A DNA stretch of 64,000 nucleotides. Source: Bacteroidota bacterium. GTDB taxonomy: Bacteria > Bacteroidota > Ignavibacteria > Ignavibacteriales > Ignavibacteriaceae. The stretch is taken from positions 62,001-126,000 of the forward strand of contig JADFLR010000003.1 of NCBI GenBank assembly GCA_022564295.1, read 5' to 3'. Below are positions 1-64,000 of the stretch, piece by piece. The translations under genes were made by a program, and so were the position numbers. Within the stretch, counting starts at the first letter, position 1. Every line of letters starts with the position of its first letter. Below the pieces are notes generated by a model. That model made no database searches. It saw nothing but the letters and a program-made list of their open reading frames with translations, and had not been told where the DNA came from.

Positions 1-177
1 AATTTCTTCAACTCTAACTAAATGTGTTACTTTTCTAATCATGCCCCTAATTTGTGGTGTGTCGTTGTGAACTCTTTCCCAATTAGGTCTTCCCAATCCT
101 AATGCTTCAATTGTTCTTTTTTGATCTTTAGGTCTGTCAATAATACTTCTTGTCTGAATAATCTTAATCTTAGGCAT
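1..177 (-). CDS. rpmD: 50S ribosomal protein L30 (partial at window edge)
   Basis: The reverse strand from an ATG at 177 reads MPKIKIIQTRSIIDRPKDQK and continues to GLGRPNWERVHNDTPQIRGM, the classic short L30 fold of the large subunit. All 59 visible codons are open. L30 is normally about 60 residues, so only the last residue or two and the stop are missing. It follows rpsE after 11 bases, the normal spc operon order, and is presumably co-transcribed with it. Confidence 0.93.
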   Translation of the reverse strand, partial: MPKIKIIQTRSIIDRPKDQKRTIEALGLGRPNWERVHNDTPQIRGMIRKVTHLVRVEEI

Positions 178-188
178 AAATTCCTCAA

Positions 189-707
189 TTACGAATTAAA
201 AACTTCTTGAATTGTTAATCCTCTTTTCTGTGCCATTTTTCTTGCATCAATCTGATTTATCAAACCATTTAAAGTTGCTTTAACCTGATTGTGAGGATTA
301 CTGGAGCCAAGCGATTTAGTAAGAATATCTTGCACCCCGGCAGCTTCTAATACTGCACGAACTCCTCCGCCTGCAATAAGACCCGTTCCTGGTGAAGCAG
401 GTTTTAGCAATACTCGCCCGGCACCGTATTTACCGATTATTTTATGAGCAAGTGTTCCTTTCACTAAAGAAACTTTAACCTGATTTCTTCTTGCAACATC
501 GATACCTTTTTTTATAGCATCAGTAACTTCGTTTGCCTTACCCAATCCAACACCCACAGTGCCGTTACCATCACCAACTACAACAATTGCATTAAAACTA
601 AATCTGCGACCACCTTTTACAACTTTCGCAACTCTGTTTATATGAACAACTTTTTCTTTTAAACCGTCGTTATCAGTTCTCTTTACTGATTTCAATTGTA
701 TCTCCAA
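189..707 (-). CDS. rpsE: 30S ribosomal protein S5
   Basis: 172 residues, usual length. The N-terminal double-stranded RNA-binding part is around residues 15-80 ([20 protein letters not shown], then [10 protein letters not shown]) and the C-terminal domain contains [13 protein letters not shown]5 helps decoding accuracy in the small subunit. The gene follows rplR in the spc operon, but here a tRNA-Gln gene lies between the two, so the translational link usual at this junction is broken. Confidence 0.97.
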
Positions 708-735
708 TACATAAGTTTAATAAAATATAATCTTG

Positions 736-806
736 CTGCCGGAAGAGGATTCGAACCTCTACAGACGCCTCCAAAGGGCGTAGTCCTACCATTAGACGAT
801 CCGGCA
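736..806 (-). tRNA. tRNA-Gln (anticodon UUG)
   Basis: The reverse strand folds as a cloverleaf. The acceptor stem is TGCCGGA paired with TCCGGCA, the anticodon stem is ACGCC/GGCGT around the loop CTTTGGA (anticodon TTG, reading CAA), and the T loop contains GTTCGAATC. A CCA end is not encoded. The gene lies in the same orientation inside the spc operon, 16 bases after rplR and 28 bases before rpsE, so it must be cut out of the ribosomal protein transcript or have its own promoter. Confidence 0.93.
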
Positions 807-822
807 CAAATTCCGGAATCAA

Positions 823-1185
823 TTAAAATTTCAATCCTCCCTCTCTGGCACCTTCTGCAACTGCCTGAACACGACCGTGGTATCTGTAACCACTCCGATC
901 AAAAACTACGATTGTAATGTTTTTTCCCGTTGCTTTTTTTGCAATAAGAGTTCCTACAATTTTACTTTTATCAACCTTACTCTTTGCATTCTTAAGTTCA
1001 CTCTGAATTTCTTTAGAGAGAGTTGATGCAGAAGATAAAATGTTACCGGCTGTATCATCAACCAGCTGGGTATAAATATGATTTAGACTGCGATACACCG
1101 ATAATCTTGGTTTATCCGGTGTACCATGAATTTTTTTTCTCATTCTTGTCTTTGATCTTTGACGTGTTGTTATATTTCTTTTCAT
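823..1185 (-). CDS. rplR: 50S ribosomal protein L18
   Basis: 120 residues, normal length. The basic N-terminus (MKRNITTRQRSKTRMRKKIH) is followed by the family block GTPDKPRLSVYRSLNHIYTQ and the end FDRSGYRYHGRVQAVAEGAR. L18 binds 5S rRNA with L5 in the central protuberance. It lies 33 bases after rplF in the spc operon and is followed by the embedded tRNA-Gln. Confidence 0.97.
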   Translation of the reverse strand: MKRNITTRQRSKTRMRKKIHGTPDKPRLSVYRSLNHIYTQLVDDTAGNILSSASTLSKEIQSELKNAKSKVDKSKIVGTLIAKKATGKNITIVVFDRSGYRYHGRVQAVAEGAREGGLKF

Positions 1186-1218
1186 TTTCTATTCTAACTC
1201 AAAACTTTTAATTGTTTA

Positions 1219-1755
1219 TTAACCAGCAGTTTTTCCCGCTTTTCTTTGAATATGTTCATCTGAATATTTAATTCCCTTACCTTTATAAGGTTCGGGTTTT
1301 CTGATTGATCTTATTTTAGCTGCTACCTGCCCAACAAGCTGTTTATCTGCACCTGAAATAACTATTTGATTTTGAGTAGGAACTTCTAAAATTACATCGT
1401 CCGGTGGCATAAAATAAATTGGATGAGAGTAGCCTATATTTAATAATAAGTTTTTACCTTTTAGCTCGGCACGGTATCCGACTCCAACAATATCCAATGT
1501 CTTTTTATAGGGAGTATTAACTCCCGTTACCATATTTTGGATCAATGCTCTTGTAAGACCATGTAATGATTTATTCTGTTTAGTATCATCGGGTCTTGTT
1601 ACAATTATTTCCTTTTCTTTTACTTCAACCGAAATATTTGAACTTAATTTTTGCTGCAATTCACCTTTTGGTCCCTTAACCTTTATCGTATCTCCATCGC
1701 GGGAGATTATTACTCCTTGTGGAACTTCAATTGGCTTCTTACCTATTCTTGACAC
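1219..1755 (-). CDS. rplF: 50S ribosomal protein L6
   Basis: 178 residues, typical. It starts MSRIGKKPIEVPQGV and has the two tandem L6 domains. The C-terminal one contains the diagnostic block IRSIRKPEPYKGKGIKYSDE (about residues 148-167). L6 sits near the factor-binding site of the large subunit. It is 21 bases after rpsH in the spc operon. Confidence 0.97.
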   Translation of the reverse strand: MSRIGKKPIEVPQGVIISRDGDTIKVKGPKGELQQKLSSNISVEVKEKEIIVTRPDDTKQNKSLHGLTRALIQNMVTGVNTPYKKTLDIVGVGYRAELKGKNLLLNIGYSHPIYFMPPDDVILEVPTQNQIVISGADKQLVGQVAAKIRSIRKPEPYKGKGIKYSDEHIQRKAGKTAG

Positions 1756-1776
1756 TTTAATTCTCCATTCAAAATT

Positions 1777-2172
1777 TTACCAGATATAACAAACAACTTC
1801 ACCACCAGTATCCTGCCTTCTCGCTTCTTTCTCGGTAAGCAGCCCCTTAGAAGTAGAAATAACTGCAGTACCTAGTCCATTAAGCACTCTCGGTAGTTCG
1901 TCTGATTTTTTATAAATTCTCAAACCTGGTTTACTAATTCTCTTCAAACCGTTGATAGCTGGTGCGCCATCGGTGTACTTAAGGAGAACAGTAATAACAT
2001 TTTGTTTGCTATCTTCATCAATTTTATAATCGTAGATGTAACCATTCTTCTTCAAAATTTCAGAAAGACCTGCTTTCATTTTGGAAGAAGGGATTTCTAC
2101 TTTTATTTTTTTCGCTTTTGAAGCGTTTCTAATTCTTGTTAAAAAATCTGAAATCGGGTCCGTAACCGCCAT
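1777..2172 (-). CDS. rpsH: 30S ribosomal protein S8
   Basis: 131 residues. It starts [20 protein letters not shown] and ends with the signature region [20 protein letters not shown], both typical of S8. S8 binds the central domain of 16S rRNA and in E. coli is the translational repressor of the spc operon. No equivalent operator is obvious here near rplE. It lies 13 bases after rpsN. Confidence 0.97.
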
Positions 2173-2185
2173 AAACTTTCTCCTT

Positions 2186-2455
2186 TTACCAACTTGCCTT
2201 TTTTAATCCTGGAATTTCGCCTTTTAGTGCCATTTCACGCAGAACTAACCTGGAAATACCAAATTTACGATGAAATCCTCTTGACCTGCCTGTAAACATG
2301 CAGCGATTTTTTAATCTAACAGGAGAAGAATTTTTAGGAAGTTTCTGTAATCCTTCATAATCATTATTCGCTTTTAATTCTTCTCGTTTAGCTTTATATT
2401 TTTCGTAAAGCTTGCGTCGTTTTTCGTCTCTTGCTATTAAACTTTTACGCGCCAT
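2186..2455 (-). CDS. rpsN: 30S ribosomal protein S14, zinc-independent type
   Basis: 89 residues, the long form. It starts [20 protein letters not shown] and contains [20 protein letters not shown]. Only one cysteine is present, so the two CxxC pairs of the short zinc-binding S14 are absent. S14 assembles late in the head of the small subunit. It stands alone between rplE and rpsH as in standard spc operons. Confidence 0.96.
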
Positions 2456-2467
2456 CTGTTCTCCTGT

Positions 2468-3133
2468 TTAAGCTGATTTAACTTCTTTTTTAATGAACGG
2501 AACACCAAAAGATTTTAGTAATTCGTAAGCTTCATTATCTGTTTTAGCAGTTGTAACAAAGGTGATGTCCATTCCCATTATACGATTAATTTTTTCTATA
2601 TCTACTTCAGGAAAAATTATTTGTTCTTTAACACCAATAGTATAATTTCCTCTTCCATCAAAAGATTTATCCGAAAGCCCTCTAAAATCTCTAACTCTCG
2701 GTAGTGCAATATTTATAACTCTATCCAAAAATTCGTACATCCGCTGATTGCGAAGAGTAACTTTTGCACCTATTTTCATGCCTTCGCGCAATTTAAAATT
2801 GGATATTGATTTTCGTGCTATTCTTATCGATGCTTTTTGTCCTGTAATGCTTTCCAATTCTTTAACAGCTTCATCCAGCACTTTTGAATCGGCAACTGCT
2901 GCACCAACACCCATGTTCACAACAATCTTATGGAGTTTAGGTACCTGCATTACATTTTTGTAATTAAAGGATTTCATCAAAGAGGGAATAATATCTTTCT
3001 TATAGTACTCAAAAAGTCTTATAGGAATTTTAATATTCGTCTCTTCTGATGACTTTGTATCTTTAGCTTTCTTCTCAGTTTTTGATTTTGATGATTTTGT
3101 TGTGGTTTCCTTTTTTGTATTCTTTTCTGCCAT
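2468..3133 (-). CDS. rplE: 50S ribosomal protein L5 with charged N-terminal extension
   Basis: 221 residues, about 36-40 more than usual. Residues from about 42 onward are standard L5 ([54 protein letters not shown]). Residues 2-36 are a low-complexity tail almost entirely of Lys, Thr, Ser and Glu (for example [19 protein letters not shown]). I see no methionine between this tail and residue 53, inside the conserved domain, so the extension appears to be real. L5 binds 5S rRNA; the tail could make extra rRNA contacts, which is inference. Confidence 0.94.
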
Positions 3134-3164
3134 CTTAATAACTTACTTTATAAATATCTTTAAA

Positions 3165-3491
3165 TTATTGAATCATTTCACCGGTAGCTTTACTAACACG
3201 GACTCTTTTCTTTTTACCAGTTTTTTCATCCAGTATGATTTGCGCACCAAGTCTTGTTGGCTCATTAGTTTTCGGGTCAAGCATCATTACATTAGATGCA
3301 TTGATAGATGCTTCCTTTTCAAGAATACCACCTTGCGGACTATTCTGACTTGGTTTAGTATGTCTTTTTCTTATGTTAATGCCTTCTATAATTACGCGGT
3401 TGTTTTTAGGAAACACTTTAAGAATTTTTCCTGTTTTTCCTCTATCGTTTCCGGCAATAACCACCACCATATCATTTTTTCTAATTTTCAT
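3165..3491 (-). CDS. rplX: 50S ribosomal protein L24
   Basis: 108 residues. It starts [20 protein letters not shown], the KOW motif that defines L24, followed by [21 protein letters not shown]24 is an early assembly initiator on 23S rRNA. It lies 17 bases after rplN and 31 bases before rplE. Confidence 0.97.
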
Positions 3492-3508
3492 TTTTGTTCA
3501 CTCAAATC

Positions 3509-3877
3509 TTATAAAACTTCTGGTGCTAATGAAACAATTTTCATATACTGTTTTTCTCTCAGTTCGCGTGCAACAGGCCCAAATATACGTGTACCTCTCG
3601 GTTCGTTCTGCGGGTCTAACAGAACGGCTGCGTTTTCATCAAATCTTATATAAGAACCATCTTTGCGTCTTACTTCTTTTTTAGTTCTTACAATTACTGC
3701 TCGCGATACTTCCCCTTTTTTAATTGCACTGTTCGGAATAGCTGCTTTAACTGTAACAACAATTAAATCACCAACGCTTGCATATCGCCTGCCGCTGCCG
3801 CCAAGCACTTTAATACATCGTACTTTTTTTGCGCCGGAGTTATCAGCAACAATTAAATTTGTTTCTGCCTGAATCAT
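3509..3877 (-). CDS. rplN: 50S ribosomal protein L14
   Basis: 122 residues, exactly the usual length. It starts [20 protein letters not shown] and includes [20 protein letters not shown] and [21 protein letters not shown]14 forms an intersubunit bridge. First gene of the classical spc operon part, 21 bases after rpsQ, with no separate promoter visible in that gap. Confidence 0.98.
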
Positions 3878-3898
3878 TTGTCAAAGTCTCCTATGCTA

Positions 3899-4156
3899 CT
3901 ACTTGGCTTTTTCAACAATTTCAATTAAACGCCATCTTTTATTTTTACTTAAAGGGCGTGTTTCCATTACCTTAACTTTATCACCTACTCGGCATTCGCT
4001 TTTTTCATCGTGAGCCATTAATTTTGTAGTTTTCTTAAAATATTTTCTGTAAATCGGATGAGGAACTTTTCTTTCGATTGCAATGGTAATTGTTTTATCC
4101 ATCTTATCACTAACTACAACACCTACACGTGTTTTTCTTAATCCGCGTTGTTCCAT
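3899..4156 (-). CDS. rpsQ: 30S ribosomal protein S17
   Basis: 85 residues, OB-fold. Motifs: [20 protein letters not shown] and the C-terminal signature [21 protein letters not shown]17 is a primary 16S rRNA binder. Only 2 bases separate it from the rpmC stop, so the two are probably translationally coupled. Confidence 0.97.
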
Positions 4157-4158
4157 AT

Positions 4159-4383
4159 CTAAACACTTTCTCCTTCTTTAATTTCTTCTTTTTCTTTTCT
4201 AGAACGATCGTAAAGAACGGTCTTCATCCTTGCAATATCTCTCTTTACCAACTTTAATTTGGCTGTATTAGTAAGCTCTTTAACCTGATGAGCAAATCTT
4301 AAATCAACCAGATTGCGCTTTTCTTCCTCAATCTGATTAATGATATCCTCAGTTTTCATTTCTCTTACTTCATGAATCTTCAT
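4159..4383 (-). CDS. rpmC: 50S ribosomal protein L29
   Basis: 74 residues, two long helices. It starts [20 protein letters not shown], with the family block [20 protein letters not shown] and [13 protein letters not shown]29 is located near the nascent-chain exit tunnel with L23. A charged tail ([15 protein letters not shown]) ends the protein. Confidence 0.96.
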
Positions 4384-4401
4384 TTATAAAGTCCTTGTTT
4401 A

Positions 4402-4818
4402 TTATTCGTAATCGGGTCTGGTAACAAACTTAGTTTTAATAGGCAATTTGTGCGAAGCAAGCTGTAGAGCAGCTTTTGCCAACTCTATTGAAACACCGGA
4501 TACTTCAAATAAAATTCTACCGGGCTTAACAACAGCGACCCAAAACTCAGGTGCGCCTTTACCTTTACCCATTCTTGTTTCAAGCGGTTTTTTAGAAACC
4601 GGCTTATCAGGAAATATTCTTATCCAAACTTTGCCATCTCTTTTCATTTTTCTTGTAACAGCGATACGGCAAGCTTCAATCTGACGGCTTGTAATCCAAT
4701 GCGGATCTAGAGCTTTTAAACCAAAATCACCAAAAACAATTTTACTTCCGCGTTGAGCTTTGCCTTTCATTCTTCCGCGCTGCGATTTTCTGTATTTTAC
4801 TCTTTTGGGCATTAACAT
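4402..4818 (-). CDS. rplP: 50S ribosomal protein L16
   Basis: 138 residues. It contains [40 protein letters not shown] and [20 protein letters not shown], all standard L16. Two ATG codons are possible, at 4818 and 4812. Most L16 proteins start at the second (MPKRVKYRK), but the upstream AGGAA is better spaced for the first, which I kept. It lies 20 bases after rpsC. Confidence 0.97.
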
Positions 4819-4838
4819 AATTAATAATTCCTACCGAT

Positions 4839-5480
4839 TTAATCAGTTACTCTTTTTCCTAAAATTTCGCCACGGCATATCCATACTTTAACGCCAATCG
4901 AGCCATAAATAGTATCAGCTCTTCCGTTGGCGTAATCAATATCCGCTCTTAATGTGTGAAGAGGAATTCTTCCATCTTTATATTGTTCGGTTCTCGCCAT
5001 TTCAGCACCGCCTAACCTTCCTGAGCACATAATTCGTATTCCCTCAGCACCCATTCTCATTGCACCGGTTATTGCCATCTTCATCGCTCTTCTGAACGAA
5101 ACTCTTCCTTTTAGCTGATTAGCAATACTTTCTGCAACAAGATAAGCATCCAATTCGGGTCGCTTAACTTCAGAAATCTGTATCTTCACATCTTTTTTTG
5201 TAATTTCTCTAAGCTCTTGTTCTAACTGTGTAATTTCCTTTCCACTTTTTCCTATCACAACACCTGGGCGTGATGTATGAATAGTCAGAATAATATTCTT
5301 CGAAGTTCGGTCTATAATTATTCGCGATATACCGGCTTTTTTCAACCTGTTCATTATATACGAACGAAGTTTAACATCTTCTTTAAGTTTTGGAGCATAA
5401 CTTTTGCTCTCATACCAATTAGATTCCCAACCTCTAATTATTCCAACTCTTAAACCGATAGGATTTGTTTTCTGTCCCAA
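4839..5480 (-). CDS. rpsC: 30S ribosomal protein S3
   Basis: 213 residues. It starts [20 protein letters not shown]. The KH domain has the GxxG loop in [20 protein letters not shown] (about residues 72-91). The C-terminal half has [21 protein letters not shown]3 lines the mRNA entry channel. Followed 20 bases later by rplP in the S10 operon. Confidence 0.98.
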
Positions 5481-5496
5481 AAATATTCTCCTAAAT

Positions 5497-5841
5497 TTAT
5501 GCTTTAGTAGCCACTATAATGGTTAAATGACAAGATCTTTTTCTAATTCTGAAAGCCCTGCCCATAGGTGCCGGTCGAATTCTTTTAATCATCGGTCCGT
5601 TGTTCACATAAGTTTCTTTAACATAAAGTTCATCGGGTTCAACTCGAGTTGAATCATCCTTGTTCATCAGGTTTGAAACAGCGGAACGTAAAACTTTTTC
5701 AGCATCTTTTGATGCATGCTTTGTTGAAAAGTGTAATACTTCAATTGCTTTATCAACCGACATACCTCTGATCAGGTCAATTATCAATCTCATCTTACGT
5801 GGCGATGAACCAATAAATCTATGTACTGCTCTTGATTCCAT
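5497..5841 (-). CDS. rplV: 50S ribosomal protein L22
   Basis: 114 residues, normal. It contains [20 protein letters not shown] and the end block [20 protein letters not shown], the beta-hairpin that reaches into the exit tunnel. Lies between rpsS and rpsC in standard S10 operon order with short gaps (19 and 16 bases). Confidence 0.97.
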
Positions 5842-5860
5842 TTATACTAATTACCTTTAA

Positions 5861-6148
5861 TTATTTTGATCTGGCTGCCTTTTCAGCTTTAGTTCCGGGA
5901 TGACCCCTGAATATTCTTGTAGGTGAAAACTCACCTAATTTATGACCAACCATATTTTCTGTTATAAACACCGGAATCATTTTATTCCCATTATGTATGG
6001 CTATTGTGTGCCCAACAAATTCTGGTGTAATAGTAGAAGAACGAGACCAGGTTTTTATAATTTTTTTCTGATTGGTCTGATTCATTTTATCTATCTTTTC
6101 CATCAACTTATAATCTACAAATGGTCCTTTTTTTACTGATCTAGGCAT
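5861..6148 (-). CDS. rpsS: 30S ribosomal protein S19
   Basis: 95 residues. It starts [20 protein letters not shown] and ends with [20 protein letters not shown], both diagnostic. S19 lies in the head of the small subunit close to S13. Only 5 bases separate it from rplB, suggesting coupled translation. Confidence 0.98.
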
Positions 6149-6153
6149 ATGCT

Positions 6154-6981
6154 CTATTTTTTCCGTCTTTTAATAATAAATCTGTTAGATTCTTTTCTTT
6201 TCTTTCTTGTTTTCAATCCTTTTGCTTTTTGTCCCCAGGGAGAAACAGGGTGACCACCGCCGGAAGATTTCCCTTCACCTCCGCCCATCGGATGATCAAC
6301 TGGATTCATTGCTACGCCGCGAACATGAGGTCTTTTACCAAGCCAGCGTGTTCTGCCTGCTTTACCCAAGCTAATATTTTCATTTTCTGCATTACCAACT
6401 TCACCATACGTAGCCATACAATCCAATCTTACCATTCTTATTTCGCCAGAAGGCATTTTTAATTGTGCGTAATCACCTTCCTTTGCCATTACCTGAATCG
6501 CAGTGCCGGCACTTCTTCCAAGCTGCCCGCCTTTTCCCGGCTTTAATTCTACATTATGAACAAAACCGCCAAGCGGCATATTTCTAAGTGGTAATGCATT
6601 TCCTACAGAAATTTCACTATCAGTTCCCGCAGTAACTGTTGCACCAACCTTAAGCCCGTTCGGAGCGATAATATATCGTTTATCTCCATCAGCATAATGC
6701 AGCAATGCTATTCTTGCAGATCTGTTCGGGTCATATTCAATAGAAAAAACTTTTGCAGGAACACCAATTTTATCACGCTTAAAATCAATAATTCTATATT
6801 TTCTTTTATGACCACCACCAATATGTCTTGCAGTGATTCTACCGTGATTATTTCTTCCACCGGATTTCTTCAGCGAAGCAGTTAATGATTTTTCCGGCTT
6901 AGCTCTGGTAATTTCTTCAAATGTAAAATCGCTTCTGAATCTTGTTCCCGGAGTATTTGGTTTTAGTTTTTTTATACCCAT
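6154..6981 (-). CDS. rplB: 50S ribosomal protein L2
   Basis: 275 residues, full length. The OB and SH3-like RNA-binding domains are recognisable ([40 protein letters not shown]), and the C-terminal loop [20 protein letters not shown] holds the conserved histidine needed for peptidyl transferase centre assembly. Standard S10 operon position between rplW and rpsS. Confidence 0.98.
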
Positions 6982-7004
6982 TTATCTATTCCTGTTCCAG
7001 ATAT

Positions 7005-7298
7005 CTAAACTTCTTCAAATAAATCGATTGTGTCTCCTTCACGAAGTTTAATAATTGCCTTTTTAAATTTTGCTGTTTTGCCGGTAAACTTTCCGCCTTT
7101 CCTAAACTGCGTTTTAGTTTTGCCGGGATGATTAATTGTTCTAACATCTATAACGTGAACGCTAAATTTTTCTTCGACAGCTCTTTTAATTTCAATTTTA
7201 TTTGCCTTAGGATTTACAAGAAATCCATATTTACTTTCGGCGACAGTTAAATCCGACATTTTCTCGGTTATCAACGGTCTTATTAATATTTGATGCAT
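7005..7298 (-). CDS. rplW: 50S ribosomal protein L23
   Basis: 97 residues when started at the ATG at 7298 (MHQILIRPLITEKMSDLTVA), the standard L23 beginning. A longer reading from a TTG at 7328 overlaps the end of rplD and is unlikely. The start lies one base after the rplD stop codon, so translation is probably coupled. L23 is the docking site for trigger factor and SRP at the tunnel exit. The block KANKIEIKRAVEEKFSVHVI is typical. Confidence 0.96.
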   Translation of the reverse strand: MHQILIRPLITEKMSDLTVAESKYGFLVNPKANKIEIKRAVEEKFSVHVIDVRTINHPGKTKTQFRKGGKFTGKTAKFKKAIIKLREGDTIDLFEEV

Positions 7299-7299
7299 A

Positions 7300-7947
7300 T
7301 CAGTTAACCGCCTCTCTGTTATCAGCAAATGTTTTACCTAACTCTTCAACCGCACTTTTTTGTAAAATTAAAACCTGATTATTAAGTATATCATAAGTTG
7401 AAGCTTTGTTTGCTTCTAAAATTTTAACTTTTGGTATATTTCTACCTGCTTTATAAACCATAGTATCGGTTGTTCCTGTAAGAAGAAGCACCCTTTTTCC
7501 TTCAGCTTTTAATGCCTGAAGAATTTTAGAAAACTCTTTTGTTTTTGGAGCTTCAAATGAAAAATCCTGAACAATCATCAACTGCTCATCTTTTACTTTA
7601 TGGCTAAGAGCAGATTTCCTTGCTAACCGTTTAAGCTTTTTAGGCAATTCCTGTCTATAATTTCTTGGCCTAGGACCGAAAATGGTTCCTCCTCCGACCC
7701 ACAACGGAGAACGCGTTGTACCTGCACGAGCAGTTCCTCTGCCTTTTTGTCTCCATGGCTTCCTACCGCCGCCGCGAACTTCACTCCTTTCCTTTGCCTT
7801 ATGAGTGCCTTGCCTCTGGTTTGCCAAATATGCTTTTACTGAAAGATAAATTGCATGATCATTTGGCTCTATTCCAAAAATATCATCGGATAGATCTATT
7901 TTATCACCAGAAACAGTTCCATCAGTATTATAAATATCGAATTTCAT
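7300..7947 (-). CDS. rplD: 50S ribosomal protein L4
   Basis: 215 residues. Signature region: QRQGTHKAKERSEVRGGGRK, PWRQKGRGTARAGTTRSPLW and GGGTIFGPRPRNYRQELPKK, forming the loop that lines the exit tunnel. L4 in E. coli represses its own operon; no such leader can be judged here. The gene ends in TGA one base before rplW. Confidence 0.97.
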   Translation of the reverse strand: MKFDIYNTDGTVSGDKIDLSDDIFGIEPNDHAIYLSVKAYLANQRQGTHKAKERSEVRGGGRKPWRQKGRGTARAGTTRSPLWVGGGTIFGPRPRNYRQELPKKLKRLARKSALSHKVKDEQLMIVQDFSFEAPKTKEFSKILQALKAEGKRVLLLTGTTDTMVYKAGRNIPKVKILEANKASTYDILNNQVLILQKSAVEELGKTFADNREAVN

Positions 7948-7958
7948 TTTTATTCCAA

Positions 7959-8582
7959 TTAATTCTTTAGCAGTTCTATAATTGAATTTACGGAACCCGG
8001 GACAGCACCTTTTACCATCAAAATATTTTCTTCACTATCAACTTTTACAACTTTCAGGTTTAATATGGTAAAGTTTGTATTTCCCATCCTTCCGCCCATT
8101 TTCATCCCTTTCAAAACTCTTGAAGGAGAAGAACTTTGCCCAATAGAACCAGGGGCTCTTTGTCTATCACTTTGTCCGTGTGTAGATCCTCCAACGCCGC
8201 TAAATCCATGTCTTTTCATTACACCCTGAAAACCTTTGCCTATACTTTTACCTTTAACTTTTATGGTTTCACCTTCTTTAAAGAAATCGGCTTTAATTTC
8301 ATCACCAATTTTCATATCACTTGTATCAAATCCTTTAAATTCTTTTAATAAGGCGAAAGGAGACATATTATTTTTTTTATAATAACCCAGCAAAGGTTTA
8401 TTAATGTTTTTTTCTTTCTTTGAACCAAAACCTAATTGTACAGCTTCATAACCATGTACTTTGGCAGATCGAATATTTATTACTTTACAAGGACCAACTT
8501 TAATTACTGTAACGGGAATCAACTCGCCATCAGAATTAAAAATGCTTGTCATTCCAATTTTTTTTCCTATTAAGCCAGGCAT
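7959..8582 (-). CDS. rplC: 50S ribosomal protein L3
   Basis: 207 residues from the ATG at 8582 (MPGLIGKKIGMTSIF), which has a clear GGAGATGAG ribosome-binding site. An in-frame extension to 8615 runs into the end of rpsJ and is not supported. Family blocks: FQGVMKRHGFSGVGGSTHGQ, and RAPGSIGQSSSPSRVLKGMK with the glutamine that is methylated in E. coli L3. Standard second gene of the S10 operon. Confidence 0.97.
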   Translation of the reverse strand: MPGLIGKKIGMTSIFNSDGELIPVTVIKVGPCKVINIRSAKVHGYEAVQLGFGSKKEKNINKPLLGYYKKNNMSPFALLKEFKGFDTSDMKIGDEIKADFFKEGETIKVKGKSIGKGFQGVMKRHGFSGVGGSTHGQSDRQRAPGSIGQSSSPSRVLKGMKMGGRMGNTNFTILNLKVVKVDSEENILMVKGAVPGSVNSIIELLKN

Positions 8583-8598
8583 CTCATCTCCAAATTCA

Positions 8599-8907
8599 TT
8601 AAAGCTTAATCTCAATATCTACACCCGCCGGAATATCTAATTTACTAAGTGAATCGACGGTTTTGTGATTTGTGTTGTGAATATCAATTATTCTTTTGTG
8701 TGTCCTGGTTTCAAACTGCTCTCGCGACTTTTTATCGACGTGAGGAGATCTCAAAACCGTGTAAACCGTTCTTCTTGTTGGTAAAGGTATTGGGCCGGAT
8801 ACTACTGCACCTGTACTTCGAACGGTTTTAATTATTTTCTCAGTAGATTTATCAATTAGAATATGATCGTAAGACTTTAACTTTATTCTTATCTTCTGTC
8901 CGGGCAC
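8599..8907 (-). CDS. rpsJ: 30S ribosomal protein S10
   Basis: 102 residues from a GTG start at 8907, preceded by an AAGGAG site. Sequence: [20 protein letters not shown], then [20 protein letters not shown] and the end [17 protein letters not shown]10 also acts as NusE in antitermination complexes. First gene of the S10 operon, separated from tuf by 78 bases containing a strong hairpin. Confidence 0.97.
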
Positions 8908-8939
8908 TTAATTCACTCCTTCATAAATGGTTTAGAAAC

Positions 8940-8965
8940 GAAGAGGGAGTAAACACTCCCTCTTC
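8940..8965 (-). terminator. tuf-rpsJ intergenic hairpin, probable terminator, attenuator or processing site
   Basis: A perfect 11-bp inverted repeat (GAAGAGGGAGT / ACTCCCTCTTC) with a four-base loop lies 20 bases after the tuf stop and 32 bases before rpsJ. The transcript downstream has only a short, imperfect U-rich run (GTTTCT), so it may act as a partial terminator or an RNase processing site rather than a full stop. No convincing new promoter is seen before rpsJ, so some readthrough is expected. Confidence 0.6.
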
Positions 8966-8985
8966 AAGAATAACCAACATAATTT

Positions 8986-10191
8986 TTACTTTAATATTTT
9001 AGTTACAACACCGGCGCCAACAGTTCTGCCGCCTTCACGTATAGCAAATCTTAATCCGTCTTCCATTGCAATCTCAGAAATAAGTTCAATTACAAGTTTA
9101 ACATTATCGCCGGGCATAACCATTTCGGTTCCTTCCGGTAATGTAGCAACACCCGTTACATCTGTAGTTCTGAAATAGAACTGTGGTCTGTAACCATTAA
9201 AGAATGGGGTATGACGACCACCCTCATCTTTTGAAAGCACATAAACTTCACCTTCAAAATTAGTGTGGGGAGTAATTGAACCTGTTTTAGCAAGTACCAT
9301 ACCTCTTACAATTTCATTCTTATCAATTCCTCTTAAGAGTATTCCTGCATTGTCACCAGCAATAGCAGAGTCAAGTTCTTTTCTGAACATTTCAACTCCG
9401 GTAACAACTGTTTTTTTGTGAAGACCTAAGCCGATAAGTTCAACTTCTTCCTGAATTTTAACCTGACCTCTTTCAACTCTACCTGTGGCAACTGTGCCAC
9501 GTCCTGTAATTGAAAATACATCCTCAACAGGCATAAGAAATGGTTTGTCGGTATCTCTTTCAGGAATAGGAATGTAAGTATCAACTGCCTCCATAAGCTC
9601 CCAGATTGATTTCAACTTTTCATCATCTACCGTAGCGTCACCGCTTGCAGCTTCCAAAGCTTGCAAAGCTGAACCCTTAATTATTGGGATTTCGCTACCC
9701 GGGAATTCGTATTCAGTTAAAAGATCTCTTAATTCTTCCTCGACAAGTTCCAGCAATTCAGGATCGTCAACCATATCAACTTTGTTCAAATAAACTACTA
9801 TTTTCGGAACACCTACCTGGCGTGCGAGAAGAATGTGCTCTCTTGTTTGAGGCATAGGACCATCGTCAGCTGCAACAACTAATATTGCACCATCCATCTG
9901 CGCTGCACCGGTGATCATGTTTTTGACATAATCTGCGTGACCCGGACAATCAACGTGCGCATAGTGTCTGTTCTCTGTTGAATACTCAACGTGTGCTGTT
10001 GCAATGGTAATACCTCTTTCTCTTTCTTCAGGGGCGTTATCGATACTATCAAATGTTCTCACTTCAGATAATCCCTTTTTTGCGAGAGCCATTGTGATGG
10101 CAGCCGTTAACGTAGTTTTACCATGATCCACATGACCGATAGTGCCAATGTTAACGTGAGGTTTACTCCTGTCAAATTTTTCTTTTGCCAT
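8986..10191 (-). CDS. tuf: Translation elongation factor Tu
   Basis: 401 residues. GTPase motifs are complete: [15 protein letters not shown] (P-loop, about residues 19-33), the [12 protein letters not shown] switch, [13 protein letters not shown] and [10 protein letters not shown]. Domains 2 and 3 follow ([37 protein letters not shown]). EF-Tu carries aminoacyl-tRNA to the ribosome. It is the fourth gene of the str operon (rpsL-rpsG-fusA-tuf), with an AAAGGAGA site before the ATG. It is the only tuf in the window; the place tuf often occupies between the tRNA cluster and secE holds rpmG instead. Confidence 0.98.
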
Positions 10192-10237
10192 CGTAATCTC
10201 CTTTAATGTTTTTCCTTTTGTTATTTGTTTCCATTAA

Positions 10238-12349
10238 TTATGCTGTTGCTTTTGTTTTTGTTTTTGTTTTTTTACCAAGAGACTTTTCCGAAATCTCTTC
10301 AGCTATTGATTTTGGTACTTCTTGATAATTATCAAATTGCATTGTATATATTGCTCGCCCTTGTGTCATCGACCTTAAAATCGTAGCATATCCAAACATT
10401 TCTGCCAATGGTACGTGTGCTTTTATTACCTGTGCATCTTTTCTTGCAGAAAATCCTTCTATTTTTCCGCGTCTCGAATTCAAATCGCCCATCACATCGC
10501 CTAGATATTCTTCGGGAGTAACAACTTCCACTTCCATAATTGGCTCCAATATAATCGGTTTTGCTTTTTTAGCACCATCTTTAAATGCCATTGAACCGGC
10601 AACCTTGAAAGATAATTCATCCGAATCTACATCGTGATAAGAACCATCATATAATTTTGCTTTGATATCTACAACAGGATAACCTGCCACAACACCATTT
10701 CTCAAAGCTTCCTGAATACCAGCAGATACTGCCGGGATATATTCTTTCGGAACCTTTCCACCAACTATTGCATTAGTAAACTCAAAACCTTTTCCTGCTT
10801 CATTTGGGCTAAATTCTACTAACACGTGACCATATTTACCACGACCACCGCTTTGTTTAACAAACTTACCTTCAACATCAACAGTTTCTGTTATCGTTTC
10901 CCTGTAAGCAACCTGTGGTTTTCCAATATTAGCTTCTACTTTAAATTCTCTTCTCATTCTGTCAACAAAAATCTCGAGATGAAGCTCGCCCATTCCACTA
11001 ATCAAAGTCTGCCCGGTTTCTTCATCAACACGAACTTTAAATGTCGGATCTTCATCAGAAAGCTTAGCAAGCGATTCTGATAACTTATCCTGATCGGCTT
11101 TTGTTTTGGGTTCGATTGCGATTTGAATAACAGGCTCAGGAAAAATAATTTTTTCAAGTATAACCGGATCAGCCTGAGTGCAAAGGGTATCACCCGTTTT
11201 TGTATATTTTAATCCAATAATTGCTGCAATATCTCCGGCACTTACTTCATTAATATCTTCTCTCGAATTTGCGTGCATTTGGAGCAGTCTGCTAACCCTT
11301 TCTTTTTTCTCACTAACAGCATTGTAAATATAGGAACCCGCCTTTAATGAACCTGTATAGACTCTGATAAAGCATAGTTTACCGACAAAAGGATCGTTCA
11401 TTATTTTAAATGCTAATGCAGTAAATTTTTCATTAGCATCAATTTTTCTTTTTATTTTATCATTAAGTCCAATATGATGCGCTTCAATCTCTTTAGTATC
11501 TGTTGGTGCGGGAAGAAACTCAATAATACTATCCAATAATTTCTGAATACCTTTATTTTTAAAAGCTGAACCGCAGAGAACAGGTACAATTTTTAAATCG
11601 ATTGTTGCTTTGCGTAATACATTATTTATTTCCTCTGCAGTTATCTCCTTGCCATCTAAATATTTTTCAAGTAATGTATCATCAACATCTGAAACAGCTT
11701 CGAGCATTTCTGTTCTGTATTTATTTGCCTGCTCCAGAAGATCCACAGGAATGTCAATTTCATTAAAAGTTGCGCCAAAAGTTTCTTCATGGTACATTCT
11801 TGCTTTAAAAGAGATAAGATCAATAACTCCTGTGAAAAGGTCTCCTTCACCGATCGGCAAATTGATTGGGATTGCGTTAGCTCCCAATCTTTCTCTCATC
11901 ATTTCAACAGCATTTATAAAGTCGGCACCTGTTCTGTCCATCTTGTTTATAAATGCAATTATAGGCACACCGTATTTATCTGCTTGTCTCCAAACGGTTT
12001 CTGATTGTGGTTCAACTCCGCCTACTGCACAAAACAATGCAACCGCACCATCTAATATTCTAAGTGATCTTTCAACTTCAACTGTAAAGTCAACGTGTCC
12101 GGGAGTATCAATAATATTTATCTGATGATCTTTCCAATAACAAGTGGTTGTTGCACTTGTAATTGTAATGCCTCTTTCTTTTTCCTGTTCCATCCAATCC
12201 ATAGTAGCCGCACCGTCGTGCACTTCGCCCAAACGATGCAGTTTACCGGTGTAGTATAAAATACGTTCAGTAGTTGTAGTTTTACCCGCATCGATATGCG
12301 CCATAATACCAATGTTTCTAACTTTATCTATTGCTATCTTCTTTGCCAT
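10238..12349 (-). CDS. fusA: Translation elongation factor G
   Basis: 703 residues, typical. The GTPase domain has [19 protein letters not shown], the [14 protein letters not shown] switch, [20 protein letters not shown] and [10 protein letters not shown]. Domain IV contains [23 protein letters not shown] catalyses translocation and ribosome recycling. The C-terminus ends in a Lys/Thr repeat ([15 protein letters not shown]), a small low-complexity tail. Located between rpsG and tuf in the str operon. Confidence 0.98.
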
Positions 12350-12388
12350 ATTCTTCTTTTTTACTTTGCCTTTTTATCTTTATCCTAA

Positions 12389-12856
12389 TTACCATTTAAA
12401 GTGCGCAAATGCTTTATTTGCTTCAGCCATTCTATGAGTGTCTTCTTTCTTCTTTACAGAAGCACCTTCGCTGTTAGCAGCTGCAATTAATTCCATTGCT
12501 ATTTTTGATGAAGTAGTTTTTTCACTTCGTTTTCTTGCATGAATTTTAATCCATCTCATTGCTAATGCAGTTCTTCTTTCCGGACGAACCTCTGTAGGAA
12601 CTTGATAAGTTGCACCACCAACTCTTCTACTCTTCACTTCTATTAAGGGTTCAGTATTGGCAACTGCTTGTTTAAATATTTCAAGTGCAGGTTTCTTTGT
12701 CCTATTTTCTATAATATTAAAAGCATTGTAAAGTAATTTTCTTGCAACAGATTTTTTTCCGTCATACATTATTGCATTAATAAATTTTGCAACTAATACA
12801 TCGTTAAATTTTGGATCGGGTTTTATATATCTTTTTTCTGCTCTTCTTTTTCTCAT
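12389..12856 (-). CDS. rpsG: 30S ribosomal protein S7
   Basis: 155 residues. It starts [20 protein letters not shown] and contains [20 protein letters not shown], both standard. S7 nucleates assembly of the 30S head and in E. coli represses the str operon. Only 3 bases after rpsL, so likely coupled. Confidence 0.97.
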
Positions 12857-12859
12857 TAA

Positions 12860-13237
12860 TTAATTCGCCTTAGGTTTTTTAGTACCGTACTTTGATCTGC
12901 TTTTTTTTCTATCTTCAACACCGCTTGTATCTAGTGTCCCTCTAATAATATGATAACGAACACCCGGTAAATCTTTAATTCTACCACCACGAATAAGTAC
13001 AATAGAGTGCTCTTGTAAATTATGACCTTCGCCAGGAATATAAGCGGTTACTTCCATGTTGTTTGTTAATCTTACTCTCGCTACCTTCCTTAAAGCCGAG
13101 TTCGGTTTCTTTGGTGTAGTAGTGTAAACCCTTGTACACACGCCTCTTTTCTGAGGACAAGCATCAAGCGCCGGGGCTTTCCTTTTTGCTAAAATCTTTA
13201 CTCTGCCTTTTCGTACTAACTGGTTTATTGTCGGCAC
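12860..13237 (-). CDS. rpsL: 30S ribosomal protein S12
   Basis: 125 residues from a GTG start at 13237 ([20 protein letters not shown]) with a GGAGA site. The decoding-centre loops are intact: [20 protein letters not shown] and [20 protein letters not shown]. The two lysines whose changes give streptomycin resistance in E. coli are present, so a sensitive type is predicted. First gene of the str operon, about 50 bases downstream of a strong predicted promoter. Confidence 0.98.
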
Positions 13238-13283
13238 AAATGTCTCCTAGAATATTTACCATTCAAAAAAAATTCAGACATTA

Positions 13284-13312
13284 AATATACTCTTTGTTTT
13301 AAAATAAGTCAA
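13284..13312 (-). promoter_or_regulatory. Predicted sigma70-type promoter of the str/S10/spc operons
   Basis: On the reverse strand TTGACT (13312-13307) and TATATT (13289-13284) are separated by exactly 17 bases, matching five of six bases at each box of the TTGACA/TATAAT consensus. It lies about 50 bases upstream of rpsL and just beyond the rpoC terminator. This is the most promoter-like sequence in the gap, and the same TATATT with 17-base spacing occurs before the tRNA-Tyr gene. Confidence 0.65.
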
Positions 13313-13348
13313 GAAATTACATTATAAATCAGCCCTCAATTTTAGCAT

Positions 13349-13382
13349 AAAAAATCCGGTTTCAATTAGCCGAAACCGGATT
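13349..13382 (-). terminator. Rho-independent terminator of rpoBC
   Basis: A perfect 11-bp stem (AATCCGGTTTC / GAAACCGGATT, loop of 8) starts 27 bases after the rpoC stop codon and is followed on the transcribed strand by a run of six T. This is a complete intrinsic terminator. It separates the rpoBC transcript from the str operon, which has its own promoter immediately downstream. Confidence 0.88.
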
Positions 13383-13408
13383 CATATAATAATATTACTT
13401 TTCGAAGA

Positions 13409-16400
13409 TCAACTCGTCTCGACTTTCTCTTCTATAGCTTCTTCCATCTCTTCAATTTCGTCTAATAGAATTACTTTGTCATATTTCTTCAGTCCCGTTC
13501 CTGCAGGAATTAAATGCCCCATAACAACATTTTCCTTCAACCCATTGAGATGGTCTACTTTTGCAGAAATAGCTGCATTCGCAAGTACTTTCGTTGTCTC
13601 CTGGAATGAAGCTGCTGAAATGAAGCTTTCAGTTGAGAGGGCTGCCTGTGTAATTCCAAGTAAAAGATGCTCAAAAGTAGCTGGTTCCGCCTCTCTTCCA
13701 ACAACTGGTTTCTTTTCTTTCTTTTTAAGGTCAGCATTAATTTCACGATATTTAGCTTTAGTTATAAGTTGACCAATTTTATATCTCGAATCACCTTTAT
13801 CCTCAATAAAAATCATATTCGTTACTTTTTTATTTTCATCGAGGAATTCATTTCTGTCCACAACATCTTCTTCAAGGAATTTTGTATCACCGGGTGAAAC
13901 AATTCTTATCTTTTGAAGCATTTGTTTTACGATTACTTCAATGTGTTTATCATTAATCTTAACACCTTGCAATCGATAAACATCTTGAATCTCATTAACA
14001 AGATATTCCTGAACAGCACTTGTGCCTTTTATCTTAAGAATATCATGCGGATTAATTGGCCCATCGGTTATTTTTTCGCCTGCAGGTATCTCATCACCAT
14101 CCTGAACCAATATATGTTTGCCCAGAGGTACGTTATATTTTTTCTCATCAGATTGATCATGAGCTACCACAAAAATTTCTCTCGAACCTTTCTTTCTATC
14201 ACCAAATCTAATAGAACCTTCAATTTCAGAAACTATTGCCGTATCGTGAGGACTACGTGCTTCAAACAGTTCAGTTACTCTAGGCAAACCACCTGTGATA
14301 TCACGACTCTTTGTAGTTTGTTTAGAAATTTTTGCAAGTACGGTACCAGCCTGAATTACTTCACCTTCCTCAACCGATAAATAAGACCTGATTGGAAGGT
14401 TGAACGATTTGATCTCACCATCGTCAGATTCAACAGAAATGCTTGGTGTAAGGGTTTTATCTTTTGATTCAGTTACAACCTTTTGAACATGTCCTGTTTG
14501 TTCGTCTGTAACCTGCTGCAGCGTGCTGCCACTTACAAGATCGATAAACTTAACCTTACCAGGAATATCGGTGAGAATAACTGCATTATACGGATCGTGA
14601 TTATAAAGAGGTACACCCTTTTTAATCTTCTGTCCTTCATCAACTGCTAACTCTGCACCGTACGAAACATCATATTTTTTTATCTGCCTGTTATTTACAT
14701 CATAAATCCCTATCGAACCTCTTCTTCCGGTTACAACTTTCACATTCAAATCAGGACCACCGAACGGATCAGATTCAATTTTTTCAACAAAGTTTAATCT
14801 ATCAAATTTTATTATTCCTTCTACATTACTTTCAACCTGGGACTGACTTGCAATTCGGGAAGATGTACCACCTAGATGGAAAGTCCTAAGTGTAAGCTGC
14901 GTACCCGGCTCGCCAATTGACTGAGCAGCAACAATACCAACAGCTTCACCAATTTCAACAAGTTTACCGTTTGTAAGATTTCTACCATAACACTTGGCAC
15001 AAAGACCTCTTCGTGATTCACAGGTGAGTACTGTTCTAATATAAACCGAGTCAATATTTGCGTCTTCAATTGTTTCGGCAATTTTTTCGGTGATTGTCTC
15101 ACCGGCTTCAACAATTAATTCCTCTGTAACAGGATGATAAATTTCTTCCTGCGCAGTACGACCAGTTATTCTTTCACCAAGAGGTTCTCTTTCTTCCTCT
15201 ATATCTTTAAGTGCATAAATTTCGATACCTAAGATAGTACCACAATCTTTCTCGGTAACGATCATATCCTGCGCAACATCGACCAATCTTCTGGTTAAAT
15301 ACCCGGCATCGGCAGTTTTAAGTGCTGTATCGGCAAGACCTTTTCTGGCTCCGTGAGTTGAGATGAAGTATTCAAGAACGGATAAACCTTCTTTAAAGTT
15401 TGCAACGATTGGATTTTCAATTATTTCACCTGCTTGCCCGGATAGAGTTTTTTGAGGTTTCATCATCAAACCTCTCATTCCAGCTAGCTGCCTAACCTGC
15501 TCAGCCGAACCTCTTGCACCCGAGTCAACCATCATATGAAGCGAATTAAAACCGCCCTTCGAAACTTTGATTTTCTCCATCAAAGCTCGCGCAACATCAT
15601 TCGTAGTATGAGTCCAAACATCAATAATCTTGTTATATCTCTCAGCATCTGTAATAACACCCTGCTCATGTTCATTAAGAATACCATTTACTTTTTTATT
15701 CGCTTTTTCAATAAAAGCTACTTTTTCTTCCGGAATGATCATATCGGAATAACTGACTGAGATACCGCCCATTGTAGCATATTTAAATCCGATTTCCTTT
15801 AAGTCATCAAGGAATTTAGCAGTTACTTTATTTCCCAACTTTATAAACATCTCGCCAATAAACCCGCCGAAAGTTTTTTTAATAAGCAGTTGGTTAAAAA
15901 ATCCCATCTCATCCGGTACTATCTGATTGAACAATACTCTACCGGTGGTGGTTTCAATCAATTCACCTTTATATTTAAATTTAATTTTAGCATGTAAACC
16001 AACTACTTCGTTATCATATGCAGTAGTGACTTCTTCAGCCGAGCTGAAAACCATTCCTTCACCTTTTTCGCCTTCTTTGTATTTTGTAAGATAGTAACAA
16101 CCAAGCACTATATCCTGCGTAGGCACAACGATTGGACTACCATTCTGTGGAGAAAGAATATTATGGCTGCTAAGCATAAGTAAAGCGGCTTCCAAGCGTG
16201 CTTCGTAAGATAATGGAATGTGTACAGCCATCTGGTCGCCGTCAAAATCCGCGTTGAACGCCGTACAAACCATAGGATGAAGCTGAATAGCTTTTCCATC
16301 AATAAGAATCGGCTGGAATGCTTGAATACCGAGTCTATGCAAAGTAGGTGCACGGTTAAGCAATATTGGGTGTCCTTCAATAATTTTAGAAAGTATTTCC

Positions 16401-17659
16401 CATATTATAGGATCTTTCCTATCAACAACTTTTCTCGCACTTTTTACTGTTTTATTGTATCCCCGCTCAATCAGCTTTTTAATTATAAATGGTTTGAATA
16501 ATTCAACAGCCATATCTTTTGGAAGACCGCACTGATGAAGTTTTAATTCGGGACCAACCACGATTACTGATCTTCCGGAATAATCAACACGCTTTCCGAG
16601 AAGGTTCTGACGGAAACGACCTTGCTTACCTTTAAGCATATCACTTAATGATTTAAGCGGGCGATTATTATCGCTTCTTACAGCCGAACCCCTTCTTGAA
16701 TTATCGAACAAAGCATCAATGGCTTCCTGAAGCATTCGTTTTTCATTTCTTAAAATTACTTCCGGTGCTTTGATGTCAATTAATCTCTTCAAACGATTAT
16801 TTCTGATAATCACTCTTCTGTAAAGATCATTCAAATCGCTTGTAGCAAACCTGCCGCCTTCAAGGGGAACAAGAGGTCTTAATTCAGGAGGAATAACCGG
16901 AATATAATTGAGTACCATCCATTCAGGTTTGTTAGGAACTTTCCCTTCCTCTTCTTTGAATGCTTCAATTATTCTTAATCTTTTAAGAAGATCTGCTTTT
17001 TTCTGCTGCGATGTTTCAACTTCAAGCCGCTCACGAAGTTCTTTTGAAAGGGTTTCGATATTAGTGCTTTTTAGCATTGATTTAACCGCATCACCGCCAA
17101 TCCGGGCAACGAATTTTTTAGAATCGATATCTTCCAACTTTTCATTTCCTTCAGGCAGAGAGTTTAAAACTTCAAAATACTGATCTTCTGAAATCAAATC
17201 ATTTACGCTCAATCCAGTAGGTCCAGGATTAATTACAATATAGGATTCGTAGTAAATAACCTTTTCAAGTTCTTTTAAAGTTAATCCAATAATGTTACCA
17301 ATTTTAGATGGTTGAGCCCTGAAAAACCAAATATGAACAACAGGAACTGCCAGGGTAATGTGTCCCATTCTTTCTCGGCGAACACTTTTTTGAGTTACTT
17401 CAACACCGCATCTATCACAAATAATACCTTTATATCTTATTCTTTTATATTTACCGCAGAAGCATTCCCAATCGCGTGTAGGACCAAATATTTTCTCACA
17501 GAACAATCCGTCTTTCTCGGGTCTAAATGAACGATAATTAATCGTTTCAGGTTTAGTTACCTCACCATGAGATCTGGACAAAATATCATCGGGACTAGCA
17601 AGACTTATTGTAATGCTACTAATATCTTTCATTGCATTTTCTTGAGTTCTGAAAGCCAT
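13409..17659 (-). CDS. rpoC: DNA-directed RNA polymerase subunit beta'
   Basis: 1416 residues. The N-terminal zinc-binding site is visible ([20 protein letters not shown], about residues 65-86). The active-site loop [16 protein letters not shown] carries the three aspartates that bind catalytic magnesium, and the second zinc site is [15 protein letters not shown]. The bridge-helix region follows [20 protein letters not shown]. It starts 42 bases after rpoB, with an AGGAGA site, and ends at a strong terminator. A glutamate-rich C-terminal tail ([14 protein letters not shown]) closes the protein. Confidence 0.98.
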
Positions 17660-17701
17660 TTTATATCTCCTAATTTCTAAGCGAATAAAAATTCGTTCTT
17701 G

Positions 17702-20700
17702 TTAATTAATTGTGATATCCAAACCTAAACCCTGGAGTTCTTTAATTAAAACATTGAACGATTCAGGAATATTTGGTTCCTGCAAGTTTTCACCTTTAAC
17801 AATCGCTTCGTATGCTTTAGCTCTACCTGCCACATCATCACTTTTAATTGTTAAAATTTCCTGAAGGATATGGGATGCGCCGTAACCTTCGAGTGCCCAA
17901 ACTTCCATCTCTCCAAATCTTTGCCCGCCAAACTGAGCTTTTCCGCCCAATGGCTGCTGCGTAATAAGAGAGTATGGACCAATTGACCGGGCGTGAATTT
18001 TATCATCGACAAGATGACTAAGTTTTAACATATAGATGTAACCACAAGTTACTTTCTGATGAAACTTTTCACCTTTACGTCCATCGTAGAGATCGGTTTT
18101 ACTTCCTTTCTCTAACCCTGCTTTCTCTAGCCAATCATCTACATCTTCAATTCTCGCTCCGTCAAATATCGGGGTTGCAAACTTAACACCAAGTTTTTCA
18201 CCAACCCAGCCAAGAGCTGTTTCGTACAACTGTCCAAGGTTCATTCGGGAAGGGACACCTAACGGATTTAGAATAATATCCACTGGAGTTCCATCAGGTA
18301 AAAACGGCATATCTTCTTTAGGTACTATTTTAGCAACAACACCCTTATTGCCATGCCTTCCAGCCATTTTATCGCCTACTGATAGCTTACGCTTTTTGGC
18401 GACATACACTTTTGCAAGCTGTACTATTCCGGGTGCAAGTTCATCTCCGCTTACAACCTTAATTTTTTCTCTTTTATATACTTCCTCAAGTTTTGCACGA
18501 ACATCAAAGTAATTATTGAAAAGAGTGTGAATATGGTTATTATCCTTTTTACTCTCAAACCAATCAAGCGTATAATCCAATTTTGTCACATCATCCAACG
18601 AAGTAAAAGTATCTTCTTTGATTTTGGTTCCACTTCTTATTACAATACTTCCATCAAGGTCTCTTATTCCGCTTGCAGTTAAACCATCACATAATTTGCT
18701 CAGCTTTTCAACAAGTTTTGTGTAATGCTGATCTTTATTATGATTCTGTTCCTGCTCAAGATTTTCTAAAGCTTGTTTCTCTAATTTTTTCGATTCTGTA
18801 TCTCTTCTTTTCCGACTGAACAACCGGGTTTTAATGATTGTACCCTTAAGTCCAGGAGGAGCCTTTAACGAAGCATCTTTAACGTCGCCTGCCTTTTCTC
18901 CGAATATCGCTCGTAAAAGTTTTTCTTCCGGAGTCGGATCTGTTTCACCTTTAGGTGTGATCTTTCCAATTAAAATATCACCTTCTTTAACCTCAGCGCC
19001 CTCTCTTATTATTCCGTTTTCATCAAGGTTTTTAACCGCTTCTTCACTAACATTTGGAATTTCACGGGTAAGTTCTTCTTCGCCTCGCTTGGTTTCTCTT
19101 ACCTGCAATTCAAACTCCTCAATGTGAAGAGAAGTGTAAACATCATCACTTACAACTCTTTCGCTTACAATAATTGCATCCTCAAAATTATAACCACGCC
19201 AGGGCATAAATGCTACAAGTATGTTTCTACCTAAAGCAAGTTCACCATTTTCTGTTGAAGTACCATCAGCGAGCACATCGCCTGCAGCCACTCTCTGACC
19301 TTCGCTGACGATAGGCCTTTGAGTCATACAAGTTTCTTGGTTAGTACCATGGAATTTGATTAATGTATAAGTTTTCCTGCGAATTGTATTAAAGGATGTA
19401 AGTGTTTCGATACTATTAGGATTTACATCATATTTAACTATAATCTTATCCGAATCAACATACTCAACAACACCTTCATCCTCAGCAAGAATTAATGCTC
19501 TTGAATCCCGAGCAACTTTTTTTTCCATTCCTGTTCCAACAATCGGCGCTTTCGGCTGAAGTAACGGAACTGCTTGGCGCTGCATATTTGAACCCATTAA
19601 TGCTCTGTTTGCATCATCATGCTCGAGGAATGGTATCAATGCTGCTGCTGAACTCACTATTTGTGAAGGAGCAACATCCATATACTGAACCTGCGCTGGG
19701 GAAACTATAGGGAATTCACCTTTTAATCTCGCTTTAACTCTTTCATTCACAAATTTAGATTGATTATCCAACGGTGCATTTGCCTGAGCTATTGTAAATA
19801 TATCTTCCTGCTCAGCGGTTAAATATTCGACTTCATTTGTAACTTTGCCCTTTTTTACTTTACGATAAGGAGTCTCCAGGAATCCATACCTGTTTACTCG
19901 CGCGAAAATTGTTAACGAAGAAATAAGACCAATGTTTGGACCTTCGGGAGTTTCGATAGGGCAGAGGCGACCATAATGTGTGTAATGAACATCCCGTACT
20001 TCGAATCCTGCTCTTTCTCTGGTTAAGCCACCCGGTCCTAAGGCTGACATTCTTCGCTTATGTGTCATTTCAGCAAGCGGGTTTGTTTGATCCATAAACT
20101 GTGACAACTGATTTGTCCCGAAGAAAGCATTAATAACACTTGTAATAGTACGGGCATTAACAAGATCTTGAGGGGTGAACTGCTCTGTATCGCGCATGTT
20201 CATTCTCTCTTTAATTGTTCTTGCCATACGCGCCATACCGATGTTAAATTGCTGACTTAACTGCTCGCCAACTGTTTTAACTCTTCTGTTTCCCAAATGA
20301 TCTATATCATCAACCGGCTCATTGCCATCTTTTAATTTGATGATATACTTCATTATTTCAATTATATCTTCATTGGTTAGAACTGTTATATCGGGTGATA
20401 CATTCAATTCAAGTTTATCATTCATTCTGTGACGACCAACATCGCCAAGGTCATACCTTTTATCATTAAAAAATAATTTTTCGATTAAAGCTTCAGCGGT
20501 TTCAAGATCAGGTGCTTCACCCGAACGTAACTGGCGGTAAATTGCAAATAATGCTTCTTCTCTTGAATGAGAGGTATCTTTGGTGAGAGTATTTACGATA
20601 AAATCCTGTTCGGCAGAAATATCAGAGTTAATAAGTTTAATTTTATCAACTTCTGCTTCATCCAAACGTTCAATATCTTCTTCCGAAAGAATGCTTTCTC

Positions 20701-21460
20701 TCGATAAGAAAATTTCGCCTGTGGATAGATCAAAAACGTCACTTGCCACAACTCTTCCAACATATTCTGATAAATCTCCTTTCGTTACATCCACTTCTTC
20801 TGCAAGATTAAACAAGTTTAAAATTTTATCATCAGTATCGTAACCCAGTGCTCTTAACAAAGTAGTGGCTGGGAATTTTTTCCTTCGATCGATATAAACA
20901 TACATTACGTAATTTATATCAGTAGCAAATTCAACCCACGATCCTCTTAATGGAATGATACGTGCAGAATAAAGCGGAGTTCCATTTGGATGTACGGTTT
21001 GTGCAAATGCAACACCAGGAGAACGATGTAACTGAGAAACAACAACACGTTCAGCACCATTAATCACAAAAGTTCCTTCTTCGGTCATAAACGGAACATT
21101 GCCTAGATAAACTTCCTGTTCAACAGTGTTTACAAATTCTTCTGTATCGGGGTCTTTTGTTGATAACCGTAATTTGCCTTTAAGGGGTGCCGAATACGTA
21201 AGCCCTCTTTCCATACATTCCACAACTGTAAATCGTGGTTGTTCAATAGAATATTGAATGAAATCTAGCCGATAATTTTCCTTATTATCGAATATTGGAA
21301 AATTTGAAGTGAAAACAGCTTGCAAACCCTTGTTCTCCCTTTTATCAGGAGCAGTGTTATGTTGCACGAAATTTTCAAAAGTTTCTTTTTGAATTGCAAG
21401 CAAATCAGGAATTTCGATAACAGGGGTTATGCTTCCAAAGGAAATTCTGTTATTATCCAA
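17702..21460 (-). CDS. rpoB: DNA-directed RNA polymerase subunit beta
   Basis: 1252 residues. The start codon is TTG at 21460 ([20 protein letters not shown]) behind an AAGGAGG ribosome-binding site at ideal distance. The rifampicin region is [20 protein letters not shown] followed by [12 protein letters not shown]; the residues equivalent to E. coli D516, H526 and S531 are unchanged, so a sensitive type is predicted. The C-terminal clamp region has [19 protein letters not shown]. Upstream is a hairpin-containing gap after rplL. Confidence 0.98.
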
Positions 21461-21543
21461 TTGTTATCCTCCTTAAAAAATTAATTTTCTTTATTATTTA
21501 CAATAATCGTAACGATACGCTAAACGTAGATAGTGACAGGGCG

Positions 21544-21576
21544 GATTTTATCACCCGATCAATTATCGGTAAAATC
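21544..21576 (-). other. Hairpin in the rplL-rpoB gap (possible RNA processing or attenuation site)
   Basis: An interrupted inverted repeat: GATTTTA ... TAAAATC outside and CCGAT ... ATCGG inside, with a four-base bulge (TCAC on the plus strand) on one arm and a five-base loop. It lies in the 141-base gap between rplL and rpoB. There is no T run after it, so it is not a standard terminator. In E. coli this gap holds an attenuator and an RNase III site; a similar role here is inference. Confidence 0.5.
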
Positions 21577-21601
21577 AATCGAAAAATAATATGATAGTTA
21601 A

Positions 21602-21982
21602 TTACTTTAGTTCTACTGTAGCGCCGGCTTCTTCTAATTCTTTTTTAATTTTTTCGGCTTCATCTTTAGAAATACCTTCTTTAACTGGGTTTGGGGCTTT
21701 ATCTACCACATCTTTTGCTTCTTTAAGTCCTAAACCGGTATGTGATCTAACAACCTTAATTACATTTATCTTCTTTTCACCAAAAGAAGTAAGAATAACA
21801 TCAAACTCGGTTTGCTCTTCTACTGCGGCTGCCTCTCCACCGCCTGCTACTGCGCCTGCAACCATTACGGGTGCTGCCGCACTAACCCCAAATTCATCTT
21901 CTAAAGCTTTCTTTAATTCAGATGCTTCAAGTAACGATAGTTCTTTTATTTTATCTACAATTCCAGCTACTTTATCTGCCAT
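21602..21982 (-). CDS. rplL: 50S ribosomal protein L7/L12
   Basis: 126 residues. The N-terminal dimerisation helix ([20 protein letters not shown]), the Ala/Gly-rich hinge ([20 protein letters not shown], about residues 35-54) and the C-terminal factor-binding domain ([20 protein letters not shown]) are all present. It forms the stalk that recruits translation GTPases. Follows rplJ after 45 bases. Confidence 0.98.
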
Positions 21983-22027
21983 TTTCTTCTCCTAAATATT
22001 TGATTATTTCAAATTTTTAAATCTAAG

Positions 22028-22549
22028 CTAAGCTGCTTTTGTTTTCGAGACTTCATCAATAACACTAACCAGGTCTCTCATTACAGCATTGATAGCACCA
22101 ACAATTCCGGAAGCCGGAGCGTTAATACTTCCAATAATGCTTGCAACAAGATCGTTTTTAGATGGCAGCGAAGCTAATGTGTTCAAATTGCTTCCATCGT
22201 AGTACTCACCTTCAATATAGCAAGCTTTTAATGAGAGCTTTTTGTTTTTATCAAAATACTTTTTGATAATTTTTGCAGGTGCAACAGGGTTTTCATCCGC
22301 AAATGCGAAAGCTGTCATTCCTACAAGATGATCTGCTAATTTTTCATACTTACCTGATTCTTCTAGTGCTCTTTTGAATAAAGTGTTTTTGAACACTATA
22401 TATTTAACACCTTCATTACGAAATTGATTCCGAAGATCGTTTATATCATCTACATTAATTCCGTTATAATCGGTAAGGAAAATAGCTGTTGACTTTTCCA
22501 TCATTTCCGTTACATCGGAAACGACATTCGATTTTTCGTTTCTATTCAT
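22028..22549 (-). CDS. rplJ: 50S ribosomal protein L10
   Basis: 173 residues. It starts MNRNEKSNVVSDVTEMMEKS, with FLTDYNGINVDDINDLRNQF and KYIVFKNTLFKRALEESGKY typical of the rRNA-binding domain. The C-terminal helix anchors L7/L12 dimers. A 77-base leader separates it from rplA. In other bacteria the L10-L12 complex binds such a leader for autoregulation; I cannot confirm the fold here. Confidence 0.97.
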   Translation of the reverse strand: MNRNEKSNVVSDVTEMMEKSTAIFLTDYNGINVDDINDLRNQFRNEGVKYIVFKNTLFKRALEESGKYEKLADHLVGMTAFAFADENPVAPAKIIKKYFDKNKKLSLKACYIEGEYYDGSNLNTLASLPSKNDLVASIIGSINAPASGIVGAINAVMRDLVSVIDEVSKTKAA

Positions 22550-22626
22550 TCTTCTCCTACTTCAGAAATTAAATGAATCAAGTCGGTTAGAAGCATTTTT
22601 TTGAGTGCGTAAATTTTTATAATACC

Positions 22627-23322
22627 CTATCGGGTTGGAATTTCATCTTTTGCTATCTTAAGCCCGGGGCCCATAGAGCTTGAAAGAAATAAACTCTTTA
22701 CATATTGCCCTTTGGCAGCAGCAGGTTTAAGTTTTATAATTGTATTTATAAATGCATTTGCATTTTCAAGTAATTTATCTGTTTCAAAATTAAGTTTGCC
22801 TAATGAAGAGTGTACAATACCGGTTTTATCTACACGGAATTCGATTTTACCTGCTTTAACTTCTTGAACCGCATTTGCAACATCTTTTGTAACTGTTCCA
22901 CTTTTTGGGTTCGGCATTAAACCTTTCGGACCTAAAATTCTACCAAGTTTTCCTAAATCTGCCATGGAATCGGGTGTTGCAATTATTACATCAACATCAG
23001 CCCAACCGCCTTTAATTTTTTCCAAATATTCTTCGAATCCTGCATAATCTGCACCGGCATCTAACGCATCTTTAGCCAGTGGATCTTTTGCGATTACCAA
23101 AACTTTCACTTTTTTTCCGGTACCGTGAGGCAGCGAAACTGTTCCTCTTACCATCTGATCAGCATGTTTTGGATCAACACCTAATTTTATTGCGCAATCC
23201 AAAGACTCAACAAATTTAACTTTGGAGTTTTCTTTTAATGTGTTTATTGCTTCATCCAATTTATATTCTGTTGATATATTAACTTTTTCATTCAGTTCTT
23301 TATTACGTTTTGTTTTTCTCAT
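22627..23322 (-). CDS. rplA: 50S ribosomal protein L1
   Basis: 231 residues. Conserved blocks: [40 protein letters not shown] and [21 protein letters not shown]1 forms the mobile stalk at the E site. 51 bases after rplK. In E. coli L1 represses translation of the L11-L1 operon. Confidence 0.97.
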
Positions 23323-23373
23323 CTCTATACCGATTAAGTAGTTTTAATGTTTTTAATTTTTTATTAATTGATT

Positions 23374-23799
23374 TTAATCTTCAACAGTAAGACCCATGCT
23401 CCTTGCTGTGCCTGCAACCATACTCATCGCATTTTCAATATTAAACGCGTTAAGATCACGCATTTTGATTTCGGCAATTTCTTTAACCTGTGCTTTAGTC
23501 ACTTTGCCAACCTTAATTCTGTTAGATTCGGCTGAACCCTTTTCAAGATCAGCTGCTTTTTTTAGAAGAATAGAAGCTGGTGGTGTTTTTGTAATAAATG
23601 TAAATGATTTATCCCGATAAACAGTTATTACAACAGGAATGATTAAACCCTCTTTATCCTGAGTTTTAGCGTTGAACTGTTTACAGAATTCCATAATGTT
23701 AACGCCTTTTTGACCGAGGGCGGGACCCACGGGCGGTGACGGGTTTGCCTTACCAGCTGGAATTTGTAATTTTATATATCCATCAATTTTTTTAGCCAT
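23374..23799 (-). CDS. rplK: 50S ribosomal protein L11
   Basis: 141 residues, usual length. N-terminal proline-switch region: [38 protein letters not shown]. The C-terminal 23S-binding domain ends [13 protein letters not shown]11 with the 1070 region of 23S rRNA is the thiostrepton and GTPase-associated site. It follows nusG directly. Confidence 0.98.
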
Positions 23800-23825
23800 A
23801 ATTCTTACCGGTTATCTAAAAATGT

Positions 23826-24362
23826 TTATTTTTCTAATTCTGCCTGAACAAAGTCTAACTCAACAGGAGTTTTTCTTCCGAAAATGGAAACCATTACTTT
23901 TAATTTCATCTTTTCCTCGTTTACTTCTTCTACCAATCCACTAAAATTATTGAAAGGTCCATCAATAATTTTCACAAGATCGCCATTCCTGAAAATAGTT
24001 TCCATACGCTCAGTATTTTCATCCTGATTAAGACGACCCACAATTCTTTTAACTTCTTCAGCTTGTAAAGGGTTCGGATTATTCTGAGTACCCAAAAAGC
24101 CCATAACCGATTGAGTGTTGGAAATAAATTCTTTTACCTGATTATCTAATTCAACATGAACAAGAATATAACCGGGGAAGAAATTTTTTGTTTTACTTTT
24201 CTTCTTACCATCCTTTACTTCAAAAACTTTTTCGGTTGGAACAAGAATTTCAAGTATCTTTGCTTTTAATTCATCCCTATCCTCAAGTTCAGCTTCTAGT
24301 AATTGTTTAACCTTATTTTCGTGCCCTGAAAAAGTTCTGACTACATACCATTTTTCTGCCAT
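23826..24362 (-). CDS. nusG: Transcription termination/antitermination protein NusG
   Basis: 178 residues. The NGN domain starts MAEKWYVVRTFSGHENKVKQ and includes FFPGYILVHVELDNQVKEFI; the C-terminal KOW domain is FRNGDLVKIIDGPFNNFSGL. NusG binds RNA polymerase and links it to Rho or S10. It sits in the invariant secE-nusG-rplK order, 13 bases after secE. Confidence 0.98.
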   Translation of the reverse strand: MAEKWYVVRTFSGHENKVKQLLEAELEDRDELKAKILEILVPTEKVFEVKDGKKKSKTKNFFPGYILVHVELDNQVKEFISNTQSVMGFLGTQNNPNPLQAEEVKRIVGRLNQDENTERMETIFRNGDLVKIIDGPFNNFSGLVEEVNEEKMKLKVMVSIFGRKTPVELDFVQAELEK

Positions 24363-24375
24363 TTCTAAGACCTAT

Positions 24376-24558
24376 TTAAAAAATTCCCTTTAACACCAGG
24401 TTAATTATCATATCGATAACATAAGTAAACGAAGCAAGAATAAGACAAGCAATTATAACCACTTTAGTCGACTCCATTAATTCGGGCTTAGTCGGCCAGG
24501 TAACTTTTTTCATTTCTTTAACTACATCTTCAAAAAATTTTATTATTTTATCTTTCAT
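24376..24558 (-). CDS. secE: Preprotein translocase subunit SecE
   Basis: 60 residues, the short single-membrane-span form. The amphipathic helix FFEDVVKEMKKVTWPTKPEL contains the conserved KKVTWPT, followed by one transmembrane segment (VVIIACLILASFTYVIDMII). SecE clamps SecY in the inner membrane. Upstream of nusG and downstream of tRNA-Trp, the usual arrangement. Confidence 0.96.
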   Translation of the reverse strand: MKDKIIKFFEDVVKEMKKVTWPTKPELMESTKVVIIACLILASFTYVIDMIINLVLKGIF

Positions 24559-24584
24559 AGCTTCCCAAAAAATTTAAATGCTCG

Positions 24585-24658
24585 CACGTCAGGAGGGAGT
24601 CGAACCCCCAACCTGCGGTTTTGGAGACCGCTGCTCTAGCCAATTGAGCTACTGACGT
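24585..24658 (-). tRNA. tRNA-Trp (anticodon CCA)
   Basis: Cloverleaf on the reverse strand: acceptor ACGTCAG/CTGACGT, D arm TAGCTCAATTGGCTAGAGCA, anticodon stem GCGGT/ACCGC with loop CTCCAAA (anticodon CCA), and T arm with GGTTCGACTCC. CCA end not encoded. It lies between rpmG and secE. Confidence 0.96.
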
Positions 24659-24666
24659 ATGATTTC

Positions 24667-24816
24667 CTATTTGGTTTCCTTATGAATCGTATGTTTACGA
24701 TCCCAACGGCAGTATTTTTTATATTCTACTCTACCTGCATGAAGTCTCTTGTTTTTAGTTGTAGTGTAATTTCTTCTTTTACACTCAGTACATTCTAAAG
24801 TTATTATATCTCTCAT
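24667..24816 (-). CDS. rpmG: 50S ribosomal protein L33
   Basis: 49 residues: [20 protein letters not shown], then [16 protein letters not shown] and [13 protein letters not shown], ending in TAG. The first zinc pair (C9, C12) is intact, but in the second pair only C36 remains; position 39, usually cysteine in the zinc-binding form, is Asp. The zinc ribbon is thus incomplete or uses Asp as a ligand. The gene lies between tRNA-Thr and tRNA-Trp, where many bacteria have a tuf gene. Confidence 0.95.
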
Positions 24817-24840
24817 AATTTCTTCTCAACTATTTTTTTG

Positions 24841-24913
24841 AGCTGACGACCGGGATTGAACCGGTGACCTCATCCTTACCAAGGATGTGCTCTACCGACT
24901 GAGCTACGTCAGC
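24841..24913 (-). tRNA. tRNA-Thr (anticodon GGU)
   Basis: Reverse-strand cloverleaf: acceptor GCTGACG/CGTCAGC, D arm TAGCTCAGTCGGTAGAGCA, anticodon stem CATCC/GGATG with loop TTGGTAA (anticodon GGT), T arm with GGTTCAATCC. CCA not encoded. Second to last tRNA of the Tyr-Gly-Thr-(rpmG)-Trp series. Confidence 0.96.
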
Positions 24914-24925
24914 AAGTTTTTGGAA

Positions 24926-25002
<77 letters not shown>

Positions 25003-25104
25003 CGGTAATTCTATTTATTTTACAAGTAAAAAAGAACAAAAAAATAAGGGAAGTAAATTGCAATTAAATATTTCCCTTACTAATCAATATATAAACCTGA
25101 GCAG

Positions 25105-25188
25105 TGGGCGGCGAGGGATTCGAACCCCCAAAGGCTTCCGCCAACGGATTTACAGTCCGCCCCGGCTCTCCAACTCCGGCGTCCGCCC
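25105..25188 (-). tRNA. tRNA-Tyr (anticodon GUA)
   Basis: A class II tRNA of 84 bases with a long variable arm. The anticodon loop is CTGTAAA (anticodon GTA) in the stem GCGGA/TCCGT, the T arm contains GGTTCGAATCC, and the acceptor stem is GGGCGGA/GCCGCCC with one mismatch at its inner end. First gene of the tRNA-rpmG-secE transcript; a predicted promoter lies just upstream. Confidence 0.94.
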
Positions 25189-25210
25189 TAAAATTAAAAA
25201 AAGAGCAGTA

Positions 25211-25239
25211 AATATATCCGTATTTAATCAAAAAAGCAA
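25211..25239 (-). promoter_or_regulatory. Predicted promoter of the tRNA-rpmG-secE-nusG operon
   Basis: On the reverse strand TTGCTT (25239-25234) and TATATT (25216-25211) are separated by 17 bases, about 22 bases upstream of the tRNA-Tyr 5' end. The -10 box is identical to that of the rpsL promoter; the -35 box is weaker. The AT-rich sequence and position fit a stable-RNA promoter. Confidence 0.5.
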
Positions 25240-25293
25240 ATATTGGCATAAGCTATAAATGCTCTATTCATCATGGAATAATTTTTGCCCTCT

Positions 25294-26832
25294 TTAATGT
25301 TTCCAGAGTTCTCTGTCCAAACTCCTGTATTGAATTGCTTCACTAATGTGTTGAGGAAGTATGTGATCTGAGTTATCCAAATCAGCTATTGTTCTGCTTA
25401 CTTTTAAAATTCTGTCATATGCTCTTGCTGATAATCCCAGTTTTGTCATCGCCATTTTTAATAACTCCTCTCCTGCAGAGTCTAATTCACAATATTTCCT
25501 TACTTCCTTTGAACCCATATCTCCGTTATTGTAAATATGATGAATTTCATTATATCTGTCTAATTGTATTTCTCTTGCGTTAATTACTCTTTCTCTTATT
25601 TTTTCAGATGATTCACTTTTTTCCTTTGCAGATAGATCTTTGTATTTTACTGCAGGCACTTCAATATGAATATCAATTCTATCCAATAAAGGACCTGATA
25701 TTTTAGCCATATACCTTTGAATTGAAGGCGGGGCACAGGTACATTCTTTATTCGGATCAGTGTAATAACCACAGGGACAAGGATTCATAGCCGCAGCTAA
25801 CATGAAATTTGCAGGAAACTCTAACGATAATTTTGACCTGCTTACAGTTACTTTGCAATCTTCCAGAGGCTGCCTTAAAACCTCTAAAACATTCTTCTTA
25901 AATTCGGGTAATTCATCTAAAAAAAGAACTCCGTAATGAGCAAACGAAACTTCGCCGGGACGTGGAAATGAACCGCCTCCAACTAACGCAGCATCTGAAA
26001 TTGTATGATGCGGACTTCGGAAAGGTCTCTCGGTTACCAAAGCGGTATCCTTGGAAAGAATACCTGCGATTGAATGTATTTTCGTTGTTTCCAAAGCTTC
26101 TTCAAAAGTCATAGGCGGAAGAATTGAGGGAAAACGTTTTGCAAGCATTGTTTTACCGGAGCCGGGCGGACCAATCATTAAAATATTATGCGCTCCGGCA
26201 GCAGCAACTTCCAAAGCTCGTTTCACATTTTCCTGTCCTTTGACATCGGAAAAATCGAAATGATATTTATTTATTTGTGAGAAAATTTTCCCCTTATCTG
26301 AAATTACCGGTTCGGCTTTTTCCTCTCCGTTAATAAATTTAACCACATCCGATAAATTTTCGATCCCGTAAACATCAATGCCTTCAACTATCGAAGCTTC
26401 TTTTGATGAATCAACAGGAAGTATAATTCTTTTAATACCTTTCTTCTTCGCTTCAACGGTAATTGGCAATGCACCTTTAACATGTCTTAATCTCCCGTCA
26501 AGAGAAAGCTCACCTAAAAATACAGTGTTGCTTAAATTGTTTTCAGTAATTATATCAGTTGCTGAAAGGAGTCCGATTGCAATTGGAAGATCGAAGGCAC
26601 TGCCTTCTTTTTTTATATCGGCAGGTGCCAAATTAACGGTTATTTTCTTTGTGGGAAATTTCAATCCGCTGTTCTTTATTGCAGCCGTTACTCTTTCCCT
26701 GCTCTCCTTAACAGCATTATCAGGTAACCCAACTATAGTAAAGCCCGGAATATGCGACTCAACATTTGTTTCTACTTCAACAAGGTATGCATCAATTCCG
26801 TATGTAGCACTGGAAAATATTTTGGAGAGCAT
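25294..26832 (-). CDS. YifB/ComM-family magnesium chelatase-like AAA+ ATPase
   Basis: 512 residues from the ATG at 26832 ([20 protein letters not shown]), the standard beginning of this family. The open frame continues 43 codons further upstream, but that part is hydrophobic and AT-rich and unlike the family. Walker A is [20 protein letters not shown], Walker [30 protein letters not shown] zinc-like segment and the arginine-finger region [14 protein letters not shown] follow. The N-terminal part is Lon-protease-like (ChlI). ComM helicases promote branch migration during natural transformation; that function is by analogy. It stands alone between the tRNA cluster and region 3. Confidence 0.93.
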
Positions 26833-27118
26833 AGTGGTAAAAAAATAAATTAAAAAAATGATCTGGAAATAAAATTTAAATTTTAATTCCAATTTAATTA
26901 TTCTAAGAAAAACATTTTTAAAATTACAAATAAATTTCTCACAATTTGATTCCTTCGGCAAAATTACACATTAATATTTTTACTGACTGGAATGTCTAAC
27001 TTAAAATAACATTAATACTTTTGATTGTTAAACTTTGGTAATTGAGATTTGTTTTTGCTAGCTGACATTAATTAGACATCAAAATTAACCAGGAAATAAA
27101 CTTACCGGGTAAATGATA

Positions 27119-28798
27119 TCATTTTGCTAATATCATTTTCTTTGTCTGGCTGGAATTAGGTGACCATGCTTTGAAAAGGTAAATTCCCGAGGGTAAATCG
27201 CTTCCATTAAATGTAAATTGATACTTACCCGTGGAGAGAAAACCTTTATGCAAAACGGAAACTTCCTTTCCTTCCAAATTATACACAACAATTTCAAAAT
27301 CGGATTCATGCAAAACCTCAATTGAAATTTGTGTGGTTGGATTAAATGGATTGGGAAAGTTTTGCCCGATGATAAATTCTTGCAGTTCACCCTGCCCTAC
27401 TTTTAGCTGCGAAGAATAAATTACGGAGCCATCTTTGTTAATCTGCTTTATTCTAAAATAGATTATTTCGGAATTATCTATCCTTTCACTTAAGAATGTG
27501 TAAATTTTTTCTTTAATGTTTTCGGCATCGCTGCTGTAAACTTCAATAAATCCGTTTTCACCTTCTGCCTGCTCAACAATGTAAATATCTGCGTTTGAAT
27601 AATCTCCGCCTTTCCAGGTAAGTTCATAAAAATTGTTCATAACTCTTAAGTTCAATTCCGGCGCACGGCTGAATATTGGAGCATCGGATGAGAAGAGAAC
27701 AGCATTATTTAATAGTACAAATTCCGATTGGTTTAAATCGGCAAGCGTTGTTTCGTTAAACGTGAATTGCAATTTAATTTCCGAGTTTTCGCTAATAAAA
27801 CTGGAAAAATGCCTGTTCCTGAAAGCAACCTCAATTGGTTCATTGTAATCAAGTATTCTAAATTGATCAAGCCAGAAACTTCCTTCGGCGGAATTAATAA
27901 ATGAAATAATTAATTCGCTTTCAGTTAAGGAAGCAGGCAGTTTAAATTCTGAAAATTCTTTGCTGTTACAATAAAATTTTATTTTATTTTCATCGAACGA
28001 AAACAAAACTGAGAAGTGAAGCCAAACGTCATTCGGAATAAAATGCGGAAGTATAATGTATTCGGTATGAAAATCTGATTCGGCAGTTAATATTTGAAAT
28101 TCATTTGTTACCAAACGATACTCTACCAGGTCTGTTTGTTTGTTTTTTATTTCTAAAAACGATGATGCCTCCTGATTGAGCATTATCCAAAAATCAATCA
28201 GCATATTGTTTTCAATACTCAAATAGGGTGAAATTGAGAATTCTGACTGCGACTGTAAAAACAATGCTTTTTCACCAATATCTATTGCACTGTAAAAATT
28301 AATTTTTACCCTATAATAATTCGGATAATCGGAAGCTAACTCTGCACTCGAATTGTTCAGGTAATTTACAATCCTGTTATTTCTTCTAAACTCGCCGTAA
28401 AATTCAATTTCCGAATAATCAACAAATTCACTATTAAATTTCATAAGTACTTGAAAGAAAGAACTACCTTCACCGGGAGTAAGCCCGGTTAAATCGATGG
28501 TAAACATTGCAGCATCATAAAGGTATCCATCGGATGAGGCGCTGTAAAATTCAATCTCTTTAAATTTATTTTCCGAGCGCAAAATCACTTCATATAATTT
28601 TATTCCTCTCTGAGGAATAATATAAAGATCAAGCTGATCTGCATTTTCAAATTCGTTGGAAGTGATGAGAGATATTTCAAAGGATTTGCCTTGATGGACT
28701 AAGTTGGCGTATGCGAGTTTAAAATTATCGCCAATAGATTGTGCGGAGATTAATGAAATCCAGCATAAAGAAATCCATATTGTTAAGTTCTTGAACAT
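27119..28798 (-). CDS. Secreted LamG-like protein with T9SS C-terminal sorting tail
   Basis: 559 residues. Signal peptide at 1-20 (FKNLTIWISLCWISLISAQS). A region at about 190-325 looks like a concanavalin/LamG fold (LIDFWIMLNQEASSFLEI ... WLHFSVLF ... FWLDQFRILDY). The last 80 residues are a T9SS type A tail: QNFPNPFNPTTQISIEV, VYNLEGKEVSVL, GIYLFKAWSPNSSQTKKMIL. The protein is expected at the cell surface or outside. It lies 38 bases after nuoI on the same strand but has no obvious functional tie to complex I. The specific function is unknown. The 286 bases between its stop and yifB hold no gene that I can see. Confidence 0.8.
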   Translation of the reverse strand: MFKNLTIWISLCWISLISAQSIGDNFKLAYANLVHQGKSFEISLITSNEFENADQLDLYIIPQRGIKLYEVILRSENKFKEIEFYSASSDGYLYDAAMFTIDLTGLTPGEGSSFFQVLMKFNSEFVDYSEIEFYGEFRRNNRIVNYLNNSSAELASDYPNYYRVKINFYSAIDIGEKALFLQSQSEFSISPYLSIENNMLIDFWIMLNQEASSFLEIKNKQTDLVEYRLVTNEFQILTAESDFHTEYIILPHFIPNDVWLHFSVLFSFDENKIKFYCNSKEFSEFKLPASLTESELIISFINSAEGSFWLDQFRILDYNEPIEVAFRNRHFSSFISENSEIKLQFTFNETTLADLNQSEFVLLNNAVLFSSDAPIFSRAPELNLRVMNNFYELTWKGGDYSNADIYIVEQAEGENGFIEVYSSDAENIKEKIYTFLSERIDNSEIIYFRIKQINKDGSVIYSSQLKVGQGELQEFIIGQNFPNPFNPTTQISIEVLHESDFEIVVYNLEGKEVSVLHKGFLSTGKYQFTFNGSDLPSGIYLFKAWSPNSSQTKKMILAK

Positions 28799-28836
28799 TG
28801 GATATCCAATTAACGCAATTTTTCTGAAATGTTCAA

Positions 28837-29340
28837 CTACTTATATTTGCGCAGAAAATCTATTCTGTCCTGTAATTGATTTACGGGTACCAATAATTTA
28901 TCTTTGCCATAAATTGCTTCCTCCCTGTTTGAGAAGGTAAGATCGTAATCCTTACTCATAACAATTGCTTCTTCGGGACAAACTTCTTCACAAAAACCGC
29001 AAAATATGCATCTTAGCATATTAATTTCAAACTTTTCGGGGTATCTTTCCTGTTCACGCTCGGTCTCTGCTGCCTGAACTTCGATTGCTAATGCCGGACA
29101 AACTCTTGAGCACAATCCGCAGGCAACACAACGTTCGTCTCCGTTATTTTCTTCTATAAGTACGGGTCTTCCCCTGTATGCGGCTGAAGGAATAAATCTT
29201 TCTTCCGGATATTCGATAGTAAACTTGGGACGAATCATATTCTTAAACGTAAGTGATAATCCTTTAAGGATTTCAGGAATATAAATTCGTTCCAAGAATG
29301 ATAAATCTTTTTTTCTTCTTTTAACCGATTTTTGTTCCAT
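28837..29340 (-). CDS. nuoI: NADH-quinone oxidoreductase subunit I
   Basis: 167 residues with two [4Fe-4S] ferredoxin motifs, [12 protein letters not shown] and [12 protein letters not shown], at about residues 71-119, which carry clusters N6a and N6b between NuoG/NuoB and the quinone site. The N-terminal amphipathic part contains the family's [12 protein letters not shown]. It follows nuoH after 26 bases. Together with nuoG and nuoH it forms the G-H-I segment of a complex I operon. Confidence 0.96.
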
Positions 29341-29366
29341 TTAATTCTTACCTAATTTAACTTTTT

Positions 29367-30398
29367 TTATAACCCGAAGATCATTATTAATAAAGCTACC
29401 CAAATAATATTTATTAATGAAAGCGGAAACATCACTTTCCATCCAAGGTTCATCAATTGATCATACCTGAATCTCGGCAAACTCCATCTTACCCATAAAA
29501 AGAAAAACAGAATTGCAACAAGTTTAAATATAAATGCACCAACCTGCAGCAAAGCCACCAAACCCGATGGTAGTCCCAAAAGATCTATGTAAGGGATTTG
29601 CCAGCCGCCAAGATACAAAGTAACTATCAATCCAGAGGCAATAATCATATTTGCATATTCCGAGAGGAAAAATGCTGCGAATTTCATACTGCTGTATTCT
29701 GTATGAAATCCGCCCACAAGTTCCGGCTCAGCTTCGGGTAAATCGAACGGAAGCCGGTTAGTTTCAGCAAATGCGGAAACAAGAAAAGTTATAAACCCTA
29801 TTGGCTGTACAATTGCATTCCACATCCAACCTGATTGTGATTCAACAATTGCAATTGGTCTTAGTGATTCGGATAAGAGCAATACTCCGCCGATTGAAAA
29901 ACCCATTGATATTTCGTATGATATCATTTGTGCAGATGAACGGATACCGCCTAAAAGAGAGTACTTACTGCCCGATGACCAGCCTGCCAAAGTTAAACCG
30001 TAAACAGAAAGTGAAGTTAAAGCTAACACGAACAGTACTCCCATATTAACATCCGCAACCACTAAAGGAATATCGTAACCGAAAAGATGAACTTCCGGTC
30101 CAAACGGTATAACTGCGAATGTAGAAAAGGCAACAAACAAAGCAATCATCGGTGCGAGTAAGTGAATTATTCTATCTGCTTTTTCAGGAACAATATCCTC
30201 TTTCAACATCAATTTAAAAACATCGGCAAATGGCTGCAGCAATCCTTTCCAGCCAACGCGGTTAGGACCAATTCTATTCTGCACCCATGCACTAATTTTT
30301 CTCTCAAAGTAAGTTAGATATGAAACTGTTAAAAATAACAGAGAAATTATCAGCAAAATTTTTACGAGACTAATTAATATTATTTCCCCAATTCCCAT
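29367..30398 (-). CDS. nuoH: NADH-quinone oxidoreductase subunit H
   Basis: 343 residues, about eight membrane segments. Conserved loops: FERKISAWVQNRIGPNRVGW, QPFADVFKLMLKEDIVPEKA and AETNRLPFDLPEAEPELVGG, the last with the glutamates of the quinone chamber. NuoH is the membrane heel of complex I next to the quinone-binding site. It lies 17 bases after nuoG. Confidence 0.97.
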   Translation of the reverse strand: MGIGEIILISLVKILLIISLLFLTVSYLTYFERKISAWVQNRIGPNRVGWKGLLQPFADVFKLMLKEDIVPEKADRIIHLLAPMIALFVAFSTFAVIPFGPEVHLFGYDIPLVVADVNMGVLFVLALTSLSVYGLTLAGWSSGSKYSLLGGIRSSAQMISYEISMGFSIGGVLLLSESLRPIAIVESQSGWMWNAIVQPIGFITFLVSAFAETNRLPFDLPEAEPELVGGFHTEYSSMKFAAFFLSEYANMIIASGLIVTLYLGGWQIPYIDLLGLPSGLVALLQVGAFIFKLVAILFFFLWVRWSLPRFRYDQLMNLGWKVMFPLSLINIIWVALLIMIFGL

Positions 30399-30415
30399 CA
30401 GATTATACCTTCCAT

Positions 30416-32101
30416 TTAAGCATTGACTTTTTGTTCTAAAAATTTAACATTTAGTTTAACTCCTGTTTCGCCAATATCATCATAATCCAATCCTTTAAAT
30501 GCTTCTATCTGGTTACTCATTTCCGAAAAAACTTCCTCAGCCATATTAAATTTCATCTTGTGCCCCAATGCTCCTGCTAAACCGGTTAAAATTTTCCAGC
30601 TTGCTCTGGCATCCCTTTTAACGCCGGTTGCCCATCGGTCGAAATTTGTTCCAAACTTATCCAATCGGCTCATTTCCATTCCATCCAGCGCTCTATCTGT
30701 ATCTATTGTTACAACAGCAGGTTTTATTCTTTGAATAACGCCTTCAAAATTTATTAGGGTTCCGTTTTTTTCGGCAATGGCAGCTGCTGGAAAGATTATA
30801 TCCGCAAGTGCTGTAGTGTTGTTATAATTAGATGAGTGAACTATCAACAGATCTAATTTGGCAAAGATGTTTTCAAGGTGTGGATTGGCTGAGACAACAT
30901 CATCTTCCAATATATAAAGAGCTTTTATTTTTCCTTCTCTAATTGCTTTTATAATGCCTTCAAAATTCAACCCTGATTTTAAAGGTGAAATACCTGCAAG
31001 CTTTGCTCCCATTGAATTTGGTGCAACATCATTTTGTTTTAAAAGATCATCACCAAATTCAGGATCAATATGGTTCATAAAATCGAGGATGCCGCTGCCA
31101 ATAACAGTACGGGCAAACTTTACCAACAAATAATTATCTTCGCAAGTTGCATGCGCCGAACCAAGAAAAGCTACTTCATCTTTTGCAAACGATTTTATTC
31201 TTGAAGCGGTCTCAGCATAAATTTCATCCCAGCCAACTTTAACAAGTTTGCCTTCTCTTCTCAACTGCGGGCAGTCAACTCTGGTTTCAGCATTGACATT
31301 TTTAAAAGTGTTCAGCCGTCCGTAATCACACATCCAGTAACTGTTAACCTCTTCGTTATGCCTTGGAGTTAACCGTAAGATTTCATTATTGCGAACCCAA
31401 ATATCTATATTACATCCTCTTGAACAACCCGTACAAATAGATTTTGTAGCAGACATATCCCAAACTCTCGCTTTAAAACGAAAATCAATACTTGTGAGTG
31501 CACCAACAGGACAGATATCGATGACGTTCATCGAATAAGGATTATCTAATTCTTCACCCGGGAAAGTTGTAATTGTAACGCTATCGCCTCTCTGCACAAA
31601 AGTAAGCTCGGGATCTTTGGCAATTTCATCGCAAAACCGAATACACCTTGAACAGGAGATACATCTTTCGCCATCGAACATAACTTGCGGACCAAACTGT
31701 ACGTGTTTCTCCTTTTGATTTTTTTCTTCTGTAAACCTGCTTTCACCTTCACCGTGACTGTAAGCGTAATCCTGCAGCTTGCACTCACCTGCTTCATCGC
31801 AAATAGGACAATCTAAAGGATGATTTATTAAGATGAATTCCATCACTGCATTGCGGGCTTCAAGTGTTTTTTCGGATTGAGTGTGTACAACCATTCCTTC
31901 CGAAGCTATGGTGGAACAAGCAATCATCAGCTTCGGCATTTTTTCAACTTCAACAAGGCAGATTCTGCAGTTACCAGAAACAGATAATTTTGGATGCCAG
32001 CAAAAATGAGGGATATCAATTCCATGATCTCTGGCTGCTTCAATTATTGTCTGACCGGTTTGAAATTCAATTTCTTTTTCGTCTATTAAAAACTTTGGCA
32101 T
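30416..32101 (-). CDS. nuoG: NADH-quinone oxidoreductase subunit G (short form)
   Basis: 561 residues, shorter than the roughly 700-900 of many NuoG proteins. The N-terminal [2Fe-2S] site is C34, C45, C48 and C62. Next come the His/Cys [4Fe-4S] region (CDEAGECKLQDYAYSHGE), a 4Cys cluster (CISCSRCIRFC) and the start of a molybdopterin-oxidoreductase-like domain (CTGCSRGCNIDIW). The shortened C-terminal domain carries no visible cofactor site. Upstream is an M16 peptidase rather than nuoF, so nuoE, nuoF and the other subunits must be elsewhere. Confidence 0.93.
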   Translation of the reverse strand: MPKFLIDEKEIEFQTGQTIIEAARDHGIDIPHFCWHPKLSVSGNCRICLVEVEKMPKLMIACSTIASEGMVVHTQSEKTLEARNAVMEFILINHPLDCPICDEAGECKLQDYAYSHGEGESRFTEEKNQKEKHVQFGPQVMFDGERCISCSRCIRFCDEIAKDPELTFVQRGDSVTITTFPGEELDNPYSMNVIDICPVGALTSIDFRFKARVWDMSATKSICTGCSRGCNIDIWVRNNEILRLTPRHNEEVNSYWMCDYGRLNTFKNVNAETRVDCPQLRREGKLVKVGWDEIYAETASRIKSFAKDEVAFLGSAHATCEDNYLLVKFARTVIGSGILDFMNHIDPEFGDDLLKQNDVAPNSMGAKLAGISPLKSGLNFEGIIKAIREGKIKALYILEDDVVSANPHLENIFAKLDLLIVHSSNYNNTTALADIIFPAAAIAEKNGTLINFEGVIQRIKPAVVTIDTDRALDGMEMSRLDKFGTNFDRWATGVKRDARASWKILTGLAGALGHKMKFNMAEEVFSEMSNQIEAFKGLDYDDIGETGVKLNVKFLEQKVNA

Positions 32102-32118
32102 ATATGTTCTCTTTAATA

Positions 32119-33369
32119 TTATGCTACTGCCGGCATTTTGCTATCATTCGATTTTAATATTACTTTAATCAGTTTTTCTTCATTAAAAATTTCGTTTGCA
32201 GTTTTTATCAAATCTTCCGCAGTAACTGCATCAATACTTTTCAAATAATCTTCAATGGTAATAATTTTATTAAAGTATAACATCGAGTTGGCTATTCGTA
32301 TCATTCTGTTCGAAGTGTTTTCAAGACCAAGTAAAGTACCTCCTTTAATATACGCTTTAACTTTGTTCAGTTCTTTTTCCGTTACTTTATTCTCCCTTAA
32401 TTTTTTCAATTCACGAAGAACAATATCCATCACCCTTTCAGCTTGTTTACTGTTGGTTGAATAATAAATTCCGAAAGATGAAACGTCCTGATATGAATTT
32501 AAGAAAGAAGTAATCTGATAAGTAATTCCAAGTTTTTCTCTAACCGCAAGGAATAATCTCGAGCTGCTCCCTTCCCCGAGTAAAGTTGAAAGAACTTTGA
32601 TGATGGTTCTCTTCTTACTATTAAAGCCCACAGTTGCTCTGCCGATTATTGAATGAACCTGATGAAAATCTTTTTCCAATATAAGGTCATTTGCTTTGCG
32701 AGGTATAAATTTATCTCTCCGCACTTTTGCACGTGAAGTTTTTCCGCCAATATGTTTTTCAGCCAGCTTCACCAATTCATCATTCTCAACTGAGCCGGAA
32801 ACAACAATTAAAAGATTACCCGTATCATATTTTTTCCGATGGAAATTATGAAGTTCATCAGCTTTAAATTTGCTAATATTTCCTTCGGTGCCAATGACCG
32901 GCATACTCAATCTGTTCCCCTTAAAAATAACCTCTTCAAATATATCGAAGATCAACTCTTCGGGGTTATCATTCACATCGTGCAATTCATCAATTATAAC
33001 TCCGGATTCTCTGCGGACATGACTTTCCTTAAAAAGAGGATTCTGTATCATATCGGCGAGGATCGTAAAAGATTTTGCAAGATTTTCAGACAGCCCTTTT
33101 GTGTAATAACATGTATGCTCTTTTGAAGTGAAAGCGTTCAGGTAACCGCCGTAAGATTCAATTTCCTCAGAAATTCTTCTTGCTGATCTTCTTTTAGTTC
33201 CTTTAAATAACATATGCTCGATGAAATGCGAAATTCCGTTGTTAGAAGCGTTTTCATCTCTTGTTCCAACATTAAACCAAAATCCAAGAGAAAAAGATTT
33301 CACATAAGGAATGAATTCAGAGATTATTCGTGTTCCATTGGGTAGTTTAGTAATTTTATATTCGTTCAA
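32119..33369 (-). CDS. M16-family zinc metallopeptidase (pitrilysin / processing-peptidase-like)
   Basis: The inverted zinc motif HFIEHMLFKGT (HxxEH) with the downstream glutamate region RRESGVIIDELHDVNDNPEE is diagnostic of M16. The second M16 domain is present without a zinc motif, as usual. I start it at a TTG at 33369 (NEYKITKLPNGTRI), which fits the family's typical beginning; the frame can be extended to a TTG at 33429. No good ribosome-binding site is seen for either. The stop is 17 bases before nuoG, suggesting co-transcription. Likely a peptide-degrading or processing enzyme; substrate unknown. Confidence 0.88.
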   Translation of the reverse strand: MNEYKITKLPNGTRIISEFIPYVKSFSLGFWFNVGTRDENASNNGISHFIEHMLFKGTKRRSARRISEEIESYGGYLNAFTSKEHTCYYTKGLSENLAKSFTILADMIQNPLFKESHVRRESGVIIDELHDVNDNPEELIFDIFEEVIFKGNRLSMPVIGTEGNISKFKADELHNFHRKKYDTGNLLIVVSGSVENDELVKLAEKHIGGKTSRAKVRRDKFIPRKANDLILEKDFHQVHSIIGRATVGFNSKKRTIIKVLSTLLGEGSSSRLFLAVREKLGITYQITSFLNSYQDVSSFGIYYSTNSKQAERVMDIVLRELKKLRENKVTEKELNKVKAYIKGGTLLGLENTSNRMIRIANSMLYFNKIITIEDYLKSIDAVTAEDLIKTANEIFNEEKLIKVILKSNDSKMPAVA

Positions 33370-33547
33370 AACAGTAATAAATAGTAATAAATTTTTGAAA
33401 ATCAAATATATACATTGCCATTTCGCCAATCAACAACCATAGTTATTCGTTTAATGTTTTTGCTGATCAATTATCCATATTCTTCATCACCAATACAGAA
33501 AGCAATTATTTATTACATATCATTACTTACTGCTTACTTCTACTTGC

Positions 33548-34780
33548 CTACTGTTTACCGGCTACAGAAGGTTCCGGAAATTTCTCTAAATATTTTTGAT
33601 AAAACTCGCCGATGGCTTTATATGCCTTTTCAAGAATCTGTTCATTAGGTAAAAAGACTACTCTAAAATGCTGAGTGCCGGGGACTTGCCCGAAACCGCT
33701 TCCCGGGACAACAACAACACCTGTTTCTTTTATTAACTCGGCTACAAAATGATTATCCGATTGATTCATATGAAGCTGCGGAAAAGCATAAAATGCTCCC
33801 TCGGGTTTAACACAGGATATTCCCGGGATTGCATTAAGCATCTCTACAGTCATATCACGTCGTGAAGCAAGTTTTTCTTTTGCCTCTAAAAGGTTTGATT
33901 GTTCTCCTTCTAATGATGGCTTTATTCCATATTGTTCAGGATGATTTGCAGACAATCGTGCTCTTAGAATTTTATTCATTGCTTCGATGTAATCAGCGAG
34001 CACTTCTTTTCTTCCGCTTACAATTCCCCACCCAATCCTGAAACCGGGAACCATATAATTTTTTGATAAGCCGCTAAAAGTAATACACGAAACATCTTTA
34101 TTTAACGATGCAATTGAAACATGCTCTTTACCATCAAAAAGAAGTTTATCATAAATTTCATCCGCAAAAATTACCAGATCATTTTCCAATGCAATATCAA
34201 TTATCTGTAAAAGACTTTCCTGTGTGTAAAGCGAACCTGTTGGGTTATTCGGATTTATAAGAATGATTGCTTTTGTTTTATCATTTATCTTGATTTTAAT
34301 ATCATCAATATCGGGTGTCCATCCGTTTTTTTCATCAAGATAGTACGGATTGCTTATCATCTCTAATTTACTTTCGATCGCTGTGTAGAGCGGATAGCCG
34401 GGAGTTGGAGTTAAAACATTTTCACCTTCGTTAACTAAAGCTGTTAGACAAATATCAATGGCTTCGCTGGCGCCGTTTGTAACAAATATATCGTGTACGT
34501 TTGTAATTCCTTTCCTTTCGGCTTCGTGTTCTATTGCATCAACGGCTTCTTTAATACCGGAAGAAGGAGCATAACCATTTTTGTTTTCCAGCATAGCTCT
34601 ATACGTTGCTTCAACAAGATGTTTCGGAGGTTCAAAATCATAAATATTCGGGTCGCCGATGTTAAGATATAACATTTCTTTTCCGCTTTTTGCAACTTCA
34701 TTTGCAAGTACAACAATATCTCTAACTGCATACGTTATGTTTTTTGTTCTTTTTGCAGGAGTTATTTTATTGCTCATCAT
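33548..34780 (-). CDS. Class I/II PLP-dependent aminotransferase, alanine transaminase-like
   Basis: 410 residues, fold type I. Motifs: YLNIGDPNIYDFEPPKHLVE, the loop INPNNPTGSLYTQE, EIYDKLLFDG, the PLP lysine in FSGLSKNYMVPGFRIGW, and the C-terminal arginine region GTQHFRVVFLP. Closest in pattern to AlaA-type pyruvate-alanine aminotransferases, but the substrate cannot be fixed from sequence alone. About 180 bases separate it from the downstream peptidase. The 254 bases upstream (34781-35034) hold no gene I can see. Confidence 0.88.
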   Translation of the reverse strand: MMSNKITPAKRTKNITYAVRDIVVLANEVAKSGKEMLYLNIGDPNIYDFEPPKHLVEATYRAMLENKNGYAPSSGIKEAVDAIEHEAERKGITNVHDIFVTNGASEAIDICLTALVNEGENVLTPTPGYPLYTAIESKLEMISNPYYLDEKNGWTPDIDDIKIKINDKTKAIILINPNNPTGSLYTQESLLQIIDIALENDLVIFADEIYDKLLFDGKEHVSIASLNKDVSCITFSGLSKNYMVPGFRIGWGIVSGRKEVLADYIEAMNKILRARLSANHPEQYGIKPSLEGEQSNLLEAKEKLASRRDMTVEMLNAIPGISCVKPEGAFYAFPQLHMNQSDNHFVAELIKETGVVVVPGSGFGQVPGTQHFRVVFLPNEQILEKAYKAIGEFYQKYLEKFPEPSVAGKQ

Positions 34781-35034
34781 TCTCTCCGGTTTTCAATCGA
34801 TAATACTTGATAAGTTTATAATTTTAAGAACAAATTTAATGGAAATTAAATTAGAATGCGATAGGATAAAAAAGCAGAATTATTAATATGGAAAAGCGAC
34901 ATCATGGAAATCTCTCAATTAATACTCTTTTGTGACTTTTATCTTGAGAAAGTGTTTGGAATGATAATAATAATAGGAATGCAGTTATTGTAATTATAGA
35001 ATTAATTACAACTTCGTTTATTTTATGATTAAAT

Positions 35035-38000
35035 TTATTTTAATAAGATCATTTTTTTGGCTTCGAAGAATTTATCTCTAACATTAAGAACGTAGATATA
35101 CACTCCACTTGCAAAAATATTCCCGTTAAAATCTATTTCATGTCTTCCCACTTGCATTTCAGTATTTATTAATTGTGCAACACGCTGTCCTAAAATATCA
35201 TATACCTCCAGCTTCACTAATCCCTGTTCAGGCAAATCAAACCGTATTGTGGTTATTGGATTAAAAGGATTCGGATAGTTTTGGAACAGCAGGTAATCGT
35301 TTGGTATAAATTCACGAACAGTATCAACAGGATCAGGTGTTGTAAATACATAAGTATCGGAACCAGCAATAACAGGATTGTTGTAAAACACCCGAACAAC
35401 ATCCCCAATCTCATATTGATTTACCCACCAGACCAGGTTCCAGGTTGCATAATTCGCTAAATCAGGATCATCAAGAGGGTAAGCAGTTTCCTGATAATTG
35501 GTTAAAACAAAAGCCGTATACATTCTATCTTCCGTGTTCCAAACTCTAAATGGATCATCATCCATAGGATTTCCCAGGCGATCATATATCATAATATTCA
35601 CTTGTCTCTGTTCATCAATACTCCAAACCTCAAATGGAATTCTTACTGAAAATGGTTCTGATGAACCTGAATCAGGATTAAGTGGGTGATCAGCAATGTC
35701 GTAATCTCTTGTGCCGTAAAGCGTAGCGATGGAACCACCACCTTCTGCAGTTATTTCTATATTGCTACCATCGATGTTGATAATTTCTCTTATACCGGTA
35801 AATCTTAACTCATAATCTATTTGCAATAATTCCAATTGGTCTGTCCCCACTCCAAGTGAAGAATTGGCTGCAGTAGCAGGAACTATACCAAATACCGTGT
35901 AATCCTGAATACCGTACGGCGGGTTAAGATCACTAGATAATGGATTGCCATTCAAAGTAAGTGAGCTGATCGTAACCGGGTCATCATAACTAATATCTAC
36001 ATTGATTTGAAATCCGTCAACAATTGGAGCTTCGACAGGACCAAAATATTCCGGAAAATCATCACACGGAGGATACATATAATAATTATTAACAATTGAC
36101 TGGTTTTCCAGTGCCATCATTTCTATTGTTAAATCAAAAATATTCCAATACTGCGCCACTCTTGATTCAAACCCAACCTCAGTTAGAACAGTGGTTCCTG
36201 TTTCAGGTGGTCCACCACCAGAACTTCCATCATCGAATGCAATCCAGTAAACCGATAATGGAGGTGTAATTGTGGCGACTATAACAATCCATTCCTCACC
36301 GCCAGTGTGGAAAATACCATTCCCTGTTGCAGAGTTATCTGTAACTCCATAATGTATATTCTGTCCGATAATCTCCGGTTCAACCGTTCCTCCACTTGCT
36401 CTAAATGGAGGCGAATCGATGATTGTAACGTTAGCAGGAAATGTAAGTATAACCCCATCTACCCAACCATAATAATGGTGAACTACATCTAAGTAAAAAT
36501 GGAGTTCTGTAGTAGTAGAACTGGGACCGTAAATCGCAGTTATATCTATTGTAGTTCCGGTTAAAGTGTCGGGATCATTCGGATCAGATTTTCTTAATAC
36601 ATTACTGGCAGATACCCAATCACCATTTTCATTTCTGATCTCTGCTCGTTTAGTAAAGAATAATTCATAATCGTCACCTGTTATCTTCGTTGGATCTTCA
36701 ATCGTTACTAATATTTTTGCATTAGCTATACCTTCATTACGTTTAACCAAGACTGTATCTGCGTAACCTGCACCGGGAAGGCCATCATAATATATTACTT
36801 CAGTTAAATTTATGAGACTTTCTGTATTATTTGTGAATACTTCTGGATCAGGGTTATAAGTATATGCTGTTACTGCATAATAATATTTCTTTCCTACTAT
36901 CAATTGGGAGTCTTCTATGTAATCACGATCTAAAATAATCATCCGTTCTATTCCTGAATCTGAGCCGTATTGCTGGATTCCAACAACAGGTAATCCTGTT
37001 TCCGGATCCATTATACTTCCAGGTAGCTCATTAATGCCATCAATTATATCAAAAGTTGCAATTCTTAATGCGTTTTCCATAAAAGGCAGAGACGATGGCA
37101 ACTGATATAGATTATAACCCTGAAATTTGTAACCTGATTGATTAAAGCCTTCTATCAAATCTAGCTGTGAATTATCTTGACTCCAATCAAGTATTATTTG
37201 TGGGTCAGTTCTCTTAATTGATACAACTGGGTTAGGAGGTTTGGGATCTAAATTTTGTTGATAGCCGCCATCGTAAAAATTTTGTATTTGTATAGAGTAA
37301 TATTTTAATTTTTTAAACGAGTCTAAATTATCAGTACCAAGAGCGGCAATCTCCGCAATAACAATTTCCTGAGTGTCCCCAATAGCCATATTAAAAGGTC
37401 CTGATGATAGACCCATTTTTCTTTGACCCGGTCCTTGGAGTATTCCATCAATCCAGCCCTCTCCCGTTAAGGGATCACCGGAATTTGCATAAGTAGTTGA
37501 TTGGCCAGTGATGGGGTCAGTAAATAGCTGTCCTGTTATTCCAATTCTTCCCGTCATAAAGTTGTAAAGCTGGGTAGCTCTACCATCAAATTGACCTGAA
37601 CCTCTTTCAAACATGCTCCTCTCTGTAATATAAAAGAATGCAGTCATAGGAAGATTAAATCCGGTAGAATCAGATGGTCCCTGAAGAAGTTTAAATCCTA
37701 CTGCAGGCGTTGGGAGAGGATTGTAAACAGCATCAAAATCATATGCATTATATGCATAACCCAAATTCAATAAAGTATCACAGCCAACAAAATCATCCTC
37801 AAAGTCTCCCACATCCGGATCGGACCACATAGATATGTACATATCTTCAAAAGGAAATATACTTTTATTAATTAGTTTATAGCTCTTGAAGATTACATTA
37901 TCCAGAAATCCACCATCTTGATATTCCCATATAGTAGCTTGCATTTCTACTCCTAAAGGATCGCTTCCTATAAAATCTCGAGTGAATAATGGATCGAGAT

Positions 38001-38613
38001 CATTTGCCACGAACCAAATAGTTTGAACAGCACTCTGAATACCAGGGATATCAATGTTTGGGTAATATGTACCATTTCCATCCACATCATCATAAGGTGC
38101 ACCATCTTCTGCACGCCATTCATTCCAGTCCCGCTCATATTGTGCTCTCAATTCCGCTTCTGATTTCCCCTCAATAATTGCTTCCGAACTCAGATCGACT
38201 GGAGGTCCACCCGGATAGACATCCGGTCTTACTCTATAAATTCTAACGTGCTCAGCAGTTGGATCTTCTGCAACATTGGGTGCGATAAGTTTTCCAGGTT
38301 GAAGACCGGAACTATAAGCAGAACCACCACACCTAACTTGCGGATCACCAGGAATAAGTGCGCCCCATAAAAATCCGGATGCAAAAATTGCAGTTTTACC
38401 GCTGCCTTTTGGAAATTCAAAACCTGCATTCATTCCTTCAATATCAGTATCAGAAATACCATTATTCCCAAATACTGTAGAGATATTATTAAGGTTAAGA
38501 TACGCTTGCGATGGTGTCCACAAAATAATTGATCTCTCGCTCTCCTTTGATAAGTGTGCAAAGGTTAATATTGAAAAGCTGATTGTTATTATTAAATATA
38601 TTAATAATTTCAT
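35035..38613 (-). CDS. Large secreted protein with T9SS sorting tail, function unknown
   Basis: 1192 residues. Signal peptide at 1-19 (MKLLIYLIITISFSILTFA). The central part has fibronectin-like segments (PNPVVSIKRTDPQIILDWSQ; KKYYYAVTAYTYNPDPEVF) and long beta-rich stretches with no domain I recognise. The last 82 residues form the sorting tail: QNYPNPFNPITTIRFDLP, VYDILGQRVAQLI, SGVYIYVLNV, KKMILLK. The protein probably reaches the cell surface through the type IX system. Its ATG lies 12 bases after the end of the broken gene at 38626, so the two may share a transcript. Confidence 0.82.
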   Translation of the reverse strand: MKLLIYLIITISFSILTFAHLSKESERSIILWTPSQAYLNLNNISTVFGNNGISDTDIEGMNAGFEFPKGSGKTAIFASGFLWGALIPGDPQVRCGGSAYSSGLQPGKLIAPNVAEDPTAEHVRIYRVRPDVYPGGPPVDLSSEAIIEGKSEAELRAQYERDWNEWRAEDGAPYDDVDGNGTYYPNIDIPGIQSAVQTIWFVANDLDPLFTRDFIGSDPLGVEMQATIWEYQDGGFLDNVIFKSYKLINKSIFPFEDMYISMWSDPDVGDFEDDFVGCDTLLNLGYAYNAYDFDAVYNPLPTPAVGFKLLQGPSDSTGFNLPMTAFFYITERSMFERGSGQFDGRATQLYNFMTGRIGITGQLFTDPITGQSTTYANSGDPLTGEGWIDGILQGPGQRKMGLSSGPFNMAIGDTQEIVIAEIAALGTDNLDSFKKLKYYSIQIQNFYDGGYQQNLDPKPPNPVVSIKRTDPQIILDWSQDNSQLDLIEGFNQSGYKFQGYNLYQLPSSLPFMENALRIATFDIIDGINELPGSIMDPETGLPVVGIQQYGSDSGIERMIILDRDYIEDSQLIVGKKYYYAVTAYTYNPDPEVFTNNTESLINLTEVIYYDGLPGAGYADTVLVKRNEGIANAKILVTIEDPTKITGDDYELFFTKRAEIRNENGDWVSASNVLRKSDPNDPDTLTGTTIDITAIYGPSSTTTELHFYLDVVHHYYGWVDGVILTFPANVTIIDSPPFRASGGTVEPEIIGQNIHYGVTDNSATGNGIFHTGGEEWIVIVATITPPLSVYWIAFDDGSSGGGPPETGTTVLTEVGFESRVAQYWNIFDLTIEMMALENQSIVNNYYMYPPCDDFPEYFGPVEAPIVDGFQINVDISYDDPVTISSLTLNGNPLSSDLNPPYGIQDYTVFGIVPATAANSSLGVGTDQLELLQIDYELRFTGIREIINIDGSNIEITAEGGGSIATLYGTRDYDIADHPLNPDSGSSEPFSVRIPFEVWSIDEQRQVNIMIYDRLGNPMDDDPFRVWNTEDRMYTAFVLTNYQETAYPLDDPDLANYATWNLVWWVNQYEIGDVVRVFYNNPVIAGSDTYVFTTPDPVDTVREFIPNDYLLFQNYPNPFNPITTIRFDLPEQGLVKLEVYDILGQRVAQLINTEMQVGRHEIDFNGNIFASGVYIYVLNVRDKFFEAKKMILLK

Positions 38614-38625
38614 CTTACTTCGCCA

Positions 38626-40029
38626 TTACTTTAAATATAACATTTTCTTTGTTACCGCGTAACTTCCCGTTGTTAAGCGGTAGAAATATATACCGCTTGG
38701 TAATGCCGTTGCGTCAAACTTAATGGTGTGATATCCAGCAGGTTGATTATCCTTTGTAAATCTCATCACATTTTTGCCTAAAATATCAAAAATTAAAATC
38801 TTTACTGAACTTTCATTTGGTAATCCATAATAAATCGTAGTTGTAGGATTAAACGGATTGGGATAGTTCTGCTACAATGCAAAATCTGTTGGTGCAGGGT
38901 TTGTCACTTCCACCACTTCACTATATTCAAAACTTCCATCGTAGTCTATTTGTTTTAATCTGTAGCTGAGTGATGTAGCTTGTATATCACTAACGTTATC
39001 TATGTATTGATAGGACTGTATTTCTGTTGTTGTGCCGTGTCCTTCAACATAACCTATCGTTGTAAATTGTCCGTCTCCTATACTTCTTTGAATTTCAAAC
39101 ATATGGTTGTTTGTTTCAGTAGCTGTTGTCCAGTTAAGAGTTACTCTACCTTTGGATGTTGATGCAGTGAAGGATGTTAGTTCTACAGGAATTACTCCGC
39201 CAGTTGTAGTTCTTAGGATTGTGCCACCTCCACCAACAGCCGTACCGTTATCTGTATCGGTAAAGCTGACACCTCCCAACCCAGTTGTTGTTCCGCTTGT
39301 TTGTTCTGTCCAGTCTTTTCCGCCGTTTGTTGTTCTTAGGATTAGTCCTCTTCCTCCAAAAGAATAATTCCAGCCAACAACCGTACCGTTATTAACATCA
39401 GTAAAGCTGACACCAGACAGAGTTATTAAACCTGTAAATCCAATTATTGTCCAAGTTGTACCACCGTCAGTAGTTCTTAGGATTCGTCCTTCATATCCAA
39501 CAACAGTGCCGTTATCTGTATCGGTAAAGCTGACATCACTCAATCTAATATCTGTTCCGCTTGTTTGTGATGTCCAGGTTGTTCCGCCATCTGTAGTTCT
39601 TAGGATTATATCAACTTTAGACGACTCATCGGTACCCACAATAGTACCGCTATTTGTATCAGTAAAGCTGACACCTGTCAAATTTTCTGTTGTTCCGCTT
39701 GATTGTGATGTCCAGGTTGTACCGCCGTCAGTAGTTCTCAGGATTGAACCCCTTTCACCTACAGCCGTGCCGTTATCTGAATCTGTGAAGCTGACACCTG
39801 TCAAATTTTCTGTTGTTCCGCTTGTTTGTTGTGTCCAGTTTGAACCACCGTCAGTAGTTCTTAAGATTGTTCCATTCCAACCCACAGCCGTACCGTTATC
39901 TGAATCGGTGAAGCTGACACCTCTCAAATTTTCCGTTGTTCCACTTGTTTGTTGATACCACCCTTCTTATGCAAGCGTTGTGATTTGTAATAATACAAAT
40001 GCAGTAAAGAGTAAATATATTTTGTTCAT
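38626..40029 (-). pseudogene. Broken YCF48-repeat T9SS protein gene with two in-frame stops
   Basis: Read straight through, 468 codons in one frame make a complete protein: a signal peptide (MNKIYLLFTAFVLLQITTLA), six YCF48/BNR-type repeats of about 41 residues (core GVSFTDSDNGTAVGWNGTIL), a linker and a T9SS tail. Two stops interrupt it: TAA at 39969-39967 (codon 21, right after the signal peptide) and TAG at 38874-38872 (immediately before QNYPNPFNP). Both fall where the paralog at 46139-48190 has Gln, so each is explained by one C-to-T change (CAA to TAA, CAG to TAG). No frameshift is present. A GAGGAG ribosome-binding site precedes the ATG. The tail downstream of the TAG resembles that of the LamG gene at 42807 rather than the closest paralog. 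Confidence 0.85.
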
Positions 40030-40061
40030 AACTCCTCTTGTTAAACTTTCTCTCTTAGAAA

Positions 40062-42578
40062 TTATTTTAATAATATCATTTTTTTTGTATCAACAAAACT
40101 TCCAGATTGCAACCTGTAAAAGTAAATACCGCTTGGTAATCCTTTTGCGAAAAACTCAACTTCATATCTTCCAGCTTCTTTTTCTTCATTTACCAATTGC
40201 GTTACACTTTCACCCAATGCGTTGTATATAACCAACTCAACTTGTGATTTTACCGGTAAGCTGTAAGTAATAGTTGTAACCGGGTTAAAGGGGTTGGGGT
40301 AATTTTGATGTAAGGCATAATCTGTTGGTGCAGGGTTTGTTACTTCTACTACATCACTATATTCATAACTTCCATCATAGTCTATTTGTTTTAATCTGTA
40401 ACTAAGCGATGTAGCTTGTATACCACTAACATTATCTATGTATTGATAATTATGGATTTCTGTGGTAGTTCCGTGTCCTTCAACAAACCCTATTCTTTCC
40501 CAACCTTCCCTGGCTTCGCCTTCCCCTCCTTGGTAAGGAGGGGATTTAGGGGTGGTTCTCTGGATTTCAAATCCACTGTTGTTTGTTTCAGTTGCCGTTT
40601 TCCAGTTCAAGGTTACTTTTTGTGCGTTTATTGTTGCGGTAAACGAGATCAATTCAACGGGTATTACACCTCCACCATTTTCAGTTTTCCACAACACATT
40701 ACCAGCAACTATATACCCAATATTATCATCAATGAAAATAATAGATCGAAGATCATAATTCATTCCCAAATTTTGCAGATACCAACTATATCCGGCATTT
40801 GTAGTTACAAGAATTACACCTTGGTTACCCACAACATATCCTTTATTTTCATTTATAAAGAACAAATCATTTAAATCTTCACTAACACCTGAATTATTAA
40901 CCTGAAACCAATCGTTACCCATATTTGTGGTTTTAAAAATATTTCCATTGCCTCCGACAACAAATCCCTCAGAGGAGTTTATAAATAATATTTTTCGTCC
41001 ACCTGGATTAAATATTTCAAACCATGTAAACCCTCCGTCTGTGGTTTTGTATATCTTATCATCACTGGTTGCAATACCAATGTTTTCATCAAAGAAATGG
41101 AAAGAGCTTAATGATAATTCTGGTGCTGTAATGAATTCCCAGGTTGAACCACTATTAGTTGTTTTATACAAGTGCCGGTCGCCATCATAATTATCTTTTT
41201 GCCAAAAGCCAATATTTTCATCCAGGAAAAACATTTCATAATAATTATTATAAATTGTTAATTTACCTAATAGTTTAGTTTCGATTCCTTCCCCTCCCCA
41301 AGACCAAGTGTACCCACGATCATATGTCTTTACTACATAATCTTCCCAATATGCAAAACCAACAGAATCATTAATAAATTCTAATTCTGGTGGAGGACCT
41401 TCGTCGTCATTATTATCAATTGCTGCACCAATGATCCAGTAATTAGTACCGGTGATTGGATGGTATACTATTTTCCATCCCACACCCTGAAAAGTACTAT
41501 GTTGACCTACAGCTATGGGGTAATTTATCCCATCTTGTTTTGTAATCGCCAAATCAGATATAAGACCTCCTGATTCAATTCCCCCACTAATATATACATT
41601 CCAGACCAACCCGCTGTCAACAGTTATACAAATAAGACCCAAAGCTCCAATTGCAAATCCGACTCCAGCATTAGTAATGTATATGGAATAAAAATCTGGC
41701 AGATGCCATTGATGAACATTTGAACCTATCCAACTCATACCGCCATCAGTAGTCGTTATTATACTGCCCGTACTTAGAATAGATTCATCACCATATACAT
41801 CATACAAACCACCTTCTAATGTTAAAACGGCAGATCCTGAGTTCTCATTAATGAAATGAATGTCTCTAAAAGTGGACCCGCTTAATATTTGATACCAATT
41901 ATTACCGCCATCTGTTGTTTTTCGTATAGAGCCGTAGGTGGGATACTCTTCTAGACTTGTAAGCCAACCCACAGATTCATTGACGAAAGTCACTTTATAT
42001 AAATCGCCTGATAAGAAGTTTTGTTCCCAGGTTGCTCCACCGTCTAAAGTTTTCATAATTATCCCTCCGTCCCCTACTATAAAACCAAGTAGTTGATTGA
42101 CAAAGAATAAACTGTTTAAATGATTCGTTATTCCCTCATCAACAAGCTGCCAGTTTATTCCACCATTTACGGTTTTCAATATTGTCCCGTTCAAACCAAC
42201 CGCCCAGCCAATATTTTCATCAAGGAACTGAACAGCGTTAAGATTAGGAACGGTATCACTTAGCTGTATTTCCCATATATCTCCCCCATTATTCGTCATT
42301 AGTATAATACCATCACCAACGCACCAACCCACCTCTTGATTAACAAAATATATGGACCTCAGCTGTACGTTAGTGTTACTTTCCTGCTTTTGCCAGACTT
42401 CCCCAGCATCTTCTGTTTTTGTAATAAATCCAGCAGATCCAACCATCCAGCCTGTGTTATCGTTGATAAAATATACTGACCTCAAGTTATTTCCATCAGA
42501 CACAGGATTAAGATTGACCCATTGAGAGAATATTGAACTGCTTATAAAAAGTGTAATAATTAAAATTAGCCATTTCAT
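40062..42578 (-). CDS. Secreted YCF48/BNR-repeat protein with T9SS sorting tail
   Basis: 838 residues. Signal peptide at 1-18. Residues 20-640 are a long run of beta-propeller-type repeats with the pattern W-x-VG-x-G-x-I-xx-T-x-(D/N)-GG-xx-W (for example NIGWAVGLNGTILKTVNGGI). Then comes a linker (VELISFTATINAQKVTLNWK) and the sorting tail from about residue 755 (QNYPNPFNPVTTITYSLP ... KKMILLK). In the linker, about 17 residues absent from the sister genes (PKSPPYQGGEGEAREGW) are encoded by a palindromic repeat inserted in frame. Function unknown; such repeats often form propellers that bind partners outside the cell. Confidence 0.84.
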   Translation of the reverse strand: MKWLILIITLFISSSIFSQWVNLNPVSDGNNLRSVYFINDNTGWMVGSAGFITKTEDAGEVWQKQESNTNVQLRSIYFVNQEVGWCVGDGIILMTNNGGDIWEIQLSDTVPNLNAVQFLDENIGWAVGLNGTILKTVNGGINWQLVDEGITNHLNSLFFVNQLLGFIVGDGGIIMKTLDGGATWEQNFLSGDLYKVTFVNESVGWLTSLEEYPTYGSIRKTTDGGNNWYQILSGSTFRDIHFINENSGSAVLTLEGGLYDVYGDESILSTGSIITTTDGGMSWIGSNVHQWHLPDFYSIYITNAGVGFAIGALGLICITVDSGLVWNVYISGGIESGGLISDLAITKQDGINYPIAVGQHSTFQGVGWKIVYHPITGTNYWIIGAAIDNNDDEGPPPELEFINDSVGFAYWEDYVVKTYDRGYTWSWGGEGIETKLLGKLTIYNNYYEMFFLDENIGFWQKDNYDGDRHLYKTTNSGSTWEFITAPELSLSSFHFFDENIGIATSDDKIYKTTDGGFTWFEIFNPGGRKILFINSSEGFVVGGNGNIFKTTNMGNDWFQVNNSGVSEDLNDLFFINENKGYVVGNQGVILVTTNAGYSWYLQNLGMNYDLRSIIFIDDNIGYIVAGNVLWKTENGGGVIPVELISFTATINAQKVTLNWKTATETNNSGFEIQRTTPKSPPYQGGEGEAREGWERIGFVEGHGTTTEIHNYQYIDNVSGIQATSLSYRLKQIDYDGSYEYSDVVEVTNPAPTDYALHQNYPNPFNPVTTITYSLPVKSQVELVIYNALGESVTQLVNEEKEAGRYEVEFFAKGLPSGIYFYRLQSGSFVDTKKMILLK
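40505..40557. repeat. Palindromic repeat inserted in frame inside a coding region
   Basis: Core inverted repeat CCCCTCCTT / AAGGAGGGG (40523-40543, loop of 3), followed by ATTTAGGGGTGG; a second small hairpin (GGCTTCGCC) lies on the other side. The element is GC-rich compared with its surroundings and interrupts a linker conserved in at least three sister genes here. It resembles a dispersed intergenic repeat I know from other bacterial genomes; the exact family name is not certain. Confidence 0.75.
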
Positions 42579-42777
42579 CGCACTATCCTATAAATAAATG
42601 AATTAAATTATCTATCAAGGTGCTTTGCAACTATAAATGACAACAATTATGGAGTGATCGAATATTTATCCAACTAATACTCCGCTATAAAAGTAGACAG
42701 TCATCGAATAATAAAATGTATTATAACAATATTATTGAAAGATGCAAGAAAAATAAACTTAACAATTAGCAATTAAT

Positions 42778-42798
42778 AAAAACCCTGAGTAAATTCAG
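42778..42798 (-). terminator. Weak terminator-like hairpin after the LamG gene
   Basis: A short stem (CTGA/TCAG, loop of 6) followed by GGG and five T on the transcribed strand lies just past the stop of the gene at 42807. Nearly the same sequence with its flanks (AACTTAACAATT ... CCCTGAG) occurs after the gene at 51191. The stem is only 4 bp, so the call rests mostly on this conservation. Confidence 0.35.
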
Positions 42799-42806
42799 CG
42801 CCTATT

Positions 42807-45800
42807 CTATTTGAGTAAAATCATTTTCTTTGTCCGGTTGAAGCCACTTGCTTGTATTTGGTAAAAATAAATTCCGCTTGGCAATGCCGTTGCGTCAAAC
42901 TTAATGGTGTGATATCCAGCGGGTTGATTATCCTTTGTAAATCTCATCACATTGCTGCCTAAAATATCAAAAATTAAAATCCTTACTGAACTTTCATTTG
43001 GTAATCCATAATAAATCGTAGTGACAGGATTAAATGGGTTGGGATAGTTTTGCATTAATTCAAATTGTTCAGGAATAGTGGAATTAAAAATATCTGCTGA
43101 TGTGACTGGTTCAATTGTAAAAGGATCATCACTAGGATCGTTATTTTCCTCATCTGCCACATCTGTTATTTTTACTAACGCCTGTATTGTATGGATTGCA
43201 GGTACAGTCCATAGATAAATACCTGTGCTTGGAGTTGATTCAGTAACAAGATTCCAGGTTGCGCCGTTATTTGAACTAAACTCAATCTTAACATCTATGA
43301 TATCCTTGCTGGACCATGTAATGGATTGTTCTGTACCCATTCCCCAGACTTCACCACCGTTTGGAGAAAGTACAGATATTGTATTATTTGTTCCCCCTCC
43401 TCCCTCGTGATAAAGTTCTAATATTTCTGATTCACTTAGTGCTCGGTCGTATATTCTAACTTGATCCATTTTTCCGGTATATGGGCTACTACCGCTGCTT
43501 GGTTGAGAACCCATTCGAACTAATTGGTGAGGATTGTATATGCTTGGTGCCGTAACAGGATCAACAGCAATTAATACTCCATTCAAATAAAACCTCAACT
43601 CGTTAGCATCTCTTACTCCTGCAATGTGAAACCACTCATTTATCGGTATTTCCGACATTGGAATATGTACTGCTTCCCAAGCGTTGGATAACCAAGCCAC
43701 AATAAAAACCAGATCACCTACATTGATGCTTATAGCGAATCCTGCATCACCGGCACCAGGAATATTCCCTGGCGACCAGTTTGAAATTAAAAAATGTACA
43801 CCTGTGGTCGGTACGTTTTCAACATACATGAAAAGTGCAGCTGTCATTTCTGTATCAAATTCAAAATTAACTCCGTTGGGCACATCGATAAAATCATTAC
43901 CATCAAAATCATATGCGCTATTGGGGTTCTCAAACCTATCATTTGTTAGTGTAGCACCTGAGACAATTCCATCATATCCATTACCACTTTCATCGTTTGC
44001 ATTTCCGTTAAATGGATAATAGGCAACTAATTGATTTGTTTCTTCATTATACAGGTCTAAGACTTCCTCATCAGTAAGTGCGTAGTCATAAATTCTAAGG
44101 TTGTCAATTTCACCAGCCCACGATTGATGAGTTTGAAACGAACCACCAACTGCATCTTGATCCTGACCAATGATAAAACCTCCTAAATCAACATTCAGTG
44201 CATTACTTTGTACAGCTACCCCATTTCCAATTTCTAATCCATTAACGTAAAGCCTTGCAACAGATCCGTTCCTGGTGACTACAAAATGATGGAACTGATT
44301 ATCCTCAATAGTTGCATCGTTATTAAAAAAAGCTTCTGCATTAATCCCAATTGACCATTTGTCCATATTTGCACTGTATGCGATAAATAACTCGGTATCA
44401 GTAAAACTATTAGCACAACTTACCCAAGAATTCCAGGGATTTCCTGGACCACCAGAAGTATGGAGAGTATTTATTTTTAAAATTGATGAAATAGTAAAAT
44501 CATTTAACCCGTTAACAACTGAGTTCGGGAGTGATAGCGCATCTAAATCATTATTCCCCAAAAGTAATGTACCATCGGTAGTTGCGTTCCCTAATAAAGT
44601 CCCGTGGTATCCATTACCACTTTCATCGTTTGCATTTCCGTTAAATGGGTAATATGCAACTAAACCATTCCCACCTGTCCATCCTCCCTCGTGATAAAGC
44701 TCATCTATTTCAGACTGACTCAGTTCACGGTTATATATTCTTACATCATCAATTATTCCTTTAAAGCGACTACCATTAAAATCTATTCTTCTTCCTAGTT
44801 TCAATTCAAATGCGTTTCCTATAAGTGGCTCTGTTAAATCCATTACTTTAGCTTCAGAATTTATATAGACGGTTGTTGAGCCGGTTACATCAACATTTGC
44901 AACCAGATGATACCAGGTATCTAAATTTGGAATAATGTGAGTATTATATTCAACAAATCCAGATCCAAAAACCTCAGTAGATATAGCGAAAATAATTTCT
45001 CCGGTAGCGCCGGTGTAAAGTCTATACCCACCCCCACCATTTACCGGATATCCTTGTTTGTCAAAAATATGTGTACCAGAATTTGAGGCTATATCCCATT
45101 TAGCCCATACAGAAATAGCATAAGAGTGGTTTGTAAAATTAAAAGGTTCGCTACCCAAAATAATTTCGTCATCAATGCCATCGAAATAGTATGCACTATT
45201 AATATTTTCAAATCTGTCATTAGTTAACACAGCTCCAATAACTATTCCATCATTACCATTACCGCTTTCATCGTTTGCATTTCCGTTAAACGGGTAGTAT
45301 GCAACTAAATCATTATCTCTTGCTACATCAGAAATTCTCACTTCATCAATTAAAACATTTGCATTTACTGGCACTATGCTTCCTTTAAAAGAAGCAATCC
45401 TTATAGTATCAACTTGAAAATATGCATTGATAAATACTGTGTATTCTTGTTCGATTCCATTTATATACATTTTTGTGTTATTACCATCATAGGAAGCCAT
45501 TACGTGTACCCACTCATTTAATGGAATGAGATTATTAACCTCGCAAATGTTCCAATTGTTTCCATCACGTCTAAGTATTTGAAGATGTCCCTTACTTCCA
45601 AAAGATCCAAGAGACAAAACATACTCATCCAATTTTATGATATTCGTAGCACCTTCAAAATAAATGTCGGTTTTAATCCAGGATTCCATAGTAATCGGAT
45701 CACCGCCAACAATATTTAGAGATGAAGTATATGGCAAAGTAATCCCCAAATCAGTATTGTTGTTTGGATATGTCCTTCCTCCAAAAAACTTCCCCTCTGA

Positions 45801-46001
45801 TGGTTGATTTCCGTTTATAGTTCCGTGGTTTTGATACTGGCTTTCATCGTATGCTATATTACCAGATGTTTCGTTTAAGTGAAGAAGTAAAACTGTATTT
45901 TCATCTGGTTCATATTCTTCGGTTTGCACTTGGCCAAATGTTCCATAACACGCTAATGTAACAATAAATTGTACCTGAATGATTGTAAATAAATATTTCA
46001 T
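42807..46001 (-). CDS. Secreted four-LamG-domain protein with T9SS sorting tail
   Basis: 1064 residues. Signal peptide at 1-23. Four LamG/concanavalin-like domains lie at about 35-232, 236-445, 452-650 and 655-870, each with the WYHLVANVD / WVHVMASYDG / WFHIAGVRD type strand and ending VRIYNRELSQSEIDELYHEG or similar. The last three begin with the nearly identical sequence LVAYYPFNGNANDESGNG. An Ig-like domain (VLSPNGGEVWGMGTEQSITW, about 885-965) precedes the sorting tail (QNYPNPFNPVTTIYYGLP ... KKMILLK). LamG domains commonly bind sugars; the ligand here is unknown. Domain duplication is recent enough to be visible as about 50-bp DNA repeats. Confidence 0.87.
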   Translation of the reverse strand: MKYLFTIIQVQFIVTLACYGTFGQVQTEEYEPDENTVLLLHLNETSGNIAYDESQYQNHGTINGNQPSEGKFFGGRTYPNNNTDLGITLPYTSSLNIVGGDPITMESWIKTDIYFEGATNIIKLDEYVLSLGSFGSKGHLQILRRDGNNWNICEVNNLIPLNEWVHVMASYDGNNTKMYINGIEQEYTVFINAYFQVDTIRIASFKGSIVPVNANVLIDEVRISDVARDNDLVAYYPFNGNANDESGNGNDGIVIGAVLTNDRFENINSAYYFDGIDDEIILGSEPFNFTNHSYAISVWAKWDIASNSGTHIFDKQGYPVNGGGGYRLYTGATGEIIFAISTEVFGSGFVEYNTHIIPNLDTWYHLVANVDVTGSTTVYINSEAKVMDLTEPLIGNAFELKLGRRIDFNGSRFKGIIDDVRIYNRELSQSEIDELYHEGGWTGGNGLVAYYPFNGNANDESGNGYHGTLLGNATTDGTLLLGNNDLDALSLPNSVVNGLNDFTISSILKINTLHTSGGPGNPWNSWVSCANSFTDTELFIAYSANMDKWSIGINAEAFFNNDATIEDNQFHHFVVTRNGSVARLYVNGLEIGNGVAVQSNALNVDLGGFIIGQDQDAVGGSFQTHQSWAGEIDNLRIYDYALTDEEVLDLYNEETNQLVAYYPFNGNANDESGNGYDGIVSGATLTNDRFENPNSAYDFDGNDFIDVPNGVNFEFDTEMTAALFMYVENVPTTGVHFLISNWSPGNIPGAGDAGFAISINVGDLVFIVAWLSNAWEAVHIPMSEIPINEWFHIAGVRDANELRFYLNGVLIAVDPVTAPSIYNPHQLVRMGSQPSSGSSPYTGKMDQVRIYDRALSESEILELYHEGGGGTNNTISVLSPNGGEVWGMGTEQSITWSSKDIIDVKIEFSSNNGATWNLVTESTPSTGIYLWTVPAIHTIQALVKITDVADEENNDPSDDPFTIEPVTSADIFNSTIPEQFELMQNYPNPFNPVTTIYYGLPNESSVRILIFDILGSNVMRFTKDNQPAGYHTIKFDATALPSGIYFYQIQASGFNRTKKMILLK
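43978..45305. repeat. Three about 50-bp direct repeats at LamG domain boundaries
   Basis: Copies at about 43978-44030, 44612-44660 and 45257-45305 share the block CATTACCACTTTCATCGTTT (one copy with GC in place of AC) followed by GCATTTCCGTTAAA. They encode the YYPFNGNANDESGNG start of successive LamG domains. Their near identity contrasts with the more diverged domain interiors, pointing to gene conversion or recent duplication. Confidence 0.75.
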
Positions 46002-46102
46002 AGCAGCACTCCTAATTATTGAAATTTAAATAGGGCAACCAAGTATCCGCCTTTTATTAATTAATACGAGTCTGATTAGATAACTACTTCATCAACATCA
46101 TC

Positions 46103-46122
46103 CCTGCCTACCGGCAGGCAGG
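46103..46122. repeat. Intergenic GC-rich near-perfect palindrome
   Basis: CCTGCCTACCGGCAGGCAGG is its own reverse complement except for one pair, in an otherwise AT-rich 137-base gap between the LamG gene and the YCF48 gene. It sits 17 bases after the stop of the gene at 46139 and could act as a transcript-stabilising or terminating hairpin. Its type (short GC palindrome) is common as a dispersed element. Confidence 0.7.
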
Positions 46123-46138
46123 TTCTTTGTCCGATAAA

Positions 46139-48190
46139 TTATTTTAACAAAATCATCTTTTTTGTCTGGTTGTAGCTACCTGCTTGTAATCTGTAAAAGT
46201 AAATTCCACTCGGCAATGTTGTTGCTCCGCCCGTGGCGGAAAACTCAACTTTAAATCTACCAGCTTCTTTTTCTTCGTTTACTAATTGATTTACTTTCTC
46301 TCCCAATGTGTTATATACAACCAACTCAACTTGTGATTTTACCGGCAAGCTGTAGCTTATAGTTGTCACAGGGTTAAAGGGATTTGGGTAGTTTTGCTGC
46401 AATGCAAAATCTGTTGGTGCAGGGTTTGTTACTTCTACTACATCACTATATTCATAACTTCCATCATAGTCTATTTGTTTTAATCTGTAACTGAGTGAGG
46501 TTGCTTGGATATCACTTATATCATCAATGAATTGATAGTTCTGTATTTCCGTTGTTGTGCCGTGTCCTTCAACATAACCTATCGTTGTAAATTGTCCGTG
46601 TTCTATTCTTCTTTCAATTTCGAACATCTGGTTGTTTGTTTCAGTAGCTGTTGCCCAGTTAAGAGTTACTGTACCTTTAGATGTTGATGCAGTGAATGAA
46701 GTTAATTCTACCGGAATTACCCCACCAGTTGTTGTTCTCAGGATTGTTCCCCAGTCGCCCACAACGGTACCGTTATATGAATCGGTAAAGCTGACACTAA
46801 GCAAAATTTCAGTAGTTCCGCTTTCTTGTAATATCCAGTTTGCACCACCGTCAGTAGTTCTTAGGATTGTTCCATTCCTTCCCACAACCGTACCGTTATT
46901 TGAATCAGTAAAGCTGACACCTGCCAAAAATTCTGTTGTTCCGCTTGTTTGTGATATCCAGTTTGTACCAGCATTGGTGGTTCTTAATATTGTTCCATTT
47001 CCACCAACAGCCGTACCATTATCTGTATCGGTAAAGCTGACACACCACAATACATCTGTTGTGCCGCTTGTTTGAGGATACCAGTTTGTACCGCCGTTAG
47101 TAGTTCTCAAGATTGTACCTTGACCACCCACAGCTGTGCCGTTATCTGAATCGGTAAAGCTAACGCCAAAGAAGGAATTATGAATAAAAGGAAAAGAGGC
47201 CCCTGTTCCGCTTGTTTGTGATGTCCAGGTTGTACCGCCGTTAATAGTCTTTAAGATTGTTCCATTAAAGCCCACAACCGTACCATTATCTGTATCGGTA
47301 AAGCTGACACCAGACAAAACTTCTATTGTTCCACTTCTTTGCGGTGTCCAGGTTGTTCCGCCATTTGTTGTTCTGAGGATTAATCCTACATAAGGATCAT
47401 GCGGGACACCCCCCACAACCGTACCGTTTTTTGCATCGGTAAAGCTGACTGAATAAAATTCATAATTGTATCCACTAAATTGTAGTGTCCAGGTTGTACC
47501 GCCGTTAGTTGTTCTAAGAATTATTCCATTATAACTATAGCTGTAGCCCACAGCCGTTCCGTTATCTGCATCGGTAAAGCTAATACCATACAAATCTTCT
47601 GTTGTTCCGCTTTCTTGTGTTACCCAGGTATTACCCCCGTTAGTAGTTCTTAGGATGGTTCCACCCCATCCCACAGCCGTTCCGTTATCCGAATCGGTAA
47701 AGCTGACACCATACAACCGTGTTGTTGTTCCGCTTGTTTGTGATGACCAGAATGTACCACCGTCAGTAGTTCTTAGGATTGTTCCACCCCAACCTACAGC
47801 GGTGCCGTTATCTGTATCGGTAAAGCTGACACCAGTCAACCGTTCTGTTGTTCCGCTTTCTTGTGTTATCCAGGTATTACCGCCGTTAGTAGTCCTAACG
47901 ATTGTTCCACCCCAACCTACAGCGGTGCCGTTATCTGTATCCGTAAAACTGACACCAGTCAACCGTTCTGTTGTTCCGCTTGATTGTATTTTCCAGGTTG
48001 TTCCTCCGTCAGTAGTTCTCAAGATTGTTTTCGCATCACCAACAGCCCAGCCTGTTAATTCGCTTACAAAATCAACGGATCGTAATGTATTATTCTGGGG
48101 TAATGGATTTTGCCAAAACCAACCTTGCTGTGTAAGGGTAATAGGTTGGAATAAAAGAAATGCAATAAAAAGTAAAAATAAGTTTTTCAT
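46139..48190 (-). CDS. Secreted protein of eleven YCF48-type repeats with T9SS sorting tail
   Basis: 683 residues. Signal peptide at 1-21 (KNLFLLFIAFLLFQPITLTQ). Eleven tandem repeats of about 41 residues follow (core GVSFTDTDNGTAVGWGGTIL, RTTNGGNTWVTQESGTTE), then the linker VELTSFTASTSKGTVTLNWA and the sorting tail from about residue 596. The repeats are so alike at DNA level that copy-number change by recombination is likely. It is the closest intact relative of the broken gene at 38626. An AGGAGG site precedes the ATG. Near the C-terminus a 15-bp palindrome (46226-46240) adds about four residues to the tail. Confidence 0.85.
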   Translation of the reverse strand: MKNLFLLFIAFLLFQPITLTQQGWFWQNPLPQNNTLRSVDFVSELTGWAVGDAKTILRTTDGGTTWKIQSSGTTERLTGVSFTDTDNGTAVGWGGTIVRTTNGGNTWITQESGTTERLTGVSFTDTDNGTAVGWGGTILRTTDGGTFWSSQTSGTTTRLYGVSFTDSDNGTAVGWGGTILRTTNGGNTWVTQESGTTEDLYGISFTDADNGTAVGYSYSYNGIILRTTNGGTTWTLQFSGYNYEFYSVSFTDAKNGTVVGGVPHDPYVGLILRTTNGGTTWTPQRSGTIEVLSGVSFTDTDNGTVVGFNGTILKTINGGTTWTSQTSGTGASFPFIHNSFFGVSFTDSDNGTAVGGQGTILRTTNGGTNWYPQTSGTTDVLWCVSFTDTDNGTAVGGNGTILRTTNAGTNWISQTSGTTEFLAGVSFTDSNNGTVVGRNGTILRTTDGGANWILQESGTTEILLSVSFTDSYNGTVVGDWGTILRTTTGGVIPVELTSFTASTSKGTVTLNWATATETNNQMFEIERRIEHGQFTTIGYVEGHGTTTEIQNYQFIDDISDIQATSLSYRLKQIDYDGSYEYSDVVEVTNPAPTDFALQQNYPNPFNPVTTISYSLPVKSQVELVVYNTLGEKVNQLVNEEKEAGRFKVEFSATGGATTLPSGIYFYRLQAGSYNQTKKMILLK
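46226..46240. repeat. 15-bp palindrome inside a T9SS tail (copy 1)
   Basis: TCCGCC-CGT-GGCGGA, a perfect 6-bp stem with a 3-base loop, encoding part of SATGGATTLPSG where other tails here read DATALPSG or AKGLPSG. The same element is at 48310-48324 in the next gene. Confidence 0.65.
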
Positions 48191-48222
48191 AACTCCTCCT
48201 GTTAAACTTTCTCTCTTAAAAA

Positions 48223-50688
48223 TTATTTTAATAATATCATTTTTTTTGTATCAACAAAACTTCCAGATTGCAACCTGTAAAAGTAAATACCGCTTGGTAA
48301 TGTTGTTGCTCCGCCCGTGGCGGAAAACTTAACTTTATATCTTCCAGCTTCTTTTTCTCCGTTTATCAATTGTGTTACACTTTCACCCAATGTGTTGTAT
48401 ATAACTATCTTAACTTGTGATTTTACTGGTAAGCTGTAGCTTATAGTTGTAACCGGGTTAAAGGGATTAGGGTAGTTTTGATGTAAGGCAAAATCAGTTG
48501 GTGCAAGGTTTGTTACTTCCACCACTTCACTATATTCATAGCTGCCATCATAGTCTAATTGTTTTAATCTGTAGCTGAGTGATGTAGCTTGTATATCACT
48601 AACGTTATCTATGTATTGATAGTTCTGTATTTCAGTTGTTGTGCCGTGTCCTTCAGCAAAACCAATTTTTTCCCAAACAGAATTGTCCTGCTTTCTTTGG
48701 ATTTCAAATCCAAAGTTATTTAATTCTGTTGCAGTAGTCCAACTTAATGTTACTGAATTCTCAAATACATTGGCGGTAAATGAAATCAGTTCTACTGGAA
48801 TTATTATTTCTGCAATGTTACTATAATCTGAAACAGTATCCTGAGAAAAAGCATATATTCTGTAGCAAAATGTATCAACAGGAATTACAAAATTTGTATC
48901 TTCATAAAATGTTACATTTGCTGCAACTGAATCCAGAGTTTCAAAACTTCCTAATCCCGCCGTATCACGCTCAATTACAAATCCAAGTTCATTGATAGAA
49001 CTTTCCTGCCAATTTAATACAACAGAAAAAGGTGGACCGCCAAAAAGTTGACCAACCAAATTTGTTGGTGCTGGAAGTATTGTTGTAACATAAGACACAT
49101 TACTATACCCCGATTGACCGGAAATATTAAATGCACTTATTCTGTAATTATAGCTTACCCCCTGACTTACAGTGCTATCAATATAAGATGTAACATTTGC
49201 ACCCACACTGTCTATAACTGCAAAGACCAGTAAGGTTACATTTTCCCTTTCAATAATATATCCATCTTCATTATTGGAATTATCTGTCCAGTTGAGTGTT
49301 ACCTCATCTACACCTGTTGCCTCGGCAGTTAAGTTACCTGGAGATGTTGGTACGGTTGGATTTGTTATTGCACAATCCTCATTCGAGTATCCTGAATTTC
49401 CTCCTGTGTTGTATGCCCTTACTCTGGAACAATACTCAGTGTTTGCCGTTCGTCCTGTGTCCTGATATGTCGTTACATTAGCTCCTACTGTTGCTATCTC
49501 AGTATATACTCCTCCAGGTCCTAGTTTTCTCTCTATCCTGAATCCGTCTTCATTGCTAGAGTTATCTGTCCAGCTCAGATCTATCTGTGTTTGACTGACT
49601 ACTGTGGCTGCAAGATTCGTTGGTGAGTTAGGTATATTAGTGGGATCCCAGTAAGTGGTGTTAATCTCAAGACCTAAATCTTCCCATTTGCTACCTCTAA
49701 TAACGTAAGGGGAACCTGTACCATCGTGTACGAGGAATAATCCAAGAGGAAAAGAAGTACCCAAACTAAGATTAGTTACATCGATGCCATCTGTATTGCC
49801 TACCCCTGTTACCTGAACCGTCTTTACAAAATTATGAGGAGCCTGGCGTTCATATACCTTAAAGTTATCGCTACCCTGACTTGATGCCATAAGGTATCCA
49901 TTCCCCTGTGATGAATAATAAATTGTTATGCCTTCTACATCTGCCGTTAATCCATTTACACCGGTTGGAGCAATCAAAACTCCGATGGGATTTGGATCAT
50001 TTGGCTCAGCATTATATTTATATATTCCCTCGCCTTCATTAGCTGCGTATAATATTCCCAATTCATCATCTGCCACCAATCCTTCTGTTTTATCACCTGA
50101 GCCGTTATTCCAGGTACGTTTTAGCAAACCGCCAATCGTACCGTCTCCATTATCAACCAACTCCCATTGCTTCATCTGTGTTGATTGACTTGATGCTATC
50201 GCATAATATTTATCTGTCATTAGACTACGATATAAGCAGAAGCCATAATTATTTCCTGTCATTCCGCCATCACTAAAGTTGCTGACAAAAGACAATTGTC
50301 TTGTAGTACGGTCTACTTTGTAAAAAACAATTGTCCCATTAGTCCGGTCATTATAACCCACGATATCTGTGGGGACACCGGATATCATAAAATTATATCT
50401 GATATCGATATTACCAGGCTTTCCCGGGACATCGATTGTCTGAAGTACATTTCCGGATAAATCATATACAAAAAGTTTATTTGCTGCTTTATCTGAAGTT
50501 ATAATAGTACTCAGAGATTTGTTACTGTGATGAATCCAGATACACATATCATCCTGATCAGCAATGCCGGGAGTGTTTAATGTAAGAGTTGGGTTTACAA
50601 CAGTTTGAGCATATAACGAAATGCCCATCATAATAGGAAGAGATATTAAAGTAAATAATATCTTAATAAAATACTTTAGCCTTATCAT
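48223..50688 (-). CDS. Beta-propeller phytase-like protein with fibronectin III domains and T9SS tail
   Basis: 821 residues from the ATG at 50688 (a GTG at 50712 would add 8). Signal peptide at about 1-28. Residues about 30-345 match beta-propeller phytase: DQDDMCIWIHHSNKSLSTII, GPGKPGNID-like strand turns, KTEGLVADDELGILYAANEG, DVEGITIYYSSQGNGYLMAS and SQGSDNFKVYERQ, with the acidic residues that bind calcium and phosphate. Three fibronectin III domains (about 350-640) and the T9SS tail follow. Family enzymes release phosphate from phytate outside the cell; activity here is inferred. About 110 bases around its 3' end are duplicated at 40030-40140. Confidence 0.88.
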   Translation of the reverse strand: MIRLKYFIKILFTLISLPIMMGISLYAQTVVNPTLTLNTPGIADQDDMCIWIHHSNKSLSTIITSDKAANKLFVYDLSGNVLQTIDVPGKPGNIDIRYNFMISGVPTDIVGYNDRTNGTIVFYKVDRTTRQLSFVSNFSDGGMTGNNYGFCLYRSLMTDKYYAIASSQSTQMKQWELVDNGDGTIGGLLKRTWNNGSGDKTEGLVADDELGILYAANEGEGIYKYNAEPNDPNPIGVLIAPTGVNGLTADVEGITIYYSSQGNGYLMASSQGSDNFKVYERQAPHNFVKTVQVTGVGNTDGIDVTNLSLGTSFPLGLFLVHDGTGSPYVIRGSKWEDLGLEINTTYWDPTNIPNSPTNLAATVVSQTQIDLSWTDNSSNEDGFRIERKLGPGGVYTEIATVGANVTTYQDTGRTANTEYCSRVRAYNTGGNSGYSNEDCAITNPTVPTSPGNLTAEATGVDEVTLNWTDNSNNEDGYIIERENVTLLVFAVIDSVGANVTSYIDSTVSQGVSYNYRISAFNISGQSGYSNVSYVTTILPAPTNLVGQLFGGPPFSVVLNWQESSINELGFVIERDTAGLGSFETLDSVAANVTFYEDTNFVIPVDTFCYRIYAFSQDTVSDYSNIAEIIIPVELISFTANVFENSVTLSWTTATELNNFGFEIQRKQDNSVWEKIGFAEGHGTTTEIQNYQYIDNVSDIQATSLSYRLKQLDYDGSYEYSEVVEVTNLAPTDFALHQNYPNPFNPVTTISYSLPVKSQVKIVIYNTLGESVTQLINGEKEAGRYKVKFSATGGATTLPSGIYFYRLQSGSFVDTKKMILLK
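48310..48324. repeat. 15-bp palindrome inside a T9SS tail (copy 2)
   Basis: The same TCCGCC-CGT-GGCGGA sequence as at 46226-46240, at the same place in the sorting tail of the phytase-like gene. The aligned gene at 40062 lacks it and is 12 bases shorter at this point, so it is an in-frame insertion that has been copied between tails. Confidence 0.65.
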
Positions 50689-50715
50689 TTTATTTCTTTT
50701 ATTGATTATCACAAT

Positions 50716-50875
50716 TTATTTTAATAAATATTTAACAAGCATCATTTTCTTAGTCTCTTCAAAACTCTGTCCTGAACTTGTCGAAGGATCACCTGCCCGT
50801 TGTCTGCTTCAATAAGGAGTTGGTATAAAAATGCGAAAGAAGAACGATAAAAATAAAACTGTAAAAGTTTTTCAT
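50716..50875 (-). pseudogene. Internally deleted T9SS-protein gene (only both ends left)
   Basis: An ATG at 50875 with a perfect AGGAGG site 5 bases upstream starts a 28-residue signal-peptide-like sequence (MKNFYSFIFIVLLSHFYTNS) ending in TGA at 50791-50789. About 40 bases later, in another frame, the reverse strand reads ETKKMMLVK, the typical last residues of a T9SS tail, followed by a stop at 50716. The whole middle of the gene is missing, and a dispersed repeat (50770-50788) sits at the junction. Confidence 0.7.
50770..50788. repeat. Dispersed palindromic repeat at a deletion junction
   Basis: TCCTTCGACAAGTTCAGGA on the reverse strand, with partly self-complementary ends (TCCT/AGGA, CTTG/CAAG). 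I recognise this motif as a widely scattered repeat in many bacterial genomes. It occupies the point where the gene remnant 50716-50875 lost its central part. Confidence 0.6.
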
Positions 50876-51190
50876 AATATCCTCCTAAATGTTTAATGAA
50901 ATAAACAGGTAGTAATCTTGATATGTTAGATTATAAGAAGGTAGAGTATTCAATTTGATTGTCCTGAATAATTTGAAAGTCAAAATTCGAGAACTAACCA
51001 ATTAGATGAGCAAAAATCATCCCGTAGCAAAACCCCCAAAAGACTAAAAATTAACTGTAATGCTTGCTAAGTTTTGAGAATAAGAAATCTTATGATGTCT
51101 AAGAATGAGATGGTAATACCTACTTTGGATGAAAACATAAACTTAACAATTGCAAGTAATAAAAAACCCTGAGATTATTCAGCACTTATT
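50876..51190. other. Gene-free gap
   Basis: AT-rich stretch of 315 bases between the gene remnant and the next T9SS gene. It holds the AGGAGG site of the remnant at its left end and a weak terminator-like hairpin at 51161-51182 (CTGA/TCAG, then GGG and six T on the transcribed strand) serving the gene at 51191. I see no open frame or RNA gene in it. Confidence 0.5.
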
Positions 51191-52372
51191 CTACTTTAAT
51201 AAAATCATTTTTTTTGTTTGAACAAAACTGCCCGCTCTAAGTTGGTAGAAATATAATCCCGAGGATATTCCTCTTCTATCAAAATTAACCTCGTATTCAC
51301 CTGCGGGTTTTTCTTCATCAACCAAAGTTGCTACCTCATTTCCAAGAATATCATACACTTTAAGAATTGCATACTGTCTACTGCTTAATGCATACTTAAT
51401 CTTCGTGCTTGGGTTAAACGGGTTTGGATAATTCTGTTCTAATGCAAATTCATAAGGTGGATTAACTTCAACTTTAAGCGGACCATATATATCAACTACT
51501 GCAGCAAAACCCAAAGTAACATCCTGAGACCACCAACCCCAGTCATCCTCAGGTGGTTGGTTTGGATTACCATCACAGTAAAATTTAAAAAGTGAGTATT
51601 GGTTAACACCGCCATTACCTACCGAAGTACCTCTAAGTTCTACTCTACTTTCACCTAATGAAGATGTATTCTTAAGAACAACCCCAAAAATTGTTCCTGC
51701 AGTTATTTCAGGGTAACCTAAAATACTCAAATCTATGAACTCATATGTAATACCAACACTATCGGCAATTGGTGTGAAGGGGAAACCGGCTCCACCATCA
51801 CTCCAGATATTAGGTCCAAACGGAGGAAGATGTCCATTTATGCTTAACCAGCCACTTGATGTGATATCGAAGAAAGCGAGAGCACTATCGTGACAGCCAT
51901 CAGGACTTTGAAAATATCCCCACAACTCATTATTCAAATATTGTAATGAATCCACTGGATAACCGCTCTCGATTATTTTCATCTCCAGGACAGCAACGGG
52001 GTCATAGGCACTGTAAAAACTGAAACCCACTTGCTGTAGATAAAGTTCGGCAGGTGCTTCAAACCATTGTATTAATACATCCTGACCAAGAAAACCAAGG
52101 TTGGAACCATATGAAATTGGATTATATGGATCGGCGATTGTATAAAGTGTATCAATATAATTTAACCGGTCATTAGTATATGAGAGATTCTCAGTTACAT
52201 TTTGATTAACCCGGATTCCTTGTTTGATCCTTTTTGTATACTGAACTTCCAGGTTATCTGAATTCTTTATATGCTTTACAAGCTTGCTATCCGGCAAAAT
52301 GATAACTTCCTGCGCATATAAAAATGCAGGTAAAATTGTTAAAGCTAACAAAATAGTTGTAATTATTAGCAT
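51191..52372 (-). CDS. Secreted T9SS-tailed protein, function unknown
   Basis: 393 residues. Signal peptide at 1-20 (LIITTILLALTILPAFLYAQ). The middle (about 60-300) is beta-rich with many Gly, Pro and aromatic residues (QWFEAPAELYLQQVGFSFYS; GLFGV-like strands) and resembles carbohydrate-binding jelly-roll modules in general appearance, but I recognise no specific family. The sorting tail starts at about 312 (EQNYPNPFNPSTKIKYALSS, VYDILGNEVATLVDEEKPAG, GLYFYQLRAGSFVQTKKMIL). It is followed by a weak hairpin terminator. Confidence 0.78.
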   Translation of the reverse strand: MLIITTILLALTILPAFLYAQEVIILPDSKLVKHIKNSDNLEVQYTKRIKQGIRVNQNVTENLSYTNDRLNYIDTLYTIADPYNPISYGSNLGFLGQDVLIQWFEAPAELYLQQVGFSFYSAYDPVAVLEMKIIESGYPVDSLQYLNNELWGYFQSPDGCHDSALAFFDITSSGWLSINGHLPPFGPNIWSDGGAGFPFTPIADSVGITYEFIDLSILGYPEITAGTIFGVVLKNTSSLGESRVELRGTSVGNGGVNQYSLFKFYCDGNPNQPPEDDWGWWSQDVTLGFAAVVDIYGPLKVEVNPPYEFALEQNYPNPFNPSTKIKYALSSRQYAILKVYDILGNEVATLVDEEKPAGEYEVNFDRRGISSGLYFYQLRAGSFVQTKKMILLK

Positions 52373-52425
52373 AATCTTCTCCTTCTATTTATATTGTATA
52401 AAAGAGGCTGATTAAACCCATTTGT

Positions 52426-54339
52426 TTATTTCACTAATATCATTTTCTCAGTCTCGATAAAATTTCCTGCTTTCAGTTGATAGAAATAAACTCCGCTGCT
52501 CAGAATACTATTCTGAGCTATGTTGAACTCAACCACATAACTTCCAGCAGGTAATTCTTTGTTAACGAGGGTTGCAATTTCGTTTCCGAGAACATCGTAA
52601 ACTTTTAAACTCACAAATTGCTTACTGCTTATTGCATACTGGATTCTGGTGCTTGGGTTGAATGGATTCGGGTAGTTTTGTGAGAGTGAAAACTCTGTAG
52701 GCAAATTTTGTGTTTCATCTTCAACCGAAACAACTGTAGTATCGCCGTAAACTACGCCGTTTATAATGCAGCCCTTAAGAACGATCCAGGTATCTCCAAA
52801 ATCAAAATAACTGTAAATGCTGTCGAGACCTATATCCTGAGTTAAAGAATAAACAGGGGGATGCAAAATATATTGCTCAAAGACTTTTTTGGGTTTGTTT
52901 AATCCCCATTTCTCAAATGTTATTTCATCAAGCACGGTCGTGTGGCTGCCAGGATAATATCCCATTCTATAGCTATTAACCGTATCTCCAACTTCTGCCA
53001 AAAGATCATCCAGTAAATATTCATTTTCAGTTAAACCCGGGTTTTCTAAATATCTATAAACTTTTCCCTCCGATGAATCGATTCTTTCAAGAACATCTTC
53101 TTCCCAAACTGTCTCGTCTTTTAAATAATAATAGTGTTTACCATTTGCTGCTATTGTATCTCTCAAAACTTCTTTAACTAAAATGTGATGTGAATAATGT
53201 GGGTATGGATCATAGGTGACGGTAGTCTCATCATAAATCCACTTATTGCCAATTGCCAAAGGATAGAAATTCAAAATTTCATCCGGGATTGGCAAGTTTT
53301 TTATTATCAGCATTGTATCAGGAGTGATTTCATAAATTTTGTACTTCGTTGCAGCGTAAAGTTTATCAGAGTTTGGTTTTTTGTATATGCCGACAATGTT
53401 TCTATCCAAACTTTTATAGAGGGTGAAATTATTTCCGAAATCTGTGGAGAGGAAGATGTTTTTTCCATCTGCAAGGTAAACCTCTCCGGTTACGGATTTA
53501 TTATTAGAGATAAATATTTGAGTTGGAGATGTGTATTTAGTCGCCCATGAAAAAGCTTCTCCACTATTTGAGGAGACTTTCAATTCATATTCTCTCGTAA
53601 AGAAGCTTCTTGTTACCCTGTATATATGATTTGCATTCTGGTCATAATGATATTGCTGCTCCTGGTAAGTCATTGAGGTATCAACTAGATAATAACTATT
53701 GCCGCCATTAGTTGTTTTGTACAATTTTTTAGTAATCTCATTACGCGCAAGGAAGATCTGATCGTTCGATGGATTTAGTGAAAGCATCTCAAATATATCA
53801 GGTAGTCTTTCCCAGTTCCAACCTCCATCTGTGCTTCTTATTGTACCTATGAAACCTGAACTATCAAAAACATTTACGCGTGCATAAAGTAGACTATCGT
53901 TCTGACTCGATATTTCAATTAGATGAACGACTCCACCTTTATCATAAGTGTTTTCACTATCAAATCTTTGTATGAAGGTCTGTTCATTTAAAATTGTAAT
54001 CTGCGTTGCACCGCCATAGATGTAGTATGATGGGTTATCTTGTCAAAAGTTTAAATCTGCTATAACAAAGTCTTCCGGATAATAATAAATTGAATCAAAT
54101 CGCATATAACTTTCAAGAAACAAGGTATCTTGTTGGTTAAGAAGATCAAAATGATAAATATTATTACTTGAATTGGTCCAATAGTTAACGGAATCGTATG
54201 AAGTAGTGTAAATCCTGTAAAACAAATGAGTGTTGCCGGATTGATCCTCCATTCCCTTTAACTCAGAGAATTGAGGTGAGACGTTTTGAGAATGTGTTGC
54301 TGCTGCCGATAACAAAATAATAATTATTATTCTTTTCAT
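52426..54339 (-). pseudogene. T9SS-tailed sensor-like protein gene with one in-frame TGA
   Basis: One frame of 638 codons runs from the ATG at 54339 (MKRIIIIILLSAAATHSQNV) to the stop at 52426, interrupted only by TGA at 54045-54043 (codon 99). Both sides align along their whole length with the intact neighbour at 54352: HLFYR / NIYHFDLLNQQDTLF before, and IYGG, IRSTDGGWNW, YKTTNGGNSY, YPLAIGNKWIYDE and the T9SS tail after. At the stop the neighbour reads FFNDDPTKFIYGG and this copy F*QDNPSYYIYGG, so a single change such as TGG to TGA would explain it. No frameshift. The signal peptide piece alone could still be made. Confidence 0.85.
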
Positions 54340-54351
54340 TTTTATCTCCCT

Positions 54352-56223
54352 TTATTTTAATAGAAGCATTTTTTTAGTTTGAATAAATATGCCGGCTCTT
54401 AGTTGGAAGAAATATATGCCGCTACTCAGAAAACTATTCTTAGCTGCAATGAATTCAACTTCATATTCTCCTGCGGGTAATTCTTCATTAACCAAAGTTG
54501 CAACTTTGTTTCCAAGAATATCATACACTTTAAGAGTTGCATACTGCCTGCTGCTTAATGCATACTTAATCTTCGTACTTGGGTTAAACGGGTTTGGATA
54601 ATTTTGTGAAAGCGAAAACTCTGTTGGCATATTTGGTGTTTCATCTTCTACAGAAACCACTGTTGTATCGCCGTAAATAACACCATCTATTATGCAGCCC
54701 TTTAGAACATTTTTAAATCCTACCAGTTCCCATATATACTCGTATGTTTTTCCTAATCCATTTACCAATTCCAATTGCTGAGTGGGAGTTTGAGTTTGTA
54801 TAAAAGTTCTTTTTCTTGAATTTAAGCCGAAGATAGTTACTGGTTCCTCACTCTCTAAATAAATTCCGTTACCAACGGGAATTGTGTCTCCAACTTCTAC
54901 AATCAAATCCATATAAAGTTCTTCGTAAAGCAAACTATCGTCTTCAATCCAGGAACGGTATATTTTACCAACAGTTGAATCGACACGGAAATATTCGGAA
55001 TGAGTTCCTGAATTACCTGAAGTATCAATTGGTATTTCAGTAACAGAGATTTCATTAAAGACCTGATTACCAATTATCTTATGATTCACTACCTCTAAAA
55101 TTGAAATCCATCTTGATGAGTCTCCAAAATCACCATAGAAAGTGTTATTATAAACCCATTTATCTCCAAGATTCAAAGGATACCAGGCAAAAGCTTCTTC
55201 CGGTATAGGTAAGCTCTTTATTACCTGAATCGTATCCGGAGTGATCTCGTATATGCGAAAGAGAGTGGATGCATAAAGGATATCTGTACCACTCTTTTTA
55301 TATAATCCCGTCACTTTCTGTTCAAGTTCTTTGTATAATGAAAACATGTTTCCAAAATCTGTGGATTTGTAGATACTCTTATTATATGAATAATAAATCT
55401 CTCCTTGATATTGTTCATCCAGGGTAAACCACATCTTACCGGGTGTGGTAAGCATTAAATTCCAGGTGAACGGATTACCGTTGTCATCAGAAATCAGTAA
55501 AGCACTTTCATTTGCTGATGCAGCAATACCGTAGATATGCTGTCCGTCTGCATCGTAGTACAATTCTTTCTCATAATTCCAACCCCAATGTATATCATCA
55601 TCCACTATAATATAACTTTGTCCTTCATCTTCAGAACGGGCAAGTTTATTCTGATCTATACCGTAAATTTGTGAATCGTCATTTCTGCTGAGGGAAATCA
55701 TTGCATCATCAATTAGGGCAAGACTATCTAAATTGATCGTGAAATTGTAACCGCCGTCAGTTGATTTATAAAGACCTGGGCCTAATGCAGCATAAACCAG
55801 GCTATCGTTTTGTTGAGATATCTCTATATCAGTTATTCCACCAAAAGATGGTATTTGAATTTCACCATCGTACCGCACAATTATTGCAATAGGGTCTATC
55901 CACAAATCATATCCTCCATAAATAAATTTTGTTGGATCATCATTGAAAAATTCATAATCGTAAACATAGATTCCTTCGCAACCCGAACCCGGATACACTA
56001 TATACCCAAAATCGGGAATGAAAAGAGTGTCAATATTATTAATCAGATCAAAGTGATAAATATCCTTCTGCCAACAACTTGTGTTCGTACCACTATGCCG
56101 ATAAAAAAGATGTGTGTTTCCGAGTGAATCCTCCAAACCCCTTAACTCAAACAAGTGAGGGATGTTTTGTGAAAATGTATTAGATGTGAAAATTAAAAGA
56201 ACAAATAATATAACTGCTTTCAT
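54352..56223 (-). CDS. Secreted T9SS-tailed protein with BNR-like and C-terminal beta domain
   Basis: 623 residues. Signal peptide at 1-18 (KAVILFVLLIFTSNTFSQ). BNR-like strands occur at about 155-330 (GLYKSTDGGYNFTINL, LARSEDEGQSYIIVDD, SIYKSTDFGNMFSLYK), then a block beginning WYPLNLGDKWVYNNTFYG (about 345-510) that is shared with the broken neighbour, then the sorting tail from about 538 (QNYPNPFNPSTKIKYALSS ... KKMLLLK). It is 12 bases from the start of that neighbour, a tandem duplicate. Biological role unknown. Confidence 0.8.
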   Translation of the reverse strand: MKAVILFVLLIFTSNTFSQNIPHLFELRGLEDSLGNTHLFYRHSGTNTSCWQKDIYHFDLINNIDTLFIPDFGYIVYPGSGCEGIYVYDYEFFNDDPTKFIYGGYDLWIDPIAIIVRYDGEIQIPSFGGITDIEISQQNDSLVYAALGPGLYKSTDGGYNFTINLDSLALIDDAMISLSRNDDSQIYGIDQNKLARSEDEGQSYIIVDDDIHWGWNYEKELYYDADGQHIYGIAASANESALLISDDNGNPFTWNLMLTTPGKMWFTLDEQYQGEIYYSYNKSIYKSTDFGNMFSLYKELEQKVTGLYKKSGTDILYASTLFRIYEITPDTIQVIKSLPIPEEAFAWYPLNLGDKWVYNNTFYGDFGDSSRWISILEVVNHKIIGNQVFNEISVTEIPIDTSGNSGTHSEYFRVDSTVGKIYRSWIEDDSLLYEELYMDLIVEVGDTIPVGNGIYLESEEPVTIFGLNSRKRTFIQTQTPTQQLELVNGLGKTYEYIWELVGFKNVLKGCIIDGVIYGDTTVVSVEDETPNMPTEFSLSQNYPNPFNPSTKIKYALSSRQYATLKVYDILGNKVATLVNEELPAGEYEVEFIAAKNSFLSSGIYFFQLRAGIFIQTKKMLLLK

Positions 56224-56288
56224 AACTTCCCTGTGAAGTATTTTATTTCTAAATTAAGAAATTTTCACTGAAGGCGCAATATCATTGT

Positions 56289-57023
56289 TTAGCCCGTAGC
56301 TCCTCTTTGCCGCATAACTTCGAACAGCAAAATACCCGTTGCAACAGAAACGTTAAGTGATTGGAGTTTACCAGCCATCGGAATTTTAACGAGAAAGTCG
56401 CATTTATCTGCCGTCAACTTTCTAATTCCTTTTTCTTCGTTGCCAACTATAAGTGCAATTGGTAGTGTAAAATCAACTTCCGTGTAAAGTTTTGCATTAT
56501 CTAAAGATGAACCGACAATCCAAAATCCGCTTTCCTTTAATACTTTAATTGTGTTAGCAAGATTATTTACCTGCGCAATTTTAACATGCTCTGTGGCACC
56601 CGCTGATGTTTTTACAACGGTTGCATTTATCGGTGCGCTGTTATGCTTTGTTACTATTATTCCGTTTACACCGCTGCATTCTGCGCTTCTTAAAATTGCA
56701 CCTGCATTGTGTGTATCCTGTATTGAATCTAAAATTAATATTAATGGGTTTGATGATGATTTTGCTTCTGAAATTATATCATCCAAAGAGTGAAATTTAT
56801 AAGCCGGTTTTATCGCTGCAACTCCCTGCGCATTTGTGTTTTGAATAAGTGTCCGGAATTTTTCTAAGGGAATTTGATTGATTTTTATTTCGCGTTTTTT
56901 TGCTGCAACACGGATTGCATCAATTATATTTCCCTTTTGTCCGTAAAGCAAATAAATTTGCTCAATCTCCTCGCCGGAGTTAATTGCTTCGAGTACTGGT
57001 TTTCTTCCTACTATTAAGTTCAT
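56289..57023 (-). CDS. rlmB: SpoU/TrmH-family RNA 2'-O-methyltransferase, RlmB-like
   Basis: 244 residues. The N-terminal substrate-binding domain starts NLIVGRKPVLEAINSGEEIE. The SPOUT knot motifs are LILDSIQDTHNAGAILRSAE (motif 1 with the catalytic Asn and Arg), ALIVGNEEKGIRKLTADKCD (motif 2) and IPMAGKLQSLNVSVATGILL (motif 3), all complete. RlmB methylates G2251 of 23S rRNA; TrmH-type tRNA methylation is the alternative, though length and the N-terminal domain favour RlmB. Confidence 0.92.
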   Translation of the reverse strand: MNLIVGRKPVLEAINSGEEIEQIYLLYGQKGNIIDAIRVAAKKREIKINQIPLEKFRTLIQNTNAQGVAAIKPAYKFHSLDDIISEAKSSSNPLILILDSIQDTHNAGAILRSAECSGVNGIIVTKHNSAPINATVVKTSAGATEHVKIAQVNNLANTIKVLKESGFWIVGSSLDNAKLYTEVDFTLPIALIVGNEEKGIRKLTADKCDFLVKIPMAGKLQSLNVSVATGILLFEVMRQRGATG

Positions 57024-57060
57024 TTAATTTCAGTTTGCTATTTAAAAATCTAATCTGTCA

Positions 57061-57142
57061 TCACGTGTGAAACGAAGTGATCTCATTATTCAAGTTACTA
57101 AAAAAGATTGCTTCGTCGATTCTCTCCTCGCAATGACACTCA
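57061..57142. repeat. Dispersed repeat of the GCTTCGTCGATTC...CTCGCAATGAC type
   Basis: The sequence AGATTGCTTCGTCG, a few bases later CTCCTCGCAATGACACTCA, and the adjacent GTGTGAAACGAAGTGATCTC form a repeat recognisable from many bacterial genomes; translated on the reverse strand it gives ECHCEERIDEAI, a sequence familiar from spurious gene calls. It lies downstream of rlmB-hisS in a gap without genes. Confidence 0.65.
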
Positions 57143-57183
57143 TTTTTTTTCTGTCGAAGATCCAGAACTGTTTGATTAGTAAG

Positions 57184-57234
57184 ATTCCTGCTCTTGTCTT
57201 CCGTCAGGCAAGGTTCACAGGAATGGCATTCTAT
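57184..57234. repeat. Second palindromic repeat in the same gap
   Basis: Outer arms ATTCCTG (57184-57190) and CAGGAAT (57228-57234) enclose CTTG/CAAG inner arms around TCTTCCGTCAGG. It forms a long hairpin in RNA from either strand and belongs to the ATTCCTG...CAGGAAT type of dispersed element. It directly abuts the possible lgt fragment. Confidence 0.6.
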
Positions 57235-57243
57235 ACTACGTCC

Positions 57244-57279
57244 TGTATACGGACCGATCTTAAACAGTTCAGGATACAT
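57244..57279 (-). pseudogene. Possible N-terminal fragment of prolipoprotein diacylglyceryl transferase
   Basis: From an ATG at 57279 the reverse strand reads MYPELFKIGPYT, which is what the first residues of Lgt look like in many bacteria. The similarity stops after 12 residues, where the palindromic repeat begins. If correct, this is the stump of a displaced or deleted lgt; an intact copy would be needed elsewhere. Twelve residues is very little, so this is a weak call. The 410-base gap 57024-57433 holds otherwise only the two repeats. Confidence 0.3.
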
Positions 57280-57433
57280 CTATGTTTTTATGAGATTTAT
57301 TATTTGGTTGATATCATCGAGAGGAAGGATTTGCTGTTCACCGGATCTCATATTTTTCAAATTCGTCTTGCCATAGTTTTATTCATTACTATAGATATTA
57401 TGTTTTACAATATTAAAATTTATATTTCTCTTC

Positions 57434-58801
57434 CTAATGCCAATGACAATATTTTGAACCAGGTTGTGCATATTTCTTGCAATGTTTGCCTTTTGTTGTC
57501 ATCCAACCACATTGCTGCCTGACTTGGGAAAGGAATTTCCGAATATCTTTAATAATTATTTTGTCATTTTCTTCGCTCTTTATTTTTATTATTTGTTCTA
57601 CACTGCTATACATATCCTTAACATTAATCTTTTGTTCCGAATATTCATCTCCACCAACAAATAATGTTATCTTGGCTTTCATTCTGTTAGCCTCTCTCAT
57701 TTGAGCTTTAACACTACGTTGCAAATAATCAAATTCAACCTTAAGATTATGCCTCCTCAATTTAGAAGCAAGATCACTTACTTCAGATTCGAGGTTATTA
57801 TCCAGTCGTATGATATAAATGTCAATACAATTTTCTCGAATCGGAAAACTTCTTTCATTTTCGCAGGCAAGAAGGATACGTTCCATTCCTGCAGCAAAGC
57901 CAACAGCGGGAGTAGATTTTCCGCCAAGCTTTTCAACTAACAAATCGTATCTTCCGCCGCCTAACAAGGCGCTTTGTGCACCAACGCTTCCGCTTATAAT
58001 TTCGAATGTGGTTTTAGTATAGTAGTCTAATCCCCTGACTAATTTCGGATCGACTTCAAATGGGATATTAACTTTGGTTAGATATTCTTTAACCAACTCA
58101 AAATCTCTTTTGCTTTCTTCGTCAAGATTCTGAATAAGTGTGGGTGCTCCTTCGAGCAGTTTTTGATCGCTTTCAATTTTGCTGTCGAAAATTCGCAATA
58201 TGTTTTTATCAAATCTCTTTCTGCTGTCTTCCGAAAGTTTATCTTTTTTATCTTTCAGAAATTCTCTTAATAAATTTTTATAGCTTTCTCTTGTTTCGGG
58301 AATTCCCAAAGAATTTATTTTAACAGTTAAATCTTTTAAACCAAGTGCTTTTAAAATATCGTAAGCAATTTGTATTAATTCACCATCGAGTAATGGTGAA
58401 GCGCTTCCAATTGCCTCACCGCCAAATTGATGAAACTGACGGAGTCTCCCGGCCTGGGGCCTCTCCTGTCTGAACATCGGGGAAATGTAAAACAGTTTAT
58501 TCAACGATTGCTGTGCGCCGAGTGAGTGTTCGATAAATGCTCTTACAACACCTGCTGTCATTTCGGGTTTAAGTGTTACATTTGTTCCGCTTTTATCTTC
58601 AAACGTATACATCTCCTTGCCGACTATATCTGTTTCTTCTCCAATGCTTCTTGCAAAGAGAGAAGTTACTTCAAATACCGGTGTCCTTATTTCTTTATAA
58701 TTGAAATTTGAGAATATATTTTTAACAATACTCTCAAGGTAATGCCAGCGTGGTGCGTCGGATGGAAGTAAATCTTTTGTGCCTTTAATTGCTTTTATCA
58801 T
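57434..58801 (-). CDS. hisS: Histidyl-tRNA synthetase with C-terminal Cys/His zinc-finger-like tail
   Basis: 455 residues; about 425 is usual. Class II motifs are complete: motif 1 around NYKEIRTPVFEVTSLFARSI, motif 2 YISPMFRQERPQAGRLRQFH, the histidine-specific GLDYYTKTTFEI and GGGRYDLLVEKLGG, and motif 3 AVGFAAGMERIL. After the anticodon-binding domain ends (IIIKDIRKFL) an extra 30 residues carry C431, C441, C452 and H455 in the pattern CxxxTxxGxxCxxxAxxGxxxCxxH. This looks like the small Cys/His module known as DUF5763 (from memory), here joined in frame to HisRS. Confidence 0.95.
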   Translation of the reverse strand: MIKAIKGTKDLLPSDAPRWHYLESIVKNIFSNFNYKEIRTPVFEVTSLFARSIGEETDIVGKEMYTFEDKSGTNVTLKPEMTAGVVRAFIEHSLGAQQSLNKLFYISPMFRQERPQAGRLRQFHQFGGEAIGSASPLLDGELIQIAYDILKALGLKDLTVKINSLGIPETRESYKNLLREFLKDKKDKLSEDSRKRFDKNILRIFDSKIESDQKLLEGAPTLIQNLDEESKRDFELVKEYLTKVNIPFEVDPKLVRGLDYYTKTTFEIISGSVGAQSALLGGGRYDLLVEKLGGKSTPAVGFAAGMERILLACENERSFPIRENCIDIYIIRLDNNLESEVSDLASKLRRHNLKVEFDYLQRSVKAQMREANRMKAKITLFVGGDEYSEQKINVKDMYSSVEQIIKIKSEENDKIIIKDIRKFLSQVRQQCGWMTTKGKHCKKYAQPGSKYCHWH

Positions 58802-58922
58802 TTCGTTAGTAGAATTAAAAGGTTTTGTAAGTATAAAACAGCATAGTGCAGAAATTAATAAAAATGACAGTTACTAAATTTCTCTCTCTGACAAGGGAAG
58901 ATGTCACGAAGAGACAGAAGGG

Positions 58923-59393
58923 TTAAACATCGAAATATTGTTCTTCTTCTTCCTTAAAAATATTTATTATTTCTTCTTTAGAATTTGAGTTGACTAACCT
59001 CTCTCTGAATTCATCTTTGTTCATCAAGCGCGATATCCTGCTTAACAATTTAATATGCTTGCTAACCGTATCGTCCCTGCCGACAAGAAGAAAAACAAGA
59101 TGGACAGGATTCCCGTCAAGCGCATCATAATTAATATCGTGTGTAGTTTTTCCAAATGCAGCAATAACATCAGTAACGGCATTTGTCTTTCCATGCGGAA
59201 TTGCAAATCCATTCCCCACACCTGTAGACATTATCTTTTCTCTATCAAGAATTGCTGTTCTTACTTTTTCAATGTCATTTACCTTATCGTTCTCTTTGTA
59301 AAGATCGATCAGTTCGTTAATAACATGTTCTTTATCATCACTTTTAAAGTCTGTAAGAATAAATTTTTCATCAAGTAATTCAAATACCTTCAT
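58923..59393 (-). CDS. PTS EIIA-like domain protein (PtsN/fructose type)
   Basis: 156 residues, a single EIIA-type-2 domain. The phospho-acceptor is H67 in GNGFAIPHGKTNAVTDVIAA; the family's TGVGNGFAIPHGK and VHLVFLLVGRD motifs are present. No other sugar-transport PTS component lies nearby, which favours a regulatory (PtsN-like) role over transport; this is inference. Preceded by a short gap before hisS and followed upstream by an aminotransferase. Confidence 0.88.
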   Translation of the reverse strand: MKVFELLDEKFILTDFKSDDKEHVINELIDLYKENDKVNDIEKVRTAILDREKIMSTGVGNGFAIPHGKTNAVTDVIAAFGKTTHDINYDALDGNPVHLVFLLVGRDDTVSKHIKLLSRISRLMNKDEFRERLVNSNSKEEIINIFKEEEEQYFDV

Positions 59394-59482
59394 ACTTGTA
59401 ATCCGTAAGTTTTTGCGTGAACAAAATTATTAATATTAAATTTTAATTTAACGATACGATCAGCCTTAATCAATTTATTATG

Positions 59483-60814
59483 TTAAGTTTGCACCTCTTC
59501 TACCGGATGATGTTCATTAAATTTCTTCAGTCTGAATTCAAGATCAGGAAATTGTTCTCGCTGTACAAGCGAAACACATGCTCTCACACCTTCCTCTCTT
59601 ACGCTACCGGTAATAGCCAAAGATATTGCACTTATTCCGTAATAGATCAGTTCGTTTAAAAGCTCTTCGCCCGTAAATCCCGGATAAGCAAAAGTAAAAT
59701 AAAAACCATCCGCAATCGGTTCATCAACATCAGTATCGTAAACAATGAAAAAACCGTTTGCATTAAAAATCTTTTTCATAATTTTTGCTCTCTCACCATA
59801 CTCTTTAACTATATTCACAAAATTAAAATCACCGTCGTTTGCAGCTTTATACATTGCTGTTAGAGCGTGCTGTGCGGAGTGAGTAACTCCGGCGCTTAAT
59901 GGATATATTGTTCCGAATATCATACAGTATCCGAACTTATCGGTTTTATAATATTTTTTTAGATTGGGACAGGATTTATTGTAAAGATTATCGGATATTA
60001 TCATCATCCCAATTCGCTGACCGGCGTAGCTGAACGCTTTTGAACTTGAGATAAAAAGAATATAATTATCGGTGTAACGTGCAACTGTTGCCTGATACGG
60101 CGGCTCGCCGGGAGTATATAAATCTTTTCTGAAATCCATTGCAATGTATGCAAGGTCTTCAAGTACAACAACATTGTACCTATCCGCCATCTCAGCAATT
60201 ATTTTCAATTCATCTTCTGTAAAACAAATCCAGGAAGGATTATTCGGGTTGGAATAAAGCATAGCTGAAATGTTACCTTTTTGTAAAACCGATTCGAGTT
60301 TGTCTTCTAACTTATTTCCCCGGTAATCATATACATCAAAAGTTTCCCACTTTTGTCCAAGTACTTTCAACTGCTGCGTATGAACCGGAAATCCGGGATC
60401 GAGAAAGAGAATTACATCTTTTTCTTTATACATTCGGTTAAGCGTGATAAAAGCGGCAAAACTACCCTGCATTGAACCGACAGTTGGAATGCATCCTTCA
60501 GGATCAACATCAACATCTAAAAAAAGTTTAACGAAGCGTGAGGCTTCTTTTTTTAATTCGGGAATACCTTGAATATCCGGGTAGATTGATGCGACTCCTT
60601 TTTTAAGTGCTGCAATTTCCGCTTCAACGCCAACCTGTGCGGCGGGTAAACCCGGAATGCCCATTTCCATCCTTATATATTTTTTACCGGTTTCTTTTTC
60701 TATTCCATCAATCAGTTTTTTAATTTCACGTATAGATGCTATACCAACATTTGGGAGATCACTTTCTTCAATTTTTCTATTTACTACTTCGTAATTAATT
60801 GGTGTGTCTTTCAT
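59483..60814 (-). CDS. Class I/II PLP-dependent aminotransferase, substrate unknown
   Basis: 443 residues. Fold type I signatures: RMEMGIPGLPAAQVGVEAEI, LYSNPNNPSWICFTEDEL, EDLAYIAMDFRKDL, the PLP lysine in FISSSKAFSYAGQRIGMMII and the end region GSVREEGVRACVSLV. The Asn-Pro-x-Asn-Pro and Ser-Ser-Lys elements support an active enzyme. It differs clearly from the aminotransferase at 33548, for example in its longer N-terminus. I cannot assign a substrate. An 89-base gap separates it from the EIIA gene. Confidence 0.85.
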   Translation of the reverse strand: MKDTPINYEVVNRKIEESDLPNVGIASIREIKKLIDGIEKETGKKYIRMEMGIPGLPAAQVGVEAEIAALKKGVASIYPDIQGIPELKKEASRFVKLFLDVDVDPEGCIPTVGSMQGSFAAFITLNRMYKEKDVILFLDPGFPVHTQQLKVLGQKWETFDVYDYRGNKLEDKLESVLQKGNISAMLYSNPNNPSWICFTEDELKIIAEMADRYNVVVLEDLAYIAMDFRKDLYTPGEPPYQATVARYTDNYILFISSSKAFSYAGQRIGMMIISDNLYNKSCPNLKKYYKTDKFGYCMIFGTIYPLSAGVTHSAQHALTAMYKAANDGDFNFVNIVKEYGERAKIMKKIFNANGFFIVYDTDVDEPIADGFYFTFAYPGFTGEELLNELIYYGISAISLAITGSVREEGVRACVSLVQREQFPDLEFRLKKFNEHHPVEEVQT

Positions 60815-60939
60815 TGGAATTTCTCCTTAGAATTTCAGAAGATTCATTTTATAAATTTAAATATAAATAAAGTGAGACTCACTTTTCGGGAATGATAAAT
60901 TAGATTTAAATATCACAAAGGTATGGTATATCTACAATC

Positions 60940-61425
60940 TTAATTCATTATAGCGGTTAAACGGAGGATTGCAGATTTAGAAAGCTCGTAATCGGGATTT
61001 ATGTTTAAAGCATCTTCGTAGTATTTCATCGCGGTAAACCAATCGCCCTTCTTCTCATAAATTCTGCCGAGGTTAAAGTAAGGATAGTGGCGCGGATCGT
61101 AATCAACTGCTTCAATTGCTTTTTCTAGCCAGATTATCGCTTCATCAAACCTGTTTAGGTTTATAAGATACGATCCAATATCGTTATATGGATTTCCAAA
61201 ATCAGGATCCAGTTCAACTGCAATCTCACATTCTTCAATAGCTTTTTCATACTTGCCATACAAGCTGTAAGCCCAGCCAAGAAATGTATGTGCCTTTGCG
61301 GTAGGATAGTATTCTATCGACAGCTTATAATTTTTTATTGCATCCTCTATTATTCCTTTTAGATGAAGATCATAAGCTTTGTTAAAATATTCGGATGCGA
61401 GCGATATTTTGTTTTTTGCTTCCAT
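60940..61425 (-). CDS. Tetratricopeptide repeat protein
   Basis: 161 residues with about four TPR motifs (EYFNKAYDLHLKGIIEDAIK; AHTFLGWAYSLYGKYEKAIE; GNPYNDIGSYLINLNRFDEA; PYFNLGRIYEKKGDWFTAMK). No signal peptide, so cytoplasmic. Such scaffolds mediate protein contacts; the partner is unknown. It stands alone between the porin and the aminotransferase. Confidence 0.85.
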   Translation of the reverse strand: MEAKNKISLASEYFNKAYDLHLKGIIEDAIKNYKLSIEYYPTAKAHTFLGWAYSLYGKYEKAIEECEIAVELDPDFGNPYNDIGSYLINLNRFDEAIIWLEKAIEAVDYDPRHYPYFNLGRIYEKKGDWFTAMKYYEDALNINPDYELSKSAILRLTAIMN

Positions 61426-61510
61426 ATTTCAAAATAATTATACAGCAAACTTACATTTGATGCTTAATAATTGCAATGGAATTAATAATAGTGTAAGCGC
61501 TGCCCTCTTT

Positions 61511-61542
61511 GAAAGAGAGTCGAACTTTTAGATGACTCTTTC
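61511..61542 (-). terminator. Hairpin after the porin gene
   Basis: GAAAGAGAGTC and GACTCTTTC pair with a two-base slip around a 12-base loop, 28 bases after the stop of the gene at 61571. No T run follows, so it may stabilise or end the transcript. Weak call. Confidence 0.3.
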
Positions 61543-61570
61543 AGCAAATATTTATAAAATTATATTTCCA

Positions 61571-62857
61571 TCACAAATTAGCAATTATCATTAAATATGT
61601 CCAATATGCAACATCTTCTCTTGGTTGGAACATAAACTTCATCAAATTGCCTGGGAAGAAAACACTTCCGCCCCAAACAAGAGTTGTGCCTTTTATAAAA
61701 GCATATTTAACAGTTAGATCAATTTCCTGCCCGAAAACATTTTCGTCTGTGGGAGATGTATTGTCTCCAACCGTAATGTTGTCTGATTGATTGGACATAA
61801 AGTGATGTACGTTAGCACCAAATCCCCATTTGGAATCATTAGGTTTATAGAATGAAGTAATGTAAAAATCATTCAATCCAAGATTCATCGTATTTAATGG
61901 AATATTTATAAAATAATCCATATACCCATAGAATTTATGGTTAGTACCGTAAGTTGCTTGGTAAGTATTCATTTTGGTCGATGCATCATCAGGATTTGTT
62001 CCGGAAAGAAGATCGATGCCTAAACCGAGTTTAGTGTTTCCTACCTTGTAAAACGTAATCGCTGAAACAAGGTAAGCCGAAATTTCTTTACCTTCCATAT
62101 CGCCAAATTGATATGAGGCTTCGCTTATAACAGAAATCTTACCAAAAGTTCCCCAGTAAGAGGCACCCAAAGTTGGCATAAATAATTTGCAGGTTTCCTC
62201 ATTGACTTTCGTACGGTCAATTTCCCAATATCCAAAAACATCGAGTTTGTTATTATCATTAATTTTTGTTTTTTTCCAGAAGCCATAAATGCTGCGCGAC
62301 GGTGTTGCTTCCTGCGGATAAGGATAGACGCCTGGATTAGCATTACCAATATAGCCTACGGATTCTTTTACAGTTAAACCAAATAATTGCAGGTTAAAGC
62401 CCTTTGGAGCATATACAAATCGTATTCCATCGAATGATCTTCCAACAAAATGCCAACCGACTGCGCCAAAGAATCTTTCAGTACCATATGATACTTCAAA
62501 CCTTCCGGCTTGAATTGACCAGTTCCAGTTGAATAATTTATTAAGTTTCACATAACCCTGATGAAGATCGAGGTTTTTTGAATTAGCCAGTGTTCCGGAT
62601 TCAGAGCCAAACACTCTTGAGTCCTGAACCTGAATAAATAAGGTGAGTTTTTTCTTAAAAGTTTTCTCAACACCCAATCTTATTTTGCTGCTTGCAAAAG
62701 TTAACGGATGAGTGCTGTTAGAAAAATCCCTTCCATCTAACTCGCTTCTTAATTGAATTTGCCCAAGAATTTTCCACCCGTTACCCAAATCTTGTTGGGC
62801 AAGAACCGGAAGACTGATGAATCCACAAATCAATAATAATATGATTAATTTTATCAT
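61571..62857 (-). CDS. Outer-membrane porin, alginate-export family
   Basis: 428 residues. Signal peptide at 1-20 (IKLIILLLICGFISLPVLAQ). The rest shows the alternating pattern of outer-membrane beta strands and the early block LRSELDGRDFSNSTHPLTFA, LTLFIQVQDSRVFGSESGTL, NWSIQAGRFEVSYGTERFFG typical of the alginate-export (AlgE-like) family. In this context, next to a nitrite reductase, it may carry small anions rather than polysaccharide; this is inference. It begins 68 bases after the end of nrfA and may share its transcript. Confidence 0.82.
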   Translation of the reverse strand: MIKLIILLLICGFISLPVLAQQDLGNGWKILGQIQLRSELDGRDFSNSTHPLTFASSKIRLGVEKTFKKKLTLFIQVQDSRVFGSESGTLANSKNLDLHQGYVKLNKLFNWNWSIQAGRFEVSYGTERFFGAVGWHFVGRSFDGIRFVYAPKGFNLQLFGLTVKESVGYIGNANPGVYPYPQEATPSRSIYGFWKKTKINDNNKLDVFGYWEIDRTKVNEETCKLFMPTLGASYWGTFGKISVISEASYQFGDMEGKEISAYLVSAITFYKVGNTKLGLGIDLLSGTNPDDASTKMNTYQATYGTNHKFYGYMDYFINIPLNTMNLGLNDFYITSFYKPNDSKWGFGANVHHFMSNQSDNITVGDNTSPTDENVFGQEIDLTVKYAFIKGTTLVWGGSVFFPGNLMKFMFQPREDVAYWTYLMIIANL

Positions 62858-62925
62858 CTTTCTATCTTATTTAATAGTTAACAATAATTAGAATTAACTT
62901 TAATCACAGTATTTAAGATTTGCTC

Positions 62926-64000
62926 TTACTGATTTTTATATTCCTTTAAAGTGCCCTGCCTGTTTTTGGCTTCTTCGTCCCATTTAACAGCAGTCGTCTG
63001 TAAGAAATTCTGTTTGTCTTTAATAAGGAATTTCATATCTAACCCGATAAATTTTTGTGCTTTTTCTTTTGTTGAAATGTCAGGCAATTCAACCGGGTAA
63101 TTAACTCCTAGTTTTCCTAAGAGTACGGCAAGAAATCTTCTTGCTTGTTCTCCCTTATGAATCGATGTTCCGAGAACTCTTAAAGCTTCAACAGGTGAAT
63201 GAAATCCTAATCCGTTAGATGCAGCAACCCAGTCCCATCTCCACTGAGCATGCCTTATAAGGGTTAAAATCTCTTTCATCTGTTCTTGTGTTGCATTGTT
63301 ATCCCATGCAATTTTGGCTTCGATATGTGCAGAAGCAATTGTCTTTTCGGCTATTCTTCTTAACTCTTCAATTCTATCCTGTCTATCATAAACATCACGG
63401 AAGAGTGTTTCTTTTTCTTCCCTATGACAGACCTGGCAGGAATTTGCAACATTATTCAATGGAGACTGAATGTGGTGATCAGTATACTTCACACCGCCTT
63501 CACTTTTATAAGGCATATGGCAATCCGCACACGAAACCCCGCGCTTACTATGGATTCCGGTCTTGAATAATTCATAATCAGGATGCTGGGCTTTTAACAT
63601 AGGAGCTCTACTTAGTTTATGTGTCCAGTCAACAAAATTAATGTTATCGTAATACTCTTCCATTTCATCAGCGCTAAATCCGTTATCCCATGGGAAGGTT
63701 AAATATTGTTCCTTTTTACCTTTAAAGTAATATTCAACGTGGCATTGTGCACAAACTAGTGAACGCATCTCCTGCCTGGAGAAACTGTTAATATCTTTGC
63801 CTTGTCTTTCAAATGCTTCTATCAAAGCAGGGCGGGTAATTATGAGATCCAAAGTTTTATTATCGTGGCAATCCTGACAGCCGATTGGATTAATAATCTC
63901 TGAACCAAGATCAATCCATTTACCCTGGTAAAATTTTGCAGGACTCATATCTTTCATCACACGCGGTACATCAGGACTCTTGCAAGTCCAGCATGTAGCT
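62926..64000 (-). CDS. nrfA: Ammonia-forming cytochrome c nitrite reductase (5' end cut by window edge)
   Basis: 358 codons visible, open to the right edge. Five haem-binding motifs are present: CWTCK at the very edge (the special active-site haem with lysine as ligand), then CQDCH, CAQCH, CADCH and CQVCH. The CxxCK motif followed by four CxxCH is the signature of NrfA, which reduces nitrite to ammonium in the periplasm. The catalytic region KLSRAPMLKAQHPDYELFKT and GVSCADCHMPYKSEGG supports this. The signal peptide and start lie outside the window. Confidence 0.93.
   Translation of the reverse strand, partial: ATCWTCKSPDVPRVMKDMSPAKFYQGKWIDLGSEIINPIGCQDCHDNKTLDLIITRPALIEAFERQGKDINSFSRQEMRSLVCAQCHVEYYFKGKKEQYLTFPWDNGFSADEMEEYYDNINFVDWTHKLSRAPMLKAQHPDYELFKTGIHSKRGVSCADCHMPYKSEGGVKYTDHHIQSPLNNVANSCQVCHREEKETLFRDVYDRQDRIEELRRIAEKTIASAHIEAKIAWDNNATQEQMKEILTLIRHAQWRWDWVAASNGLGFHSPVEALRVLGTSIHKGEQARRFLAVLLGKLGVNYPVELPDISTKEKAQKFIGLDMKFLIKDKQNFLQTTAVKWDEEAKNRQGTLKEYKNQ

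What the first reader, a model, noticed from the sequence alone, without database searches (positions are those of the whole stretch)
38626..40029. T9SS gene with two in-frame stops, both exactly at glutamine codons
The frame is complete for 468 codons, with a good ribosome-binding site, signal peptide, repeats and tail, yet carries TAA at codon 21 and TAG just before QNYPNPFNP. The intact paralog (46139-48190) has Gln at both places (ITLTQQGW versus ITTLA*EGW; FALQQNYPN versus FAL*QNYPN). Two CAR-to-TAR changes and no frameshift suggest very recent inactivation, or, less likely, regulated readthrough.
Basis: partly seen in the sequence, partly recalled or inferred. Interest (0 to 1): 0.72.

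Follow-up and report, generated by a model that had tools for sequence, protein, structure and literature searches.

The report
Twice-stopped secreted-protein pseudogene in big family
A gene for a secreted bacterial surface protein really does carry two premature stop signals in an otherwise intact reading frame, but it is most likely an ordinary, recently inactivated copy in a family of about 150 genes, at least six other members of which also carry stray stops.

Summary
The minus-strand gene 38626-40029 reads through 468 codons with no frameshift, with TAA at codon 21 (39967-39969) and TAG at codon 386 (38872-38874). The stops cut off the signal peptide and the type IX secretion (T9SS) tail, so no secreted product is expected. 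The best reading is a recently inactivated T9SS cargo gene. dN/dS against its paralog (0.13) still looks like that of intact pairs, and the RBS and frame are intact. Against a Gln code or programmed readthrough: all 46 tRNAs have normal anticodons, RF1 is intact, TAG and TAA end other genes, and no listed congener homolog has a stop in the tail region. About six other T9SS cargo genes in this genome carry lone in-frame stops, of all three kinds; one replaces an Arg codon. One of these genes (TGA, 52426-54339) lies in the same window and was missed. Gln at codon 21 is well supported (three paralogs; the signal-peptidase "Q-rule"). At codon 386 it rests on one paralog: 1 of about 150 tails has Gln there. 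The gene is also a mosaic, with a sharp breakpoint at NYPNPFNP next to the TAG. Raw reads were not available.

The parts
38626..40029 (-). T9SS cargo gene, 468 codons, with two in-frame stops (pseudogene)
40032..40038 (-). ribosome-binding site AGAGGAG
39970..40029 (-). signal peptide MNKIYLLFTAFVLLQITTLA, codons 1-20
   Evidence: same start as intact paralog C27b MNKIYLLFIAFILFQLTTLA-QQGW
39967..39969 (-). in-frame TAA, codon 21, at the +1 (Q-rule) position after the signal peptide
39193..39966 (-). YCF48/BNR-like (PSII_BNR) repeats
38845..39192 (-). linker domain IPVEL...QNYPNPFNP shared with paralogs 46139, 48223, 40062 and C27a
38872..38874 (-). in-frame TAG, codon 386, just before QNYPNPFNP
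38845..38868 (-). NYPNPFNP codons: mosaic breakpoint (upstream 91% to gene 46139, 33% to gene 42807; downstream 48% and 95%)
38629..38871 (-). T9SS C-terminal sorting domain (Por_Secre_tail), cut off by the TAG
46139..48190 (-). intact paralog, 683 aa
52426..54339 (-). second T9SS cargo gene of this window with an otherwise open frame and a lone in-frame TGA at 54043-54045

Best explanation
This is a recently inactivated (pseudo)gene of a large, recombining family of T9SS-secreted surface proteins. Two nonsense point mutations, probably C>T in Gln codons, stop translation right after the signal peptide and again before the C-terminal sorting domain. No exported product is expected: the first stop leaves a 20-residue signal peptide, and any product restarted inside lacks both the signal peptide and the T9SS tail. 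The gene lies in a tandem array of cargo genes and is a mosaic whose tail came from, or went to, the neighbour 42807-46001. Loss is tolerated because the genome holds about 150 such genes, several of which carry lone nonsense codons too. Shown: the stops, the intact frame, the mosaic, the paralogs, the other interrupted genes and the absence of a suppressor tRNA. Inferred: loss of function, recency, and Gln as the lost residue at codon 386.
For: Stops and frame. Domains. dN/dS of the linker block: 0.134 to the intact paralog, against 0.13-0.24 among intact pairs, so selection acted until recently. Codon context at both stops fits single-base decay of paralog sequence. In the genome survey of 157 tail motifs about 7 cargo genes carry in-frame stops: the target TAA+TAG, window 54045 TGA, C19 TAG, C13 TGA, C8 TGA, C10 TAA, C26 TAA. 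In the C19 gene the intact neighbour has CGG (Arg), so the stops are not Gln-specific. Broken tail remnants also exist. Release factor 1 is intact. All 46 tRNAs have standard anticodons. TAA and TAG end 30 and 8 of 42 window genes. No stop in the tail region of the congener homologs listed.
Against: There is no frameshift or deletion and no relaxation of dN/dS. Both are expected if recent, but neither shows loss of function. No orthologue in another species was found, so the age of the stops cannot be dated. Reads are not available.
Confidence: 0.84

Rival explanations
1. Assembly or consensus error: the cell has sense codons at one or both places.
For: Reads are not available. Lone in-frame stops also occur in other genes of this assembly, e.g. 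a bestrophin gene, as a raised substitution-error rate would give.
Against: Two independent nonsense errors in 1.4 kb are unlikely. In-frame stops look enriched in cargo genes (5-7 of 157) over 400 kb of random genome (1-2 in roughly 380 genes; rough Fisher p 0.003-0.02), whereas errors should hit all genes alike. No other window gene apart from the cargo gene 52426-54339 is interrupted.
Confidence: 0.08
2. Programmed or tolerated readthrough: ribosomes insert Gln (or another residue) at UAA and UAG at low frequency, giving small amounts of secreted protein, possibly as bet-hedging.
For: dN/dS stays low. Both cargo-gene TAGs checked (this one and C19) are followed by CAR. A survey of bacterial genomes reports widespread in-frame stops with dN/dS below 1 (PMC7918605). 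The two stops fall at domain boundaries.
Against: No suppressor tRNA, RF1 intact. Two stops in series would multiply the loss, and UAA is generally read through poorly (general knowledge). The CAR after TAG here belongs to the conserved QNYPNPFNP motif. Interrupted cargo genes use all three stops. No stop in the congener homologs listed. The same paper finds that such stops mostly persist only briefly.
Confidence: 0.04
3. Silent donor cassette: the gene is no longer translated but is kept as a reservoir for gene conversion of the expressed paralogs.
For: Sharp mosaic breakpoints at NYPNPFNP between this gene and its neighbours, and 47 gene pairs in the genome that share a tail at 80% identity or more with unrelated upstream sequence.
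Against: The intact RBS and signal peptide and the lack of a defined expression locus are unlike known silent-cassette systems. The direction and timing of exchange are not known.
Confidence: 0.04

Closest known systems
Bacterial pseudogenes by nonsense mutation in expanded surface-protein families
   Same: Intact frame with point nonsense mutations, many paralogs, no recoding apparatus
   Different: Two stops in one gene with no frameshift; the stops happen to bracket the passenger domain
In-frame stop codons with retained purifying selection (Belinky et al. 2021, PMC7918605)
   Same: Lone in-frame stops, including CAG/TAG, with dN/dS below 1, mostly young
   Different: No orthologous stop in a second genome was found here
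T9SS cargo proteins with Por_Secre_tail (PF18962) and PSII_BNR/YCF48 repeats (PF14870)
   Same: Signal peptide, repeat passenger, QNYPNPFNP linker, C-terminal sorting domain
   Different: The frame is interrupted, so it cannot give a secreted product without readthrough
Bacteroidetes Q-rule (PMC5837995)
   Same: Paralogs have Gln at +1 after the signal peptide, exactly where the TAA lies; Ignavibacterium album is reported there with a Q-value of 77%
   Different: Gln replaced by TAA; cleavage and cyclisation not tested

Membership tests
T9SS cargo protein (Por_Secre_tail) | N-terminal Sec signal peptide in frame with the mature protein | tested here: not met
   Signal peptide present, but TAA follows at codon 21
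T9SS cargo protein (Por_Secre_tail) | C-terminal sorting domain over Pfam cut-off | tested here: met
   52.2 bits against cut-off 27, but separated by TAG
Pseudogene by nonsense mutation | Disabling mutations relative to intact homologs | tested here: met
   TAA and TAG against sense codons in the paralogs
Pseudogene by nonsense mutation | No functional product | not testable with these tools
   Needs proteomics or a reporter
Stop-codon reassignment or suppression | tRNA with anticodon reading UAA/UAG | tested here: not met
   46 tRNAs found, none with cta/tta/tca anticodon
Stop-codon reassignment or suppression | Loss of RF1 or absence of UAA/UAG as terminators | tested here: not met
   prfA intact at 529 bits; TAA 30, TAG 8, TGA 4 as terminators in the window
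Programmed readthrough | Stop conserved at the same place in orthologs | tested here: inconclusive
   No orthologue in 59 relatives; no stop in the tail region of the listed congener homologs
Silent gene-conversion cassette | Sequence exchange with expressed paralogs | tested here: inconclusive
   Mosaic at NYPNPFNP; direction unknown

The most novel reading that the evidence does not exclude
Programmed or tolerated readthrough of in-frame stops at the signal-peptide and sorting-domain boundaries acts as a dosage or bet-hedging switch for T9SS surface proteins in this lineage.
Probability: 0.03. Interest if true: 0.8.

Novelty: new member of a known kind. Interest (0 to 1): 0.2.

Why it matters
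It shows birth and death in a very large T9SS cargo family: tails are exchanged at NYPNPFNP, and a few per cent of members carry lone nonsense codons. Automatic annotation splits or drops such genes. If readthrough were shown it would matter much more, but the present evidence is against it.

Tried and rejected
Gln reassignment of UAR: rejected (tRNAs, RF1, terminator use, and an Arg codon at another stop). A probe meant for the pyrrolysyl-tRNA synthetase was made with a wrong accession (TIGR02912 is a sulfite reductase model) and says nothing. Orthologues in 59 relatives: only distant homologs, about 57-65% identity at best over parts, none shown to be syntenic. Genome-contig scan: no close relative. 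Plasmid collection: no match. Promoters and terminators in the region: at chance level. Functional internal start: the 351-aa inner ORF starts at a TTG and lacks the signal peptide and tail, so no secreted product. 'Both stops at Gln' as a signal: 2.5-10% by chance at plausible transition bias, not compelling.

Full report
Observation. The reading frame on the minus strand of 38626-40029 was translated directly: 468 codons with TAA at codon 21, TAG at codon 386 and the terminal TAA. No frameshift is needed to match paralogs on either side of the stops. The gene has a ribosome-binding site AGAGGAG at 40032-40038, a signal peptide, YCF48/BNR repeats (PF14870), a linker ending in QNYPNPFNP and a T9SS sorting domain (PF18962, 52 bits).

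Surroundings. It lies in a tandem array of T9SS cargo genes on the same strand (35035 to 56223). The whole genome (4.07 Mb, 59 contigs) has about 150-170 such tails. The collection does not name the organism. T9SS tails of the QNYPNPFNP type, together with Ignavibacteria MAGs among the database hits, point to Ignavibacteria; this is inference.

What was lost at the stops. Codon 21 follows the signal peptide. Three paralogs with the same kind of signal peptide have CAG there (LTQQGW, LAQQGW, FAQQGW). This is the Gln of the 'Q-rule' for signal peptidase I substrates, for which Ignavibacterium album is reported with a Q-value of 77% (PMC5837995). From CAG, two changes are needed for TAA, or one from CAA. 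At codon 386 only the paralog 46139-48190 has Gln; of about 147 tails in the genome the residue before QNYPNPFNP is Ser in 45, Glu in 32, Phe in 17, Tyr in 13 and Gln in just one. Because the preceding six codons are identical to that paralog (CCA ACA GAT TTT GCA TTG), CAG>TAG is still the simplest origin.

Selection. In the 116-codon linker block, dN/dS between target and paralog 46139 is 0.134 (dS 0.40), within the range of intact pairs (0.13-0.24), and the target's private changes are not biased to nonsynonymous ones. So the stops are young relative to the duplication. This does not show current function.

Mosaic. In the 90 bases before NYPNPFNP the target is 91% identical to gene 46139 and 33% to gene 42807; in the 150 bases after it, 48% and 95%. 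Genome-wide, 47 pairs of cargo genes share the 120 bases after the motif at 80% identity or more with unrelated sequence before it, and 15 pairs show the reverse. The TAG sits at the edge of such a breakpoint, but a single C>T explains it better than a recombination scar.

Recoding tests. All 46 tRNAs found have ordinary anticodons. prfA is intact. In 42 window genes TAA ends 30, TAG 8 and TGA 4. Among the 150 best-listed tail matches in six congeneric genomes, only the target carries a stop.

Other interrupted genes. A survey of 157 tail motifs in stretches of this genome, plus the window, found lone in-frame stops in about six further cargo genes: window 54045 TGA, C19 TAG, C13 TGA, C8 TGA (arylsulfotransferase-like), C10 TAA, C26 TAA (C26). 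In the C19 gene the intact neighbour has CGG (Arg) at the TAG. All three stops occur. In 400 kb of random stretches only one clear case (bestrophin, TAA) and one possible one were seen. The enrichment in cargo genes (rough Fisher p 0.003-0.02) is indicative only, because the two scans used different thresholds and the control gene number is an estimate.

Verdict. It is an ordinary nonsense pseudogene in an expanded, recombining family, with the small curiosity of two stops that bracket the passenger domain. Among the 18 Gln codons (positions) such a placement has a chance of roughly 1-3% by my own count and was noticed after the fact, so it carries little weight. Readthrough is not excluded but nothing supports it specifically. 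A survey of bacteria finds in-frame stops with retained dN/dS to be widespread and mostly short-lived (PMC7918605), which fits.

Noticed in passing
   Followed up: yes
genome-wide; in the window 38845-38868 and 43026-43049: T9SS tails appear to be exchanged between unrelated cargo genes with sharp breakpoints at the NYPNPFNP codons (47 gene pairs).
   Followed up: partly
L218:5683 (C19), L232:11984 (C13), L236:2697 (C8), L240:10652 (C10), L242:4741 (C26): Further cargo genes with lone in-frame TAG, TGA, TGA, TAA and TAA.
   Followed up: partly
L193:18140 (C25:38139): A bestrophin gene (not T9SS) split by an in-frame TAA; both halves match PF25539.
   Followed up: partly
38613-38628: The start codon of the next gene (35035-38613) lies 12 bases after the target's terminal stop, so the premature stops could lower its expression by polarity.
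   Followed up: no

Follow-up and report, generated by a model that had tools for sequence, protein, structure and literature searches.

The window, by which we mean the whole 64,000-nucleotide stretch of DNA analysed here, contains a histidyl-tRNA synthetase (HisRS) gene, hisS, whose reading frame continues past the usual end of the enzyme into a tail that carries a Cys/His module; beyond its stop codon lie a second, untranslated hisS 3' end (copy B) and a stub of lgt2, a divergent lgt paralogue (Table 1). The order aminotransferase, PTS EIIA-like gene, hisS, (lgt2), rlmB is common to relatives. With ~100 kb between the locus and the end of its 220 kb contig, the tail is no contig-edge effect. 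Positions 42807-56223 of the minus strand are occupied by a run of large secreted proteins sharing a sorting-like stretch at the C-terminus (NYPNPFNP...KKMILLK); relatives of these proteins stand in tandem, in varying copy number, downstream of rlmB in congeners.

Table 1. Coordinates of the features at the hisS 3' end, in window positions
Feature	Position	Strand	Remarks
hisS, histidyl-tRNA synthetase, 455 aa	57434..58801	minus	TIGR00442, E 2e-146
hisS 3' end copy A, codons about 391-420, translated, diverged	57542..57630	minus	5-32 percent identity to congeners after codon 395
hisS C-terminal tail, residues 421-455, short helix extension plus Cys/His module	57437..57541	minus	beyond the C-terminus of relatives' HisRS
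C-C-C-H module, C431..H455 (C-x9-C-x10-C-x2-H)	57437..57511	minus	all nine family-invariant positions kept
Spacer of about 40 bases separating copy B from the tail's stop	57391..57433	minus	no convincing hisS homology
Copy B, untranslated second hisS 3' end in another frame, reading SNE, stop, NYGKTNLKNMRSGEQQILPLDDINQIINLIKT, stop	57280..57390	minus	aligns to relatives' hisS 3' ends
lgt2 stub, first 12 codons (MYPELFKIGPYT)	57244..57279	minus	directly after the copy B stop

The body of the enzyme is that of an ordinary bacterial HisRS. Residues 4-405 match TIGR00442 with 487.9 bits, well over the curated cut-off of 286.75, the core motifs RGLDYYT and GGGRYD are present at invariant columns of the HisRS alignment, and the anticodon-binding domain (PF03129) spans residues 328-407. 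With this full catalytic core and anticodon-binding domain the protein is 69-79 percent identical to its congeners, yet it differs from them in the divergence of its last strand and helix, in ~33 extra C-terminal residues that end in the module (455 residues versus 416-428 for HisRS of the genus and family), and in the second hisS 3' end downstream. No other HisRS is encoded in the genome: hisS gives the single TIGR00442 match over the cut-off, and the next matches, far below it, come from contig C45, where an open frame of 648 aa presumably encodes threonyl-tRNA synthetase. A second HisRS that would relax constraint on hisS is ruled out, and, as the sole HisRS of the genome with intact catalytic motifs, the enzyme would have to charge tRNA-His in the ordinary way.

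A Cys/His module at the end of HisRS

The hisS product ends in IRKFLSQVRQQCGWMTTKGKHCKKYAQPGSKYCHWH, and its last 35 residues, RKFLSQVRQQCGWMTTKGKHCKKYAQPGSKYCHWH, are rich in Lys/Arg/His and hold the pattern C-x6-G-x2-C-x3-A-x2-GS-x-Y-C-x2-H, with the Cys/His residues at C431, C441, C452 and H455. We built a profile HMM from 26 modules of other genomes, leaving out the window's own; among the 1,269 window ORFs it retrieved the hisS ORF (E 5e-7), no other ORF falling below E 0.5, and it scored the real tail at 31.9 bits, versus 15.1 bits for the best of 20,000 shuffles. In an alignment of six modules, the window's included, 6/6 share the residues C, G, C, A, G, S, Y, C and H without variation, so that by these positions and their fixed spacing the tail belongs to the C-terminal Cys/His module of Ignavibacteria. 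Given the leave-out score and the clear homologues in other proteins of family relatives, the tail module is real and far above chance. The earlier note, made from the sequence alone, had described a Cys/His pattern fused in frame to HisRS, foreign to the standard enzyme and known from other bacterial proteins. All of this is borne out: the tail is part of a single 455-aa ORF, begins after the point at which relatives' enzymes end, lies outside the HisRS models, and has counterparts mostly in secreted proteins of the same class. The note's statement that no linker separates the two parts is not strictly correct. In an AlphaFold model computed with nine homologues, an otherwise normal two-domain enzyme, the last anticodon-domain helix is predicted to span residues 413-430 and to continue into the tail, and the module starts only at C431. 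Residues 431-455 have no confident structure in the model (pLDDT under 50), since no aligned sequence covers the tail. From four Cys/His residues at the family spacing, the tail is probably a small metal-binding knuckle.

Searched against Pfam, the tail matched no family over its cut-off. The best match, of a 50-aa piece, was to zf-TRM13_CCCH (PF11722; 16.6 bits, E 0.006, against a gathering score of 20.9), and NCBIfam HGG_STG gave 18.2 bits against a cut-off of 29; the Cys/His spacing of both resembles that of the tail, but both matches are weak and below their curated cut-offs. The nearest Pfam model of the module is PF19067 (DUF5763). This family and the un-modelled C-x3-T-x2-G-x2-C-x3-A-x2-GS-x-Y-C-x2-H modules of Ignavibacteria agree with the tail in spacing, in the nine invariant residues (C, G, C, A, G, S, Y, C, H) and in lying at the very C-terminus. 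The module proteins of relatives score 30.3 (a secreted protein of G051), 17.0 (G014) and 12.4 bits (G033) with this model, the first exceeding its gathering score of 26.3, whereas the window tail gives no match at E up to 10. The tail further differs in reading CGWMT in place of the usual C[KQ]A[IT]T, and in its host, a cytosolic tRNA synthetase where theirs are secreted proteins. Searches for a further copy of the tail elsewhere in the genome, for a solved structure of the module and for structured RNA found none.

Matches to the module profile occur in 67/391 genomes of the class and 26/395 of the phylum. Nearly all hosts examined carry an N-terminal signal or lipoprotein signal, as judged by eye, and in most of them the module sits 2-6 residues from the C-terminus. 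They include small coiled-coil lipoproteins, proteins with a 'TKTGKKYHxxxC' stretch and one secreted protein resembling DNA/RNA non-specific endonuclease; among the module hosts seen, the window HisRS is the only cytosolic housekeeping protein.

The tail is absent from the HisRS of all five congeneric species (5/5), from every matching HisRS in the family (63 of the 80 genomes had one), the order (134 of 164) and the phylum (259 of 395), and from 17 named HisRS loci on GTDB contigs. Apparent extensions of HisRS in the sampled genomes and loci run across stop codons. By the nearest of the named loci, the organism belongs to the Ignavibacteriaceae. The absence in congeners, order and phylum rules out a conserved HisRS domain of the order; conservation in the order was a check that the earlier note had proposed. 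The literature searched held no paper on DUF5763 and no description of a HisRS with such a tail, in line with the note's impression that such a tail is undescribed. In seven genomes of the family (G007, G011, G014, G017, G029, G031 and G036), matches of only ~30-36 percent identity (open frames of 466-555 aa) take the place of the bacterial HisRS, which suggests that hisS was replaced by a distant form in several genera.

A second hisS 3' end and the origin of the fusion

Copy B came to light when the 150 bases that follow the stop codon of the tail were read in the remaining frames. It ends in TNLKNMRSGEQQILPLDDINQIINLIKT and a stop codon, begins 40 bases past the tail's stop and abuts the start of lgt2 (ATG TAT CCT GAA CTG TTT AAG..., translated as MYPELFKIGPYT). 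Its hisS homology begins at about 57390-57399, and the identity of the spacer before it is at or near background for most of its length. Relatives' hisS products end in ...INLKNMKTGEQ..., and in G004, G034 and G066 the hisS stop is followed directly by the lgt2 start, MYPxLFKIG; copy B therefore keeps the usual hisS-lgt2 junction.

Only 12 codons of lgt2 are left in the window genome, and a stub like it in the sister species (G002), the paralogue having decayed in both. An intact lgt is encoded at G000:C19:38352-39080, with a broken 3' fragment at C19:30328-30552. Just after the stub, at 57124-57137 (minus strand), stands a dispersed-repeat-like sequence, GTCATTGCGAGGAG, present in one copy in the window; its region has a 34-base match (88 percent) at G000:C10:98889-98922.

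In a phylogeny, the catalytic domain of the window HisRS groups with that of G002 (SH-aLRT 97, end branch 0.075), and its divergence is similar to that of the neighbouring genes, which are 76-86 percent identical to those of the sister species. These results show the body of hisS to be native and rule out transfer of the whole gene. The anticodon domain has a much longer branch (0.46 versus 0.075). A wholly foreign anticodon domain is not claimed, as at third codon positions the identity to G002 remains ~60 percent as far as codon 395, and another HisRS (L007) has a similar branch ratio. By best DNA match copy A is nearest G002 (34/54) and copy B slightly nearer other species (37/54, versus 35/54 to G002), so which of the two is ancestral is not proven. 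Tandem duplication alone fits poorly, because the non-coding copy B is relative-like beside a strongly changed coding copy A; an insertion or a one-sided homologous recombination is favoured. No donor of the tail was found among the sampled genomes, phage or plasmid sources gave weak matches only, and no convincing terminal inverted repeats or clear mobile-element signature was seen at the locus.

We consider it probable that the tailed gene is a lineage-specific fusion, made when recombination or an insertion altered the 3' end of hisS, in which the enzyme works ordinarily and the tail has little or no new function. Incoming DNA would have brought the tail, and perhaps also the adjoining diverged copy A, to the 3' end of hisS, pushing the original end out of the reading frame and leaving it as copy B. 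The resulting enzyme would still charge tRNA-His in the ordinary way, with the tail hanging off the last anticodon-domain helix as a small, probably metal-binding knuckle.

This origin can be made more specific, and we hold the narrower form tentatively: copy A and the tail may have been taken together from an unsampled relative that possessed a tailed HisRS, by a recombination that was homologous at one end and illegitimate at the other. Recombination of this type has been described (PMC3240628). The divergence of copy A, but not of the catalytic domain, from congeners, and the leftover copy B in place before lgt2, are consistent with such a donor. However, no sampled genome has a tailed HisRS, the nearest DNA match of copy A is the sister species, and the third-position identity to that species holds up through codon 395.

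Readings of the tail's function

Many synthetases carry appended domains, and the main functional alternative to a fusion of little or no new function is that the tail serves as an appended zinc finger adding tRNA/RNA affinity to the anticodon-binding domain. In favour of this reading, none of the four putative metal ligands or of the module's invariant positions has been lost, basic residues abound in the tail, the sub-cut-off match to TRM13, a tRNA methyltransferase with a CCCH finger, indicates a knuckle of related type, and the anticodon domain has the longer branch noted above. Yet the tail occurs in one species only, the relatives of the module are mostly secreted proteins rather than RNA binders, long anticodon-domain branches are seen in other HisRS such as L007, and the structure search yielded no solved module; we judge this reading unlikely. 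Of the roles that the earlier note had offered (RNA binding, metal sensing or localisation), no evidence was found for any; RNA binding and metal sensing are possible but unsupported. As no conservation supports selection, the default is that the tail, known from one genome, is a tolerated passenger. A bolder reading, which we regard as improbable, is that a zinc knuckle captured from a secreted protein tunes the RNA binding of the synthetase or links histidine charging to zinc; the capture might then have been caught early, since the displaced gene end is still visible.

Two explanations would make the tail an artefact or an accident. A misassembly or chimera joining a module-bearing gene to hisS might be suspected from the draft state of the assembly (59 contigs) and from the dispersed repeat about 300 bases downstream, but the position of the gene deep inside its contig, the native gene order on both sides and the single occurrence of the tail in the genome make it very improbable. 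Chance readthrough once the original stop had been lost, the case that the earlier note named as refuting, is matched in that close relatives have no tail, but the degenerate sequence expected there is not what we see: the module scores far beyond shuffles, and the 3' end with its usual stop and lgt2 junction persists downstream in another frame, so that a bona fide module and an intact untranslated copy B before lgt2 point to recombination or insertion and leave readthrough with practically no chance.

Collectively, the HisRS tail is a real and apparently one-off gene fusion, joining two known kinds of sequence by a known type of event. The case shows that an unusual tail, met with in one genome only, does not have to represent a conserved functional domain. 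The locus clearly illustrates the gain of an appended module by an essential synthetase, and, because the displaced hisS 3' end is still readable beside it, the mechanism of domain capture is visible.
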